From Roseivivax isoporae LMG 25204 (lineage in GTDB: Bacteria > Pseudomonadota > Alphaproteobacteria > Rhodobacterales > Rhodobacteraceae), in NCBI RefSeq assembly GCF_000521865.1, contig NZ_JAME01000021.1, positions 1-64,000 on the forward strand: 64,000 nt of DNA, given 5' to 3'. A program made the translations under genes and the position numbers. The notes beneath the pieces are model-generated. The model was not told where the DNA came from. It did no database searches and was given only the letters and a program-made list of their open reading frames with translations. Within the stretch, counting starts at the first letter, position 1. Every line of letters begins with the position of its first letter. Shown piece after piece: positions 1-64,000 of this stretch.

Positions 1-1
1 C

Positions 2-19
2 TCGAAGATCATCGAGTAA
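2..19 (+). CDS. tuf: Elongation factor Tu, last codons only (partial)
   Basis: Only the last five codons and the stop are inside the window; they read Ser-Lys-Ile-Ile-Glu. This matches the C-terminus I know for alphaproteobacterial EF-Tu, the GTPase that brings aminoacyl-tRNA to the ribosome. A tuf gene commonly precedes tRNA-Trp and secE in Rhodobacteraceae, and both follow here after an interruption of about 4 kb. A GC-rich hairpin lies just downstream. The call rests on five residues plus context, so it is tentative. Confidence 0.6.
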   Translation, partial: SKIIE

Positions 20-50
20 GCCCGACAGGGCCCTCGTAAGGACCTGCAGC

Positions 51-80
51 GGCGCGCCCTCGGGCGCGCCGTTTCTCGTT
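51..80 (+). terminator. Rho-independent-type terminator after tuf
   Basis: Two copies of GGCGCGCC, which is self-complementary, flank a short loop and are followed by GTTTCTCGTT. The 8-bp all-GC stem and the weak T-rich tail fit a terminator for the upstream gene. Confidence 0.65.
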
Positions 81-289
81 CGGGGTTGGGCCCCGGCGCG
101 GAAAATCCGTTTCCCGTCAGGCACGAAGCCGTCCCGCGATCCGCCGCGTGCCGCGCCGGTATGCGGCGGTATTCCATTAACGCATTAAAAACATTTGATT
201 TTCGCGTAGGCGCCTGCATCTTGCCGTGTCAGGATGGGACCGGTCCGCAAGCCGCGCCCGACCGGGGCCGGCGGATGAGGGAGGCGCGC

Positions 290-1153
290 GTGTCCGAACT
301 GAAGGTGACCGACTGGATCGGGCGCGAGGAGACCGCGCAGGCGCGCGTGGCGCCCGTGCAGGCCGAGATGCTGGCCGCGACCCTGTCCGACGCGGGCGCC
401 GAGGTGCCGGCCGACGGCGCGCTCCTGCCGCCTCTCTGGCACTGGATCGCCTTCCTGCCGACCGTGCCCATGGCCGACCTGAAGTCCGACGGGCATCCGC
501 GGCTCGGGGGCTTCCTGCCGCCCGTGGACCTGCCGCGGCGCATGTGGGCCTCGGGCGCGCTGAGCTTTCACCGTCCGTTGCACGTGGGCGAGCGGCTGAC
601 GCGCCATTCGGTCATCCGCGACGTGGTGGAGAAGCACGGCTCGACCGGGGCGATGGTCTTCGTCACCGTGGCGCACGAGATCGCGGGCGAGGACGGGCTC
701 GCCATCCGAGAGACGCAGGACATCGTCTACCTCGAGATGCCCGACCGCTTCCGCGCGCCGAAACCGGTGCCCGTGCCCGCGGCGCCGATCCTCGAGCGGC
801 GGGTGCCTGTGTCCGAGGCGCTGCTCTTCCGCTTTTCCGCCTGCACCTTCAACGCGCACCGCATCCACATCGACCTGCCCTATGCGCGCGAGGTCGAGAA
901 GTACCCGAACCTCGTGGTGCACGGGCCGCTGCAGGCGATGATGCTGGCCTTGCAGGCCACCGCCCATCGCGGCCGCGCGCCCGACCGGTTCCGGTTCCGC
1001 GGCGTGCACCCGATGTTCCACGACGCCGACCTCCGGCTCCTTGCCGAGGACGGGGAAGACGGCGCGCTCCGGCTCTGCACGGCGCGCGGGGAGGATCACC
1101 AGGGCCTGCAGGCCACCGCGGAATGGGAGGGCGGAACATGGGCGGCATCCTGA
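290..1153 (+). CDS. meh: HTD2/MaoC-type hydratase, probable mesaconyl-C4-CoA hydratase
   Basis: A 287-residue hot-dog-fold acyl-CoA hydratase of the HTD2/MaoC (FAS1-like dehydratase) class. The C-terminal half carries the family signature FNAHRIHID at residues 187-195 followed by YAREVEKYP and VVHGPL. The GTG start is preferred over an in-frame ATG at 86 because GAGGGAGG lies 5 nt upstream and the extra N-terminus looks non-coding. It overlaps the next gene, an Mct-like CoA transferase, by 16 nt. In the 3-hydroxypropionate bicycle, Mct makes mesaconyl-C4-CoA and Meh hydrates it to citramalyl-CoA. That role is inferred from the pairing; the alternative is another HTD2-like hydratase, for example in itaconate catabolism. 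Confidence 0.7.
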   Translation: MSELKVTDWIGREETAQARVAPVQAEMLAATLSDAGAEVPADGALLPPLWHWIAFLPTVPMADLKSDGHPRLGGFLPPVDLPRRMWASGALSFHRPLHVGERLTRHSVIRDVVEKHGSTGAMVFVTVAHEIAGEDGLAIRETQDIVYLEMPDRFRAPKPVPVPAAPILERRVPVSEALLFRFSACTFNAHRIHIDLPYAREVEKYPNLVVHGPLQAMMLALQATAHRGRAPDRFRFRGVHPMFHDADLRLLAEDGEDGALRLCTARGEDHQGLQATAEWEGGTWAAS

Positions 1154-2379
1154 ACGGCATGCGCGTGGTGGAGGGGTCGGCCTTCGTGGCGGTCCCGCTC
1201 GCAGGGCTGACGCTGGCGCAGATGGGCGCCGAGGTGATCCGCTTCGACCGGATCGAGGGCGGGCTCGACGCCGGGCGCTGGCCGCTCGCCCCGTCGGGCC
1301 AGAGCCTGTTCTGGGCGGGCCTCAACAAGGGCAAGAAATCCGTCGCGGTCGACATGCGGTCCGAGGAGGGGCGCGAGCTCATCACCCGCATCATCACCGG
1401 CGGCGGCGAGGATGCCGGCCTCTTCATCACCAACCTGCGCGTGCGCGGCTGGATGGACCATCCGACATTGTCCGAGCGTCGGTCGGACCTCGTGATGGTC
1501 ACGCTGATGGGCGACCGGCACGGCCGCCCGCAGGTCGACTACACGGTGAACCCCGCGCTCGGCATCCCGGACATGACCGGCCCCGAGGGGCACGATGCGC
1601 CGGTGGCGCATGCCCTGCCGGCCTGGGACGTGGCGGCGGGCGGCATGGTTGTGAACGCGCTCCTCGCGGCGGAACGGCACCGGTTGCGCACGGGCGAGGG
1701 CCAGGACGTCGAGCTGTCGCTGAAGGACGTGGCGGCGGCGACGATCGGGCATCTCGGCCTCATCGGCGAGGCCGCGACCTCCGGCCGGGCTCGCCCCAAG
1801 TCGGGCAACGCGCTGTACGGCGCCTACGGTCAGGACTTCGTCTGTTCGGACGGGCGGCGGGTCATGGTGATCGGGCTCACGGACCGGCAGTGGCGCGGCC
1901 TCGTCAACGTCACGGGCACCGGCGAGGCCATGGCGGCGCTCGCCGCCGAGACGGGCACGGATCTTGGTGACGAGGGCAACCGCTACCGGCTGCGGCACCG
2001 GATCACCTCGGCCCTGGCGCCGTGGTTCGGGCAGCGCGACCTCGACGCGGTCGCCGCGGCGCTGGAGGATGCGGGGGTGACCTGGGCGCCCTTCCGCACG
2101 GTTCCGGAGGCGCTGGCGGAAGATCCCGACCTGTCCGAGGACAACCCGATGTTCAGGATGCTCGACCAGGCGGGGCTCGGGCGCTTCCCGGTGCCGGGCT
2201 CGCCCGTCACCTTCTCGGGCTTCGCGCGGCAGGATCCGGAGGGTGCGCCGCGCCTCGGCCAGCATACCGAGGAAATTCTGTCGGAGGTCGCGGGTCTCGA
2301 CGATGCCGACATCGCCCGCCTCTACGACCGGGGTGTCGTGGCGGGCGGGGCGCGGAAATCGGCCCGCGACGCGGCCTGA
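1138..2379 (+). CDS. mct: Family III CoA transferase, probable 2-methylfumaryl-CoA isomerase (mesaconyl-CoA C1-C4 CoA transferase)
   Basis: A 413-residue CaiB/BaiF (family III) CoA transferase. It carries segments I associate with Chloroflexus Mct: an N-terminus with RVVEGSAFVA, then WAGLNKGK, LFITNLRVRGW, VDYTVNPALG, LLAAERH and VTWAPFRTV. Asp164 in the PAWD motif sits where this family keeps its catalytic aspartate. Mct moves CoA intramolecularly between the C1 and C4 carboxyls of mesaconate. The start is the ATG behind a purine-rich SD, overlapping the hydratase gene by 16 nt, so the two are translationally coupled. A 7-bp hairpin (2370-2387) spans the stop and may separate it from the convergent secreted-protein genes. 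A generic CoA transferase remains possible. Confidence 0.75.
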   Translation: MGGILNGMRVVEGSAFVAVPLAGLTLAQMGAEVIRFDRIEGGLDAGRWPLAPSGQSLFWAGLNKGKKSVAVDMRSEEGRELITRIITGGGEDAGLFITNLRVRGWMDHPTLSERRSDLVMVTLMGDRHGRPQVDYTVNPALGIPDMTGPEGHDAPVAHALPAWDVAAGGMVVNALLAAERHRLRTGEGQDVELSLKDVAAATIGHLGLIGEAATSGRARPKSGNALYGAYGQDFVCSDGRRVMVIGLTDRQWRGLVNVTGTGEAMAALAAETGTDLGDEGNRYRLRHRITSALAPWFGQRDLDAVAAALEDAGVTWAPFRTVPEALAEDPDLSEDNPMFRMLDQAGLGRFPVPGSPVTFSGFARQDPEGAPRLGQHTEEILSEVAGLDDADIARLYDRGVVAGGARKSARDAA

Positions 2380-2392
2380 CGGCCGCGCTGCG

Positions 2393-2650
2393 TCACTGGT
2401 AGCGGCGCAGCAGAGCGTCGATCTTGCCGCTCTTCTCGACGGTGCTGTCCTGCATGTTCGCGATGTTCAGGAGCGTCAGGATCTGGATGTTGGTCAGGCG
2501 CGAGAAGTCGACCTCCTGCGTCGCCAGCCGTTCGATCTTGGCGCGGCTGACCGGACTTTCGGAGGCGGACTGCGCGGCGGCGCCCTGCGCCAGCATGGTC
2601 GCGGCGACGGCAAGGGCCGCGATGCGGGCCGGTCTCGATGCGTTCGTCAT
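2393..2650 (-). CDS. Small secreted single-module protein (unnamed family), divergent member
   Basis: 85 residues with an N-terminal signal peptide: a basic start, a hydrophobic stretch at 10-24 and a likely cleavage after AAA at 24-26. Residues 36-85 align with the mature part of the three identical 77-residue proteins upstream. Shared positions include KI-R near the start, L and QI in the middle, LLN, N, DS, KI and LLR-Y at the end. The SD GAGGAG lies about 7 nt before the ATG. I do not recognise the family. The export signal suggests a periplasmic or extracellular small helical protein. It converges on the mct gene with only 13 bp between stops. Confidence 0.7.
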   Translation of the reverse strand: MTNASRPARIAALAVAATMLAQGAAAQSASESPVSRAKIERLATQEVDFSRLTNIQILTLLNIANMQDSTVEKSGKIDALLRRYQ

Positions 2651-2695
2651 GTCGGCTCTCCTCGTTCGTCGCGTGTGACCCCCGAGATGGGGCAG

Positions 2696-2727
2696 ACGCC
2701 GCCCGCTGCCAAGGGCAGGGGCGGCGT
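2696..2727 (-). terminator. Strong hairpin downstream of the first 77-aa gene copy
   Basis: Nested arms ACGCCGCCC/GGGCGGCGT and CTGCC/GGCAG form a stem of about 14 bp with one bulged G. It lies 35 nt past the stop at 2762 on the minus strand. There is no clear T-run, so it may be a terminator or an mRNA-stabilising 3' structure. Confidence 0.5.
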
Positions 2728-2761
2728 TCGTGATCGGTCGCGTCCCGTGACGCGGGGACGA

Positions 2762-2995
2762 TCAGTTGTAGGCGCGCAGCAGCGACTCGATCTTGGACTC
2801 GGTCTCGCCGCGGCTGTCGCCGCCGTTCACGACGTTCAGAAGCGATGCGATCTGCGCGTCCGACAGGGCCGAGAGGTCGGCATCGGGGGCGTAGCGCTGG
2901 ATCTTCACCTCGGCAGCGGAGGTCGAGGTCATCGCGGAGGCGCCGCCGGCGAGGGCTGCGGTGGCGACGAGGGCGGATGCGATAAGGGTTTTCAT
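2762..2995 (-). CDS. Small secreted single-module protein, tandem copy A
   Basis: 77 residues: a signal peptide of about 21 residues ending ASA, then a 56-residue mature protein holding one copy of the shared module (EVKIQRYAPDADLS, then LSDAQI, LLNVVN, DSR and KIESLL). It is identical in protein sequence to copies B and C. AAAGGA about 10 nt upstream serves as the SD. The short spacer to copy B, mostly a hairpin, suggests transcription from a promoter upstream of copy C. The module is predicted to be mostly helical and is unrelated to any family I can name. Confidence 0.8.
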   Translation of the reverse strand: MKTLIASALVATAALAGGASAMTSTSAAEVKIQRYAPDADLSALSDAQIASLLNVVNGGDSRGETESKIESLLRAYN

Positions 2996-3039
2996 GTCTG
3001 TGGTCCTTTGTGTGCGATGTGATCTGGGAGGTCCGGAGG

Positions 3040-3073
3040 GACCGGCGCCGCCGCGTTGCGCGGCGGGCCGGTC
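3040..3073 (-). terminator. Intergenic hairpin between copies B and A
   Basis: GACCGGC and CCGCCGCG pair with CGCGGCGG and GCCGGTC around a TTG loop, giving 15 bp with one bulged G. It begins 10 nt past the copy B stop and is duplicated as part of the repeat unit. It lacks a T-run, so a partial terminator or an RNase-blocking 3' structure are both possible. Confidence 0.5.
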
Positions 3074-3082
3074 ACGCCGTCA

Positions 3083-3316
3083 TCAGTTGTAGGCGCGCAG
3101 CAGCGACTCGATCTTGGACTCGGTCTCGCCGCGGCTGTCGCCGCCGTTCACGACGTTCAGCAGCGATGCGATCTGCGCGTCCGACAGGGCCGAAAGGTCG
3201 GCATCGGGGGCGTAGCGCTGGATCTTCACCTCGGCAGCGGAGGTCGAGGTCATCGCGGAGGCGCCGCCGGCGAGGGCTGCGGTGGCGACGAGGGCGGATG
3301 CGATAAGGGTTTTCAT
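3083..3316 (-). CDS. Small secreted single-module protein, tandem copy B
   Basis: The middle of three genes encoding the same 77-residue exported protein. It has the same signal peptide, the same mature module and the same AAAGGA SD as copy A, because the duplication includes the upstream 40 bp. It differs from copy A by silent changes, including CTG for CTT at one leucine and a GAA-type change near the middle. Retention of three identical proteins points to recent amplification or selection for dosage. No function can be assigned from sequence. Confidence 0.8.
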   Translation of the reverse strand: MKTLIASALVATAALAGGASAMTSTSAAEVKIQRYAPDADLSALSDAQIASLLNVVNGGDSRGETESKIESLLRAYN

Positions 3317-3360
3317 GTCTGTGGTCCTTTGTGTGCGATGTGATCTGGGAGGTCCGGAGG

Positions 3361-3394
3361 GACCGGCGCCGCCGCGTTGCGCGGCGGGCCGGTC
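3361..3394 (-). terminator. Intergenic hairpin between copies C and B
   Basis: Same 15-bp stem with one bulged G and a TTG loop as the element 321 bp away, 10 nt past the copy C stop. Confidence 0.5.
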
Positions 3395-3403
3395 ACGCCG
3401 TCA

Positions 3404-3637
3404 TCAGTTGTAGGCGCGCAGCAGCGACTCGATCTTGGACTCGGTCTCGCCGCGGCTGTCGCCGCCGTTCACGACGTTCAGCAGCGATGCGATCTGCGCG
3501 TCCGACAGGGCCGAGAGGTCGGCATCGGGGGCATAGCGCTGGATCTTCACCTCGGCAGCGGAGGTCGAGGTCATCGCGGAGGCGCCGCCGGCGAGGGCTG
3601 CGGTGGCGACGAGGGCGGATGCGATAAGGGTTTTCAT
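3404..3637 (-). CDS. Small secreted single-module protein, tandem copy C (promoter-proximal)
   Basis: The first transcribed copy of the three identical 77-residue exported proteins. A longer in-frame reading to 3763 exists, but the start is placed at the ATG shared with copies A and B. It has its own upstream sequence, with AAGGA as SD. Homology to the other copies stops 3 nt before the ATG, so this copy probably keeps the ancestral promoter in the gene-free stretch upstream. Signal peptide residues are 1-21 and the module spans about 29-77. Confidence 0.8.
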   Translation of the reverse strand: MKTLIASALVATAALAGGASAMTSTSAAEVKIQRYAPDADLSALSDAQIASLLNVVNGGDSRGETESKIESLLRAYN

Positions 3638-4118
3638 GTCAGAATTCCTTTTCTCTTCGTGTGGGGCACCGCGAGGTGCGTTTGCGTCTCTCGGCGGTGC
3701 GTCCCGTCGATGGCGAAAAGATTGTTGTTCCCCAGCGACTTCGCAAATCACGGGACGGTTCACGGCCGGTCACGCAGATGTGGACTTGCACGTGATCGGC
3801 TCCGGAGAGCGCGTCGCGTCATTCGCCACAAGTGGCTGTCACGGAACGGAAAATCGTGTATCAACAAAGCACGAGATCGCGTGAGGGCCGTGATGAGAGG
3901 CCCGCCCCGGGGCCGCGCGACCATGCACCACATTTACTGTGCATTTTTGCAAATCGATATTTGAAACAGCGGATCACGGCGCGGTGACGCGCAGTGTTCG
4001 GCAGGTGATGAACCTTTGCCGTCGGAACGGGATCCGGGGGGGCACATCGCAGCGTCGGGACGCGCGGATTCGGGCCTTGAATTCGCCGCCGACGGGCGGT
4101 ATCGACGGCCTCGGCCTT
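3638..4118. other. Gene-free stretch upstream of the secreted-protein array and tRNA-Trp
   Basis: No convincing ORF is present. The left part should hold the minus-strand promoter of the secreted-protein genes, though I see no good -35/-10 pair. The middle (about 3840-3970) is noticeably more AT-rich than its surroundings and includes a CAAAT/ATTTG inverted repeat. The right part leads into tRNA-Trp and should carry its promoter. Confidence 0.6.
3950..3963. promoter_or_regulatory. Inverted repeat CAAAT-N4-ATTTG, possible operator
   Basis: CAAAT and ATTTG flank CGAT, and the outer bases TT and AA extend the symmetry with one mismatch. The site is AT-rich in a GC-rich genome and lies 156 bp upstream of tRNA-Trp. 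It could be a protein-binding site; no regulator can be named. Confidence 0.3.
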
Positions 4119-4194
4119 AGGGGTATAGCTCAGTTGGTAGAGCGACGGTCTCCAAAACCGTAGGTCGCGGGTTCGAGCCCTGCTGCCCCTGCCA
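4119..4194 (+). tRNA. trnW: tRNA-Trp (anticodon CCA)
   Basis: A complete cloverleaf. The acceptor AGGGGTA pairs with TGCCCCT, including one G-U pair. The D-arm has the normal AGCTCAGTTGGTAGAGC. The anticodon stem ACGGT/ACCGT encloses the loop CTCCAAA with anticodon CCA at 4152-4154, and the T-arm holds GGTTCGAGCCC. The 3' CCA is encoded. It reads UGG tryptophan codons and, as in many bacteria, sits upstream of secE. Confidence 0.97.
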
Positions 4195-4291
4195 CTTTCC
4201 AGCGACATGTCGATCGAGGCGCGCCCGCATGCGGTGCATCCTCTCGATGGCCGCGCTCACGGGCGCGGGTCCCGTGCGCCCTGCGCGCACG

Positions 4292-4320
4292 AAAAAGGGG
4301 GCGCGCACTGCGCACCCCCT
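4292..4320 (-). terminator. Rho-independent terminator of the three-module secreted protein gene
   Basis: Read on the minus strand, AGGGGG and GCGC arms pair with GCGC and CCCCCT across a 3-nt loop with one mismatch, followed by TTTTT. It lies about 30 nt past the stop at 4351 and is a textbook intrinsic terminator. Confidence 0.85.
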
Positions 4321-4350
4321 CTCATCTCGTGTCCTTGTGACGCGGACCGA

Positions 4351-4938
4351 TCAGTTCGCCAGAAGCGTCTGGATGCGGCCCTCGGCATCGGCGCGGCTGT
4401 CGGTCGAATAGATGATCGCCAGCGCGCTCGTCACCTGCTCGTCGCTCAGGGTCGAGACATCGACGTCCGGCGCGTAGTCGTTGATGATCGCCACTTCGGC
4501 TGCGGTGGCCGAGTTCATCTCGGAAACCGCGGCGGTGTCGGTGGACAGCAGTTCCTGCACGCGGCCCTGACGGTCGCTTTCCGACATCTCGCTGTTCAGC
4601 GCCACCAGCGCCGCGTCGAGACGTGCCTGCGGGATCATGTCGAGGTTCGCCTCGGGAGCGGCTTCCATCAGCATGGTGCGCTCGGCCTCGGTCAGCTCGG
4701 GCATCGGGCGGGTGTAGGTCTCGCCGTCATAGAGCGCCTGAAGCTGGCCCATCTTGTCCGAACGCGACTCGTCGCTGTTGATGACGTTCATCGCGGTCGC
4801 GACCTGCTCATCCGTCCAGGTGGACACGTCGGCATTCGGCAGGTACGACTGGATCTCGACCATCTCCGCTTCGGTCGCGGCATACGCGGTGCCGGCGACG
4901 GAGAGGGCGAGGGCGGATGCAAGCATGATGCGCTTCAT
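4351..4938 (-). CDS. Secreted protein with three copies of the unnamed module
   Basis: 195 residues with a signal peptide ending AYA at 18-20. Three modules follow at about 25-70, 86-131 and 147-193. Modules 1 and 3 closely resemble the module of the 77-residue proteins: EI/II, a Y then P then D, V-STxxDEQV, an ALAII/AMNVI stretch, then DSR or ESRSD and GRIQTLL/GQLQALY. The middle module keeps the pattern less well, with APEANLD, LVALNS, SDRQGRVQELL. The SD AAGGAG lies 7 nt from the ATG and an intrinsic terminator follows. The family is not recognised. The architecture suggests an exported helical repeat protein built from the same unit as its neighbours. Confidence 0.8.
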   Translation of the reverse strand: MKRIMLASALALSVAGTAYAATEAEMVEIQSYLPNADVSTWTDEQVATAMNVINSDESRSDKMGQLQALYDGETYTRPMPELTEAERTMLMEAAPEANLDMIPQARLDAALVALNSEMSESDRQGRVQELLSTDTAAVSEMNSATAAEVAIINDYAPDVDVSTLSDEQVTSALAIIYSTDSRADAEGRIQTLLAN

Positions 4939-5264
4939 ATCGTTACTCCTTGGTCTCGTATTCTGTGACCCTTCGGACCGGACGCGTCCTGCGACCGATC
5001 CCGGTTCTGGGCAATCAACACGGGCCCAACCGCATGCGTTCCCCGAAAAAACCGCGGTATCACAAAGAGATGAGGAGCGCTGGACGGCGGGCGCCGCCGC
5101 ATTAACTGCCAGCGTTTTTTCTCTTGACGCCTCTCGCGGGAAGCGCGCACGGCCCGGCCCGGGATGCTACCGGTTAGCCGCGCGCCCGCGCGGGACGGCA
5201 GGTCGCGCTTGAACCCGGCGGCACATCCCCGTATCTGCCCGGTCAGAGGAACAAGGTGACACGC
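4939..5264. other. Gene-free stretch between the divergent three-module gene and secE
   Basis: No credible ORF is present. It must hold the minus-strand promoter of the three-module gene and probably a secE promoter. TTGACG at 5124-5129 is a reasonable -35 on the plus strand, but no matching -10 lies at normal spacing, so I do not call a promoter. Confidence 0.5.
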
Positions 5265-5462
5265 ATGGCCCGGACCAATCCTATCCAGTTCGTCCAGCAG
5301 GTGCGCGCAGAGGTCGGCAAGGTCGTCTGGCCGACGCGGCGCGAGGTGCTGCTGACCACGGTGATGGTGTTCATCATGGCGACCCTGACCGCGATCTTCT
5401 TCGCGCTGGTCGATCTCGCCATCCGCAGCGGCCTGCAGGGCATCCTCGGCATCTTCGGCTGA
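5265..5462 (+). CDS. secE: Preprotein translocase subunit SecE
   Basis: A 65-residue single-membrane-span protein of the SecYEG channel. The short cytosolic amphipathic part ends in the SecE hallmark VVWPTRRE, followed by one hydrophobic helix (about residues 29-55). Single-span SecE of this length is normal outside enterobacteria. ATG 5265 is used with AAGG upstream; an in-frame GTG at 5256 with AGAGGA 5 nt upstream would add three residues and is a real alternative. It is followed by nusG in the conserved secE-nusG-rplKA order. Confidence 0.93.
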   Translation: MARTNPIQFVQQVRAEVGKVVWPTRREVLLTTVMVFIMATLTAIFFALVDLAIRSGLQGILGIFG

Positions 5463-5725
5463 GCGGCGCCCGGAGGGCGATCCGGGGCACCTGGAGGGCT
5501 TGAATTCCGCCGACACCGGCGGTAGGTGACGCGGCACTTCCACCGGCAGGCGTGCAATGAGTCGCGTTGCGCGCCGCTTTTCTTTGTCGGGAGACCTCCT
5601 TGACCAGGCGCGTGCGCCGGCGGCGGTCGCGGAGGGTTGGCCGCGCAGGCGCGGACACGTGAAACACGGATGCGGGGCGTGAAGCGTCGGGAACGCTGCG
5701 CAGGGAAACGAAAGGTCGGAGCCAG

Positions 5726-6259
5726 ATGGCGAAGCGGTGGTATTCGGTGAGCGTGCTCTCGAACTTCGAGAAGAAGGTTGCCGAACAGATCCGGACGGCG
5801 GTGGCCGAGCAGGGTCTCGGCGACCAGATCGAGGAAATCCTCGTTCCGACCGAAGAGGTCATCGAGGTGCGGCGCGGCAAGAAGGTCACGACCGAGCGGC
5901 GCTTCATGCCGGGCTACGTGCTGGTCCGCATGGAGATGTCGGATGCCGGCTACCACCTCATCAACTCGATCAACCGCGTGACCGGCTTCCTCGGGCCTCA
6001 GGGGCGCCCGATGCCCATGCGCGATGCAGAGGTGCAGCAGATCCTCGGCCGCGTGCAGGAGGGCGAGGAGGCACCGCGCACGCTCATCCATTTCGAGGTG
6101 GGCGAGCGGGTCAAGGTCAACGACGGCCCGTTCGAGGACTTCGACGGCATGGTCGAGGGCGTCGACGAGGAGAACCAGCGCCTGCGGGTGTCGGTGTCGA
6201 TCTTCGGCCGCGAGACGCCGGTCGAGCTCGAGTTCACGCAGGTGACGAAGCAGGGCTGA
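5726..6259 (+). CDS. nusG: Transcription antitermination/elongation factor NusG
   Basis: 177 residues with the NGN domain at about 4-110, starting KRWYSVSVLSNFEKKV and containing RRFMPGYVLV. A C-terminal KOW domain follows at about 124-160 with FEVGERVKVNDGPF and FDGMVEG. NusG binds RNA polymerase through the NGN domain and Rho or ribosomal protein S10 through KOW, so it couples transcription to termination or translation. GGAG precedes the ATG by 4 nt. A CAGGGC/GCCCTG hairpin overlaps the stop and an 8-bp GC hairpin follows at 6275-6297. Confidence 0.97.
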   Translation: MAKRWYSVSVLSNFEKKVAEQIRTAVAEQGLGDQIEEILVPTEEVIEVRRGKKVTTERRFMPGYVLVRMEMSDAGYHLINSINRVTGFLGPQGRPMPMRDAEVQQILGRVQEGEEAPRTLIHFEVGERVKVNDGPFEDFDGMVEGVDEENQRLRVSVSIFGRETPVELEFTQVTKQG

Positions 6260-6372
6260 GCCCTGTCACGATCCGCGCGCCCGCACCGGGGGCGCGCGCT
6301 TGCGGGCCGTCCGATCGGGGGCGGCCCTTGTCGTTGCGGCGATGCGGGGCGTGACGGCCCGTCCGGAATCGT

Positions 6373-6401
6373 TTGCAATCCCCCAGGCGCGGGTGTATCC
6401 G
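6373..6401 (+). promoter_or_regulatory. Candidate sigma-70 promoter for rplKA
   Basis: TTGCAA and TATCCG are separated by 17 nt in an otherwise GC-rich gap, about 130 nt upstream of rplK. The -35 matches 4 of 6 and the -10 matches 3 of 6, so it is plausible but not strong. Confidence 0.35.
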
Positions 6402-6534
6402 CGCCGCCGACCGTCCGCCCTGCGCGGCGGTCGTCCCTACGTGGGAGGCGAGGGCGTCGCGACGTCCGGACCCCACCACGCCACATGAACCCCTCGCGGA
6501 CGCGTCCGTCGGGGAGATGGAAAGGAGAAGCCAG

Positions 6535-6984
6535 ATGGCGAAAAAGCTCGCTGGCAAGATGAAGCTGCAAATCAAGGCCGGGCAGGCCAACCCCTCCCCG
6601 CCGGTCGGTCCCGCGCTCGGTCAGCGCGGCATCAACATCATGGAGTTCTGCAAGGCGTTCAACGCCAAGACGCAGGACATGGAGCCCGGTGCGCCGTGCC
6701 CGACCGTGATCACCTACTACCAGGACAAGTCCTTCACGATGGACATCAAGACGCCGCCGGCGTCTTACTACCTGAAGAAGGCGGCGGGCCTGAAGCCCGT
6801 GGGCAAGCGCAACCGTCCCCGCGGCGCCGAGAAGCCGGGCCGCGAGACCGTCGCGACCGTGACCCGCAAGCAGGTGCGCGAAATCGCCGAGGCCAAGATG
6901 AAGGACCTGTCGGCGCACGACGTCGAGGATGCAATGAAGATCATCCTCGGTTCGGCGAAGTCCATGGGCATCGAGGTGAAGTGA
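6535..6984 (+). CDS. rplK: 50S ribosomal protein L11
   Basis: 149 residues with the L11 N-terminal signature ([20 protein letters not shown]) and a C-terminal rRNA-binding domain containing [14 protein letters not shown] and a final SMGIEV. L11 forms the GTPase-associated centre with 23S rRNA. The insertion [13 protein letters not shown] near residue 90 lengthens it slightly compared with the E. coli protein, which I associate with this family of bacteria. The ATG is preceded by AAAGGAG. The stop overlaps the rplA start (TGATG), so the pair is coupled. Confidence 0.97.
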
Positions 6985-7682
6985 TGGGCAAGATCGGTAA
7001 ACGCACCCGCACCCTGCGCGAGGCCTTCGAGGGCAAGGAAAACCTGTCCGTCGAGGAGGCCGTGGGCCTCATCAAGTCGACCGCCAGCGCCAAGTTCGAC
7101 GAGACCGTCGAGATCGCCATGAACCTCGGGATCGACCCGCGCCACGCCGACCAGATGGTCCGCGGCGTCGTCGGCCTGCCCAACGGCACCGGCAAGACCG
7201 TGCGCGTGGCGGTCTTTGCCCGCGGCGCGAAGGCCGAGGAGGCCCAGGCGGCCGGCGCGGACATCGTCGGCGCCGAAGACCTGATGGAGACCATCCAGGG
7301 CGGCAAGATCGAGTTCGACCGCTGCATCGCGACCCCGGACATGATGCCGATCGTGGGCCGGCTGGGGAAAATCCTCGGCCCCCGCAACCTGATGCCGAAC
7401 CCCAAGGTCGGCACGGTGACCATGGACGTGGGTCAGGCCGTCAAGGACGCGAAGGGCGGCCAGGTCCAGTTCAAGGCCGAGAAGGCGGGCGTCGTGCACG
7501 CCGGCGTCGGCAAGGTGTCGTTCGACGAGGCGAAGCTCGTCGAGAACGTGCGCGCCTTCGTCGAGGCCGTGTCGCGGGCGAAGCCCACGGGCGCCAAGGG
7601 CACCTACATGAAGAAGATCGCGCTGTCGTCCTCGATGGGCCCCGGCGTCACGATCGACGTGACCAGCGCGACGCAGGGCTGA
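6984..7682 (+). CDS. rplA: 50S ribosomal protein L1
   Basis: 232 residues, the normal length for L1. Clear motifs are [43 protein letters not shown] and, near the end, [19 protein letters not shown]1 binds 23S rRNA at the E-site stalk and in many bacteria represses its own operon by binding the mRNA. The ATG overlaps the rplK stop. A strong hairpin terminator follows, separating it from the MarR/DUF1428 pair. Confidence 0.97.
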
Positions 7683-7713
7683 CGCCCCGCTTCGGCGACG
7701 GATCCACGACAGA

Positions 7714-7750
7714 GGGCCCGGGGGTGCGCTGCCACCCCCGGGCCCTTCGC
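7714..7750 (+). terminator. Terminator after rplA
   Basis: A perfect 13-bp stem (GGGCCCGGGGGTG with its complement) around a 6-nt loop CGCTGC, followed by TTCGCATGT. The T-tail is weak, but the stem is long and well placed 32 nt after the stop. It may also serve the convergent DUF1428 gene. Confidence 0.75.
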
Positions 7751-7773
7751 ATGTCCGCCCGCGCCGTGACGGT

Positions 7774-8139
7774 TCAGGCCGGCTGGCCGACCGACACGAT
7801 CGGCTCGAACCCGCCCCACATCATGCGCTTTCCGTCGAAGGGCATTTTCTCGGGCATGTCCTTCATGCGCTCGTCCTCCATCATCTTCTGGAAGCCCGCA
7901 TCGGCGGTCGCCTTGTCGGGCCAGACCATCCAGGAGAAGACGACGGTCTCGTCCTCCTCCTTCTTCACCGCCATGGGGAACGAGGTCACCTTGCCGTCCG
8001 GGACGTCGACGCCCCAGGTCTCGACCATGCCGAGGCAGCCGTGGTCCTTGAAGATCGGCCAGACCTTCTCGGCCATGTCCTTGTAGGCGGTCTTGTTCGC
8101 GGACGGCACGGCCAGAAGGAAGCCTGAGTAGTAGGGCAT
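7774..8139 (-). CDS. DUF1428 family protein
   Basis: 121 residues matching the DUF1428 (E. coli YbaA-like) family of small dimeric alpha/beta-barrel proteins. Characteristic segments are an N-terminal MPYYSGFLLAVP, WGVDVPDGKVTSFP and a C-terminal PFDGKRMMWGGFEPIV. No enzymatic role is established for the family. The SD AGGAGA precedes the ATG. It is divergent from a MarR-type regulator, with a perfect palindrome in the 66-bp gap, so it is probably that regulator's target. Confidence 0.9.
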   Translation of the reverse strand: MPYYSGFLLAVPSANKTAYKDMAEKVWPIFKDHGCLGMVETWGVDVPDGKVTSFPMAVKKEEDETVVFSWMVWPDKATADAGFQKMMEDERMKDMPEKMPFDGKRMMWGGFEPIVSVGQPA

Positions 8140-8189
8140 CTCGAATCTCCTCTGCGACAGGATGCCGCTTGAGGATCGCGCGTATTTGA

Positions 8190-8201
8190 GTTGATATCAA
8201 C
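8190..8201. promoter_or_regulatory. Perfect 12-bp palindrome, probable MarR operator
   Basis: GTTGATATCAAC is its own reverse complement and has the TTG/CAA half-site pattern common in MarR-family operators. On the minus strand it contains TTGATA, which with 17-nt spacing to GATCCT (8172-8177) could be the -35 of the DUF1428 promoter. It also ends 4 nt before the regulator's start codon. Binding would therefore repress both genes. Confidence 0.55.
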
Positions 8202-8205
8202 GTTC

Positions 8206-8685
8206 ATGGACGAGCCGCGCAAGAACCCGCCGGGCATGGACCCCGACCTGCCACTGAGCGTGACGCACGAGGTGCGCGACCGCTGCCTGTGCCTGCACCT
8301 GCAGCGGGCGGCCCGCATCGTCGCGCGGCGTTTCGACGAGGCACTGGCGCCCTTCGCGCTGACGAACCGGCAATTCTCGGTCCTGATGGCGCTGAACCGG
8401 CCGGACGGGCCGCGGCTCGGCGCGCTGGTGCCGGTGCTCGGCATGGACCGCACGACGCTGACCGCCGCGCTGAAGCCGCTCGAGCGGCGCGGGCTCGTGC
8501 GGTCCGAGGCGGATGCGGGTGACGGCCGCGCGCGGCGGTTGCACCTGACCGGGGCGGGGCGCGCGGCGCTCAAGGCGGCGCTGCCGGCCTGGCGTGCGAC
8601 GCATGATGCCCTCGACCGGGAACACGGGGCCGAGGCCCTCGGTGACCTGCGCGACGGATTGGCCGGACTCGCCTTTGGTCCGTGA
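8206..8685 (+). CDS. MarR family winged-helix transcriptional regulator
   Basis: 159 residues with the MarR fold. A helical dimerisation region comes first, then a winged helix with LTNRQFSVLMAL, the recognition region LGMDRTTLTAALKPLERRGLV and the wing DGRARRLHLTGAGR. The DRTTLT...LERRGLV and D.RA..L.LT pattern is diagnostic. It probably represses itself and the divergent DUF1428 gene through the palindrome in the shared gap; the inducing ligand is unknown. ATG 8206 has no clear SD. An in-frame ATG at 8236 is possible, while the upstream TTG at 8191 lies inside the palindrome and is unlikely. Confidence 0.9.
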   Translation: MDEPRKNPPGMDPDLPLSVTHEVRDRCLCLHLQRAARIVARRFDEALAPFALTNRQFSVLMALNRPDGPRLGALVPVLGMDRTTLTAALKPLERRGLVRSEADAGDGRARRLHLTGAGRAALKAALPAWRATHDALDREHGAEALGDLRDGLAGLAFGP

Positions 8686-8788
8686 CCTGCGGGGCAGGGG
8701 CGTCACGGCCCATGCTTGGCGCGCGCCGGATTTCGTGATACCTTTCGGGGGTGCCGAAAAAGAGGGCGCGGAAAGATCCGCGGCGCTC

Positions 8789-8815
8789 TTGGCATTTCGT
8801 TCCAAAAGTTCTAAT
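8789..8815 (+). promoter_or_regulatory. Candidate promoter for rplJL-rpoBC
   Basis: TTGGCA and TCTAAT with a 15-nt spacer (16 if read one base later), in a locally AT-rich patch. The -10 matches 5 of 6; the spacer is short. It would give a leader of about 250 nt. Confidence 0.35.
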
Positions 8816-9014
8816 CGGCCGGTTACGGGATGGCGCACGCGATTCGCGCGCGTCCCCCGTTTCGTCCGAGACGGTGGGCTGGCTACGGAAACTTCCTGCG
8901 CCGCTAAGTCCTGCCTGAGACGGGAAGAGACATTCGGCCTGCCGGGCGCTTCCGCGCCCTTCGGGCATGCGATTGTGACGACCCGATCGGACCTTGGGGC
9001 CGGGCAGTTCTTGT

Positions 9015-9048
9015 CCGGCTTTCGCAGAGCCGGAGGGGTCGCCCCTCC
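9015..9048 (+). promoter_or_regulatory. Overlapping hairpins before rplJ, candidate L10 leader switch
   Basis: CCGGCT/AGCCGG (9015-9033) and GGAGGGG/CCCCTCC (9032-9048) share two bases, so both full stems cannot form at once. The second ends 7 nt before the SD GGAG at 9056. The arrangement suggests alternative folding that controls rplJ translation, as known for L10/L7-L12 feedback. Confidence 0.45.
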
Positions 9049-9066
9049 AGAACTTGGAGTGAAACT

Positions 9067-9585
9067 GTGGATAGAGCCCAGAAAGAGAAAGTGGTCGAGG
9101 AACTCGGCCAGATCTTCGAAAGCTCTGGCGTCGTTGTGGTTGCACACTACACCGGCCTCACGGTTGCCGAGATGCAGGACCTCCGCGGTCGCGCCCGTGA
9201 GGGTGGCGCGGCGGTTCGCGTCGCCAAGAACAGGCTCGCCAAGATCGCCCTGGAGGGAAAGCCCTGCGCCAGCATGGCCAAGTACCTCGAGGGGATGACC
9301 GTCCTCACCTATTCCGAAGACCCCGTGGCCGCGGCCAAGGTGGTCGAGGACTTCGCCAAGGATAACAAGAAGTTCGAGATCCTTGGCGGGGCAATGGGTG
9401 GTGAGGTCCTGAACCGGGCCGGTGTTGAGGCCGTATCGAAACTGCCGTCGCGCGAGGAAATGCTCGCTCAGATCGCCGGCATGATCGGTGCACCCGCTTC
9501 CAACATCGCCGGTGCGATCGGCGCGCCTGCTTCGAACATCGCCTCCATCCTGTCGACCATCGAGGACAGGGCCGAGGCGGCCTAA
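9067..9585 (+). CDS. rplJ: 50S ribosomal protein L10
   Basis: 172 residues. It starts [17 protein letters not shown] with [11 protein letters not shown] and KNRLAKIAL, typical of L10, the base of the L12 stalk. The GTG start has GGAG 7 nt upstream, and no nearby ATG fits better. The C-terminal helix, which binds L7/L12 dimers, contains an immediate near-repeat of [10 protein letters not shown] and [10 protein letters not shown]. It heads the rplJ-rplL-rpoB-rpoC operon and is probably autoregulated through its structured leader. Confidence 0.96.
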
Positions 9586-9656
9586 GGCAATCCGTGAGAC
9601 CGCGAAGGGTTGTATTCCCGACGTTGGATCACATCTAGATATGGAAAGAAGTCACA

Positions 9657-10040
9657 ATGGCTGATCTTAAAGCACTTGCCGAGCAAATCGTGGGCCTCAC
9701 GCTGCTCGAAGCGCAGGAACTGAAAACCATCCTCAAGGACGAGTACGGCATCGAGCCCGCCGCTGGCGGCGCGGTCATGATGGCCGGCCCCGCAGCAGGC
9801 GGCGACGCCGGTGCGGCCGAGGAAGAGCAGACCGAGTTCGACGTCATCCTGAAGTCGGCCGGCGCGTCCAAGATCAACGTGATCAAGGAAGTCCGTGCGA
9901 TCACCGGCCTTGGCCTCAAGGAAGCCAAGGAACTGGTCGAAGCGGGTGGCAAGCCCGTCAAGGAGCAGGTCTCCAAGGACGAAGCGAACGACATCAAGAG
10001 CAAGCTCGAGGCCGCTGGCGCCGAGGTGGAGCTCAAGTGA
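9657..10040 (+). CDS. rplL: 50S ribosomal protein L7/L12
   Basis: 127 residues. An N-terminal dimerisation helix pair ([20 protein letters not shown]) is followed by an Ala/Gly-rich hinge around 36-54 and the C-terminal factor-binding domain with [30 protein letters not shown] and a final EVELK. L7/L12 recruits translational GTPases to the stalk. It lies 71 nt after rplJ, and a large hairpin separates it from rpoB, as expected where L12 must be made in excess over RNA polymerase. Confidence 0.97.
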
Positions 10041-10089
10041 TCCGGCAGGGGCCGGGCGTGCGCGCCCGCGCCCCGCGGCACGAAGGACG

Positions 10090-10119
10090 GGCTGGATCCG
10101 GGAGTTCCCGGGTCCAGCC
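10090..10119 (+). terminator. rplL-rpoB intercistronic hairpin, probable attenuator
   Basis: GGCTGGATCCGGGA pairs with TCCCGGGTCCAGCC (13-14 bp with one G-U) around a minimal loop. No T-run follows, so full termination is unlikely. The position matches the attenuator/processing region known between rplL and rpoB in E. coli. Confidence 0.5.
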
Positions 10120-10313
10120 GAACCTGTCTCAGAGAGGGCCCGCGCCGGACGATCGTCGGGCGGACCCTTTCTCAGGCAAGGTTCTCACGATCGGGAGGCC
10201 ACCCTTGGGACGGTGGTCAGGCATAGATCGGAACCTGCCCCTCGCGGATGGATGCGCGGCCGGAGCCCGACGGCGCGCGCTTCCAGGTGAGACCACTGAA
10301 AGGTGATGAGCCC

Positions 10314-14453
<4,140 letters not shown>

Positions 14454-14553
14454 CGCGCCCCGCCGGTGAGACGCCCCGCCCGCTTTGGGTGGGGCTCGTC
14501 GCCGGTTCGCGCCCGCTCCGCTCCCCCGCACCCTCAAAAGATATGAGGAACGA

Positions 14554-18807
<4,254 letters not shown>

Positions 18808-18849
18808 TCGCGGCCTGATCCCGGCCTCGGGCCGGGACGGCGAAAGACC

Positions 18850-18887
18850 GGACCTGCCGCGCAGCCCGCGGCAGGTCCTTTTCGTTT
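18850..18887 (+). terminator. Rho-independent terminator after rpoC
   Basis: A perfect 12-bp stem (GGACCTGCCGCG and its complement), a 5-nt loop, then CTTTTCGTTT. It lies 42 nt past the rpoC stop and should end the operon. Confidence 0.9.
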
Positions 18888-18926
18888 CCGGAGGGCGCCG
18901 CCGCAGCCGGCAGGAGGGCGTTAACG

Positions 18927-18941
18927 TTAATCCCGTCTTTA
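18927..18941 (+). promoter_or_regulatory. CtrA-like box (TTAA-N7-TTTA)
   Basis: TTAA, seven bases, then TTTA differs by one base from the alphaproteobacterial CtrA consensus TTAA-N7-TTAA. It follows the symmetric TTAACGTTAA (18921-18930), in the gap between the rpoC terminator and the NTF2-like gene upstream of ftsW. It is AT-rich against a GC-rich background. Confidence 0.35.
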
Positions 18942-19017
18942 CCGCATCGCGCCCATAACCGGGGCCGGCGCCCCGGCGGGATCGGGGGCGCGGCCGGGAT
19001 ACGGGGGAAGGCACGCG

Positions 19018-19968
19018 GTGAAGGATCTCGATCACGGGCCCGAGGTCGTGGCACTCTACCGGCACATCGCCGCGGCGATCTGGCAGAAGGGCGATTTCAG
19101 CCGTCCGGTCGACACGCATCTCGACCGCGACGTGACGCTCGCAGCGCCCGAGGGCACGAGCATCGGCCGCGTGGCGGTGGCGACCGACGCGCTCGGGCCC
19201 CTCGCGGCCTTTCCCGACCAGCGCTGGTTCGTCGAGGACAGCTTTGCCGCGCCCGGCCGCGGTGCAGAGAGCGTGCTGTCGGACCGCCGCGCCATCGACA
19301 CCGTGCATGCGGGCGAGGGGGTCTACGGCCCGCCGACCGGTCGGCGGTTGCGGTTTCGCGTGCTGACCGAGGCGCGGATGCAGGCCGGCCGGATCACCGC
19401 GCTTTGGCGCGTCACCGACCGCGCGGCCATCCTTGCCGCCCTCGGACGCGATCCCGTCCGCTGGGCCGAGGACATGCTGCGCCGCGATCCCGAGGTGCGC
19501 GCCCGCATCGCTGCGCCGCCCGCGGCGGACGATGCCCCTGGCGCGCGCGGGGACGGCTGGGGAACGGCCTGGGCCGACATGATCGAGCGCGCGATGGAAG
19601 GCGCGTTCGGCGTGTTCGAGGACCAGTACGACGCCGCGGCGGATCTCGTTCTGCCGGGGGGCGTGCAGGTGCAGGGCCCTGACGCCGCGCGCGGCTTCTG
19701 GCTGGGCCTGCGCTCGGCCTTTCCTTCCGCCCGGTTCGAGGTCGTGCACGCCATGGCGCTCGAGGCGCCGCTCATGCCGCCGCGCGCCGCGCTGCGCTGG
19801 ACGCTCGAGGGCCGGCACGACGGCTGGGGGCCCTTCGGCGCGCCGACCGGCGCGGAGGTGCGCATCCTGGGGTTGAGCCAGGCGGAATTCGGCCCGGACG
19901 GCCTGCGCCGCGAATGGACGCTGCACGACCCGGCCGCGACCTGGCTGCAGATACTGGCGGGCCGCTGA
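19018..19968 (+). CDS. Two-domain NTF2/SnoaL-like protein
   Basis: 316 residues that appear to be two fused SnoaL/NTF2-like domains, about 1-145 and 180-316. Each starts with a long helix (PEVVALYRHIAAAIW; AMEGAFGVFEDQYDAAADLVLPG) and ends in beta strands with conserved Trp/Arg (RITALWRVTDRAAIL; RREWTLHDPAATWLQILAG). Such proteins are often annotated as ester cyclase or polyketide cyclase, but most have no proven reaction. GTG start behind GGGGGAAG. It stands alone between the rpoC terminator and ftsW, with 126 nt before ftsW. Function unknown. Confidence 0.75.
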   Translation: MKDLDHGPEVVALYRHIAAAIWQKGDFSRPVDTHLDRDVTLAAPEGTSIGRVAVATDALGPLAAFPDQRWFVEDSFAAPGRGAESVLSDRRAIDTVHAGEGVYGPPTGRRLRFRVLTEARMQAGRITALWRVTDRAAILAALGRDPVRWAEDMLRRDPEVRARIAAPPAADDAPGARGDGWGTAWADMIERAMEGAFGVFEDQYDAAADLVLPGGVQVQGPDAARGFWLGLRSAFPSARFEVVHAMALEAPLMPPRAALRWTLEGRHDGWGPFGAPTGAEVRILGLSQAEFGPDGLRREWTLHDPAATWLQILAGR

Positions 19969-20094
19969 ACCATCGCGCCGCGCCATCGGATTATGGTAGC
20001 GGCTCGCCCGCGCATGCGGTAGACTCGGCGTCAGACCCGGAAAAACGGGCGACACGACAGGCAGTTCAGGCACAGGCATAACGGGCGGTTTCCG

Positions 20095-21261
20095 ATGACG
20101 GAGATGGTGTACGGTGCGGCACCGGTGCGCGATGGCGAACCGGTCCTTCCGAAATGGTGGCGCACGGTCGACAAGTGGTCGCTGAGCTGCATCCTGATCC
20201 TCTTCGGGGTCGGGCTGCTCCTCGGGCTCGCGGCGTCGCCGCCGCTGGCCGAGCGCAACGGCCTGCATCCCTTCCACTACGTGCAGCGGCAGGCCTTCTT
20301 CGGCGGCCTCGCGCTCGTGACCATGTTCGCGGTGTCGCTGATGGCGCCGATCATGGTGCGGCGTCTCGCGGTGCTGGGATTCCTCGCGGCCTTCGTGGCG
20401 CTGGCGTTCCTGCCCGTCTTCGGCACCGATTTCGGCAAGGGCGCGGTGCGCTGGTACAGCCTCGGCTTCGCGAGCGTGCAGCCCTCGGAGTTTCTCAAGC
20501 CGCTCTTCGTGATCGTGACCGCGTGGCTCATGGCGGCAAGCCAGGAGATCGGCGGCCCGCCGGGGCGTCTGTGGTCCTTCTTCCTCGCCGTGGCGATCGT
20601 GGCCATGCTGGCCCTGCAGCCCGATTTCGGACAGGCCTGCCTCGTGCTCTTCGGCTGGGGCGTCATGTACTTCGTCGCCGGCGCGCCGATGATGCTGCTG
20701 ATCGGGATGGCCGGGGCGGTCGTCTTCGTCGGCACCGTCGCCTACGAGAATTCCGAACACTTCGCCCGCCGCATCGACGGCTTCCTGTCGCCCGAGGTCG
20801 ATCCGACGACACAGCTCGGCTACGCCACGAACGCGATCCAGGAGGGCGGGTTCTTCGGTGTCGGCGTCGGCGAGGGCCAGGTGAAATGGTCGCTGCCCGA
20901 CGCGCACACCGACTTCATCATCGCCGTTGCCGCCGAGGAATACGGCCTCGTGCTTGTACTCGTCATCATCGCGATCTATGCGGCCATCGTCCTGCGGTCG
21001 CTCATCCGGCTGATGCGCGAGCGCGACCCGTTCATCCGGCTCGCCGGTACGGGGCTGGCCTGCATCTTCGGGGTCCAGGCCATGATCAACATGGGCGTGG
21101 CGGTCCGGCTCCTGCCGGCCAAGGGCATGACGCTGCCCTTCGTGAGCTACGGCGGGTCCTCGCTCATCGCGGGCGGGATCGCCGTGGGGATGCTGCTGGC
21201 CTTTACACGTACGCGCCCGCAGGGCGAGATTGGCGACATCCTGCGCGGCAGGATCCGCTGA
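20095..21261 (+). CDS. ftsW: Septal peptidoglycan glycosyltransferase FtsW (SEDS family)
   Basis: 388 residues with about ten membrane helices. SEDS signatures include GKGAVRWYSLGFASVQPSEF, LQPDFGQ, the periplasmic loop with YATNAIQEGGFFGVG and HTDFIIAVAAEE, and near the end LPFVSYGGSSLIAGG. FtsW polymerises lipid II at the division site with its cognate class B PBP. It opens the dcw segment here. In Rhodobacteraceae murD usually precedes it, but murD is absent. murG follows after 51 nt. Confidence 0.96.
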   Translation: MTEMVYGAAPVRDGEPVLPKWWRTVDKWSLSCILILFGVGLLLGLAASPPLAERNGLHPFHYVQRQAFFGGLALVTMFAVSLMAPIMVRRLAVLGFLAAFVALAFLPVFGTDFGKGAVRWYSLGFASVQPSEFLKPLFVIVTAWLMAASQEIGGPPGRLWSFFLAVAIVAMLALQPDFGQACLVLFGWGVMYFVAGAPMMLLIGMAGAVVFVGTVAYENSEHFARRIDGFLSPEVDPTTQLGYATNAIQEGGFFGVGVGEGQVKWSLPDAHTDFIIAVAAEEYGLVLVLVIIAIYAAIVLRSLIRLMRERDPFIRLAGTGLACIFGVQAMINMGVAVRLLPAKGMTLPFVSYGGSSLIAGGIAVGMLLAFTRTRPQGEIGDILRGRIR

Positions 21262-21289
21262 GGACCTGGTGAGGACAAGGAGAGGCGGG

Positions 21290-21346
21290 ATGCGCCCGTC
21301 CGGGAAAACGTCATGTCGGAAAGACTGCGCCCGCCGCTTCTGGTGA
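21290..21346 (+). other. 18-codon upstream ORF overlapping the murG start
   Basis: ATG 21290 has the best SD in the gap (AAGGAGAGG) and opens an out-of-frame ORF of 18 codons. It runs over the annotated murG start (21313) and stops at TGA 21344-21346, sharing its last base with an in-frame murG ATG (TGATG). It could be a translation-coupling leader or chance. Confidence 0.35.
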
Positions 21347-22431
21347 TGGCCGCCGGGGGCACCGGCGGTCACATGTTTCCTGCCCAGGCGCTGGCCGAGG
21401 TCCTTCTCCGGCGCGGCTGGCGGGTCAAGCTGTCGACCGATGCGCGCGGCGCGCGCTACACCGGCGGCTTCCCCCACAGCGTCGAGATCGAGGAGGTCTC
21501 GTCGGCGACCTTCGCGCGCGGGGGGCTCGTCGCGCGCGCGGGCGTGCCGTTCCGCATCGGCGCGGGCGTGCTGTCCATGGCGGCGCGGCTCCGGCGCGAC
21601 CCGCCCGACGTCGTGGTGGGCTTCGGCGGCTATCCCTCGATCCCGGCGCTCGGCGCCGCGTGGCTCCTGCGGCTGCCGCGGATGATCCACGAACAGAATG
21701 GCGTGCTCGGTCGCGTGAACCAGCTCTTCGCGACGCGGGTCGACGCAGTCGCCTGCGGGACCTGGCCGACCGAGTTGCCCGAGGGGGTGGAAGGCATCCA
21801 CGTCGGCAACCCGGTGCGCGCGGCGGTGCGCGAACGGGCGGCCGCTCCGTACATCGTGCCCGGCGACTACCCCATGTCGATCCTCGTGATCGGCGGCAGC
21901 CAGGGCGCGCGCATCCTGTCGGACGTGGTGCCGCCCGCGCTCGCGGCGCTGCCCATGGAACTTCTGCGCCACCTCCGGGTGAGCCACCAGGCGCGCGACG
22001 AGGACGGCGAGCGGGTGGCGGCCTTCTACGCCGAGAACGGCGTCGATGCCGAGGTGCAGCCCTTCTTCCACGACATCCCCGCGCGGATGAGCGAGGCGCA
22101 GCTCATCATCTCGCGCTCGGGCGCCTCGTCGGTCGCCGACATCAGCGTGATCGGGCGGCCGTCGATCCTGGTGCCGCTCGGGTCGGCGCTGCGCGACGAG
22201 CAGACCGCGAACGCGCGCGCCCTGACCGAGGCCGGCGCGGCGATCCGGATGCCCGAATCCAAGTTGACCGTCGAGGCGATGACGGATGCCGTCCGCGCGG
22301 TCCTCGAACATCCCGAAGGCGCGCAGCAGATGGCCCGCGCCGCCCTGTCGGTGGGCCGTCCCGACGCGGCGCGGGAGCTTGCGGCCCTGGTCGTCGAGCT
22401 GGCGGAACACAACAAGGACAAGAGCAGATGA
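21313..22431 (+). CDS. murG: UDP-N-acetylglucosamine--N-acetylmuramyl-(pentapeptide) pyrophosphoryl-undecaprenol GlcNAc transferase
   Basis: 372 residues of the GT28 family. It shows the N-terminal G-loop [16 protein letters not shown] (about residues 13-28), [15 protein letters not shown], the acceptor region [21 protein letters not shown] and the UDP-GlcNAc pocket [12 protein letters not shown] with [16 protein letters not shown]. MurG adds GlcNAc to lipid I to form lipid II at the inner membrane. The first ATG is used, though its SD is weak; an in-frame ATG at 21346 coupled to a short upstream ORF is an alternative. The stop overlaps murC by 4 nt (ATGA). Confidence 0.96.
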
Positions 22432-23831
22432 ACGCAGCAACGAAGCTGCCCACGGATGTGGGCCCCATCCACTTCGTCGGTATCGGCGGGATCGGGATGT
22501 CGGGGATCGCCGAGGTCCTGCTGAACCTCGGCTACACGGTGCAGGGGTCGGACCTGAAATCGTCGAAGATCACCGAGCGGCTCGAGGGCCTCGGCGCGCA
22601 GATCTTCATCGGGCAGTCGGCCGAGAACCTCGAACATGCCGAGGTGGTGGTGATCTCGTCGGCGATCAAGCCGGGCAACGCCGAGCTCGACGCGGCGCGC
22701 GCCAAAGGCCTGCCGGTGGTGCGCCGGGCGGAGATGCTGGCCGAGCTCATGCGGCTCAAGTCGAACGTCGCGATCGCGGGCACCCACGGCAAGACCACGA
22801 CCACGACCATGGTGGCGACGCTGCTCGTCGCGGGCGAGTACGACCCGACCGTGGTCAACGGCGGGATCATCCACGCCTACGGCTCGAACGCCCGGATGGG
22901 GCAGGGCGAATGGATGGTGGTCGAGGCGGACGAGAGCGACGGCACCTTCAACCGCCTGCCCGCGACCATCGCCATCGTGACCAACATCGACCCCGAGCAC
23001 CTGGACCACTGGGGCGATTTCGAGCGGCTGAAGCAGGGCTTCTTCGACTTCGTGTCGAACATCCCGTTCTACGGGCTCGCGGTCTGCTGCACCGATCACG
23101 AGGAGGTGCAGCGGCTCGTCGGGCGGATCACCGACCGGCGCGTGACCACCTACGGCTTCAACGCGCAGGCTGACGTGCGCGCGGTGAACTTGCGCTACGA
23201 GAAGGGCATCGCGCATTTCGACGTGGCGCTGCAGGCCGAGGGCGCGATGATCGAGGGCTGCACCCTGCCCATGCCGGGCGACCACAACGTGTCGAACGCC
23301 CTGTCGGCGGTGGCGGTGGCGCGGCATCTCGGCATGAAGCGCGAGGAGATCCGCGAGGCGCTGGCGAAGTTCGGCGGGGTTAACCGCCGGTTCACCCGCG
23401 TCGGCGAAATTGACGGCGTGACCATCATCGACGATTACGGCCACCATCCGGTGGAGATCGCCGCGGTGCTGAAGGCGGCGCGCCAGGCCTGCGAGGGCCG
23501 GGTGATCGCCGTGCACCAGCCCCACCGCTACACCCGCCTTGCCTCGCTCTTCGACGATTTCTGCGGCTGCTTCAACGAGGCCGACGTGGTCGCCATCGCC
23601 GACGTCTACGCCGCCGGAGAGGACCCGATCCCCGGTGCCACGCGGGATGACCTGGTTCAGGGCCTCGTGCGCCACGGCCACCGCCATGCCCGCGGCATCC
23701 GCGACGAGGACGATCTCGAACGCCTCGTGCGCGAGCAGGCCCAGCCGGGCGACATGGTGGTCTGCCTCGGCGCGGGCACGATCAGCGCCTGGGCCTACGG
23801 CCTGACCCGCCGGCTGGAGAAGGCGGCGTGA
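22428..23831 (+). CDS. murC: UDP-N-acetylmuramate--L-alanine ligase
   Basis: 467 residues, normal for MurC. The N-terminal nucleotide-binding loop GIGGIGMSG is at 18-26, and the ATP P-loop GTHGKTTTT starts at 118. The central domain has [26 protein letters not shown] and [11 protein letters not shown], and the C-terminal domain has [18 protein letters not shown] and HQPHRYTR. It adds the first amino acid of the peptide stem. It overlaps murG at the start and the first DUF2484 gene at the end, so the run is one transcription and translation unit. Confidence 0.97.
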
Positions 23832-24082
23832 CCGGCGCCGCGCTTGCCGCCTGCTTCTGGGGGCTCGCCGCGACCGTGACCGCCTGCATGCCGCTCCGCC
23901 GGCAGCCCGTGCCGGGGATCATGCTCCTGCTGGTCGCGCCCCTGGTGATCGTGTCGCTGGGGATCGCGCATGGCTGGCTCGTGGCGCTCGCCGCGTGCGG
24001 CGCGGTGCTGTCGATGTTCTGGAACCCGCTGCGCCAGCTCTTGGCGCGCCCGGCTGGCCGCCGACTGGAGGTGCCGAAATGA
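23828..24082 (+). CDS. DUF2484 family small membrane protein, first copy
   Basis: 84 residues, mostly hydrophobic, with two or three predicted membrane helices and the WNPLR motif near residue 65. It belongs to DUF2484, a family I know from Rhodobacteraceae murein clusters. GTG start overlapping the murC stop (GTGA), and its own stop overlaps the next DUF2484 gene (ATGA). No function is known; the position between murC and murB suggests an accessory role in envelope synthesis or division. Confidence 0.8.
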
Positions 24083-24339
24083 CGCTCTCGCTGGTGCTCG
24101 CCCTTGTCTGGATGCTGTCCGCGAACCTGATGGCCATGCTGCCCTCGCGCGACAACCACTGGATGCGCGCCTACGTCCTGATCGCGCTCGGGATCCCGCT
24201 TCTCGGGTTCGTGACCTACCAGAACGGGCCATGGGTCGGGCTGCTCCTGCTCGCCGCCGGCATGAGCGTCCTGCGCTGGCCGGTACGCCACCTCGTGCGC
24301 TGGGCGCGCGGGCGGTCGGGGTCCGGGTCGGGCGCCTGA
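24079..24339 (+). CDS. DUF2484 family small membrane protein, second copy
   Basis: 86 residues with three hydrophobic segments and a basic, Gly/Ser-rich tail. It resembles the preceding gene in size and topology, with a C-terminal [11 protein letters not shown] in the place of WNPLRQLL, and is best read as a tandem paralog. It starts within the stop of the first copy and ends 52 nt before murB. Role unknown. The pair may act together in the membrane. Confidence 0.8.
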
Positions 24340-24391
24340 CGCCGCGGCGAGGGGGCTTTACGCCCGATGCGAGGACGGGCAGGAAGCGCGC

Positions 24392-25324
24392 ATGACAGAG
24401 ATCCCGATGCCCGAGGTGCGCGGCCGACTGACCGCGGACCGGCCGCTCTCCGACCTTACCTGGCTGCGCGTGGGCGGACCGGCCGACTGGCTGTTCCAGC
24501 CTGCCGACCTCGACGACCTGCGGGACTTCCTGCGTGCGCTGCCTGCGGAGGTCGAGGTGTTCCCCATGGGCGTCGGGTCGAACCTGATCGTGCGCGACGG
24601 CGGCCTGCGCGCGGTGGTGATCCGGCTTGGCCGCGGGTTCAACGGCATCGCGGTCGACGGCACGCGGGTCACCGCGGGTGCCGCCGCGCTCGATGCGCAC
24701 GTGGCGCGCCGCGCGGCCGAGGCAGGCGTCGACCTGACCTTCCTGCGCACGATTCCGGGCGCGGTCGGGGGCGCCATCCGCATGAATGCGGGCTGCTACG
24801 GCTCCTATGTCGCCGATGTCTTCGTGTCGGCCCGCGCGGTCACGCGCGGCGGGGACCTCGTGACGCTCGGGCCGGACGACCTGCGCTTCCGCTACCGCGA
24901 GACCGACCTCGCGCCGGGCACCGTGATCGTCGAGGCGACCTTCGAGGGCGCGCCGGGCGATCCCGCCGAGCTTGCCGCGCGGATGGAGGAGCAGCTCGCC
25001 CGCCGAGATGCCAGCCAGCCCACGAAGGAGCGCAGCGCCGGGTCGACCTTCCGCAATCCTGCGGGGTTCTCGTCCACGGGACGCGCCGACGATACGCACG
25101 AGCTGAAGGCGTGGAAGGTCATCGACGATGCCGGCATGCGCGGTGCCCGCAGGGGCGGGGCGCAAATGTCCGAGAAGCACTCGAACTTCCTGCTGAACAC
25201 CGGCGGCGCGACGGCGGCCGATCTCGAGGGACTGGGCGAGGACGTGCGAAAAAAGGTTTTCCAAACCAGTGGAATAACGCTAGACTGGGAGATAATGCGG
25301 GTCGGCGAGCCGGGCCGCGACTGA
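24392..25324 (+). CDS. murB: UDP-N-acetylenolpyruvoylglucosamine reductase
   Basis: 310 residues. The FAD-binding domain starts with [16 protein letters not shown] and has [19 protein letters not shown] and [18 protein letters not shown]. The C-terminal substrate domain carries the catalytic Ser in [11 protein letters not shown] and a final [10 protein letters not shown]. The compact form lacks the extra insertion of E. coli-type enzymes, as in type II MurB. It reduces enolpyruvyl-UDP-GlcNAc to UDP-MurNAc. Upstream are the DUF2484 pair, downstream ddl after 157 nt. Confidence 0.96.
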
Positions 25325-25481
25325 GGGCGGATGGCGCATCGTGCGCCGCAACCGACCCCGGGCAGACCGTCGGCGTATCCGGCGGACAAGAGAGCGACCA
25401 CAGGCAGGTTGCAGAAACAAGCGAGCCGGAATCCGACCGCGTCAATCGCGGCGGACAACCGGCATGACAGGCGGTTTGGGG

Positions 25482-26396
25482 ATGTCGAGCAGGACAGACC
25501 CGAAAGTGGCAGTGCTGATGGGCGGCATGTCTTCCGAACGGGAGGTGTCGCTGGCGTCAGGGCGCGGATGCGCCGCCGCTTTGCGGGAAGAGGGATTCGA
25601 GGTGGTCGAGGTCGATTGCGGCCGCGATCTTCCCGTGCGCCTGGACGAGCTCCGCCCGGACGTCGCCTTCAACGCGCTGCATGGCCCCTTCGGCGAGGAC
25701 GGCACCGTGCAGGGCATCCTCGAATGGATGGCCATTCCCTACACCCATTCCGGCGTGCTCGCCTCGGCGCTGGCGCTCGACAAGGAGCGCACCAAGGCGA
25801 TCTACCGCAATGTCGGGTTGCCCGTGGTCGAGAGCGTGCTGGCGCCGCGCGACGAGGTGCGGACGCGCCACGTCCTGCCGCCGCCCTACGTGGTCAAGCC
25901 CTACAACGAGGGATCGTCGGTCGGCGTCTACATCGTGCACGAGGGGTCGAACGGACCGCCGGCGCTGCCCGACACCATGCCCGAGGTGGTGATGGTCGAG
26001 GCCTTCGCGGCCGGGCGCGAGCTGACCACCACCGTGCTGGGCGACCGTGCCCTGACCGTGACCGACATCCTGACCGACACCTGGTACGATTATGACGCCA
26101 AGTACCGCCCTGGCGGGTCGCGTCATGTCGTGCCCGCCGACATTCCCGCCGACATCTTCGACGCCTGCCTGTCGCACGCGCTGACCGCGCATCGGGCGCT
26201 CGGCTGCCGCAGCCTCAGCCGCACGGATTTCCGCTGGGATCCGGCGCGCGGCGCGGACGGGCTGATCCTGCTCGAGACCAACACGCAGCCGGGCATGACA
26301 CCGACCTCGCTCACGCCCGAGCAGGCGCAGAGCGTCGGCATTTCCTTCGGCGCGCTCTGCCGCCGTCTGGTGGAGGAGGCGTCATGCAACCGGTAA
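25482..26396 (+). CDS. ddl: D-alanine--D-alanine ligase
   Basis: 304 residues of the ATP-grasp family. It shows VAVLMGGMSSEREVSL at the N-terminus, FNALHGPFGEDGTVQGILE, YVVKPYNEGSSVGV, the metal/ATP block RTDFRWDP with LLETNTQPGMTPTSL, and a Ddl-typical end. It makes the D-Ala-D-Ala used by MurF. ATG 25482 gives the usual family N-terminus; ATG 25464 or a longer reading to 25341 are less likely. It overlaps ftsQ by 13 nt. Confidence 0.95.
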   Translation: MSSRTDPKVAVLMGGMSSEREVSLASGRGCAAALREEGFEVVEVDCGRDLPVRLDELRPDVAFNALHGPFGEDGTVQGILEWMAIPYTHSGVLASALALDKERTKAIYRNVGLPVVESVLAPRDEVRTRHVLPPPYVVKPYNEGSSVGVYIVHEGSNGPPALPDTMPEVVMVEAFAAGRELTTTVLGDRALTVTDILTDTWYDYDAKYRPGGSRHVVPADIPADIFDACLSHALTAHRALGCRSLSRTDFRWDPARGADGLILLETNTQPGMTPTSLTPEQAQSVGISFGALCRRLVEEASCNR

Positions 26397-27247
26397 GGAC
26401 CGATCCCGCGCCCTCGCGGCTCAAGTACCGCATGCAGCGCATGATGCTGACGCCGCTCTACCGGCTCCTGCTGCGCATCGGTCTGCCCTTCGCGCTGACC
26501 TTCGGGGCGGCGACGCTCTGGGCGTCCTACGAGGAGAACCGCGCCTGGGTGGCGCAGACCTACGCCGACCTCGAGGCCATGGTGCACGAGCGGCCCGAGT
26601 TCATGGTCAAACTCATGGCGATCGACGGGGCCTCGGACGGCGTCGCCGAGGACATCCGCGAGGTCCTTCCCGTCGATTTCCCGATCTCGTCCTTCGACCT
26701 CGACCTCGACCTGATGCGCGAGACGGTCGCGGGGCTCGATGCCGTCAAGTCGGCGCGCCTGCGGGTGCGGCAGGGCGGCGTGCTGCAGGTCGACGTGGTC
26801 GAGCGCGTGCCGGCGGTGCTGTGGCGCCGGCCCGGGACGCTCGACATCCTCGACGACGAGGGCGTCGTGGTGGGGCCGGCACCGGACCGCGCGGCGTGGC
26901 CCGACCTGCCGGTCGTGGCGGGCGAGGGCGCAGACCGCGCCGTGGGCGAGGCGCTGGCGCTTCTTGCCGCGGCCGAGCCGCTGGCGGCGCGCCTGCGCGG
27001 TCTCGTGCGCATGGGCGAGCGGCGCTGGGACGTCGTGCTGGACCGCGGGCAGCGCATCATGCTGCCCGAGACGGGCGCCGTCCAGGCGCTGGAACGTGCC
27101 ATCGCCATGGACGACGCGGTGGACATGCTGGGCCGCGACCTTGTCGCGGTGGACCTGAGACTGCCGGAACGGCCGACGCTCAGGATGACGGATTACGCGC
27201 TGGAAGAACTCTGGCGCATCAAGGCGATCACCTCGGGGGACCAATAA
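26384..27247 (+). CDS. ftsQ: Cell division protein FtsQ
   Basis: 287 residues. A short basic cytosolic tail is followed by one membrane helix (about 28-48, with GLPFALTFGAATLWA), a POTRA domain (about 76-143, ending VDVVERVPAVLWRRPG) and the beta domain with GERRWDVVLDRGQRIMLPE. The C-terminal YALEELW resembles the FtsB-binding end. FtsQ links the early Z-ring proteins to the septal synthase. It is co-transcribed with ddl (overlap) and ftsA, which starts 4 nt after its stop. Confidence 0.95.
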   Translation: MQPVRTDPAPSRLKYRMQRMMLTPLYRLLLRIGLPFALTFGAATLWASYEENRAWVAQTYADLEAMVHERPEFMVKLMAIDGASDGVAEDIREVLPVDFPISSFDLDLDLMRETVAGLDAVKSARLRVRQGGVLQVDVVERVPAVLWRRPGTLDILDDEGVVVGPAPDRAAWPDLPVVAGEGADRAVGEALALLAAAEPLAARLRGLVRMGERRWDVVLDRGQRIMLPETGAVQALERAIAMDDAVDMLGRDLVAVDLRLPERPTLRMTDYALEELWRIKAITSGDQ

Positions 27248-27251
27248 GACT

Positions 27252-28586
27252 ATGATCGAGCTCTACGAATCCCAGCGGGCGATGCGCAACATGCGCAAGG
27301 CGGCGATGCAGCGCGGCGTCGTGGCGATCCTCGACGTCGGGAGCTCCAAGATCGCCTGCCTCGTGCTGCGCTTCGACGGAAACGACCGCCCGGGGGATTT
27401 CGACGGTGTCGGCTCGCTGGCCGGGCAGTCGGGCTTTCGCGTGATCGGCGCGGCGACGACGCGGTCGCGGGGCGTCCGCTTCGGCGAGATAAGCGCGATG
27501 CAGGAGACCGAGCGCGCGATCCGCACCGCCGTGCAGGCGGCGCAGAAGATGGCGCAGATCCGCGTCGACCATGTGATCGCGTGCTTCTCGGGCGCCGAAC
27601 CGCGCAGCTACGGGCTGACCGGCAAGGTCGAGCTCATGGGCACCACCGTCAGCGAGCAGGACATCGCGCGGGTGCTGTCGGCCTGCGACGTGCCCGATTT
27701 CGGCCATGACCGCGAGGTGCTGCACGCCCAGCCGGTGAACTTCGCGCTCGACCACCGCTCCGGGCTGATCGACCCGCGCGGGCAGGTGGGGCAGGAGCTC
27801 GCCACCGACATGCACATGCTGACGGTCGACGCCATGGCGATCCAGAACCTCGCGCAATGCGTGAAGCGCTGCGACATGGAGCTCGCGGGGATCGCCTCGT
27901 CCTCCTACGTCTCGGGCATCTCGGCGCTGGTCGAGGACGAGCAGGAACTGGGCGCGGCCTGCATCGACATGGGGGGCGGCACCACCGGCGTGTCGATCTT
28001 CATGAAGAAGCACATGATCTACGCCGACGCGGTCAAGATGGGCGGCGACCATGTCACCGGCGACATCTCGATGGGGCTGCAGGTGCCCATGGCGACGGCC
28101 GAGCGCATCAAGACGTTCTATGGCGGCGTCGTGGCGACAGGCATGGACGACCGCGAGATGATCGAGATCGGCGGCGACACCGGCGACTGGCACCACGACC
28201 GCCGCACGGTCAGCCGGGCCGAATTGATCGGGATCATGCGACCGCGGGTCGAGGAAGTGCTCGAGGAGGTGCGCGCGCGGCTCGACGCGGCAGGCTTCGA
28301 GCACCTGCCGTCGCAGCAGATCGTGCTGACCGGCGGCGGCAGCCAGATCCCCGGTCTCGACGGGCTCGCGTCCAAGATCCTTGGCCAGCAGGTGCGGCTG
28401 GGGCGGCCCCTGCGCGTGCACGGCCTGCCGCAGGCGGCAACCGGCCCGGGCTTCGCCAGCGCGGTCGGCCTCTGCCTCTTCGCGGCCCATCCGCAGGACG
28501 AATGGTGGGATTTCGAGATTCCGGTGGAGCGCCTGGCGGGGCGCACGATCACCCGCGCGGTCAAATGGTTCAAGGACAACTGGTAA
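27252..28586 (+). CDS. ftsA: Cell division protein FtsA
   Basis: 444 residues, actin-like ATPase fold. Phosphate 1 loop LDVGSSKIACLV near residue 26, the 1C subdomain insert, phosphate 2 loop CIDMGGGTTGVSIF and adenosine loop LTGGGSQIPGL. The C-terminus ends in WFKDNW with an amphipathic basic stretch, which would tether FtsZ to the membrane. The N-terminal 15 residues before the fold are a little longer than in E. coli. ftsZ follows after a 174-bp gap with its own candidate promoter. Confidence 0.96.
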   Translation: MIELYESQRAMRNMRKAAMQRGVVAILDVGSSKIACLVLRFDGNDRPGDFDGVGSLAGQSGFRVIGAATTRSRGVRFGEISAMQETERAIRTAVQAAQKMAQIRVDHVIACFSGAEPRSYGLTGKVELMGTTVSEQDIARVLSACDVPDFGHDREVLHAQPVNFALDHRSGLIDPRGQVGQELATDMHMLTVDAMAIQNLAQCVKRCDMELAGIASSSYVSGISALVEDEQELGAACIDMGGGTTGVSIFMKKHMIYADAVKMGGDHVTGDISMGLQVPMATAERIKTFYGGVVATGMDDREMIEIGGDTGDWHHDRRTVSRAELIGIMRPRVEEVLEEVRARLDAAGFEHLPSQQIVLTGGGSQIPGLDGLASKILGQQVRLGRPLRVHGLPQAATGPGFASAVGLCLFAAHPQDEWWDFEIPVERLAGRTITRAVKWFKDNW

Positions 28587-28670
28587 CCACCACATGTGCG
28601 GAAGTCCGCGAAATCCCGCTGCCGAGGCCCATTTTCCAGCCATATTTGGTAGGTTTTTTGCGTTTTTTGC

Positions 28671-28699
28671 GTGACGCGCGGGCCACATGTCGATAAAAT
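28671..28699 (+). promoter_or_regulatory. Candidate sigma-70 promoter for ftsZ
   Basis: GTGACG and TAAAAT are separated by exactly 17 nt; matches are 4 of 6 and 5 of 6. It lies 61 nt before the ftsZ start, in an AT-rich patch that begins with a direct repeat of TTTTTTGCG. A dedicated promoter would let FtsZ exceed FtsA. Confidence 0.5.
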
Positions 28700-28760
28700 C
28701 CGTCCAAACGGGCGCGAAAACGGTCCGGGCGGCCCCAAAACCAAGCAGGCGGAAACAGCG

Positions 28761-30428
28761 ATGACATTGAACCTTACGGTGCCAGGCCACGACGAACTCA
28801 AGCCGCGGATCACGGTCTTCGGCGTCGGCGGTGCGGGCGGCAACGCCGTCAACAACATGATCCAGAAAGCGCTGGACGGCTGCGATTTCGTGGTCGCCAA
28901 CACCGACGCGCAGGCGCTGCAGCAGTCCATGGCGGACAACCGCGTACAGCTCGGCGTGAAGGTGACCGAGGGCCTCGGCGCAGGCGCGCGGGCCTCGGTC
29001 GGCGCTGCGGCCGCCGAGGAGTCGATCGAACAGATCGTCGATCACCTCGCGGGCGCGCACATGTGCTTCATCACCGCGGGCATGGGCGGCGGCACCGGCA
29101 CCGGCGCGGCGCCGATCATCGCGCAGGCCGCGCGCGAACTGGGCGTGCTGACGGTGGGCGTCGTCACGAAGCCGTTCCAGTTCGAGGGTGCCAAGCGGAT
29201 GCGGCAGGCCGAGGAGGGCGTCGAGGCGCTCCAGAAGGTCGTCGACACGCTCATCATCATCCCGAACCAGAACCTGTTCCGGCTCGCCAACGAGAAGACG
29301 ACCTTCACCGAGGCGTTCTCGATGGCGGACGACGTGCTCTACCAGGGCGTCAAGGGCGTCACCGACCTGATGGTCCGTCCGGGCCTCATCAACCTCGACT
29401 TCGCCGACGTGCGCGCGGTGATGGACGAGATGGGCAAGGCGATGATGGGCACCGGCGAGGCCGAGGGCGAGGATCGCGCGATCCAGGCAGCCGAGAAGGC
29501 CATCGCGAACCCGCTGCTCGACGAGATCTCGCTGCGCGGCGCCAAGGGCGTGCTCATCAACATCACCGGCGGCCACGATTTGACCCTGTTCGAGCTCGAC
29601 GAGGCCGCGAACCGCATCCGCGAGGAAGTGGACGCGGATGCGAACATCATCGTCGGCTCGACGCTTGACGACACGATGGAAGGCAAGATGCGCGTCTCGG
29701 TCGTCGCGACCGGGATCGACGCTTCGGACGTCGACACCGAGGTTCCGGTCCCGCGCCGCAGTCTGCGCGCGCCGCTGAAGCAGAACGTCGAGGTGGAAGA
29801 GGTCGCGCATGCCGCGCCGGCGCCGCGCCCGGCCGCCGAGCCGGTCCAGGCCGCCCGCCGCGTCGAGACCTACGAGGAGGACGAGCCGTCGCTGTTCGAG
29901 GGCATGGCGTCGCAGCGGACCGCGCCCGAGCCGCGTCACGACCTCGCCTACGACGCTCCGCAGGCGCACCAGCAGGATGACGGCCTGCCTCCGCCGGCCT
30001 ACCGCCCGCAAGCGGACGCGCAGCCGCGCGCCCAGTCCATCGAGGCCGAGGAAGGCCCCGAGAGCTTTGTCGCACCGCGCCCCGCGGCCCCCGGCACGCC
30101 GTCGCCCGAGACGCTCGCGCGTTTGCAGGCGGCCGCCGCAAAGACCCGCGGCGAACCCGCCCGCCCGCAGCAGGCGCAGCAGCCGACGACCCAGCAGCGC
30201 GTGGCCGCCCAGCGTGCCGCCGCCTCTGGCGATGTCGAGAAGTCGCGTTTCGGGATCAACTCGCTCATCAACCGGATGACCGGCCACGCCCACGAGGGCC
30301 CGGCCCAGGCCGCCCGCCGGCAGCCCCCGGTGCAGTCCGCGCGCCCCGAGCCGGTGCGTGACGAGGCGCCCGATCCGGACCAGGAGCGCATCGAGATCCC
30401 GGCCTTCCTGCGCCGCCAGGCGAACTGA
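28761..30428 (+). CDS. ftsZ: Cell division GTPase FtsZ
   Basis: 555 residues. Tubulin-like GTPase core (about 1-325) with [13 protein letters not shown] at 21, the GTP signature [12 protein letters not shown] at about 107-118 and the T7 loop region [12 protein letters not shown] disordered Pro/Ala/Gln-rich linker of about 200 residues follows, longer than in E. coli, and it ends in the partner-binding peptide IPAFLRRQ. The start is the ATG before [16 protein letters not shown]; in-frame upstream sequence is non-coding. A strong terminator follows. Confidence 0.97.
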
Positions 30429-30471
30429 GGCCCACGCACTCGGTCACATCTCGTGACTGGCATGAGATTGG

Positions 30472-30498
30472 AGCCCCCTCGAAAGAGGGGGCTTTTTC
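30472..30498 (+). terminator. Rho-independent terminator after ftsZ
   Basis: AGCCCCCTC and GAGGGGGCT form a 9-bp stem capped by a GAAA tetraloop, followed by TTTTTC. It ends the ftsW-ftsZ unit cleanly. Confidence 0.93.
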
Positions 30499-30592
30499 TA
30501 TTCGGAACAATATCTTGCACGCGCCATTTAACGAGGTGGCGGGCCGCCGCCCGAAGCGGCGACTTCTGTTTCAGACAGTTGCAATCTTTGAT

Positions 30593-30621
30593 TTGAGCGA
30601 AAATGCGCCCGTCTCTATCTC
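30593..30621 (+). promoter_or_regulatory. Candidate promoter for lpxC
   Basis: TTGAGC and TATCTC are 17 nt apart in the AT-rich part of the ftsZ-lpxC gap. The match is modest. A start near 30628 would place the ATG at 30603 upstream of the transcript, supporting GTG 30678 as the real lpxC start. Confidence 0.3.
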
Positions 30622-30677
30622 GGTACCAAGTCGAGGAACGGCCCCCGTCCGTCTCCTCGCCGACTGGAGAGACGACC

Positions 30678-31598
30678 GTGCAAACCACACTTCGCGCCCC
30701 GATCACGTTCGACGGACATGGCCTGCATTCCGGTCAGCCGGCGCGCCTGACCATCCGGCCGGCGGTGGCCGAGCACGGCATCTGGTTCAAGCGCACCGAC
30801 ATCCTGCTGGGTGACACGATAGTCCCGGCCATCTGGGACGCGGTGCAGCGCTCGCCGCTCTGCACCCGGATCGTGAACGCCGCCGGTGTCGAGGTGCAGA
30901 CGATCGAGCACGTGATGGCGGCCCTTGCCGGATGCGGCGTGCACAATGCGCTGATCGAGATCGATGGCCCCGAGGTTCCGATCCTCGACGGGTCGGCCGC
31001 GCCGTTCGTGCGGGGCATCCTGTCGCGCGGCGTGCGGTTCCTCACGGCGCCCGTGCGCGCCATCGAGGTGCTGCGCCCGGTGGCGGTCGAGACCGCGAAC
31101 GGCTGGGCGCGCCTGTCGCCGGCCGAGGGCCTCATCATGGATTTCCATATCGATTTCGCCGACGCGGCCATCGGCACGCAGGAAAAGCGCCTGAACCTGC
31201 GCAACGGCACCTTCGTGCGCGAACTGTCGGACAGCCGGACCTTCTGCCGTCGCTCGGACGTCGAGGCGATGCGCGCCCAGGGGCTCGCGCTCGGCGGCAC
31301 GTTCGAGAACGCGGTCGTGGTCGACGGTCCCGAGGTCCTGTCGCCGGGCGGCCTGCGCCACGCGGACGAGGCGGTGCGCCACAAGATGCTCGACGCGCTC
31401 GGAGACCTCGCGCTGGCCGGCGCGCCGATCCTCGGCCATTACGAGGGCTTCCGCGCGGGCCACGCGATGACGAACCTCCTGCTGCACGAGCTCTTCCAGA
31501 CGCCGGACGCGTTCCGCATGGTGATGTGCGACACGGTAACGCGCGCGCGCCTTCCGGGCGTGGGCATCCAGCCGGAGGAAATCCCGGCGGTCGCGTGA
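30678..31598 (+). CDS. lpxC: UDP-3-O-acyl-N-acetylglucosamine deacetylase
   Basis: 306 residues, the normal LpxC length. Zinc ligands are His78 (TIEHVMAAL), His235 and Asp239 (HKMLDALGD), and the catalytic His262 lies in FRAGHAMTN. The N-terminus GHGLHSGQPA is the family start. LpxC commits UDP-acyl-GlcNAc to lipid A and is the main control point of LPS synthesis. GTG with GGAGAG 6 nt upstream is chosen over an in-frame ATG 25 codons earlier. It lies between ftsZ and bamD as in related genomes. Confidence 0.95.
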   Translation: MQTTLRAPITFDGHGLHSGQPARLTIRPAVAEHGIWFKRTDILLGDTIVPAIWDAVQRSPLCTRIVNAAGVEVQTIEHVMAALAGCGVHNALIEIDGPEVPILDGSAAPFVRGILSRGVRFLTAPVRAIEVLRPVAVETANGWARLSPAEGLIMDFHIDFADAAIGTQEKRLNLRNGTFVRELSDSRTFCRRSDVEAMRAQGLALGGTFENAVVVDGPEVLSPGGLRHADEAVRHKMLDALGDLALAGAPILGHYEGFRAGHAMTNLLLHELFQTPDAFRMVMCDTVTRARLPGVGIQPEEIPAVA

Positions 31599-31731
31599 CG
31601 CGAAGGCCGGGCGTCCCGGCCGCACCCTGCAACGATGTGATCCAAAGGCGTTTTGCCCCGGATTTTTCTGTGCTAGGAGCGACGGGCAAGGGGGGTGAAG
31701 ACCTCCGGGACGGATCGAGGGTGAACCGGGC

Positions 31732-32577
31732 ATGGCAGGCGGTAGGGCGCGCATTTCGCTGATCGGTGCTGGCGTGCTGGCGGTTTTCGTTGCCGGATGC
31801 GGCGGATCTCCGGGGCGTCAGGGCGGTGTGCCGCTCGAGAACTACACCGCCGAGCAGATCTTCGAGCGCGGCGAGTTCGAGCTCGACCGCGACTCGCCCG
31901 ACGACGCGGCCTTCTACTTCTCCGAGATCGAGCGGCTCTATCCGTATTCGGACTGGGCCAAGCGCGCGCTGATCATGCAGGCCTTCGCCTATCACCGCGA
32001 CCGCGACTACGAGAACAGCCGCGGCGCCGCGCAGCGGTTCATCGACTTCTACCCGCTCGACGACGACGCGGCCTACGCGCAGTACCTGCTCGCGCTCAGC
32101 TACTACGACCAGATCGAGGAGGTCGGCCGCGACCAGGGCCTGACCTTCCAGGCGCTGCAGGCGCTGCGCGCGGTGATCGAGCAATATCCCGACAGCGAAT
32201 ACGCGCGCTCGGCGATGCTGAAATTCGACCTCGCCTTCGACCATCTCGCGGCGAAGGAGATGGAGATCGGTCGCTACTACCTCAAGCGCCAGCATTACGG
32301 CGCGGCCATCAACCGCTTCCGCGTGGTGGTGGAGGATTTCCAGACCACGACACACACGCCCGAGGCGCTGCACCGCCTGGTCGAGGGCTACCTCTCGCTC
32401 GGCCTCACGGACGAGGCGCAGACGGCAGGCGCGATCCTCGGCTACAACTACCGTGGCACCGAGTGGTACGAGGACAGCTACGCGCTGCTGACGGGGCAGG
32501 GGCTGCAGATGCGGGCGCGGGGCGACAACTGGCTCGCGGCGATCTATCGCCAGATGGTGCGGGGCGAATGGCTCTGA
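31732..32577 (+). CDS. bamD: Outer membrane assembly lipoprotein BamD
   Basis: 281 residues. Lipobox FVAGC with Cys23 marks an outer-membrane lipoprotein. TPR-like repeats follow: AEQIFERGEFELDRDSPDDAAFYFSEIERLYPYSDWAKRA is spread over 37-76 and the later YYLKRQHYGAAINRFRVVVEDFQ over about 180-205. BamD is the essential partner of BamA in inserting beta-barrel proteins. The first ATG gives a complete signal. lpxC lies upstream and recN 59 nt downstream. Confidence 0.95.
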   Translation: MAGGRARISLIGAGVLAVFVAGCGGSPGRQGGVPLENYTAEQIFERGEFELDRDSPDDAAFYFSEIERLYPYSDWAKRALIMQAFAYHRDRDYENSRGAAQRFIDFYPLDDDAAYAQYLLALSYYDQIEEVGRDQGLTFQALQALRAVIEQYPDSEYARSAMLKFDLAFDHLAAKEMEIGRYYLKRQHYGAAINRFRVVVEDFQTTTHTPEALHRLVEGYLSLGLTDEAQTAGAILGYNYRGTEWYEDSYALLTGQGLQMRARGDNWLAAIYRQMVRGEWL

Positions 32578-32636
32578 CCCGCCCCGCGCGGACGCCACGT
32601 TGCAAGCCGGGGCGGTTTCGCCCTACACCCTGACAC

Positions 32637-34283
32637 ATGCTGCGCGCGCTCGAAATCCGCGACATCCTGATCATCGACCGGCTGGACCTCGCGTTCCAGC
32701 CGGGTCTGAACGTGCTGACCGGCGAGACCGGCGCGGGCAAGTCCATCCTCCTGGACGCGCTGGGATTCGTGCTGGGCTGGCGCGGCCGCGCGGAACTGGT
32801 GCGCGCGGGCGCGGCGCAGGGCGAGGTCATCGCGGAGTTCCAGCTGACGCCCGACCATCCCGCCCGCGCAGTGCTTGAGGATGCGGGCCTCGACGCGGGC
32901 GCCGAGCTGATCCTGCGCCGCGTCAACGGGACCGACGGGCGCAAGACGGCGTGGGTCAACGACCGGCGCTGCTCGGGCGAGGTGCTGCGCCGGCTGTCGG
33001 ACACGCTGGTGGAACTGCACGGGCAGCACGACGACCGCGGCCTCCTGAACCCGCGCGGGCACCGCGCGCTTCTCGACGACTATGCGGGCGCTGTCGAGGA
33101 GCGGCGCGCGGTGCGCGACGCCTGGGCCGCGCGGACCGAGTCGCGCGCCCGTCTCGAGGCGGCCGAGGCCGCGCTCGAGGAGGTGCGCGCCGAGGAGGAT
33201 TTCCTGCGCTTCGCGGTCAAGGAGCTCGACGATCTCGCCCCCGGCGCCGAGGAGGAGGCCGCGCTCGACGCGCAGCGCCGCCGCATGCAGGGCGCCGAGC
33301 GCATCCGCGCCGACATCGCGCGCGCGCATGCGGCGCTGACCGACGGTGCCGAGGCCGCCATGGGCGATGCAGGCCGCTGGCTCGACGGGGTGGCGCAGCA
33401 GGGGGAGGGCGCGCTCGACGGCGCGATCGCGGCGCTCGACCGGGCCATGGTCGAACTGGGCGAGGCCGTGGGCGGGGTCGAGAGCTGCCTCGACGGTCTG
33501 ACCTTCGACCAGCACGCCCTCGAGGAGACCGAGGAGCGGCTCTTCGCGATCCGTGCCCTCGCGCGCAAGCACAACGTGGCGGCGGACGCGCTGCCGGCCC
33601 TGCGCGACACGCTGTCGGGAAAGCTCGACGCGCTGGACCGCGGGGCGGACGATCTCGACAACCTGCGTCAGGCGGTCGCCGCGGCCGACATCGCCTATGA
33701 CGGCGCGGCCGAGGCGCTGAGCGCCGTGCGCCGCGCGGCGGCCGAACGGCTCGACGCGGCGGTCAGCGCGGAGCTCGCGCCGCTCAAGATGGAGCGCGCG
33801 GTGTTCCGCACCGAGATCGCGACCGCGCCCGACGGGCCGGAGGGGCGCGATGCGGTGACCTTCACCGTCGCCACGAACCCGGGCGCGCCGTCCGGGCCGC
33901 TCAACCGCATCGCCTCGGGCGGCGAGCTCTCGCGCTTCCTGCTGGCGCTCAAGGTCTGCCTGACCGAGCGTGACAGCGGCGTCACCATGATCTTCGACGA
34001 GATCGACCGCGGCGTGGGCGGCGCGACCGCCGACGCGGTCGGCCGGCGGCTTGCGCAGCTCGCCGCCGGCGGGCAGGTGCTGGTCGTCACCCATTCGCCG
34101 CAGGTCGCGGCCCTCGGCGCGCATCACTGGCGCGTGGAGAAGAGCGTCGCGGACGAGGTCACCACCTCGACCGTGGTGGCGCTCGACCCGGCCGCGCGCG
34201 AGGCCGAGATCGCCCGCATGCTCGCGGGCGACACCGTGACCGACGAGGCACGCGCCGCGGCGCGGGCGCTCCTCGCGGGCTGA
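32637..34283 (+). CDS. recN: DNA repair protein RecN
   Basis: 548 residues, SMC-like ATPase. Walker A GETGAGKS at 29-36, the Q-loop region VELHGQHDDRGLL, two central coiled-coil segments (about 150-215 and 300-370, rich in Glu/Arg/Ala), the ABC signature ASGGELSRFLLALK, Walker B TMIFDEIDRGVGG and the H-loop VVTHSPQVAA. RecN acts on double-strand breaks with RecA. No LexA-type GTTC box was noticed near the start, and the gene appears to read through from bamD. Confidence 0.95.
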   Translation: MLRALEIRDILIIDRLDLAFQPGLNVLTGETGAGKSILLDALGFVLGWRGRAELVRAGAAQGEVIAEFQLTPDHPARAVLEDAGLDAGAELILRRVNGTDGRKTAWVNDRRCSGEVLRRLSDTLVELHGQHDDRGLLNPRGHRALLDDYAGAVEERRAVRDAWAARTESRARLEAAEAALEEVRAEEDFLRFAVKELDDLAPGAEEEAALDAQRRRMQGAERIRADIARAHAALTDGAEAAMGDAGRWLDGVAQQGEGALDGAIAALDRAMVELGEAVGGVESCLDGLTFDQHALEETEERLFAIRALARKHNVAADALPALRDTLSGKLDALDRGADDLDNLRQAVAAADIAYDGAAEALSAVRRAAAERLDAAVSAELAPLKMERAVFRTEIATAPDGPEGRDAVTFTVATNPGAPSGPLNRIASGGELSRFLLALKVCLTERDSGVTMIFDEIDRGVGGATADAVGRRLAQLAAGGQVLVVTHSPQVAALGAHHWRVEKSVADEVTTSTVVALDPAAREAEIARMLAGDTVTDEARAAARALLAG

Positions 34284-34371
34284 TCCGTACCCGCATTCCC
34301 GGCCGCACCCTTGGACCGCGGCCGCGATTGTCCTATGCGGGGACGGGCAATGCACGGCGGCACGGTACAGG

Positions 34372-36054
34372 ATGTCGGATTCCGCGGGATTAAATGGTCA
34401 CGTCACCTCCGCGCTGGACCGCTGCCGGCGCGGCTGGGACCTGCTGCGGCATCGCGGCCCCGGTCAGATCCAGTTCTGGTTCATCGCGCTCATGATCGGG
34501 ATCGCGGCGGGCTTCGCCGCGCTTGTCTTCCGGCTGGCCATCGAATGGCTGCAGACGGCGCTCTACGGCACCGAGGACGTGAACCTGCTGGCGAGCTTCG
34601 CCGCGGAGCTGCCATGGTACTGGGTCATCGCCATCCCCACGCTGGGCGGTGTCGTCGTGGGCGGGATCGTGCATGTCTTCACCCCGGACGGCCGCATCCG
34701 GTCGGTCTCGGACGTGATCGAGGGCGCGGCGCTGAACGACGGCCGCGTCGAGAAGAAGGCCGGCATCGCCTCGGCGCTCTGCGCGTGGATCACGCTTTCG
34801 ACGGGCGGCTCCACCGGGCGGGAGGGCCCGGTCGTGCACATGGCCGCGATGATCTCGTCCTGGGTGGCGAACCTGATCCGGGCGGACGGCATCACCGGCC
34901 GCGACCTCCTGGGCTGTGCCGTGGCCGCGGCGGTCTCTGCGAGCTTCAACGCGCCCATCGCCGGCGCGCTCTTCGCGCTCGAGGTGATCCTGCGGCACTT
35001 CGCCTGGCACGCCTTCGCCCCCATCGTGATCGCGTCTGCGGCCGGGACGGTGATCAATCGGCTGGCCTTCGGCGATGTCACCGAATTCCGCCTGCCCGGC
35101 ACCACGGTGGTGGAGTTCTACCTCGAACTGCCGGCCTTCCTGATCCTCGGGCTGGTCTGCGGGCTCGTGGCGGTGGTGACCATGCGCGCGATTTTCTGGT
35201 CTGACGACGTGGCGAGCAGTCTGCAGGCCCGGCTCGGCCTGCCGAACTTCCTGCGTCCGGCGGTGGCGGGCGTCCTCCTGGGCGCGATGGCGATCTGGTT
35301 TCCGCACATCATCGGCGTGGGCTACGAGACCACGTCGCGCGCGCTGACCGGCGCGCTGGCGCTGCACGAGGCAATCGTGTTCACCGTTCTCAAGGTGGCC
35401 GCCCTCGCGGTCACGCTCGCCGGGCGCATGGGCGGCGGCGTGTTCTCGCCCTCGCTCATGGTGGGCGCGCTGACCGGGCTGGCCTTCGGCGGCATCGCGA
35501 CGGGGCTCTTCCCGGACCAGTCGGGCGCCGACACGCTCTACGCGCTGGCCGGCATGGGCGCGGTCGCGGCGGCGGTCCTGGGCGCGCCCATCTCCACCAC
35601 GCTCATCGTGTTCGAGCTGACCGGCGACTGGCAGACCGGGCTCGCGGTGATGGTGTCGGTGTCCATGTCGACCGCGGTCGCCTCCCGGCTCGTGCACCGG
35701 TCGTTCTTCCTGAGCCAGATCGAGCGGCGCAACGTCCACCTCGCGGCCGGGCCGCAGGCCTATCTCCTCGGCATGTTCCGCGTGGTGGGGCTGATGCGCA
35801 GGCCCACGGATCTCGGCGCGGCCGACACCGAAACCTGCCTCGACATGATCGAGAAGGGACTGTCCGTGAACGTCACCGCGACCCTCGAAACCGCGCTGCC
35901 GCGGTTCGAGGAGAGCGGCGTCGCGTTCCTCCCGGTGGTCCGCCGCGGGCCCGAGACCAACACGCTCGAATTGCAGGGCGCGCTCTTCCACGTGGACGCG
36001 CTCAAGGCCTACAACCGCGCGCTCGCCGCAACCGCCGAGGAAGAGCACAGCTAG
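34372..36054 (+). CDS. ClC-family chloride channel/transporter
   Basis: 560 residues with the 18-helix ClC fold. GGSTGREGP (145-153) carries the gating glutamate Glu151, and GGGVFSPSL (354-362) is the second selectivity block. In the helix after PIAGALFALEV, the position of the E. coli internal proton glutamate (E203) is Val205, as in channel-type members. The first selectivity region reads SVSDVIEG, not GSGIPEIEG. The cytosolic C-terminus (about 450-560) is only weakly CBS-like. It moves chloride or a similar anion across the inner membrane; the lack of the proton glutamate suggests channel-like or uncoupled transport. Confidence 0.9.
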   Translation: MSDSAGLNGHVTSALDRCRRGWDLLRHRGPGQIQFWFIALMIGIAAGFAALVFRLAIEWLQTALYGTEDVNLLASFAAELPWYWVIAIPTLGGVVVGGIVHVFTPDGRIRSVSDVIEGAALNDGRVEKKAGIASALCAWITLSTGGSTGREGPVVHMAAMISSWVANLIRADGITGRDLLGCAVAAAVSASFNAPIAGALFALEVILRHFAWHAFAPIVIASAAGTVINRLAFGDVTEFRLPGTTVVEFYLELPAFLILGLVCGLVAVVTMRAIFWSDDVASSLQARLGLPNFLRPAVAGVLLGAMAIWFPHIIGVGYETTSRALTGALALHEAIVFTVLKVAALAVTLAGRMGGGVFSPSLMVGALTGLAFGGIATGLFPDQSGADTLYALAGMGAVAAAVLGAPISTTLIVFELTGDWQTGLAVMVSVSMSTAVASRLVHRSFFLSQIERRNVHLAAGPQAYLLGMFRVVGLMRRPTDLGAADTETCLDMIEKGLSVNVTATLETALPRFEESGVAFLPVVRRGPETNTLELQGALFHVDALKAYNRALAATAEEEHS

Positions 36055-36098
36055 AGCGGCCGGGCGCGTTCTCTGCCGTTGGCGCCGGCAGGAACGGC

Positions 36099-37355
36099 TC
36101 ACTGCGCGACGAGCAGGGCCGAGCCGCCGAGGATGCCGAGGACGCGGCCGATGTCGGCGAGGCTGGTGATGCTGCTGTCGTAGCAGGCGATCGCGTCGCC
36201 GGGCAGGAGGTAGGGGTCGTAGTCGTCGCGGTCCGGTCGCCGCAGCATGTCCTCGACCCGCCGCTGCACGACGATGGACACGTCGGTGACCGGATTGCGC
36301 GACAGGAGCGCCGCCGCCCGGTCCGCGCTGGTGCCGCGGATGCCGCCGACGCAGTTCGTGTCGATGACCGCCTGCAGGAACCGCGTGCCGTAGGGCACTT
36401 CGCGCACCTCGCGGCCGACCGCGGACGGCGCGTTGCCGGTCGCGGGCACCGTGAGGTTCGACAGGAAGAGCGTGATACCGGGCGGCGAGATCGGGCCGAC
36501 CACCATGAGGTCCTCGTCGAAGCAGCCGCGCGAGGGCACGCGGATCTCGTCGCCCGCGATGAGCATGACGTCCGGCCCGCGCTGACCGTCGAGGATCGGC
36601 CTCAGGTCGAGGGTGTAGAGCCGGCCGGCGCGGCGCAGTTCGACCGCCGAGAGGTCGGCGTCGGGCCGCACGCCGCCGGCCGCGCGCAGCGCCACCGAGA
36701 GGTTCCGAGCCTCGGTCGCCGATCCGATCGCCATCTGGCGGAGCGCGTCGACCTGGTCGCCCGGCACGCTGCCGACGGTCACCGGCTGCGGCTCGAACAC
36801 CGCGCCGCTGACGCCCACCCGGACGGCGGCCAGGTCCTGCAGCCGCACCGACACGCGGGGGGCGGTGGTGTAGAGTTCCTCGTCGAGCAGCGCCTGGATC
36901 ACGGAGGCCTCGACATCGGCCTCGCTCCGCCCTGCGGCCTGAACCGGCGGCAGGAAGGGCAGGGTGACCGCGCCGTCGCCGCGCACCTCGACGGCGCCGG
37001 TCAGGGTCTCGTCCTCGCCCACGCGGACGTCGAGAAGGTCGCCGGGCGACAGCTTCAGCCCGCGGAGCGCGACCGCGGGCAGGCTGCCCTTGCCGCCGCT
37101 GCCGGGCGCGCCGCCGGCGGGCGGACGACAGGTCCGGGCGTTCATCTCCGGCGCGCGGAGGAACCCGCCGGCGGCCCGCGTCGCGGGCGGGTCGCGGTAT
37201 TGCGCCTGGTAGGCGCTGCCGCCGGGACCGGCCAGTTCGAGGTTTTCCGGCGCACGCTGGGGCCCGCACGCGGCCAGTGCGGCCACGAGCGCGAGGGCGC
37301 GCGGTGCGGACGGGCGTCTGCTCAAGGTCTGCCTCACCACTTGGCCTTCGGCCAT
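36099..37355 (-). CDS. Polysaccharide export lipoprotein (Wza/Wzc-partner type)
   Basis: 418 residues from the chosen ATG. The signal and lipobox ALAAC place the lipidated Cys at residue 30. The polysaccharide biosynthesis/export domain starts GLKLSPGDLLDVRVGEDE with the GDGAVTLPFL strand, followed by SLBB-like domains with VGVSGAVFEPQ and ELRRAGRLYTLDL. A C-terminal hydrophobic helix region (LGILGGSALLVA) fits the outer-membrane helix of Wza. GTG codons at 37335-37340 with GAAGG upstream are alternative starts. It is divergent from the flippase operon and should form the exit channel. Confidence 0.85.
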   Translation of the reverse strand: MAEGQVVRQTLSRRPSAPRALALVAALAACGPQRAPENLELAGPGGSAYQAQYRDPPATRAAGGFLRAPEMNARTCRPPAGGAPGSGGKGSLPAVALRGLKLSPGDLLDVRVGEDETLTGAVEVRGDGAVTLPFLPPVQAAGRSEADVEASVIQALLDEELYTTAPRVSVRLQDLAAVRVGVSGAVFEPQPVTVGSVPGDQVDALRQMAIGSATEARNLSVALRAAGGVRPDADLSAVELRRAGRLYTLDLRPILDGQRGPDVMLIAGDEIRVPSRGCFDEDLMVVGPISPPGITLFLSNLTVPATGNAPSAVGREVREVPYGTRFLQAVIDTNCVGGIRGTSADRAAALLSRNPVTDVSIVVQRRVEDMLRRPDRDDYDPYLLPGDAIACYDSSITSLADIGRVLGILGGSALLVAQ

Positions 37356-37521
37356 TGCCCCGCAGGCTACGGGAGCGCGCGCGGCCGGTCTATGCCTTAG
37401 GATATGGGCCTGTTCGGAATGGCGCCGCGACTGTGCTCTCGGTGCCGCGCGGACCGGGCGCGCGCGGTGTATTCCGGGGGCTGCAGGCCCCTGGCGGGCC
37501 CGCCACGACATCGGGTCCCCC

Positions 37522-38772
37522 ATGAGCCACGCGCCCTTCCTTTCGTCGCCCTTCCTGCGTCACCTCGCGGCCTACGGCGCGTCCGAGATTGCGGCCAAGG
37601 CCTCGCGTCTCCTCGTGGTGGTCGCGGTGTCGCGCGCGCTCGACCCGGCGGCGATCGGCGTCGCCGCGGCGGCGCTCGCCGTCTCCGACATCCTGAAGGC
37701 GCTGACCGAGAACGGGATCGTGCAGAAGGTCATCGCCGCGGATCCCGACGCGCTGGAGGCGACCTGCGCCACGGCGCACCGTCTGGGCTGGGCCTGGTGC
37801 CTCGGGCTCTGCCTCGTCCAGCTTACGGTCGCGGCACTCCTCTGGGCCACGGGGGGCAGCCTGTCCCTCGCCGGGCTCGTGGCGATCCTCGCGCTCGAAT
37901 ACCTCTTCATGCCCGGCGGCCTCGTCTCCTGCGGGCTGGCCATGCGGGCGGGCCTCATGCGGCAGACGGCCGTGATCTGCGGCGCGCAGGTGGTCGGGGC
38001 CAACCTGATCTCGGTGGCGCTGGTCCTGGCTTGGCCGAGCCCCGCGGCGCTGGTCCTGCCGAAGGTCCTGACCGCGCCGATCTGGCTCGCGGCGATGCGC
38101 CGCCTGCGGCCGTGGCGGCGCGACCGGACCCAGCCCCGCGCGCCGGTCGGGCCGTTCCTGACATTCGGCGCCGCCATCCTCGGGGTCGAGGTGCTGCGGG
38201 CCCTCAGGATGCAGGCCGACAAGCTGGTCGTGGGCGCCATGCTGGGGGCCGAGGCGCTCGGGCTCTGGTTCCTCGCCTTCAACGCGGGCCTGAGCCTCGC
38301 GACCTCGTTCTCGGTGGCCTTCGCGACCGTGCTCTTCCCGCATCTCTGCCGCGCCGAGGACCGGCGGGTCGCGCTGCGGCAGGCGGCCCTCGTCGGGCTT
38401 GTCCTGGTCACGCCGGTGGTCGCGCTGCAGGCGCTGCTGAGCCCGGTCTACGTGCCGCTTCTCTACGGCGGGGCGTGGGAGGGCATCGCCGGTCTCGTGG
38501 CGCTCCTCTGCCTTGCCGCGATCCCCGCGACCCTCTGGAGCGCCGCCGCCCAGTGGCTGCGTGCCGAGGGCCGCGCGGGCACGGAACTGGCCCTGACCGC
38601 TGCCTTCACGCTGGCGCTGGTGCTCAACACGGTCCTTCTCGCGCCCCGCGGGCTGGTCGCAATCGCCATCGGTTACCTGATCGCGGCGGTCGCGCTGCAG
38701 GGGGGCGCGGCGCTGCTTGCACTGGCCGGCGGACGCCGGCCGATGAGCCCCCTTCGGATCCGGAGTGCCTGA
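37522..38772 (+). CDS. Wzx-like polysaccharide flippase
   Basis: 416 residues with about 12 hydrophobic helices, of the MOP/polysaccharide-transporter superfamily. The N-terminus AAYGASEIAAKASRLLVVVAVSRALDP and the following segment with LKALTENGIVQKVI match this family. RPTXX-type repeats of O-antigen ligases are absent. It should flip the undecaprenyl-linked repeat unit to the periplasm. It is the first gene of a plus-strand run with three glycosyltransferases, and the next gene starts right at its stop. Confidence 0.85.
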   Translation: MSHAPFLSSPFLRHLAAYGASEIAAKASRLLVVVAVSRALDPAAIGVAAAALAVSDILKALTENGIVQKVIAADPDALEATCATAHRLGWAWCLGLCLVQLTVAALLWATGGSLSLAGLVAILALEYLFMPGGLVSCGLAMRAGLMRQTAVICGAQVVGANLISVALVLAWPSPAALVLPKVLTAPIWLAAMRRLRPWRRDRTQPRAPVGPFLTFGAAILGVEVLRALRMQADKLVVGAMLGAEALGLWFLAFNAGLSLATSFSVAFATVLFPHLCRAEDRRVALRQAALVGLVLVTPVVALQALLSPVYVPLLYGGAWEGIAGLVALLCLAAIPATLWSAAAQWLRAEGRAGTELALTAAFTLALVLNTVLLAPRGLVAIAIGYLIAAVALQGGAALLALAGGRRPMSPLRIRSA

Positions 38773-38773
38773 C

Positions 38774-39694
38774 ATGCCCCGTTTCTCCGTCGTTGTGCCC
38801 TGCCACAACGCATCGCGCACCCTGCCCGAGACGCTCGCGAGCCTCGCAGCCCAGACGTTCCCGGACTGGGAAGCGCTTTGCGTCGATGACGGATCGACCG
38901 ACGCGACGCGCGCCATCCTCGAGGCGGAAGCGCGGCGCGATCCGCGCGTCCGCCCCCTGCGCAACCCAGGGAAAGGTCCGAGCGCCGCACGCAATTTCGG
39001 CGCGCGCCTGGCGCAGGGGCAGGTCCTCGCGTTCTGCGACGCGGACGACCTCTGGACGCCCGACAAGCTTGCCGCGCTCGACGCGGCCTTCGCCGATCGC
39101 GCGCTCGACGGGGCCTATGCCCGCATCGGGTTCTTCGACGGCGCGCCGGACCACGTCTCGACGGTTTCGACCCCGCCCGAAGGCCGCCTCGCCCTGGCGC
39201 ACCTGATGGGCGAGAACCCGGTCTGCACGATGTCGAACATCGCGGTGCGGCGGTGCGCCTTCGACGCGGCGGGCCCGTTCCGCGAGGACATGGTCCACAA
39301 CGAGGATCTCGAATGGCTGATCCGGCTCGTGGGCACGGGGCACCGCGTGGAAGCCCTGGACGCGGTCCATGTCCTTTACCGCAAGAGCCCGGGCGGGCTG
39401 TCCGCGGACCTGACCGCGATGGCGCGCGGACGTGCCCTGGCGATGGCGTCTGCCGCGCGCTTCGGCGCGCGGCCCGGCCGGCGGGCAGAGGCCGTCCACC
39501 TGCGCTACCTCGCGCGCCGCGCGCTCCGGCTCGAGGATGGCGGCCTGACGGCATTGCGGCTGTCGCTCCGGGGACTCGCCCAGAGCCCCCGCGGCTTCCT
39601 GAGCCCGCTGCGCCGGGGGGGGCCCACGCTCCTTGCCAGTCTCGCCGCGCCCGTCATGCCGCGCGCCCTGCGCCGCGCGCTCTTTGCCCGATGA
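38774..39694 (+). CDS. Family 2 glycosyltransferase (first)
   Basis: 306 residues, GT-A fold. The N-terminus reads MPRFSVVVPCHNASRTLPETL, the nucleotide-sugar site has VDDGSTDATR and the metal-binding DXD motif is CDADDLW at 88-94. The acceptor region includes NEDLEWLIRLV. GGAG lies 8 nt before the ATG. The sugar specificity cannot be read from sequence. It is co-transcribed with the flippase and resembles the next gene, so the two are probably tandem paralogs adding successive sugars. Confidence 0.88.
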   Translation: MPRFSVVVPCHNASRTLPETLASLAAQTFPDWEALCVDDGSTDATRAILEAEARRDPRVRPLRNPGKGPSAARNFGARLAQGQVLAFCDADDLWTPDKLAALDAAFADRALDGAYARIGFFDGAPDHVSTVSTPPEGRLALAHLMGENPVCTMSNIAVRRCAFDAAGPFREDMVHNEDLEWLIRLVGTGHRVEALDAVHVLYRKSPGGLSADLTAMARGRALAMASAARFGARPGRRAEAVHLRYLARRALRLEDGGLTALRLSLRGLAQSPRGFLSPLRRGGPTLLASLAAPVMPRALRRALFAR

Positions 39695-39717
39695 CCTGCC
39701 GCCACACGGAGTGCCCG

Positions 39718-40716
39718 ATGCCCGAGACATGCCCGACAGCCACGATCGTCGTTCCCGCCTACAACGCGACGGCGACGCTGCCCGCGACGATGGCGTCTCT
39801 TCTTGCCCAGACCTTCGGCGATTTCGAGATCGTGCTCGTCGAGGACGGCGCGACCGACGCGACGCCGGCGATGTGCGCGGACTACGCGGCCGCCGATCGG
39901 CGCGTGCGGGTGGTGCGGCAGGCCAATCGCGGCCTCGCGGGCGCACGCAACACCGGCATCGCCGCCGCCCGCGGGCGCTACGTCGGTTTCTGCGACGCGG
40001 ACGACCTCTGGCTGCCCGGGAAGCTCGCCGCGCATGTGGCGCATCTCGACGCGATCCCGGATCTGGGCATCAGCTACAGCGGCAGCGCGATGATCGACGC
40101 CGCAGGCCGCAGGACCGGTCACCGGATGACGCCGAAGCTGACCGGGGTCACCGCGTCGGACGTGTTCCGCCGCAACCCGATCGGCAACGGCTCGGCGGCG
40201 GTGGTGCGCGCCGGGGCGCTGCGCGCCCTGGCCTTCATGCCGACGGGCGAGACCGTGCGGCCCTGGGTCTTCGACGAGACGTTCCGGCAGTCCGAGGACA
40301 TCGAGTGCTGGCTGCGGCTCGTGCTGACGACCGCCTGGCGGATCGAGGGGATCCCGGGGCACCTCACGCTCTACCGCGTGCATGGCGCCGGGCTCTCGGC
40401 CGATACCGGCGCGCAATATGCGAGCTGGGAGCGCATGGTCGACAAGCTTGGCCCCTGCGCGCCCGCGTTCTTTGCGGCGGAGGCTCCGGTCGCGCGGGCC
40501 TTCCAGTGCCGCTACCTTGCCCGGCGCGCCGTCAGCGCGGGCGACGGGACGGCGGCCCTCGGCTGGCTGCGCCGTGCCTTCGCCGCCTCGTCGGTGCCGC
40601 TCTGGCGCGACCCCGGGCGGACGCTCGTGACGCTCGGCGCCACCGCTTGCCTGCTTGCCTTCGGCCCGGCCGCCCTCCGCCGGGCCGAGGCGGCTCTTCT
40701 GTCGGCGCGGACCTGA
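39718..40716 (+). CDS. Family 2 glycosyltransferase (second)
   Basis: 332 residues with GT2 motifs TIVVPAYNATATLPATM, VEDGATDATP, RGLAGARNTGI and CDADDLWLPGKLA (DXD at 93-96), then QSEDIECWLRLVL. ATG 39718 has GGAG 6 nt upstream in a context (GGAGTGCCxGA) almost identical to that of the first GT2. An earlier in-frame ATG at 39691 overlaps the previous stop but has no SD. It probably adds a sugar to the lipid-linked repeat; donor unknown. Confidence 0.88.
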   Translation: MPETCPTATIVVPAYNATATLPATMASLLAQTFGDFEIVLVEDGATDATPAMCADYAAADRRVRVVRQANRGLAGARNTGIAAARGRYVGFCDADDLWLPGKLAAHVAHLDAIPDLGISYSGSAMIDAAGRRTGHRMTPKLTGVTASDVFRRNPIGNGSAAVVRAGALRALAFMPTGETVRPWVFDETFRQSEDIECWLRLVLTTAWRIEGIPGHLTLYRVHGAGLSADTGAQYASWERMVDKLGPCAPAFFAAEAPVARAFQCRYLARRAVSAGDGTAALGWLRRAFAASSVPLWRDPGRTLVTLGATACLLAFGPAALRRAEAALLSART

Positions 40717-40745
40717 CGTCTGCCTGCTTCGAAAGGATGTCGCAC

Positions 40746-41744
40746 ATGATCCAGATCCTTCACCTGCTCGACGACGGCGGCCCGGGCGGCGTCACCCGGT
40801 TCCTCGCCCGGCTCAAAGGGACGGCGCATCTCGCGGGCGGGGTGCGCCACGCGGTGGTGATCGTCCCGCGGGGGCGGCTGCCGAAACGGTTCGATGCCGA
40901 CCTCGTCGTCTCGCACCTGTCCGTCAGCTGGCGGACGCTGCCGGCGCTGTCGGCGCTCAGGGCGCGGGCGGCGCACCTGCCGCTCGTCCACGTGGAACAC
41001 AGCTACAGCGGCGCCTTCGCCGAGGAATGCGTCCGTGCGCCCGCGCGCTTCCAGGCGCTGCTCGGCGGAGCCTACGCCCTGTTCGACCGGGTGGTCGCGG
41101 TGAGCGGGGCGCAGGCGGAGTGGCTCGCCGGGACGGGGCTCGTCGGGACGGGCGCGCTGCGGGTGATCCCGCCGGTGACCGATCTCGGCCCGTTCCTCGC
41201 GCTTGGTGCGCCGCATCGCCCGGCGCGCCGGTTCGGCGCGATCGGGCGGTTCGACCGGCAGAAGGGACTCGACATCCTGATCGATGCCTTCCGCGCGACG
41301 ACCGACCCGGCGCTCACGCTCGGCCTCACCGGCGACGGACCCGAGCGGGCGGACCTCGTGCGCCGGGCCGCGGGCGATCCGCGCATCACCTTCGCGCCCT
41401 TCACCTCCACGCCAGAGCGCACGCTCGCCGCCCTTGACGCGGTGGCCATGCCGTCGCGCTGGGAACCTTACGGCCTCGCGGCGCTCGAGGCGCGGGCCGC
41501 GTCGCGGCCGCTTCTCGTGTCTGCCGGTGTCGACGGGCTCGAGGAACACGCCCGCGCGGGTGCCATCCGCGTCGGGCGCGCGGCTGCCGCGTGGACCGCC
41601 GCGATCGAGGACCTCGCCCGCGCCGTGCCGCGGGACCGGATCGCCGCCGCGCGCGCAGACGCCGCGGGCGCCATGGCCCGGTCCGAGGAGGGCTGGGACC
41701 GGCTGATCGGCGAGCTGTGCGGGTCCCGCGCCCGCGCCGCCTGA
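40746..41744 (+). CDS. Family 4 glycosyltransferase
   Basis: 332 residues, GT-B fold. The N-terminal domain starts IQILHLLDDGGPGGVTRFL. The C-terminal nucleotide-sugar domain has FGAIGRFDRQKGLDILIDAF, GLTGDGPERADL and the E-x7-E-type motif PSRWEPYGLAALEARA. ATG 40746 with GAAAGG upstream is preferred over ATG 40737, which would overlap the SD. Last gene of the flippase-GT2-GT2-GT4 run. It converges on the Wzy/ligase-like gene. Confidence 0.88.
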   Translation: MIQILHLLDDGGPGGVTRFLARLKGTAHLAGGVRHAVVIVPRGRLPKRFDADLVVSHLSVSWRTLPALSALRARAAHLPLVHVEHSYSGAFAEECVRAPARFQALLGGAYALFDRVVAVSGAQAEWLAGTGLVGTGALRVIPPVTDLGPFLALGAPHRPARRFGAIGRFDRQKGLDILIDAFRATTDPALTLGLTGDGPERADLVRRAAGDPRITFAPFTSTPERTLAALDAVAMPSRWEPYGLAALEARAASRPLLVSAGVDGLEEHARAGAIRVGRAAAAWTAAIEDLARAVPRDRIAAARADAAGAMARSEEGWDRLIGELCGSRARAA

Positions 41745-41819
41745 GCCGGTCGCCCGTCAGGCAGGCAGACGCCCGGCCGGCCGCCGGGGCGCGTTGCCGC
41801 GCGCGACGCCGGCACGGGA

Positions 41820-43091
41820 TCAGCCGCGCCGGGGTCGCGCGTCGGCCATCTCGCGGGCGTGGATGCCGAGCACGACCAGGGCGGGCCAGAGCATGTAGGC
41901 CTCGATCTCGATGTTCTCGCCGAAGGACAGGAGCCAGAGCGTCATCAGGAGCCCGAGCGGCAGCGCCCCGCGCGGGGTGCGGGCCGCGTCCCGGAGCGCA
42001 AGCGCCGTGTGCCACGCCAGCGGGACGAGCAGCGCGAGGAAACCCGCGAGCCCCTTCACGAACAGAAGGCCCCACCAGGTGTGGTGACTGCCGATGGGCA
42101 TGAACTCGACAAGGTGCGGGCCGGGCTCGACCGTGCCGTGGCCGAACCACACGGCCTCGTCCCGCCAGCGCTGGCGCGCGATGCTCTGCAGCGTCTCGCG
42201 CACGCGGGTGCTGTCCGCGCGCGCGGAGCGGAAGGCTGTGACGCCGGTCCTGCCGGCCTGCAGGAGGCCGGGGCCCAGGACGGCGAGCGATGCGGTGAGC
42301 GCGGCGCCGACCTGCCACGCCCAACCGCGCAGGAGCAGCGGCAGCAGCCGGGGCCCCAGCGTGCAGGCCACGAGCCCCACGAGACCCATGCGCGACTTCG
42401 ACGCGAGGATCATCAGGAGCCCCGCGGCGATGCCCGCGGCCTTCCAGCCCGGGGCGCGGTCCTCGAGCGCGAAAAGGACCATGATCACGCCGAGGAGGGC
42501 CGCGAATGGCGACCAGGGCGCGTAGAACTGCCAGCGCGGGGTCCACGAGGCGGGATCGAGGGTGAAGAGGTAGACCGAGAAATATTCCGGCCCCGGTCCG
42601 CCCACCGCCTGCAGGGGCGAGGTGAAGAGGCGCTCGGGCAGGCCAAGATACGGCGCTGCCAGCAGGACGGGCGCGATCAGCAGCGTCTGCAGGCCGAGGA
42701 CGCATTGCGCGCGGACGAGCACCTCGCGCCGGATCGGCAGGATCGCGCCCGCGAGCGGAAAGAGCGCGAGCAGCGCCCAGCCCTTGGCCCAACCGACGGA
42801 GGACTTGATCGTCTTCTTCATGCCGAGCCCCCAGTCGAGGTGGCCGGCCCAGAGCGCCACGAGCATCACCGCCATGCCGAGGATCCAGGCCCAGATGACC
42901 GGCGGCACCGGTCCCGTGGCGCGCAGGTCGGGCCGGATCGCCGGCCCGAGATAGAGCGACAGCGCCGCGAGCCCGCCCACGAGCCAGGCGAGCACGGGCC
43001 CCGCGACGTAGAGCGCCCCGATCGCGTAGAGGCCCCAGGTCCAGAGGATGGCGCGGCAGAGCAGGCGCTCCGCGGGAGTGCGCGGGCTCAT
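41820..43091 (-). CDS. O-antigen ligase/Wzy polymerase-like membrane protein
   Basis: 423 residues with about eleven hydrophobic helices. A large periplasmic loop contains SARADSTRVRETLQSIARQRW and GHGTVEPGPHL, followed by IGSHHTWWGLLFVKGLAGF, a pattern of the Wzy_C/O-antigen ligase family. It should polymerise repeat units in the periplasm or ligate the glycan. It overlaps the Wzz-like gene by 4 nt (ATGA). A polymerase is more likely than a ligase given the Wza, Wzx and Wzz partners. Confidence 0.8.
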   Translation of the reverse strand: MSPRTPAERLLCRAILWTWGLYAIGALYVAGPVLAWLVGGLAALSLYLGPAIRPDLRATGPVPPVIWAWILGMAVMLVALWAGHLDWGLGMKKTIKSSVGWAKGWALLALFPLAGAILPIRREVLVRAQCVLGLQTLLIAPVLLAAPYLGLPERLFTSPLQAVGGPGPEYFSVYLFTLDPASWTPRWQFYAPWSPFAALLGVIMVLFALEDRAPGWKAAGIAAGLLMILASKSRMGLVGLVACTLGPRLLPLLLRGWAWQVGAALTASLAVLGPGLLQAGRTGVTAFRSARADSTRVRETLQSIARQRWRDEAVWFGHGTVEPGPHLVEFMPIGSHHTWWGLLFVKGLAGFLALLVPLAWHTALALRDAARTPRGALPLGLLMTLWLLSFGENIEIEAYMLWPALVVLGIHAREMADARPRRG

Positions 43092-44581
43092 GTCGCGCCT
43101 GCAGGTGTCGCGCTCGCGCCCCGGTCCGCCCCGGTCAGCGCCGCGACCACGGAGCTGCGGATCCAGGCGAGCCCCAAGCCCGTGAGCAGCATCAGGGTTG
43201 CCACGCCGCCCGCAGCGAGGGCGAGCGTCCTGCGCGGCGAGCTCGGCCGGGTCGGGAGCGAGGGATCCTCGAGCACCTGGACCATCGGGTAGGAGGCATA
43301 GAGCTCGGAGCGCGACGATTTCGTCCGTGCCATCGCGGTGGCGAAGATCGCCTCGGCCACCTGGAAATCGCGGCTGAGGTCCTCGAGACGGGCGGCCGGC
43401 GCGCGCAGGGCCGCGACCCGGGCGAGGTCGGCCTCGTGGCGGGCCCGGGCGGCGGCAAGTTCCGCGGCCTTGCCCGCCCGTGCCGCGTCGCGCTGCACGA
43501 GATCCGCCAGGAGCGCCCCGCGCTCGCCCACGGGCGAGAGGTCGAGGTCCGCGAAGGCCTCCGCGGGCAGGCCGGTGATCTGCCGCGCCCGGATCTCGAC
43601 GGCGCGGCGGGCCGCGAGGACATTGTCCGCGAGCGCCACGACCCTCGGATGGCGCGGTCCGTACTGGCCCCGGGCGCCCGCGAGGATGCTTGCCTGCGCG
43701 GACATGTCCTCGGCCAGCGCGGCGAACTCGGTGTCGGCGTGCAGGCGCAGCGTCAGCGCGGCGCGCTCCGCGTCGACGCCGAGGGTCGCGCGCAGCTGCG
43801 CCACCGCCTCCTCCTCGTCGTCGAGCGCCGCCGCCAGCTCGGACACCCTGAGCGCGAGCCTGTCCGTCTCGGCGACGAGGGTGCGGTACTGCTCGCCCGA
43901 GTCGAGGCCGGTCTCGTCCTGCAGCGCGGCGATCCCGGCCCGCGTCTCGGCGATCGAGGTGCGGTACTCGGCGATCGCGTCGGCGCCCGAACTCTCGCGC
44001 ACATCGCGTTCGTCCGCCCGCAGCGCGTCAAGCTCGGCGAAGAAGGCGTCGATGAGCGCCGCGCCCTTTGCGCGGGCGGCTTCGGGCGTGCCGTCCCGAA
44101 CCGCGACGCGGATGAGGCCCGTCTGGTCGACGAGCTCGATCCGCGGCGCGCCGAACTGCGCGCGTGTCTGACCGATGCGCGCGGCCGCGGCGACGAGGAT
44201 CCGGTCCGCCGACAGCAGGAGCTTGTAGGTCACGGTCGGGCTGACCGCGTTGCTGGCAAAGGCGCTGTCGGCAAAGGTCGATGCCTGGCCGATATCGCTG
44301 AGGGTGACCGACGCGCCGGCGCCCGAGCCGGGCAGGATCAGCGACATCTCCGAGGTATAGCTCGGCGCGGCCGTCCCGAGGTAGCCCGTGATGGGCGCCC
44401 AGATCGCCGCCGCGCCGAGCGCGAAGGCGGCGGCGTAGCGCGGAAGCCGCCCCGTATCGGCGAGCGCGCCGCCCGTGAGGAGGCGGCCAAGGCCGATCTC
44501 GCCCGGCGCACGGCGGAGGATAGGGCGCAGCGACAGGGGCCCGCGCTCCCGTCCCGTATCGGTCGTGGGCATGTGGATCAT
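43088..44581 (-). CDS. Wzz/GumC-like polysaccharide chain-length or co-polymerase protein
   Basis: 497 residues. A first membrane helix at about 48-68 (YAAAFALGAAAIWAPITGYLG) precedes the Wzz domain with SEMSLILPGSG. Long periplasmic coiled coils follow (about 190-420, with repeated heptads rich in Ala, Glu and Arg). The proline-rich segment SLPTRPSSPRRTLALAAGG leads into the second membrane helix. No tyrosine-kinase domain is fused. It sets polymer length with the overlapping Wzy-like protein and partners the Wza-like lipoprotein. Confidence 0.85.
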   Translation of the reverse strand: MIHMPTTDTGRERGPLSLRPILRRAPGEIGLGRLLTGGALADTGRLPRYAAAFALGAAAIWAPITGYLGTAAPSYTSEMSLILPGSGAGASVTLSDIGQASTFADSAFASNAVSPTVTYKLLLSADRILVAAAARIGQTRAQFGAPRIELVDQTGLIRVAVRDGTPEAARAKGAALIDAFFAELDALRADERDVRESSGADAIAEYRTSIAETRAGIAALQDETGLDSGEQYRTLVAETDRLALRVSELAAALDDEEEAVAQLRATLGVDAERAALTLRLHADTEFAALAEDMSAQASILAGARGQYGPRHPRVVALADNVLAARRAVEIRARQITGLPAEAFADLDLSPVGERGALLADLVQRDAARAGKAAELAAARARHEADLARVAALRAPAARLEDLSRDFQVAEAIFATAMARTKSSRSELYASYPMVQVLEDPSLPTRPSSPRRTLALAAGGVATLMLLTGLGLAWIRSSVVAALTGADRGASATPAGAT

Positions 44582-44869
44582 GACGGGCCTCCGTGCTTGT
44601 GGCCCCGCTCATATGCCAGCGCGCCACGCGCCGCGCGGGTGCGGCGGGACAGCGCCCGGTCGCAGAGGAGAGCGCGCCCTATCCGGAGAGGTAGCAACGC
44701 CCGCGCCCCGCATAGGGCGCGCGGCGCGCCCTATGCTTCGGAAGACGGGCCGACTATGCGCGCGGCGGTGCCCATGGCCGTTCGATGCGCGTCCTTATCC
44801 CTCTGTTATTTTGCGATTTTTCAAGTGCCGGGCGAGATCTCGAGCATCCATCAACGGGTGGCCGGGGCC

Positions 44870-46261
44870 ATGAAACACGCAGACTTCTCCACGCTCGACA
44901 CACATCACGTCTTGCCCGCGGGCACGCGGCGGACGCTGACCACGACACCTCTCTTCGGTCTCGACCTCGTCGATGCCACGGCGGAGGTCACGATCCGCGC
45001 GCTCCTGTCGCCGGGGCGGCGGCGGGTGCACTTCGTGAATGCGCATTGCATCAACGTGGCGGCGCGGGACGCGGCCTATGCCCGGGCGCTGCGCACGGGC
45101 GACGTGCTCCTGCCCGACGGGATCGGGATCGAGCTGGCTGCCAGGATGGCCGGCCGGTCCCTGACGGAGAACCTCAACGGCACCGACCTGACCCCGCGCC
45201 TGCTGGCGGCGGCGGCACGGGCCGGCCTGTCGGTCTTCCTGTTCGGAGGGCGCCCGGGGACAGCGGAGGCCGCGGCCGACCGGCTCTGCCGGGATATCCC
45301 GGGCCTCGTGGTGGCCGGCTGCCGCGACGGGTATGCCGGCGCCGCCGATCCGCGCGCCGCGATCGCCGAGATCAACGCCTCGGGCGCCGACATCCTGATC
45401 GTCGCCATGGGCGTCCCGCGCCAGGACACCTGGCTCGCCGACCATGCGGACTTGTTGAAGCCCCGCCTGACGCTTGGCGTCGGCGCGCTGCTCGACTTCC
45501 TCGCGGGCAACGTCGCGCGCGCGCCGCGGCCGCTGCGCCGGGCGCGGCTCGAATGGGCCTGGCGTCTGGCGATGGAGCCGCGCCGCATGGCGCGGCGCTA
45601 CGTCGCGGGCAACGCGGTCTTCCTGCTGCGGGCGGCGCGGCATGCCACGATGCAGCCGCAGGCCCAGGCGCTGGCGAAGCGGGCGCTCGACCTCGGGCTC
45701 GCGGCGCTGGCGCTGGTACCGCTGGCGCCCGTGTTCCTGCTGACCGCGCTCGCCGTGACGCTGGACAGCCGCGGCCCGGTCCTGTTCCGGCAGATACGTG
45801 TGGGCCGGGACGGGCAGACCTTCGAGATGCTGAAGTTCCGCTCGATGCATGTCGATGCCGAGGCGCGGCGCGGGGCGCTCGAGGCGCAGTCGGACCGGAG
45901 TGGCCTCTGCTTCAAGTCCCGCTCGGATCCGCGGGTCACGCGGGTCGGACGCATCCTGCGCCGGTACTCGCTCGACGAATTGCCGCAGATCCTGAACGTG
46001 CTGCGGGGGGACATGGCGATCGTCGGACCGCGTCCGGCCCTGCCTGCGGAGGTCTCGGCCTATCCCGACCGTGCCCGCGCGCGGCTGCGGGTGCGGCCGG
46101 GCATCACCGGCCTCTGGCAGGTGTCGGGACGCGCCGATATCGGGTTCGACAAGATGATCGACATGGACCTGTCCTATGCCGCGCGCCCGAGCGTGCTCAT
46201 GGACCTCGTGCTGATCGGCCTGACGGTCCGGGCCGTTCTCGGAGGGCGGGGCGCCTACTGA
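44870..46261 (+). CDS. Fusion: WecG/TagA/CpsF glycosyltransferase plus bacterial sugar transferase
   Basis: 463 residues. Residues 28-235 are a WecG/TagA/CpsF domain: LPDGIGIELAARM (81-93), NGTDLTPRLL, LFGGRPGTAEAA and IVAMGVPRQDTWLADH. Residues 268-463 are a polyisoprenyl-phosphate hexose-1-phosphate transferase (PssY/ExoY/WbaP-C type): a membrane segment (276-298), FEMLKFRSM, the catalytic Asp-Glu at 369-370 in SLDELPQ, VGPRPALP, RPGITGLWQVSGR and the terminal GAY. One polypeptide would charge undecaprenyl phosphate and add the second sugar. The upstream ATGs are less likely, as their codons are not family-like. Confidence 0.88.
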   Translation: MKHADFSTLDTHHVLPAGTRRTLTTTPLFGLDLVDATAEVTIRALLSPGRRRVHFVNAHCINVAARDAAYARALRTGDVLLPDGIGIELAARMAGRSLTENLNGTDLTPRLLAAAARAGLSVFLFGGRPGTAEAAADRLCRDIPGLVVAGCRDGYAGAADPRAAIAEINASGADILIVAMGVPRQDTWLADHADLLKPRLTLGVGALLDFLAGNVARAPRPLRRARLEWAWRLAMEPRRMARRYVAGNAVFLLRAARHATMQPQAQALAKRALDLGLAALALVPLAPVFLLTALAVTLDSRGPVLFRQIRVGRDGQTFEMLKFRSMHVDAEARRGALEAQSDRSGLCFKSRSDPRVTRVGRILRRYSLDELPQILNVLRGDMAIVGPRPALPAEVSAYPDRARARLRVRPGITGLWQVSGRADIGFDKMIDMDLSYAARPSVLMDLVLIGLTVRAVLGGRGAY

Positions 46262-46378
46262 CGCCCTGCCGGTGCCGAAGGCTATCCCGATGGGTAGGCG
46301 CCATAAGCATCTGCGCCGTCGCTGCGGCGGGGGGCGCATGGCATCGTTCGCGTCGTTCACCGGCACCACGGAATCGCG

Positions 46379-49069
46379 ATGCGCCTCGTTCACCCTCATC
46401 CGTCTTCGGCCGCATCGGCAGCGACACGTCCGTCGGGCGGGCAGGGCGCCAGGCTGTCGCCCGGTGCGTGGGTCCGGGCGGCCGTGGCAGTGGCCGCCAT
46501 CGCCGCGCTCGCGGTCACGGCGTGGATGCTGGTGCGCGAGGCGAGCGGCCGGTTCGACGCGCTCGCCGAGGCGCAATCGGACAATGTCCAGTGGGTGCTC
46601 GCGCAGGTCGAGGTGGAATACCTCGCTCTCGACGCGCAGCTCCTCAGGGCGGAAACCGAGGGCCGGGCAAGCCTTCCCGACCTGCGGCTGCGGTTCGACA
46701 TCTTCTACAGCCGGATCGACATGCTGCGCAAAAGCCGGGTCTACGCCGCGCTCCGCGCCCATGCGGATTACGAGGCGGCGCTCGACACCGTCTGGTCGGC
46801 GGTCGCGGCGAGCGTGCCGCAGATCGATGCTGGCGACGCCGCCCTGGTCGCCGCGCTGCCGGACCTCGGCCGGCGCATGCAGGCGATCCGCGGCGACGTC
46901 CGTGCGATCGGGCTGACCGGGATCGCCCATTTCGCCGAAGCCTCCGACCTGCGGCGCACCGGGTTCCTCGACACGCTGCGGGACCTCGCGTCGCTCACGC
47001 TGGCGCTGCTTGCGGGGCTCATGCTGCTCGTCGCGGTGCTCTGGCGCGCCCTGCGCGTGCTCGATGGCCACGCCCGCGATGCGCGCCTGTCGGCCTCGCG
47101 CCGGGCCGCCGTCGTGTCGTCCTCGCTCGACGCGGTGATCGTCGCGGACGGCACCGGGCGCATCATCGAGGCGAACGCGGCGGTCGAGGCCGTCTTCGGC
47201 TACGCGCCGGGCGACCTCGTGGGCCGGCAGATGGAGGAGACGATCGTTCCCCCCCACCTGCGCGACCGTCACCGCAGTGGGATGGCGCGCTATGCCGCGA
47301 CCCGCGCCCCGCGCGTGGTTGGCGCGGGCCGCGTCCAGCTCGAGGCGCTGCACCGGGACGGGCACACCTTCCCGATCGAGCTGTCGATCGCCGCCGCGCA
47401 GAGCGTCGACGGCGAGATCTTCGTGTCCTTCCTGCGCGACATCACCGAGCGCGTCGCGGCCGAGCGGGAGCTGCGCGAGGCGCGCGACCGGGCGGAGGCG
47501 GGCGAGCGGTCGAAGTCCCGGATGCTCGCGACCATGAGCCACGAGATGCGCACGCCGCTGAACGGCCTGCTCGGCACGCTCGAACTGCTCGAGGACACGC
47601 CCCTCGACCCGACACAGGCGCGCTATCTCGGGGTCATGCGCAGCTCGGGCGACGTGCTCCTGCACCACATCAACGACGTGCTGGACATCGCGCGTCTCGA
47701 CGCCGGCCGGATGCGCCTCGAGGAGCAGTGCTTCGCGCTGAACCCGTTCCTCGAGGCCATCGCCGCGGCGCAGGAGCCGCTCGCGGAACAGGCGGGCAAC
47801 ACCCTGACGGCGAGCGGGCTCGACGGAAACGACCACGTGCACGGCGACCCGGTGCGGTTGCGGCAGATCCTGCTGAACCTTCTCGGCAACGCGATCAAGT
47901 TCACCGAGGGCGGCACCGTCGCGCTCGAGGCCGAGCGGCTGCCGGACGGCGACCTCGTGGAGCTCCGCATCCTCGACACCGGCCTCGGCATCCCCGAGGA
48001 CCAGCAGGAGCGCATCTTCGAGGATTTCGTGACGCTCGACGCCTCTTACGGGCGGGTGCACGGCGGCACGGGCCTCGGCCTCGGCATCGTGCGGCGCACT
48101 GTGGCGGCGCTCGGCGGGACCTTGGGCGTCGAGAGCGAGCCGGGCGAGGGTAGCCTGTTCTGGGTCCGCCTGCCGCTGCCTGCCGCCGCGCCGGGCACCG
48201 CGGCCCCGTCGCGCGCCCTGCCGGCCGGGTCTCCGCCGCGCAGCCCCCGCCGCGACGTCCTGATCGTCGAGGACAACGCGGTCAACCGCATGATTCTGCG
48301 CGAGATGCTGGAAGGGCTCGGCCATTGCGTGACCGAGGCACATGACGGGCAGGCCGGGATCGAGGCGGCAGCGGAACGCCCCTTCGACCTGATCCTCATG
48401 GACATCAGCATGCCGCGGATCGACGGCGTCACCGCCGCGCGGAGGATCCGTGGCGGGCAGGGCGCCTGCCGCGACACCCCGATCGTGGCGCTGACCGCCC
48501 ATGCCATGCCCGAGGAACTCGCCCGCTTCGCCGCGGCCGGCATGGCCCGCACGATCGTGAAGCCCGCGACGCGCGCCGCGCTGGCGAGCGTTCTCGCCGA
48601 CCCCTCTGCGCCTGTCCCGTCGGAGGACGCCCCGCGCGGCGGCGCCGCCGCGGCGCCCGCACCCGCGGCGGACCCGATCGACGCGGCCGTCATGGCCGAG
48701 TTGCGCGAGATGCTGGCGCCCGCGGCCTTCCGGGCGCTCTGCGCCGATTTCGTGACCGAGGCCGATGCGGCGATCGCGTGGCTGACGGGGCCCGGCGCCG
48801 CGGCGGCACCGCGGGCGGACCTCGCCGCGCGCGTGCACACGCTCGCGGGGGGATGCGGCATGGTCGGCGCCGCCGCCTTGCGCTGCGCGCTGTCCGATCT
48901 CGAGACCCGGCTGAAGACGGCACCCGGACCCGTCCCGGCCTCTGCGCTGTCCGGTCTCGCGCCCCTCTGGGCCGGAACACGTCCCGTCCTTGCCGCGTCG
49001 GCCCGCGGGCTTCCCGAGCCGCCCCCACGCGATCAGACCTCCCGCGCCGATGACCTGGCGCATTGCTGA
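46379..49069 (+). CDS. Hybrid sensor histidine kinase with PAS, REC and HPt domains
   Basis: 896 residues. Membrane helices at about 34-52 and 204-223 flank a helical periplasmic sensor. A PAS domain (about 243-360) precedes HisKA with phospho-acceptor His388 (MSHEMRTPLNG). The HATPase has the N-box LLNLLGNAIKFTEGG, LDTGLGIPE and GGTGLGLGIV. A receiver follows with Asp675 (LILMDISMP), then an HPt domain with His820 (RVHTLAGGCGMVG). The sensor ligand is unknown. It has all parts of a His-Asp-His relay whose last step would be the LuxR-type regulator 15 nt downstream. Its position after the polysaccharide genes suggests control of that locus. Confidence 0.92.
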   Translation: MRLVHPHPSSAASAATRPSGGQGARLSPGAWVRAAVAVAAIAALAVTAWMLVREASGRFDALAEAQSDNVQWVLAQVEVEYLALDAQLLRAETEGRASLPDLRLRFDIFYSRIDMLRKSRVYAALRAHADYEAALDTVWSAVAASVPQIDAGDAALVAALPDLGRRMQAIRGDVRAIGLTGIAHFAEASDLRRTGFLDTLRDLASLTLALLAGLMLLVAVLWRALRVLDGHARDARLSASRRAAVVSSSLDAVIVADGTGRIIEANAAVEAVFGYAPGDLVGRQMEETIVPPHLRDRHRSGMARYAATRAPRVVGAGRVQLEALHRDGHTFPIELSIAAAQSVDGEIFVSFLRDITERVAAERELREARDRAEAGERSKSRMLATMSHEMRTPLNGLLGTLELLEDTPLDPTQARYLGVMRSSGDVLLHHINDVLDIARLDAGRMRLEEQCFALNPFLEAIAAAQEPLAEQAGNTLTASGLDGNDHVHGDPVRLRQILLNLLGNAIKFTEGGTVALEAERLPDGDLVELRILDTGLGIPEDQQERIFEDFVTLDASYGRVHGGTGLGLGIVRRTVAALGGTLGVESEPGEGSLFWVRLPLPAAAPGTAAPSRALPAGSPPRSPRRDVLIVEDNAVNRMILREMLEGLGHCVTEAHDGQAGIEAAAERPFDLILMDISMPRIDGVTAARRIRGGQGACRDTPIVALTAHAMPEELARFAAAGMARTIVKPATRAALASVLADPSAPVPSEDAPRGGAAAAPAPAADPIDAAVMAELREMLAPAAFRALCADFVTEADAAIAWLTGPGAAAAPRADLAARVHTLAGGCGMVGAAALRCALSDLETRLKTAPGPVPASALSGLAPLWAGTRPVLAASARGLPEPPPRDQTSRADDLAHC

Positions 49070-49084
49070 CCGGAGACCGACAGA

Positions 49085-49699
49085 ATGCGGATCCTCATCG
49101 CCGACGACCACAACCTCGTGCGCGACACGATCGCGGCCTTCCTCTCCTCGGAAGGCGGCGCCGTGACCGACACGGCCTCCGACCTGCAGGGCGCGCTCGA
49201 CAAGGCGGTCGGCGCGGAACCCTGGGACCTCGTGCTTCTCGACTACGCGATGCCCGGAATGGACGGGCTGAAGGGCCTCGACCGGATGCGCGCGGCGGTG
49301 GGCGAGGTTCCGGTCGCCATCATGTCCGGCACCGCGTCGCGGCAGGTCGCCGGAGAGGCGCTGGCGCAGGGCGCGATCGGCTTCGTGCCGAAGACGCTCG
49401 GCGCGAGATCCCTGATGAACGCCATCCGCTTCATGGCGGCGGGAGAGAGCTACGTCCCGGTCAGCCTGCTGCACTCCGCCGCCGAGGCGCCCGCTTGCGG
49501 CATCGCGGCGCAGCTCAGCAACCGCGAGCGGCAGGTGCTCGACGGGCTCTCGCGCGGCGCCTCGAACAAGGAGATCGCGCGCGAACTCGACCTCCAGGAG
49601 GTGACGATCAAGCTCCATGTGAAGACCCTGTGCCGCAAGCTCGGCGCCAGGAACCGCACGCACGCCGTCATGATCGCGCGGGACGCGGGCATCGGCTGA
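49085..49699 (+). CDS. LuxR/NarL-type response regulator
   Basis: 204 residues. The receiver domain has acidic pair Asp7/Asp8, phospho-acceptor Asp53 (VLLDYAMPGMDG) and Lys103 in FVPKT. A LuxR helix-turn-helix follows at about 143-200, with LSNRERQVLDGLSRGASNKEIARELDL crossing the two helices. It is the probable output of the adjacent hybrid kinase through His820 to Asp53 and may activate the polysaccharide genes. The spacing of 15 nt implies one operon. Confidence 0.92.
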   Translation: MRILIADDHNLVRDTIAAFLSSEGGAVTDTASDLQGALDKAVGAEPWDLVLLDYAMPGMDGLKGLDRMRAAVGEVPVAIMSGTASRQVAGEALAQGAIGFVPKTLGARSLMNAIRFMAAGESYVPVSLLHSAAEAPACGIAAQLSNRERQVLDGLSRGASNKEIARELDLQEVTIKLHVKTLCRKLGARNRTHAVMIARDAGIG

Positions 49700-49706
49700 C
49701 GCTCGT

Positions 49707-49750
49707 CACACATGCCGACGGCGCGCCGCACACATGCCGACGGCGCGCCG
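49707..49750. repeat. Two perfect tandem copies of a 22-bp repeat
   Basis: CACACATGCCGACGGCGCGC plus CG occurs twice with no spacer, 8 nt after the response-regulator stop. Within each copy CGGCGCGCCG is palindromic. It may be simple slippage or a paired binding site. The rest of the 248-bp gap shows no gene. Confidence 0.85.
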
Positions 49751-49947
49751 CGGGGTCGCAACCGAACGGCCGTTCCCGTCGGTTCGCACGAATCACGCGC
49801 CGGCGCCGGCGGCGCCTTTTGCCGCGGGGCGTCCACGCGACCCGCGGCCCACACTGGTCGCCGACCACGCATGCCACCGCGCCGGGCGCGGAAAACCGCA
49901 GGGTGCGGCGGCCGCTGAGACCGGCGGTCGCCCGGGGACCCGGTAGG

Positions 49948-50292
49948 TCAGAGCTGCTCGACCATCACCTCGTCCTGCTCGTAGAAGGCGATGTAGCCCG
50001 CGATCCTCTCGGCGCCGGCCTTCGGGTCCTCGTAGGTCCAGGCGGCGTTCTCGTAGGTCTTGCTCTTCGACATGATCGAGAAGTAGTTCGCCGTCCCCTT
50101 GCGCGGACAGGTGGTGGTGTGGTCGGTCCGGTCGAGAAGCGCCATCGCGATGTCGGCGCGGGGGAAGTAGATCACTTCCGCATGGCCCTTCTCGCTCAGT
50201 TCCAGCGCGTTCGCGGATTCGCCCAGCACCGCGCCGCCGGCGCGCACCACCCAGGTCCCTTCGGCAGGACGGATCCTGATGTCGTCGCTCAT
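49948..50292 (-). CDS. DUF427 family protein
   Basis: 114 residues of the DUF427 family. Segments typical of it are EGTWVVRAGGAVLGES, EVIYFPRADIAM, TTTCPRKGTANYFSI and AAWTYEDPKAGAERIAGYIAFY. The ATG fits family length; in-frame sequence upstream belongs to an antisense reading of the next gene. It is usually cytosolic with no proven function, sometimes proposed to bind nucleotides or sugars. It is 56 nt downstream of the aminopeptidase P gene on the same strand and may be co-transcribed. Confidence 0.88.
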   Translation of the reverse strand: MSDDIRIRPAEGTWVVRAGGAVLGESANALELSEKGHAEVIYFPRADIAMALLDRTDHTTTCPRKGTANYFSIMSKSKTYENAAWTYEDPKAGAERIAGYIAFYEQDEVMVEQL

Positions 50293-50348
50293 CTGTGTCT
50301 CCCTGTCTTGTCCGGTTCCATTGACCCCTCGAAGGTCACGGGAACATG

Positions 50349-52154
50349 TCAGATCGGTGCCGTCGCCCGGTCGAGCCAGTCCGCCACGTCGCCCTCGACG
50401 AGCGGCGCCAGCCGCGCGCGGCAGGTGGCGTGGTAGGCGTCGAGCCAGTCGCGCTCGGCCTGTCCCAGCATCTCGGCCACGATCAGGCGGCGGTCGATGG
50501 GGACATATGTCAGCGTCTCGAACGTCAGCATGTCGGGAACGGTTCCACCGGGCAGGTCCGGGGCCTCGCGCACCACGACCAGGTTCTCGATCCGGATCCC
50601 GTAGGCCCCCTCGCGGTAGAAGCCGGGCTCGTTCGACAGGATCATCCCGGGCTCGAAGGGCACGGTGCCGGTGCGCGCCAGGCGCTGCGGTCCCTCGTGC
50701 ACGCAGAGGAAGCTGCCGACGCCGTGGCCGGTGCCGTGGGCATAGTCCTGCCCGGCCTCCCAGAGCGCCACGCGCGCTACGGCGTCGAGGTCGCGCCCGG
50801 CCAGGCCCCGCGGCCAGCGCAGGCGCGAGATCCCGATCATGCCGCGCAGGACGCGGGTGAAGGCCGCGCGCTCCTCCGCTCCCACCGCCCCGACCGGGAC
50901 GGTCCGGGTGATGTCGGTGGTGCCGTCCACGTATTGCCCGCCCGAGTCGACGAGGAGGAGGTGTCCCTCCTCGATCCGCGCGTTCGTCTCGCGCGTCACG
51001 CGGTAATGCACGACGGCGCCGTGGGGCCCGGTGCCCGCGATCGTGTCGAAGCTGATGTCGCGCAGGGCGTTGGTCCGGCGGCGTTCTGCCTCGAGCCGCG
51101 TGACGACGTCGATCTCGGTCAGGCTGCCCGGGGGCTGCGCGTCGAGCCAGGCGAGGAAACGGACCATCGCGGCGCCGTCGCGCAGGTGCGCGTCCCGCGC
51201 GCCCGCGATCTCGGCCTCGGTCTTGCGCGCCTTGGGCAGGAGGCAGGGATCGGGCGCCTCGCGCAGGTCCGCTCCGGCGCCGGCGAGGATGTCCGCCACC
51301 GCGACGGGGCAGGTCGCGGGATCGATGCGCACCGGGCCCGCGAGCGCCGCGAGCGCGGGGGCGAAGTCCTCGGGCGCGGCCACCGCGATCCCCGGTCCCA
51401 GGTGCTCGCCGAGACCTGCGAGCTTGCCGGGCGCCACGAACAGCGTCACCCGTGCGTCCGCGTGCAGGACGGCGAGCGCGTGCGGCACCGGGTTTCGCGG
51501 AATGTCCGAGCCGCGCACGTTGAGGAGCCACGCGATCGAATCGGGCTGCGTCAGAACGCAGGCCGCGGCATCTCCGAGCGCGTCGGCCATCTCCGCGATC
51601 TTCTGGCCGTGGTCGCGGCCCGCCAGGTCCGCGGGCTGCGCCGAGAGGGCGCCCATGGGCGGGGCCGGCTGGTCCTCCCAGATCCGGTCGACGAGGTTGT
51701 CGGTGCGCGCGAAGCGCACCGGCGCCGCGCTTTCCTCGAGCCGCCGCAGGCCCTCGACCGTCACGAGCCAGGGATCGAAGCCCACCTGGCCGCCCTCGGG
51801 CAGCGCCGCGGCGATCCACGATCCGAGCGAGGTCTCGGGCCAGTCCACGGGCGTGAAGTCCGACGCCACCTGCGCGCGCACCTGGACCCGGTAGCGCCCG
51901 TCGACGAAGACCCCTGCGCGGTCCGCCAGGGCCACGCAATGGCCGGCCGAGCCGGTGAAGCCCGTGAGCCAGGCCAGCCGGTCGTCCCGCGGCGCCACGT
52001 ACTCGCCCTGGTACATGTCGGCGCGCGGCACGAGGAAGCCGTCGAGGCCTGCGCGCGCCATCTCCGCGCGCAGGCGCGCGAGGCGCGGCGGCCCCTGTTC
52101 GGGGCGCGCGGTGATCTCGAAGGTCTGGAACTGCGTCTCCCTGTCGTCTCTCAC
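50349..52154 (-). CDS. Xaa-Pro aminopeptidase (aminopeptidase P, M24B)
   Basis: 601 residues: two creatinase-like N-terminal domains, then the pita-bread catalytic domain. Metal ligands are visible as the two Asp of VDSGGQYVDGTTDITRT, His in HGTGHGVG, Glu in SNEPGFYREG and Glu in RIENLVVV. The enzyme releases N-terminal residues preceding proline, using two divalent metals. GTG at 52154 gives the usual short N-terminus; an in-frame TTG at 52190 would add 12 basic residues but has no SD. The length matches the long, eukaryote-like cytosolic type. Confidence 0.93.
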   Translation of the reverse strand: MRDDRETQFQTFEITARPEQGPPRLARLRAEMARAGLDGFLVPRADMYQGEYVAPRDDRLAWLTGFTGSAGHCVALADRAGVFVDGRYRVQVRAQVASDFTPVDWPETSLGSWIAAALPEGGQVGFDPWLVTVEGLRRLEESAAPVRFARTDNLVDRIWEDQPAPPMGALSAQPADLAGRDHGQKIAEMADALGDAAACVLTQPDSIAWLLNVRGSDIPRNPVPHALAVLHADARVTLFVAPGKLAGLGEHLGPGIAVAAPEDFAPALAALAGPVRIDPATCPVAVADILAGAGADLREAPDPCLLPKARKTEAEIAGARDAHLRDGAAMVRFLAWLDAQPPGSLTEIDVVTRLEAERRRTNALRDISFDTIAGTGPHGAVVHYRVTRETNARIEEGHLLLVDSGGQYVDGTTDITRTVPVGAVGAEERAAFTRVLRGMIGISRLRWPRGLAGRDLDAVARVALWEAGQDYAHGTGHGVGSFLCVHEGPQRLARTGTVPFEPGMILSNEPGFYREGAYGIRIENLVVVREAPDLPGGTVPDMLTFETLTYVPIDRRLIVAEMLGQAERDWLDAYHATCRARLAPLVEGDVADWLDRATAPI

Positions 52155-52308
52155 CGCACGTCCCCGCTTCTTCTTGGCAAAAATATCCAAGCCCGCCCGG
52201 CCCGCCCGCGCGACGCAGAACGGGGCGCGGGCGCTCCACGCCGCGCGGGGGGCCGGGGGCGCAGCCCCCGGCGCGTCGGCTCAGCCGGAGGCCGAGACGA
52301 AACTCCGC

Positions 52309-54186
52309 TCACGAGGCGCGCCGCATGCCCATGACGCGCGCCCGCGACCGCGGGTCGCTGTCGAAGAGCGAGGCGAGCTGCTCGGTCATGGCGCCGGCCA
52401 GCTGTTCCACGTCGGTGATGGTCACCGCGCGGTCGTAGTAGCGCGTCACGTCGTGGCCGATGCCGATGGCAAGGAGTTCCACCTGCCGCTTGCGCTCGAC
52501 CATGGCGATCACGTCGCGCAGGTGTTTCTCGAGAAAGTTGGCCGGGTTCACCGACAGGGTCGAATCGTCCACCGGCGCGCCGTCAGAGATCACCATCAGG
52601 ATCTTGCGCGCCTCGGCGCGGTTCACCAGGCGGCGGTGCGCCCATTCCAGCGCCTCGCCGTCGATGTTCTCCTTCAGCAGGCCTTCCTTCATCATCAGCC
52701 CGAGATTGGCGCGGGCGCGCCGCCACGGCGCGTCGGCCCCCTTGTAGATGATGTGGCGCAGGTCGTTCAGGCGGCCCGGCTGCTGTTCCCGGCCGGCGTT
52801 CAGCCACTTCTCGCGGGCCATGCCGCCCTTCCAGGCGCGCGTGGTGAAGCCCAGGATCTCGACCTTGACCGAGCAGCGCTCGAGCGTGCGGGCGAGCACG
52901 TCGGCGCAGATCGCCGCGATCGAGATCGGGCGGCCGCGCATGGAGCCGGAATTGTCGAGGAGCAGCGTCACGACGGTGTCGCGGAACTCCATGTCCTTCT
53001 CGACCTTGAAGCTGAGCGGCGTCGTCGGGTTCGCCACGACACGCGCGAGGCGGCCGGCATCGAGGATGCCTTCCTCGCGGTCGAATTCCCACGAGCGGTT
53101 CTGCTGCGCCTGCAGGCGCCGCTGCAGCTTGTTGGCGAGGCGCGAGACCGCGCCCTTGAGCGGTTCGAGCTGCTGGTCGAGATAGGCGCGCAGGCGTTCG
53201 AGTTCGGCCGGGTCGGCGAGCTCCTCGGCGCGGATCTCCTCGTCGTGGGCGGAATCGTAGATCGTGTAGTTCGGATCGGCATCCGAGACCGGCGCGGGCG
53301 GGGGCGGCTCGAGCGGCGCCTCGCCGTCGGGCATCTCGGTCTCCTCGCCGAGTTCCTGGTCTGCCATGTCGTCCATGGACACCTGCGCCTGGCTCGCGTC
53401 CTGGGTGTCCTCCTGGCTCTGCTCGGGGCTCGCCTCGGGATCCTGTTCGCCCTCGTCGTCCTGGCCGGTCGAATCGGGGTCCTGTTCCTCCTCGGCGCCG
53501 TCCTCGGCCTGGTCGTCGGCCTGGTCGTCGATCTCGTCGGGATCGTCCCCAAGCTGGTCGCCGTAGCCGAGGTCGGTGATGACGCGGCGCACGAGCTTGG
53601 CGAACGCGGTCTGGTCGGTGATCGAGCCCGAGATCGTGTCGAGTGCGCCGCCCGCCTCGCGTTCGAGGTGCCCGCGCCAGAGCTCCATCACGTTGCGCGC
53701 GCCCTCGGGCAGGTCGCGGCCGGTGGCGAGGTGGCGCACGAGGTAGCCCGCGGCGGTGGCGAGCGGCACGTCGGCGGCGTCGCGCACCTCGGCATAGCCC
53801 TTGCGCGCCGCCTCGTGGCTGATCTTGGCGTCGATGTTGCCCGCGGTGCCGGGCATGTCGCGTGCGCCCATGGCCTCGCAGCGCGCGGTCTCCATCGATT
53901 CGAAGATCTCGCGCGCCATGTCGCCCTGCGGAGCGTAACGCGCGTGGGTACTCGCGTCGTGATAGCGGCGGTGCAGCGCCAGCGCGTCGGCGGTCCCGCG
54001 TGCGAGCAGCACCTCGTCCGGGGTCAGGCGGCGCGACACCTGCGGCAGGCGCATCGCGTCCCCGGACACGCCCGACGGATCGACCGAGTAGCTGACCGTC
54101 AGGTCGGGGTCATGCGCCATGACCTTGGTCGCTTCGGCGAGCGCCTTCTTGAACGGATCTGCCGGGTTGTCGGAGCTTTTGACCAT
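52309..54186 (-). CDS. cobT: Aerobic cobaltochelatase subunit CobT
   Basis: 625 residues. The N-terminal helical domain is followed by an acidic Asp/Glu/Gln-rich linker (about 213-290) and a C-terminal von Willebrand A domain with the MIDAS motif DNSGSM at 411-416. CobT works with the AAA+ protein CobS and with CobN to insert cobalt into hydrogenobyrinic acid diamide in aerobic B12 synthesis. ATG with AAGGA upstream is chosen; in-frame codons to 54279 are not family-like. cobS is not in the window and no cobalamin riboswitch was seen. Confidence 0.94.
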
Positions 54187-54311
54187 GGATTCCTTGTCCA
54201 ACGTCGCCGCGCGAAGTGCAAGGGGGCGCGGGTTCGGGGCCCGTGCCGCCGCGGACGCGGTTCCTCGGGCAGTTATCATTACATGTCAGTGCCTTGGCTG
54301 CGATTTCGCGC

Positions 54312-54695
54312 TCAGCCTGCGCCGAGGAGGAGCGACAGGCAGCGGGCGCGGTGGTCGCGTGCCGCCGCGGCGGCGAGCCGCGCGCGCCGGTGGTCGGCAT
54401 GGAAAGCCGCCATCCGCAGCAGGAACGCCTGGTGCGCCTTGGCCTCGATCCGCGCGGCGCGGGTCGCGGGCGGCAGGACGCCGGACCCGGGCAGCGCGGC
54501 GTCGGTCAGGACGTCGAAATCGCGCTTGAGCCGGGCGAGGCGGGTGTCGTGTCGCCCGGTCAGCCAACCCTGTTCGATCGTCGCGGCGAGCCGACCCGCG
54601 CATTGCGCGAAGAGCGTCGAGGGATCCTGCGGTGCCGCCCCGAGCGGAGCGGCAAGCAGGCAGGTTGCAGCAAGGAGGCGAAGGGCGTTCTGCAT
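54312..54695 (-). CDS. Small exported hypothetical protein
   Basis: 127 residues with a signal peptide (hydrophobic 5-20, likely cut after GAA near 21). The mature part is Ala/Arg-rich and helical, with two Cys (in FAQCAGRL and ARCLSLLL) that could form a disulphide. I do not recognise a family. It is 125 nt upstream of cobT on the same strand and divergent from the YmdB-type gene. Such Cys-containing small periplasmic proteins are common beside core genes in this group. Confidence 0.65.
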   Translation of the reverse strand: MQNALRLLAATCLLAAPLGAAPQDPSTLFAQCAGRLAATIEQGWLTGRHDTRLARLKRDFDVLTDAALPGSGVLPPATRAARIEAKAHQAFLLRMAAFHADHRRARLAAAAARDHRARCLSLLLGAG

Positions 54696-54821
54696 GGCGG
54701 GACAGGGTGCGGCGAACCTCGTGAAGGTCCCGTTGACGCCGCGCCCGGCTCGGGCCGCGGAGGGGCGGATGCGCGTTTTCGGGCTTTGCTTTTGGAACGG
54801 TGGCCTCTACGCCTCGGTTCC

Positions 54822-55634
54822 ATGAAGATCCTCTTTCTCGGAGACGTGATGGGCCGGGCCGGACGCGAGGCGATCGCCGCCACGCTGCCCGGGCTCAAGC
54901 GCGACTGGTCGGTCGATTTCGTCGTGGTGAACGGCGAGAACGCGTCGAACGGCGCGGGCCTGACCGCGGACCACGCCAAGGTGCTGTTCGAGGCCGGGGC
55001 CGATTGCGTGACGCTCGGCGATCATGCCTTCGACCAGAAGGACATGCTGCAGGCGATCGAGGCAGACAGCCGGATCCTGCGACCGCTGAACTACGCCAAG
55101 AGCGCGCCTGGCAGGGGGCACCGGCTGTTCAGCGACGCGCGGGGGCGCAAGATCCTCGTCCTGCAGGCGCTGGGGCAGGTGTTCATGAAACGCCCCTTCG
55201 ACGATCCGTTCTCGGCCGTGGACGCCGTGCTGAAGGCGCACCCGCTGGGCGGGCAGGCGCAGGCGGTGCTCGTGGACATGCATTGCGAGGCGACGTCCGA
55301 GAAGATGGCGATGGGGCATTTCTGCGATGGCCACGCCAGCCTCGTCGTCGGCACGCACACGCACATCCCGACCGGCGACGCGCAGATCCTGCCGGGCGGT
55401 ACCGCCTACCTGACCGATGCGGGCATGTGCGGCGACTACGATTCGGTGATCGGCATGGAGAAGTCCGAGCCCCTGCGCCGCTTCATCACCGGCATGCCGA
55501 AGGCGCGGTTCCAGCCGGCCCTGGGCGAGGCGACGCTGGCCGGCGTGCTGGTCGAGACCGACGATCGCAGCGGCAAGGCCACGTCGATCCGGATGATCCG
55601 GACCGGCGGGCGGCTGCAGGCGGCGCTGCCGTGA
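54822..55634 (+). CDS. YmdB/TIGR00282-type metallophosphoesterase
   Basis: 270 residues of the calcineurin-like family that includes Bacillus YmdB. Metal ligands are visible as Asp8 (FLGDVMGRAGR), Glu and Asn in NGENASNG, Asn/His positions in LGDHAFDQ, and the His of DMHCEATSEKMA and GTHTHIPTGD. B. subtilis YmdB hydrolyses 2',3'-cyclic nucleotides and affects biofilm development. The ATG sits at the family start; an in-frame extension to 54216 is antisense noise. It is followed by the SLC13-type transporter. Confidence 0.9.
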   Translation: MKILFLGDVMGRAGREAIAATLPGLKRDWSVDFVVVNGENASNGAGLTADHAKVLFEAGADCVTLGDHAFDQKDMLQAIEADSRILRPLNYAKSAPGRGHRLFSDARGRKILVLQALGQVFMKRPFDDPFSAVDAVLKAHPLGGQAQAVLVDMHCEATSEKMAMGHFCDGHASLVVGTHTHIPTGDAQILPGGTAYLTDAGMCGDYDSVIGMEKSEPLRRFITGMPKARFQPALGEATLAGVLVETDDRSGKATSIRMIRTGGRLQAALP

Positions 55635-55719
55635 TGCGGGAGCCCGTGCGACCCTTGTGCAGGGCGTGCCGACCCGACATGATGCCGCGGATGCGCAGGC
55701 GACAGGCTGACGGACGGCG

Positions 55720-57504
55720 ATGGACTTTCTGAGTTTCGGCCAGGAGACGCAGGCCTACATCACCCTCGGCGTCATCCTCGTCATGTTCGCGCTGTTCGTG
55801 AGCGAGTTCTACCCGACCGAGGTGGTGGCCGTGGGCGGGGTGGGCGTGCTGCTGGCGCTGGGCGTGCTGCCCTACGACGCCGCGCTCGATGTGCTGGCGA
55901 ATCCCGCGCCCTGGACCATCGCGACGATGTTCCTCGTGATGGGGGCGCTCGTGCGGACGGGGGCGCTCGACTACTTCACGACCTATGCGCAGGCGGGGGC
56001 CGAGAAGCGGCCCAGGATGGCGCTCGCGGGCATCATGGCGCTGGTGGTGGTCGCCTCGGCCTTCATGAACAACACGCCCGTCGTCGTGGTGATGCTGCCG
56101 ATCTTCGTGCAACTCGCAAACGTGATGGGGCTGTCGCCATCGAAGCTCCTGATGCCGCTCAGCTACGGCGCGATCCTCGGGGGCACGACGACGCTGATCG
56201 GGACGTCGACGAACCTGCTGGTCGACGGGGTGGCGCGCAGCCGCGGGCTCGAACCCTTCTCCATCTTCGAGGTCACGCCGCTCGGCATCGTGCTCGTGGC
56301 GTGGGGGATGCTCTACCTGCGGTTCGTGGGGCCGTGGCTCCTTCCCGACCGGGCAAGCATGGCGGGCATGCTTTCGGACCGCAGCCGCATGAAGTTCTTC
56401 ACCGAGGCGGTGATTCCGCCGGATTCCAACCTGATCGGCCGCGAGGTGTTGGGCGTGCAGCTGTTCAAGCGCGACGGCGTGCGGCTGATCGACGTGATCC
56501 GCGGCGACACCTCGCTGCGCCGCAACCTGCAGGGCGTGACGCTGCAGGTGGGCGACCGCGTGGTGCTGCGCACGCAGATGACCGAGCTTCTGAGCCTGCA
56601 GCGCAACAAGTCGCTGAAACGCGTCGACCAGGTGTCGTCGGTCGAGACGAGTACCGTCGAGGTCCTGATCACGCCGGGATGCAAGATGGTGGGCCGGAGC
56701 CTCGGGGCGCTGCGGCTCAGGCGGCGCTACGGCGTCTACACGATCGCCGCACACCGCAGGAACCAGAACATCGGCCGGCAGCTCGACGAGCTGGTGGTGC
56801 GGGTGGGCGACACGCTGCTGCTCGAGGGGGCGCCGGGCGACATCAAGCGGCTGTCCGAGGAAATGGCGCTCGTGGACGTGAGCCAGCCGTCGGCGCGTGC
56901 CTATCGCCGCGGACATGCGCCGATCGCGCTGGGCGCGCTCGCGGGCATCGTGGTGCTGGCCGCGCTCGGGGTGGCGCCGATCCTCGCGCTGACGGTGATC
57001 GCGGTGGCCGTGGTCCTGCTGACGCGGTGCATCGATTCCGACGAGGCGTTCTCGTTCGTCGAGGGTCAGCTCCTGGCGCTGATCTTTGCCATGCTGGCGA
57101 TCGGTGCCGCGCTGGAGAGTTCGGGAGCGGTCGAGCTGATCGTGAACGCCGTCGCGCCGCTCATCGGCGAGCTGCGGGGGGTCTTCATCATCTGGGCGGT
57201 GTTCCTGCTGACCTCGGTGCTGACCGAGATGGTCAGCAACAACGCTGTGGCAGTCGTGATCACGCCGATCGCGATCTCGCTCGCCGACGCGCTGGGGATC
57301 GATGCGCGGCCGCTGGTGGTCGCGGTCATGGTGGCGGCCTCGTGCAGCTTCGCCACGCCGATCGGCTACCAGACCAACACGCTGGTCTACGGGCCGGGGG
57401 GCTATTCCTTCAGCGACTTCCTCAAGTTCGGCGTGCCCTTAAACCTGTCGATCGGGGTCCTGTCGGCGCTCATCATCCCGTTGATCTGGCCGCTCAATCC
57501 GTAA
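55720..57504 (+). CDS. SLC13-type (DASS) transporter with two RCK_C/TrkA-C domains
   Basis: 594 residues. The N-terminal membrane half ends near 205, with the first substrate signature GTTTLIGTSTNLLV (154-168). Two cytosolic TrkA-C domains lie at about 228-292 and 313-388. The second membrane half has SNNAVAVVITPIA and SFATPIGYQTNTLVYGPGGY. This layout is shared with bacterial SLC13 members that carry sulfate, dicarboxylates or other anions. The regulatory domains suggest gating by a small molecule. Substrate cannot be fixed from sequence. Confidence 0.88.
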   Translation: MDFLSFGQETQAYITLGVILVMFALFVSEFYPTEVVAVGGVGVLLALGVLPYDAALDVLANPAPWTIATMFLVMGALVRTGALDYFTTYAQAGAEKRPRMALAGIMALVVVASAFMNNTPVVVVMLPIFVQLANVMGLSPSKLLMPLSYGAILGGTTTLIGTSTNLLVDGVARSRGLEPFSIFEVTPLGIVLVAWGMLYLRFVGPWLLPDRASMAGMLSDRSRMKFFTEAVIPPDSNLIGREVLGVQLFKRDGVRLIDVIRGDTSLRRNLQGVTLQVGDRVVLRTQMTELLSLQRNKSLKRVDQVSSVETSTVEVLITPGCKMVGRSLGALRLRRRYGVYTIAAHRRNQNIGRQLDELVVRVGDTLLLEGAPGDIKRLSEEMALVDVSQPSARAYRRGHAPIALGALAGIVVLAALGVAPILALTVIAVAVVLLTRCIDSDEAFSFVEGQLLALIFAMLAIGAALESSGAVELIVNAVAPLIGELRGVFIIWAVFLLTSVLTEMVSNNAVAVVITPIAISLADALGIDARPLVVAVMVAASCSFATPIGYQTNTLVYGPGGYSFSDFLKFGVPLNLSIGVLSALIIPLIWPLNP

Positions 57505-57572
57505 GGCGCCGGGCGCGCGCTGTCACCGCGCGTTGACATCGAGGGGCCGTCGCGCCGGGCGCGGTGCGGCCC

Positions 57573-57584
57573 TCAACATGTTGA
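57573..57584. promoter_or_regulatory. Perfect palindrome TCAACATGTTGA upstream of the GTA cluster
   Basis: A 12-bp perfect palindrome in the 272-bp gap between the transporter and orfg1, about 190 bp before the first GTA start codon. The outer TCAA/TTGA also appears in the second inverted repeat nearby. Confidence 0.4.
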
Positions 57585-57680
57585 TGAAAAACGTCTCTCG
57601 CACGCCTGCCTGCGGCTCACGGGCGGGTGTTCCGGCACCGGGCAGCGTACGCTTCCCCTGCACTTGATTTAAGGTCTGTC

Positions 57681-57694
57681 CGTCAAGGTTGACG
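57681..57694. promoter_or_regulatory. Inverted repeat CGTCAA-GG-TTGACG upstream of the GTA cluster
   Basis: Perfect 6-bp arms with a 2-bp centre, 82 bp before the orfg1 start. TTGACG is also a good -35 sequence, though no convincing -10 follows. A regulator of GTA production could bind here. Confidence 0.4.
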
Positions 57695-57776
57695 ACGTGT
57701 CGAAGGTCGGCACCCCCCGGATGTCCGGCATGCGCGTCATGGCGGCGGCGGGGTGCAATCCAAGCTGGAGACAACG

Positions 57777-58103
57777 ATGAGCCTCATCACGCCGCAAGAC
57801 CGCATGGCCGAGCTCGAGGCAGACCGGAATGCCATCGCCGAGATCGTGCGCACGATCCGCATCGAACTGACGCAACTGCGCGCGCGCGCCGTCAACGGCG
57901 AACTCGGCAACCCGACGGAGGCCGTGAAGGTGCTGGCCGACGTCAAGTTCTGGCTGCGCGCGGCGCGCGAGACCGAGCTCGAACTGCAGAAGATGAACAA
58001 GGAACGCGCGGGTATCGCCCATGACTATGCCATCGATCTCGACCGCGCCCGCGCGGATCTGCGTTGCCGACTTGATCGGCTCCGATCCTGCTGCAAGCAG
58101 TGA
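57777..58103 (+). CDS. Gene transfer agent orfg1, small terminase subunit
   Basis: 108 residues, almost all helical and coiled-coil-like (AELEADRNAIAEIVRTIRIEL; ETELELQKMNKERAGI). It corresponds to RcGTA orfg1, whose product acts as the small terminase (TerS) that starts DNA packaging without site specificity. GGAG lies 6 nt before the ATG. It is the first structural gene of the cluster. The large terminase frame opens inside it, giving an 83-nt overlap. Confidence 0.85.
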   Translation: MSLITPQDRMAELEADRNAIAEIVRTIRIELTQLRARAVNGELGNPTEAVKVLADVKFWLRAARETELELQKMNKERAGIAHDYAIDLDRARADLRCRLDRLRSCCKQ

Positions 58104-59394
58104 CGCGTTTCTCGACGGTCTCGACGAGGGGGCGCTGCTGGCGCTGCCCTACCTGTTCGAGTTCTGGGCCCACGACCACCAGCTGCCCCCGCCGGGCGAG
58201 TGGCGGTCATGGGTGATCCTGGGCGGCCGCGGCGCGGGCAAGACGCGCGCCGGGGCCGAATGGGTGCGCAGCATGGTCGAGGGCTCACGCCCCCTCAGCG
58301 CGGGGCGGTGCCGCCGCCTGGCGCTGGTGGGCGAGACGCAGGACCAGGTGCGCGAGGTGATGATCCATGGCGACAGCGGGATCCTGGCCTGTTCGCCGCC
58401 CGACCGAAGGCCGCTCTGGCATGCCGGGCGGCGTTGCCTGATCTGGCCGAACGGCGCCGAGGCGATGGCCTTTTCCGCCCACGATCCTGAGGGATTGCGC
58501 GGGCCGCAATTCGACGCCGCCTGGGCCGACGAACTGGCAAAGTGGCGGCGGGCGCAGGGCACCTGGGACATGCTGCAGTTCGCCCTGCGCCTTGGCACCG
58601 CGCCGCGGGTCTGCGTGACCACGACGCCGCGCAACACCGGCGCCCTCAAGCGGCTCCTGGCGGCGCCGTCCACCGTGGTCACCCATGCACGGACCGAAGC
58701 CAACCGTGCGCACCTGGCGGCGTCGTTCCTCGAGGAGGTCCGCGCACGCTATGCCGGCACACGGCTCGCGCGGCAGGAGCTTGACGGCGTGCTGGTCGAG
58801 GATGCCGAGGGTGCGCTCTGGACGCGGGCGATGCTCGAGCGGGCGGCGGTCGCCACGGCGCCGGTCTGCACGCGGGTTGTGGTGGCGGTCGATCCGCCGG
58901 CCACGAGCGGGGCGGGGGCCGATACCTGCGGGATCATTGTCGCGGGGATCCATCCGGGCGGGCAGGGGCCGCGGGACCTGCGGGCCGTGGTGCTGGAGGA
59001 CGCAAGCGTGCAGGGAGCCTCACCGACCGGCTGGGCGCGGGCCGCGCTCGACGCCATGGCGCGCTGGCAGGCCGAGCGCCTGGTGGCCGAGGTCAACATG
59101 GGCGGCGACATGGTGGAGGCGGTGATCCGGCAGGTCGATCCGCTGGTGCCGGTGCGGCCGGTGCATGCGACGCGCGGCAAGGTCGCGCGGGCTGAACCGG
59201 TGGCCGCGCTCTACGAGCAGGGGCGGGTGACGCACCTGCCGGGGCTCGAGGCGCTCGAGGACCAGATGTGCCAGATGACGACCGGCGGGTTCGAGGGAAC
59301 GGGCAGCCCCGACCGCGTTGACGCGCTGGTCTGGGCGCTGAGCGACCTGGTGTTGCGCGGGGCGGGAGCCGAGCCGCAACTGCGCACGCTCTGA
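58021..59394 (+). CDS. Gene transfer agent orfg2, large terminase subunit
   Basis: 457 residues. The packaging ATPase has Walker A GGRGAGKT at 68-75, and the Walker B region is FDAAWADELAKW. Coupling motif TTTPRNTGALK follows, and the nuclease domain has VVAVDPPATSGAGADTCG and SPDRVDALVWAL, whose Asp residues bind metal. This is TerL of RcGTA-type particles. The start at ATG 58021 overlaps orfg1 by 83 nt. A later GTG at residue 15 would shorten the overlap, and the true start is not certain. Confidence 0.93.
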   Translation: MTMPSISTAPARICVADLIGSDPAASSDAFLDGLDEGALLALPYLFEFWAHDHQLPPPGEWRSWVILGGRGAGKTRAGAEWVRSMVEGSRPLSAGRCRRLALVGETQDQVREVMIHGDSGILACSPPDRRPLWHAGRRCLIWPNGAEAMAFSAHDPEGLRGPQFDAAWADELAKWRRAQGTWDMLQFALRLGTAPRVCVTTTPRNTGALKRLLAAPSTVVTHARTEANRAHLAASFLEEVRARYAGTRLARQELDGVLVEDAEGALWTRAMLERAAVATAPVCTRVVVAVDPPATSGAGADTCGIIVAGIHPGGQGPRDLRAVVLEDASVQGASPTGWARAALDAMARWQAERLVAEVNMGGDMVEAVIRQVDPLVPVRPVHATRGKVARAEPVAALYEQGRVTHLPGLEALEDQMCQMTTGGFEGTGSPDRVDALVWALSDLVLRGAGAEPQLRTL

Positions 59395-59421
59395 GGAGGC
59401 CGGCTTAACGCCTCTTTCATA

Positions 59422-59481
59422 GGGTCCTTCGTGTCGGGGCCGAAAGGACCCGATCGCGGGGCAGCCGGCCGACATGCCGGC
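59422..59481 (+). promoter_or_regulatory. Two hairpins between GTA orfg2 and orfg3
   Basis: GGGTCCTT/AAGGACCC (59422-59451) and GCCGGC/GCCGGC with a 6-nt loop (59464-59481) fill most of the 117-nt gap. There is no T-run. This is the largest gap in a cluster where most genes overlap, so a role in mRNA processing or expression balance is possible. Confidence 0.4.
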
Positions 59482-59511
59482 GGGCGGCAGTGACGAAGCG
59501 AGGAGCTCTCG

Positions 59512-60711
59512 ATGGTTCTAGACCTATTCCGGCAGCGGCAGGATGCAGGGCCGGGCGACCGAAAGGCGAGCGCCACGGGACCGGTCGTGGCCCATGCGAG
59601 CCTCGGCCGCGTCGCCTGGAGTGCCCGCGACACGGTCTCGCTGACACGGACCGGATTTGCCGGGAACCCGGTCGGCTTCCGGGCGGTCAGGCTGATCGCC
59701 GAGGCGGCCGCGGCGCTGCCGCTCGTGCTGCAGGATGCGGCGCATCGCTACGACGTACATCCGCTCCTGTCGCTGATGTCGCGTCCGAACCCGGCGCAGG
59801 GGCGGGCCGAACTGCTCGAGGCGCTCTATGGCCAGCTCCTGCTGTCGGGAGACGGCTATGTCGAGGCGGTGACGGACGCGGCCGGTGTCCCGTTCGAGCT
59901 GCACGTGCTGCGGTCGGACCGGATGCGGCTGGTGCCGGGGCCCGACGGCTGGCCGGTGGCCTACGAGTACCGGGTGGGCGCGCGCGTGCACCGCTTCGAC
60001 GTGACGGGACCGGTGGCGTCGATCTGCCACGTGAAGAGCTTCCATCCCCAGGACGACCATTACGGCCTGTCGCCGCTGCAGCCGGCCGCGGCGGCGATCG
60101 ACGTGCACAACGCGGCCTCGCACTGGTCGAAGGGGCTGCTCGACAACGCCGCCCGGCCCTCGGGCGCCATCGTCTACAAGGGCGCGGACGGGCAGGGCGG
60201 GCTGTCGCCCGAGCAGTACCGGCGGCTGGTCTCGGAGATGGAGAGCTACCACCAGGGGGCGCGGAACGCCGGGCGGCCGATGCTGCTCGAGGGCGGGCTC
60301 GACTGGAAGCAGATGGGTTTCTCGCCGTCGGACATGGAATTCCAGAAGACCAAGGAGGCGGCGGCGCGCGAGATCGCGGTGGCGTTCGGGGTGCCGCCCA
60401 TGCTGCTCGGCATTCCGGGCGAGGCGACCTACGCGAACTACCAGGAGGCGCACCGGGCATTCTATCGCCTGACGGTGCTGCCGCTTGCCACCCGGGTGGC
60501 GGCGGCGCTCGGGCACTGGCTGTCGGCGCATGCGGGCGAGGCCCTCGACCTCAAGCCCGATCTCGACCAGGTGCCGGCGCTGGCGGTGGAGCGCGACGCG
60601 CAATGGCGCCGCGTGTCCGAGGCCGATTTCCTCACCGTTTCCGAGAAGCGGGCGCTGCTGGGCCTGCCGCCGCTTGCCGATGCGGATGCCGCGGAGGTGC
60701 ACGATGCCTGA
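59512..60711 (+). CDS. Gene transfer agent orfg3, portal protein
   Basis: 399 residues of the HK97-type portal family. Characteristic stretches are TGFAGNPVGFRAVRLIAEAAAALPL, HPLLSLMSRPNPAQ, LLLSGDGYVEAV, YGLSPLQPAAAAI, FQKTKEAAAREIAVAFGVPPMLLGI and ATYANYQEAHRAFY. It forms the dodecameric DNA gate of the head. Its stop overlaps the start of the next small gene. Confidence 0.94.
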   Translation: MVLDLFRQRQDAGPGDRKASATGPVVAHASLGRVAWSARDTVSLTRTGFAGNPVGFRAVRLIAEAAAALPLVLQDAAHRYDVHPLLSLMSRPNPAQGRAELLEALYGQLLLSGDGYVEAVTDAAGVPFELHVLRSDRMRLVPGPDGWPVAYEYRVGARVHRFDVTGPVASICHVKSFHPQDDHYGLSPLQPAAAAIDVHNAASHWSKGLLDNAARPSGAIVYKGADGQGGLSPEQYRRLVSEMESYHQGARNAGRPMLLEGGLDWKQMGFSPSDMEFQKTKEAAAREIAVAFGVPPMLLGIPGEATYANYQEAHRAFYRLTVLPLATRVAAALGHWLSAHAGEALDLKPDLDQVPALAVERDAQWRRVSEADFLTVSEKRALLGLPPLADADAAEVHDA

Positions 60712-60931
60712 GCCGCGCGCCGCCTACGACGCGTTCGACTGCGCGCCGGGCCTCAGGCTCGAGGCACACGAACGGCTGTCGAAGCTGCATTTCGAGACGC
60801 TTTCCGCCCGGCTCGACCGGATCGAAGCGGTGATGGAGCGGCTGGAGCGCAGGCTCTGGCTCACGGTCTACGGCGTGGTCGGGGTCATCCTCGCCCAGGC
60901 GTTCCAGAGCGTGCTGACGGTCAGCCCGTGA
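60704..60931 (+). CDS. Gene transfer agent orfg3.5, head formation protein
   Basis: 75 residues. A central coiled coil (LSKLHFETLSARLDRIEAVMERLERRL) is followed by one hydrophobic segment (LTVYGVVGVILAQAFQSVL). It matches the small RcGTA gene between portal and protease that is needed for head formation. GGAGG lies 6 nt before the ATG, which is inside the portal gene (8-nt overlap). A scaffold-like or membrane-associated role is inferred. Confidence 0.85.
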   Translation: MPEPRAAYDAFDCAPGLRLEAHERLSKLHFETLSARLDRIEAVMERLERRLWLTVYGVVGVILAQAFQSVLTVSP

Positions 60932-60954
60932 GCCCGCGCCAGAAAGGACGGATG

Positions 60955-61497
60955 ATGGAACTGGAGCACAAGTTCTGCCGCTTGTCGCGGGAGGCGACGC
61001 TGGCCGAGGGCACGCGCATCGCCGGCTATGCCTCGCTGTTCGGGGCATGCGACCAGGGCGGCGACGTGGTGGCGACGGGCGCCTACGCGGCCTCGCTGAA
61101 GCGGCTCGCCGCGGAGGGGAGCGCGGTCAAGATGCTGTGGCAGCACGATCCCGCGCAGCCCATCGGCGTATGGGACGAGGTGCGCGAGGACGGCAGGGGC
61201 CTGTTCGTCGCGGGACGCATCCTCGACACGGTCGAGAAGGGCCGCGAGGCGGCGGCGCTGGTGGCGGCGGGGGCGATCGACGGGTTGTCGATCGGGTATC
61301 GCACGATCCGCGCCACGAAGAACGACAAGGGCCAGAGGCTCTTGACGGAACTGGACCTCTGGGAGGTGTCGCTGGTCACCTTCCCGATGCTCTCCAGTGC
61401 GCGGGTGGCGGCCAAGGGCGACAGCCCCGATGACGGCGCGCTGCTGCAGATGGCGCAGCGCATCGAAGCGGCGCGCCGGGACCTGGCCGGCCTCTGA
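60955..61497 (+). CDS. Gene transfer agent orfg4, prohead protease
   Basis: 180 residues of the HK97-type prohead protease (U35/S78) family. N-terminal GYASLFGACDQGGDVVATGAY is typical. The catalytic His lies in MLWQHDP and the Ser in DGLSIGYRT, with DLWEVSLVTFPM completing the fold. It cleaves the N-terminal part of the capsid protein during maturation. ATG 60955 has AAAGGA 6 nt upstream; GTG 60928 overlaps orfg3.5 and is less likely. Confidence 0.93.
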   Translation: MELEHKFCRLSREATLAEGTRIAGYASLFGACDQGGDVVATGAYAASLKRLAAEGSAVKMLWQHDPAQPIGVWDEVREDGRGLFVAGRILDTVEKGREAAALVAAGAIDGLSIGYRTIRATKNDKGQRLLTELDLWEVSLVTFPMLSSARVAAKGDSPDDGALLQMAQRIEAARRDLAGL

Positions 61498-61526
61498 CGC
61501 CGTCGGCCAAACGTGGGAACACCGAC

Positions 61527-62711
61527 ATGAGCACAGCCGAGACCCGTTCTCGGACCGGAGAAGACGTGTCTCCGGCCACCCGACTGGGCGCCGCGATCGC
61601 GGGCCTCGTCGAGGACGTGAAGGCCCTTCGGGGCGATCTCTACGCAAAACTCAAGGATCAGGAAGAGCGAGTGACAATGCTGGATCGAAAGACCGTGGCG
61701 GCGCAGCGCCGGCCCGCCCTGGCCGCGATGGCCGATGTCGAGGCGCCGCACCGCAAGGCGTTCGACGCCTACCTGCGCACCGGCGACGACGACGGGCTGC
61801 GCGGCATCGTGATCGAGGGCAAGGCGCTCTCCGCGGCGATCAACTCCGATGGCGGATACCTCGTCGATCCGGTGACGTCCGAAACCATCCGGTCGGTCCT
61901 GTCGGCGACGGCGTCGATCCGGGCCGTGGCGAACGTGGTGAACGTCGAGGCGACGTCGTTCGACGTGCTGGTCGACCGCAACGACACGGGCGCGGGATGG
62001 GCCACCGAGGTCGCACCGACGACCGAGACCACGACGCCTACCATCGACCGCATCTCGATCCCGCTCTTCGAGCTGAACGCGATGCCCAAGGCGTCGCAGC
62101 GGCTGCTCGACGACAGCGCCTTCGACATCGAGGGGTGGCTTGCCGGGCGCATCGCCGACAAGTTCGCGCGCGCCGAGGCGGCGGCCTTCATCTCGGGCGA
62201 CGGCGTGGACAAGCCGAGGGGCTTCCTGAACCACACCAAGGTCGCGAACGGCGCCTGGGCGTGGGACCGGCTTGGTTTCATCGCAACCGGGGTGGCGGAC
62301 AACCTCGGATCGGGCGACGCGATCATCGATCTCGTCTACGCGCTGGGCGCGCCCTATCGCGCCAACGCGACCTTCGTGATGAACTCGAAGACCGCCGGCG
62401 CGGTGCGCAAGCTCAAGGACGCGGACGGCCGGCACCTGTGGTCGGACGGGTTCGCGGCGGCGGAGCCCGCCCGGCTGCTGGGCTACCCGGTGCTGATCGC
62501 GGAGGACATGCCGGATCTCGGGGCGAACGCCTTTCCGATCGCGTTCGGCGATTTCGCGCAGGGCTACACCATCGCCGAGCGTCCCGACCTGCGGGTGCTG
62601 CGCGACCCGTTCAGCGCCAAGCCGCACGTCCTGTTCTACGCGACGAAGCGCGTGGGCGGCGACGTGTCGGATTTCGCGGCGATCAAGCTGCTGCGCTGCG
62701 CGGTGTCCTGA
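61527..62711 (+). CDS. Gene transfer agent orfg5, major capsid protein
   Basis: 394 residues, HK97 fold. A helical delta-domain (about 1-100, with LVEDVKALRGDLYAKLKDQEE) should be removed by the orfg4 protease. The mature part starts near GKALSAAINSDGGYLVDPV and includes the E-loop region, AMPKASQRLLDDSAFDIEGWL, ISGDGVDKPRGFL, FVMNSKTAGAVRKLKDADG and GDFAQGYTIAERPDLRVLRDPF. It forms the GTA head shell. A 10-bp hairpin follows the stop. Confidence 0.95.
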   Translation: MSTAETRSRTGEDVSPATRLGAAIAGLVEDVKALRGDLYAKLKDQEERVTMLDRKTVAAQRRPALAAMADVEAPHRKAFDAYLRTGDDDGLRGIVIEGKALSAAINSDGGYLVDPVTSETIRSVLSATASIRAVANVVNVEATSFDVLVDRNDTGAGWATEVAPTTETTTPTIDRISIPLFELNAMPKASQRLLDDSAFDIEGWLAGRIADKFARAEAAAFISGDGVDKPRGFLNHTKVANGAWAWDRLGFIATGVADNLGSGDAIIDLVYALGAPYRANATFVMNSKTAGAVRKLKDADGRHLWSDGFAAAEPARLLGYPVLIAEDMPDLGANAFPIAFGDFAQGYTIAERPDLRVLRDPFSAKPHVLFYATKRVGGDVSDFAAIKLLRCAVS

Positions 62712-62726
62712 CCGGGCAAGACGCAT

Positions 62727-62753
62727 GCGGCCGGCCCGATCGCGGCCGGCCGC
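62727..62753 (+). terminator. Hairpin after the GTA capsid gene
   Basis: GCGGCCGGCC pairs with GGCCGGCCGC over 10 bp with a 7-nt loop, 15 nt past the capsid stop. No T-run follows, so it is more likely a stabilising or partial-termination element that raises capsid expression than a full terminator. Confidence 0.45.
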
Positions 62754-62820
62754 CGACGGGCCCTGCCGATGCAGGACGCGGGCCCCGCGGGGCGCGGCGG
62801 CGCACAGGAGTGACGAGACG

Positions 62821-63414
62821 ATGATGCTGATCGAAGAGACCGCGATTGCCGAGGACAGCCTGCCTCTCGAGGCGCTGAAGCGGCACCTGCGCCTGGGCAC
62901 GGGGTTCGCCGTGGACGGGATCGAGGACCCGGTCCTCGCGTCCTTCCTGCGCGCCGCCCTCGCCGCCGCCGAGGCGCGCACGGGCAAGACGATCCTGTCG
63001 CGGGGCTTCGTGCTCACGCTCGGGGACTGGACCGATCCGGAGGGGCAGCCGCTTGGCACCGCGCCGGTGCGGGCGATCACGCAGGTGACGCTGATCGACC
63101 GGTTCGGGACGGCAGACTTGGTGGCGGCGGAACGCTACCGGCTGGAACGTGACAGCCAGCTGCCACGGCTGCGGCCGACGGCGTCGCTGCTGCCGTCGGT
63201 GCCGACCGGCGGCGCCGTCGAGATCCGCTTCGTCGCGGGTTACGCCGACCATTTCGAGGACGTGCCGGCCGATCTCGCGCAGGCGGTCCTGCTGCTGGCC
63301 GCGCACTACTACGAATACCGCGACGAGACCGCGCTCGGGCAGGGCTGCATGCCGTTCGGCGTGACGAGCCTCCTGGCGCGCTACCGGGTCGCCCGCATCG
63401 GGTTCGCGTCATGA
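62821..63414 (+). CDS. Gene transfer agent orfg6, head-tail connector
   Basis: 197 residues of the phage gp6/phiE125 gp8-type head-tail connector family. N-terminal helices (LPLEALKRHLRLGTG; LASFLRAALAAAEARTGKTIL) are followed by a beta-rich middle and the C-terminal VPADLAQAVLLLAAHYYEYRD helix. It docks on the portal as the first neck ring. AGGAG lies 10 nt before the first of two adjacent ATGs. It overlaps orfg7 by 4 nt. Confidence 0.9.
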   Translation: MMLIEETAIAEDSLPLEALKRHLRLGTGFAVDGIEDPVLASFLRAALAAAEARTGKTILSRGFVLTLGDWTDPEGQPLGTAPVRAITQVTLIDRFGTADLVAAERYRLERDSQLPRLRPTASLLPSVPTGGAVEIRFVAGYADHFEDVPADLAQAVLLLAAHYYEYRDETALGQGCMPFGVTSLLARYRVARIGFAS

Positions 63415-63749
63415 TCGCGCCGCGTCTGTCGCATGCGCTCGTCCTGCAGGACCCGCGGCAGGTGCAGGACGGGGCGGGTGGGTTCGTCCAGACCTGGGTG
63501 CCGCTCGGCACGCTCTGGGCCGAGGTCGAGGCGCGGTCGGGGCGCGAGTCCGAAGGGGCCGCAGGGCCGGTGTCCGTCGGCGCCTTCCGCATCACCGTGC
63601 GCGCGGCGCCCGAGGGCAGCGACGCCCGGCCGCGTGCCGGCCAGCGGTTCGCGCTGGGCGCTCGCCGGTTCCGGATCACCGCGGTCACGACCCGCGACCG
63701 CGCCGGGCACTTCCTCCTGTGCCACGCGGAAGAGGAGCGCGCGTCATGA
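63411..63749 (+). CDS. Gene transfer agent orfg7, head-tail adaptor
   Basis: 112 residues of the SPP1 gp16-like head closure family. It starts LSHALVLQDPRQVQDGAGGFVQTW, followed by LGTLWAEVEARSGRE, FRITVRAAP and a final RFRITAVTTRDRAGHFLLCHAEE. These beta-barrel proteins form the stopper ring below the connector. It is coupled to orfg6 and orfg8 by ATGA overlaps on both sides. Confidence 0.9.
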   Translation: MIAPRLSHALVLQDPRQVQDGAGGFVQTWVPLGTLWAEVEARSGRESEGAAGPVSVGAFRITVRAAPEGSDARPRAGQRFALGARRFRITAVTTRDRAGHFLLCHAEEERAS

Positions 63750-64000
63750 GCTACGGCGTCTCCGGCGCGCTGCAGGCGGCGATCTACCGGCGCCTGAACG
63801 AGGACGGGACGGTCGCGGCAACCGTGGGCGCCCATGTCTACGACGCGGTGCCGGCCGGTCCTCTGCCGGGCCTCTTCATCGCCCTCGGTGCGGAGCGGGT
63901 GCGCGATGCCTCGGACCAGAGCGGGGCCGGGGCGTGGCACGATTTCGAAGTGAGCATCGTGACCGACGGCGCGGGGTTCCAGGCGGCCAAGCGCGCGGCC
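63746..64000 (+). CDS. Gene transfer agent orfg8, DUF3168 protein (partial at the window end)
   Basis: 85 codons are present and the reading frame is still open at the window edge. It begins with a helical SYGVSGALQAAIYRRLN, then VGAHVYDAVPAG and LPGLFIALGAE, which are characteristic of DUF3168 tail-terminator-like proteins. In RcGTA this gene follows the adaptor and caps the tail tube. It starts inside the orfg7 stop (ATGA). Confidence 0.88.
   Translation, partial: MSYGVSGALQAAIYRRLNEDGTVAATVGAHVYDAVPAGPLPGLFIALGAERVRDASDQSGAGAWHDFEVSIVTDGAGFQAAKRAA

Follow-up and report, generated by a model that had tools for sequence, protein, structure and literature searches.

A family of predicted exported helical modules in Roseivivax and related genera, with an EcfG-type promoter on its fused form and homogenised single-module arrays

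Introduction

Five small minus-strand genes near a tRNA-Trp gene of Roseivivax isoporae LMG 25204 repeat one protein module, and the question that they raise is what such a module may do for the cell when it is encoded both singly and fused in threes. We analysed the 64,000-nucleotide stretch in which they lie (contig NZ_JAME01000021.1, positions 1 to 64,000; hereafter the window), for which a preliminary description had proposed an unnamed family of exported helical proteins with a role in stress, adhesion or binding. To our knowledge, little is known about the function of the general stress response in Roseobacter-group bacteria. According to one 2018 report (PMC5830050), no earlier work on PhyR existed for the Rhodobacterales. 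What is new here is the regulation of the module family, namely the EcfG-type promoter on its multi-module genes. The recurrence of this promoter on the fused form across genera provides a direct handle on the Roseobacter general stress response.

The genes and their module

The five reading frames stand where they had been reported, on the minus strand, and the features of the locus are as follows.

1135-2379, CoA-transferase III gene (Pfam CoA_transf_3), flanking the cluster
2393..2650, minus strand, divergent single-module protein, predicted to be exported, 85 aa (ORF, module profile, profile of relatives)
2762..2995, minus strand, single-module protein, predicted to be exported, array copy 3, 77 aa (ORF, module profile, repeat comparison)
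3083..3316, minus strand, single-module protein, predicted to be exported, array copy 2, 77 aa (ORF, module profile, repeat comparison)
3317..3403, minus strand, spacer separating array copies 1 and 2; it folds into a strong hairpin (fold z -3.0, single-base shuffles) and contains, by eye, a ribosome-binding site
3404..3637, minus strand, single-module protein, predicted to be exported, array copy 1 and leader gene, 77 aa (ORF, module profile, repeat comparison, three predicted helices)
3746..3788, minus strand, array leader element CAAGnnCA-N7-GTGA-N18-GTGATT, a likely activator site (0 mismatches)
4119..4194, plus strand, tRNA-Trp, a conserved neighbour outside the proposed mechanism (tRNA scan)
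4351..4938, minus strand, three-module protein, predicted to be exported, 195 aa (ORF, module profile, nine predicted helices)
5017..5042, minus strand, EcfG-type (general stress) promoter motif GGAAC-N18-GTT, whose start lies 104 bp ahead of the three-module ATG
5059..5073, minus strand, weakly indicated CenR-like site on the upstream side of the EcfG-type motif (p 0.076 for this single region)
5265-5462, secE, the other flank of the cluster

A GTG further upstream opens the reading frame listed for the gene at 3404-3637; the twin genes agree with the ATG at 3637. The proteins of 2762-2995, 3083-3316 and 3404-3637 are identical and their coding copies differ at silent sites only. Two repeat units of 321 bp are equal at 317 of 321 positions and the third is 85% alike over 300 nt, which bears out the earlier suggestion of copy amplification. 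A profile built from five seed modules assigns a single module of about 44 residues to every small protein and three to that of 195 aa, so that the count of seven copies over the five genes holds. The residue pattern once given for them holds in part, since YAPDADLS and DSR are found in the identical trio and are missing both from the 2393 copy and from the middle module of 4351. When the three-module protein was searched against its own genome, the identical trio was recovered at E about 7e-9 to 9e-9 and the 2393 copy only at E 0.37; the latter scored E 2.5e-21 against a profile of relatives that itself included the 2393 copy. A first whole-genome scan with the 195-aa protein had found no relative by its patterns.

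All five proteins look exported, as had been proposed; signal peptides were assigned by eye and by a loose [ASVTG]-x-A pattern rather than by SignalP, the pattern occurring within residues 14-32 in all of 70 hand-selected single-module proteins. For the mature proteins, whose cleavage sites were placed by eye, the single-module form comes to 56 residues and a pI of 4.5 and the three-module form to 175 residues, a pI of 4.05 and a charge of -24 at pH 7; the divergent 2393 copy is basic (pI 8.4). Acidic positions recur within the module. The helical character first guessed at is supported as a prediction, with three helices in the single-module protein and nine in the fused one. A likeness to the UBA/CUE three-helix domains was considered and set aside, as none of the searches supported it.

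Distribution and constraint

Judged by its homologues, the unnamed protein family is real. The union of two profiles places it in 70 of 290 genomes of the bacterial family, taken one per genus (64/290 by the profile of single-module proteins, 59/290 by the broader module profile). Among 289 genomes drawn from the class, matches were confined to the source genome itself and one weak frame (E 5.8e-5) that opens with the module and, by eye, lacks a signal peptide. Within Roseivivax all nine genomes contain a match and eight of the nine the full three-module protein, which is 44-56% identical in the seven other species that have it; the genome without the full form is G003.

As the preliminary description had it, no family name could be attached: the module proteins found no match to a named family in Pfam, NCBIfam, PHROGs or PADLOC, nor a clear one among the sequences and folds of the PDB. 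Every score listed for the window proteins in Pfam and NCBIfam fell under the curated cut-off; for 26 relatives the best E was 0.0054 in Pfam and, among the NCBIfam matches listed (25 of 31), 0.00065, and four distant multi-module proteins also stayed under the cut-offs of curated families (best E 5.3e-5). Phage or plasmid origin was considered and rejected, as tblastn with one Marivita single-module protein gave no match in either collection and five proteins searched in PHROGs reached E 0.027 at best. A defence role fared no better, five proteins giving only weak matches in PADLOC (L147 best, at E 0.0078; the window's three-module protein at 0.012). In the literature we recognised no description of the module family, which is not proof of absence.

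Codon constraint, too, is apparent in related genomes: both the single- and the three-module genes show signs of purifying selection, with dN/dS (NG86) of 0.14-0.18 and 0.20, respectively, in the closest species pair, most other pairs being too distant for reliable values. In some comparisons of divergent single-module copies dN is near or above dS.

A stress-type promoter on the multi-module genes

The motif GGAAC-N16-18-GTT is present upstream of 20 of 23 multi-module genes (7/8 in Roseivivax, 13/15 in other genera; three genes lack it), as against 0/111 single-module genes and 20/3000 random 200-bp pieces, the gene counts covering distinct upstream regions (identical ones counted once) of 150 bp or more. 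In an initial set of 15 multi-module genes, which left out the two-to-four-module gene L036, the motif lay within 200 bp in 14, compared with 0.6% per region in single-base shuffles. It also precedes distant relatives (L146, L147, L149, L151 and L154) at loci with neither tRNA-Trp nor secE, and it adjoins nepR in all five Roseivivax loci read. The EcfG motif is given as GGAAC-N17-20-GTT in one published study (PMC6599016). Because a pattern of this type is unspecific alone, with 125 matches genome-wide compared with 58 when it is reversed, and four in the window where shuffles give 0.85, the case rests on its position and conservation.

The distribution of NepR, the anti-sigma factor of EcfG (PF18557), points in the same direction. 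It was detected in 134 of the 290 family genomes, 132 of them above the cut-off, and in all nine of Roseivivax. It is present in 21 of 22 multi-module genomes, in 18 of 48 with single-module genes only, a class in which some genomes may hold an undetected multi-module gene, and in 95 of 220 without the family. The multi-module class, defined by at least two module matches in one open frame in two profile searches, with G080 added, thus contrasts with all other genomes (113/268; p 5e-7) and with the single-only class (p 4e-6), while the single-only and family-less classes do not differ (p 0.52); as the genomes are related, these p-values are guides only. The sole multi-module genome without NepR, G189, is 86% complete.

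For the three-module gene, then, the promoter motif and the stress system of an EcfG regulon occur in the same genomes; no EcfG-type promoter was found in the 111 upstream regions of single-module genes. The earlier guess at a stress function is accordingly supported for the fused form only, the single-module genes having neither the motif nor a link to NepR; the accompanying guesses of adhesion and binding found no support. The resemblance to the EcfG (RpoE2/SigT) general stress regulon of the Alphaproteobacteria lies in this promoter motif and in the co-occurrence with NepR; EcfG defines a regulon rather than a protein family, the dependence of our genes on it is an inferred one, and the module was not found among the entries consulted in one published EcfG table (PMC6599016).

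Homogenised arrays and their leader element

The single-module arrays are homogenised within genomes. In a hand-picked set of 70 copies, 66 have their nearest relative within the same genome, and mean identity is 0.90 within genomes and 0.39 between them. Fragments of one genome (G084) hold 13 full copies, six of them in one run, and since several arrays are interrupted by contig ends, copies are probably undercounted in short-read assemblies. The first spacer measures 28-96 bases in eight arrays, with hairpin z from -3.4 to 1.1, a range which indicates that the strong hairpin of the window is not general.

Most arrays carry CAAGnnCA-N7-GTGA-N18-GTGATT before the leader gene. In the nine Roseivivax genomes this pattern has seven matches in six genomes at 0-1 mismatch, all at single-module genes, and four more at two mismatches (reversed control, one); the element of the window is the sole match there at up to two mismatches. 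Since single-module genes were the source of the pattern, what counts is that it is missing elsewhere. Three Roseivivax genomes (G003, G005, G006) have arrays or single genes that lack the element. A looser form lies upstream of 25 of 110 single-module genes, mostly leaders by eye, with 31/3000 in a random control that is not clean, having been drawn from array-holding loci.

In 21 leader regions TGA half-sites are spaced at 22 bp (15 times), 10 bp (six) and 12 bp (seven), as against at most about 1 in shuffles, and this geometry suggests an OmpR-type response regulator as the activator. Two candidates were rejected. The direct repeats resemble those of CenR, but a matrix of 31 published sites of the TGA-N8-TGA type (PMC9275681) does not fit the leader regions (Fisher p 0.71, 21 regions), and the published ChvI motifs, TTGC-N3-GCAA and, for S. 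meliloti, N-GCC-N8-GCC (PMC9731502), are unlike the leader element by eye. Before the three-module genes, CenR-like sites score above shuffles when 12 related regions are combined (Fisher p 1.4e-5; singly, p 0.007-0.50), and they may recall the CenKR envelope regulon of Rhodobacter sphaeroides, from which the single-module leader element differs.

Envelope protection as a proposed role, and its alternatives

The explanation that we favour, at even odds in our estimate, is that exported three-helix modules protect the envelope, the fused form being a general-stress effector and the array a separately controlled, copy-amplified supply. It starts from what was computed, that is, the module, its conservation, the gene order, the homogenisation within genomes, the EcfG-type motif and the co-occurrence with NepR. 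Under stress, EcfG would be freed from NepR and EcfG-RNA polymerase would transcribe the three-module gene, whose acidic helical product, exported by Sec to the periplasm or the cell surface, may help to keep the envelope intact. The single-module form would come from a short operon of near-identical genes, switched on at the leader element by a separate activator; recombination would expand and homogenise the array, presumably raising dosage, so that the arrays could supply the module under another signal in an amount set by copy number. One study connects PhyR with membrane stress in R. sphaeroides (PMC5830050), and this makes envelope protection the most economical role.

These arrays are a clear-cut instance, in bacteria, of a small protein predicted to be exported whose copies have been homogenised. 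We offer only tentatively, and consider rather unlikely, a broader proposition: that the Roseobacter family alone has a hitherto undescribed system for protecting the envelope, and that the module serves it in two regulatory modes. Fused as a trimer, it would answer to the general stress sigma factor; as a homogenised tandem array, it would answer to an activator of its own, through a leader element that moves to new sites together with the array. Gene copy number in the array would then be a means of adjusting how much of one periplasmic protein is made.

Three other readings seem improbable to us. The single-module proteins might be secreted antimicrobial or signalling peptides, similar to bacteriocins or pheromones and amplified for yield, with the three-module relative used otherwise. 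Their small mature size (about 56 residues), identical copies, own leader element and separate regulation would fit such peptides, but we give the idea a slim chance, as change in the family is purifying rather than diversifying, cysteine is absent from the mature part in all 70 copies examined, and the module is also fused in threes under a stress-type promoter. Class II bacteriocins are marked by a double-glycine leader, a dedicated exporter and a nearby immunity gene; here the single-module leader peptide reads as Sec-type by eye, and a Pfam scan of 24 neighbouring proteins, not all of them necessarily from real genes, showed neither an immunity nor an exporter gene.

The strong negative charge of the fused protein and the recurring acidic positions would suit a periplasmic buffer or carrier that binds a metal or a small ligand, and the N-terminal part of the three-module protein has a sub-threshold score to the silver-binding SilE (NF047789), likewise small and exported. 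That score, however, reaches 16.9 bits where the cut-off stands at 200, and it covers residues 1-76 with the signal peptide included; the basic 2393 copy and the lack of cysteine also speak against ligand binding, and EF-hand chains appeared at chance level (E about 1) in a PDB profile search. We regard this role, too, as having little probability. Assembly outside the cell into an adhesion or biofilm matrix would account for the high dosage, but no anchor or secretion partner was found and no known adhesin family was matched, which leaves it a long shot.

Gene order around the cluster

The order secE, three-module gene, tRNA-Trp, single-module array, CoA-transferase is kept in Roseivivax and several other genera. 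Roseivivax, Citreimonas and Marivita are among those with secE and nusG next to the cluster, and Roseivivax and Marivita among those with the CoA-transferase on the far side of the array; in R. halotolerans the three-module and single-module genes are about 12 kb apart. Among 34 loci scanned for tRNAs, 21 have tRNA-Trp, two tRNA-Thr and 11 none, the match in at least seven of these 11 lying within about 1 kb of a contig end. Marivita has leader-bearing arrays at a second place (L061, L064), where the sole tRNA is tRNA-Thr, about 7 kb off; the second array of Marivita hallyeonensis (L061) bears the array leader element and has no tRNA-Trp. The cluster site is thus inherited, but array and leader can also co-occur elsewhere. 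The clustering around tRNA-Trp noted at the outset is therefore conserved gene order and not a functional tie.

No common partner gene beyond chance emerged from 20 proteins at seven multi-module and four single-module loci, a neighbour set made up of the largest open frames, some of them perhaps not genes. A sulfate permease-like gene lies near two loci (L154 and L165).

Organisation of the family in relatives

Single-module genes preceded by the same leader element form another array in Marivita (loci L061 and L064); the only tRNA gene in these loci is a tRNA-Thr located about 7 kb away. In the genome G084 (loci L078–L082), a divergent member of the family, 81 aa long, is present in 13 near-identical copies, six of them in a single run and the others close to the ends of other contigs; these copies probably represent one long array that was split by the assembly. 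At the Roseivivax locus L084 (genome G003), three single-module genes that are 100% identical at the DNA level and two divergent ones lie beside tRNA-Trp; the three-module gene is absent from this genome, and the leader element, in the form searched for, was not found at the locus. Distant single-module proteins are also encoded by adjacent pairs of genes, the members of which differ from each other, unlike the arrays of identical copies:

L161, 3085-3669, adjacent pair
L148, 2949-3475, adjacent pair

In R. halotolerans (G002, contig C41, 57274-70136), about 12 kb separates the three-module gene from the single-module gene, as if an insertion had occurred between them.

In the window, the region upstream of the three-module gene holds the EcfG-type motif and, about 30 bp farther upstream, the following site:

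window 5059-5073, CenR-like site

Similar sites are present in several relatives.
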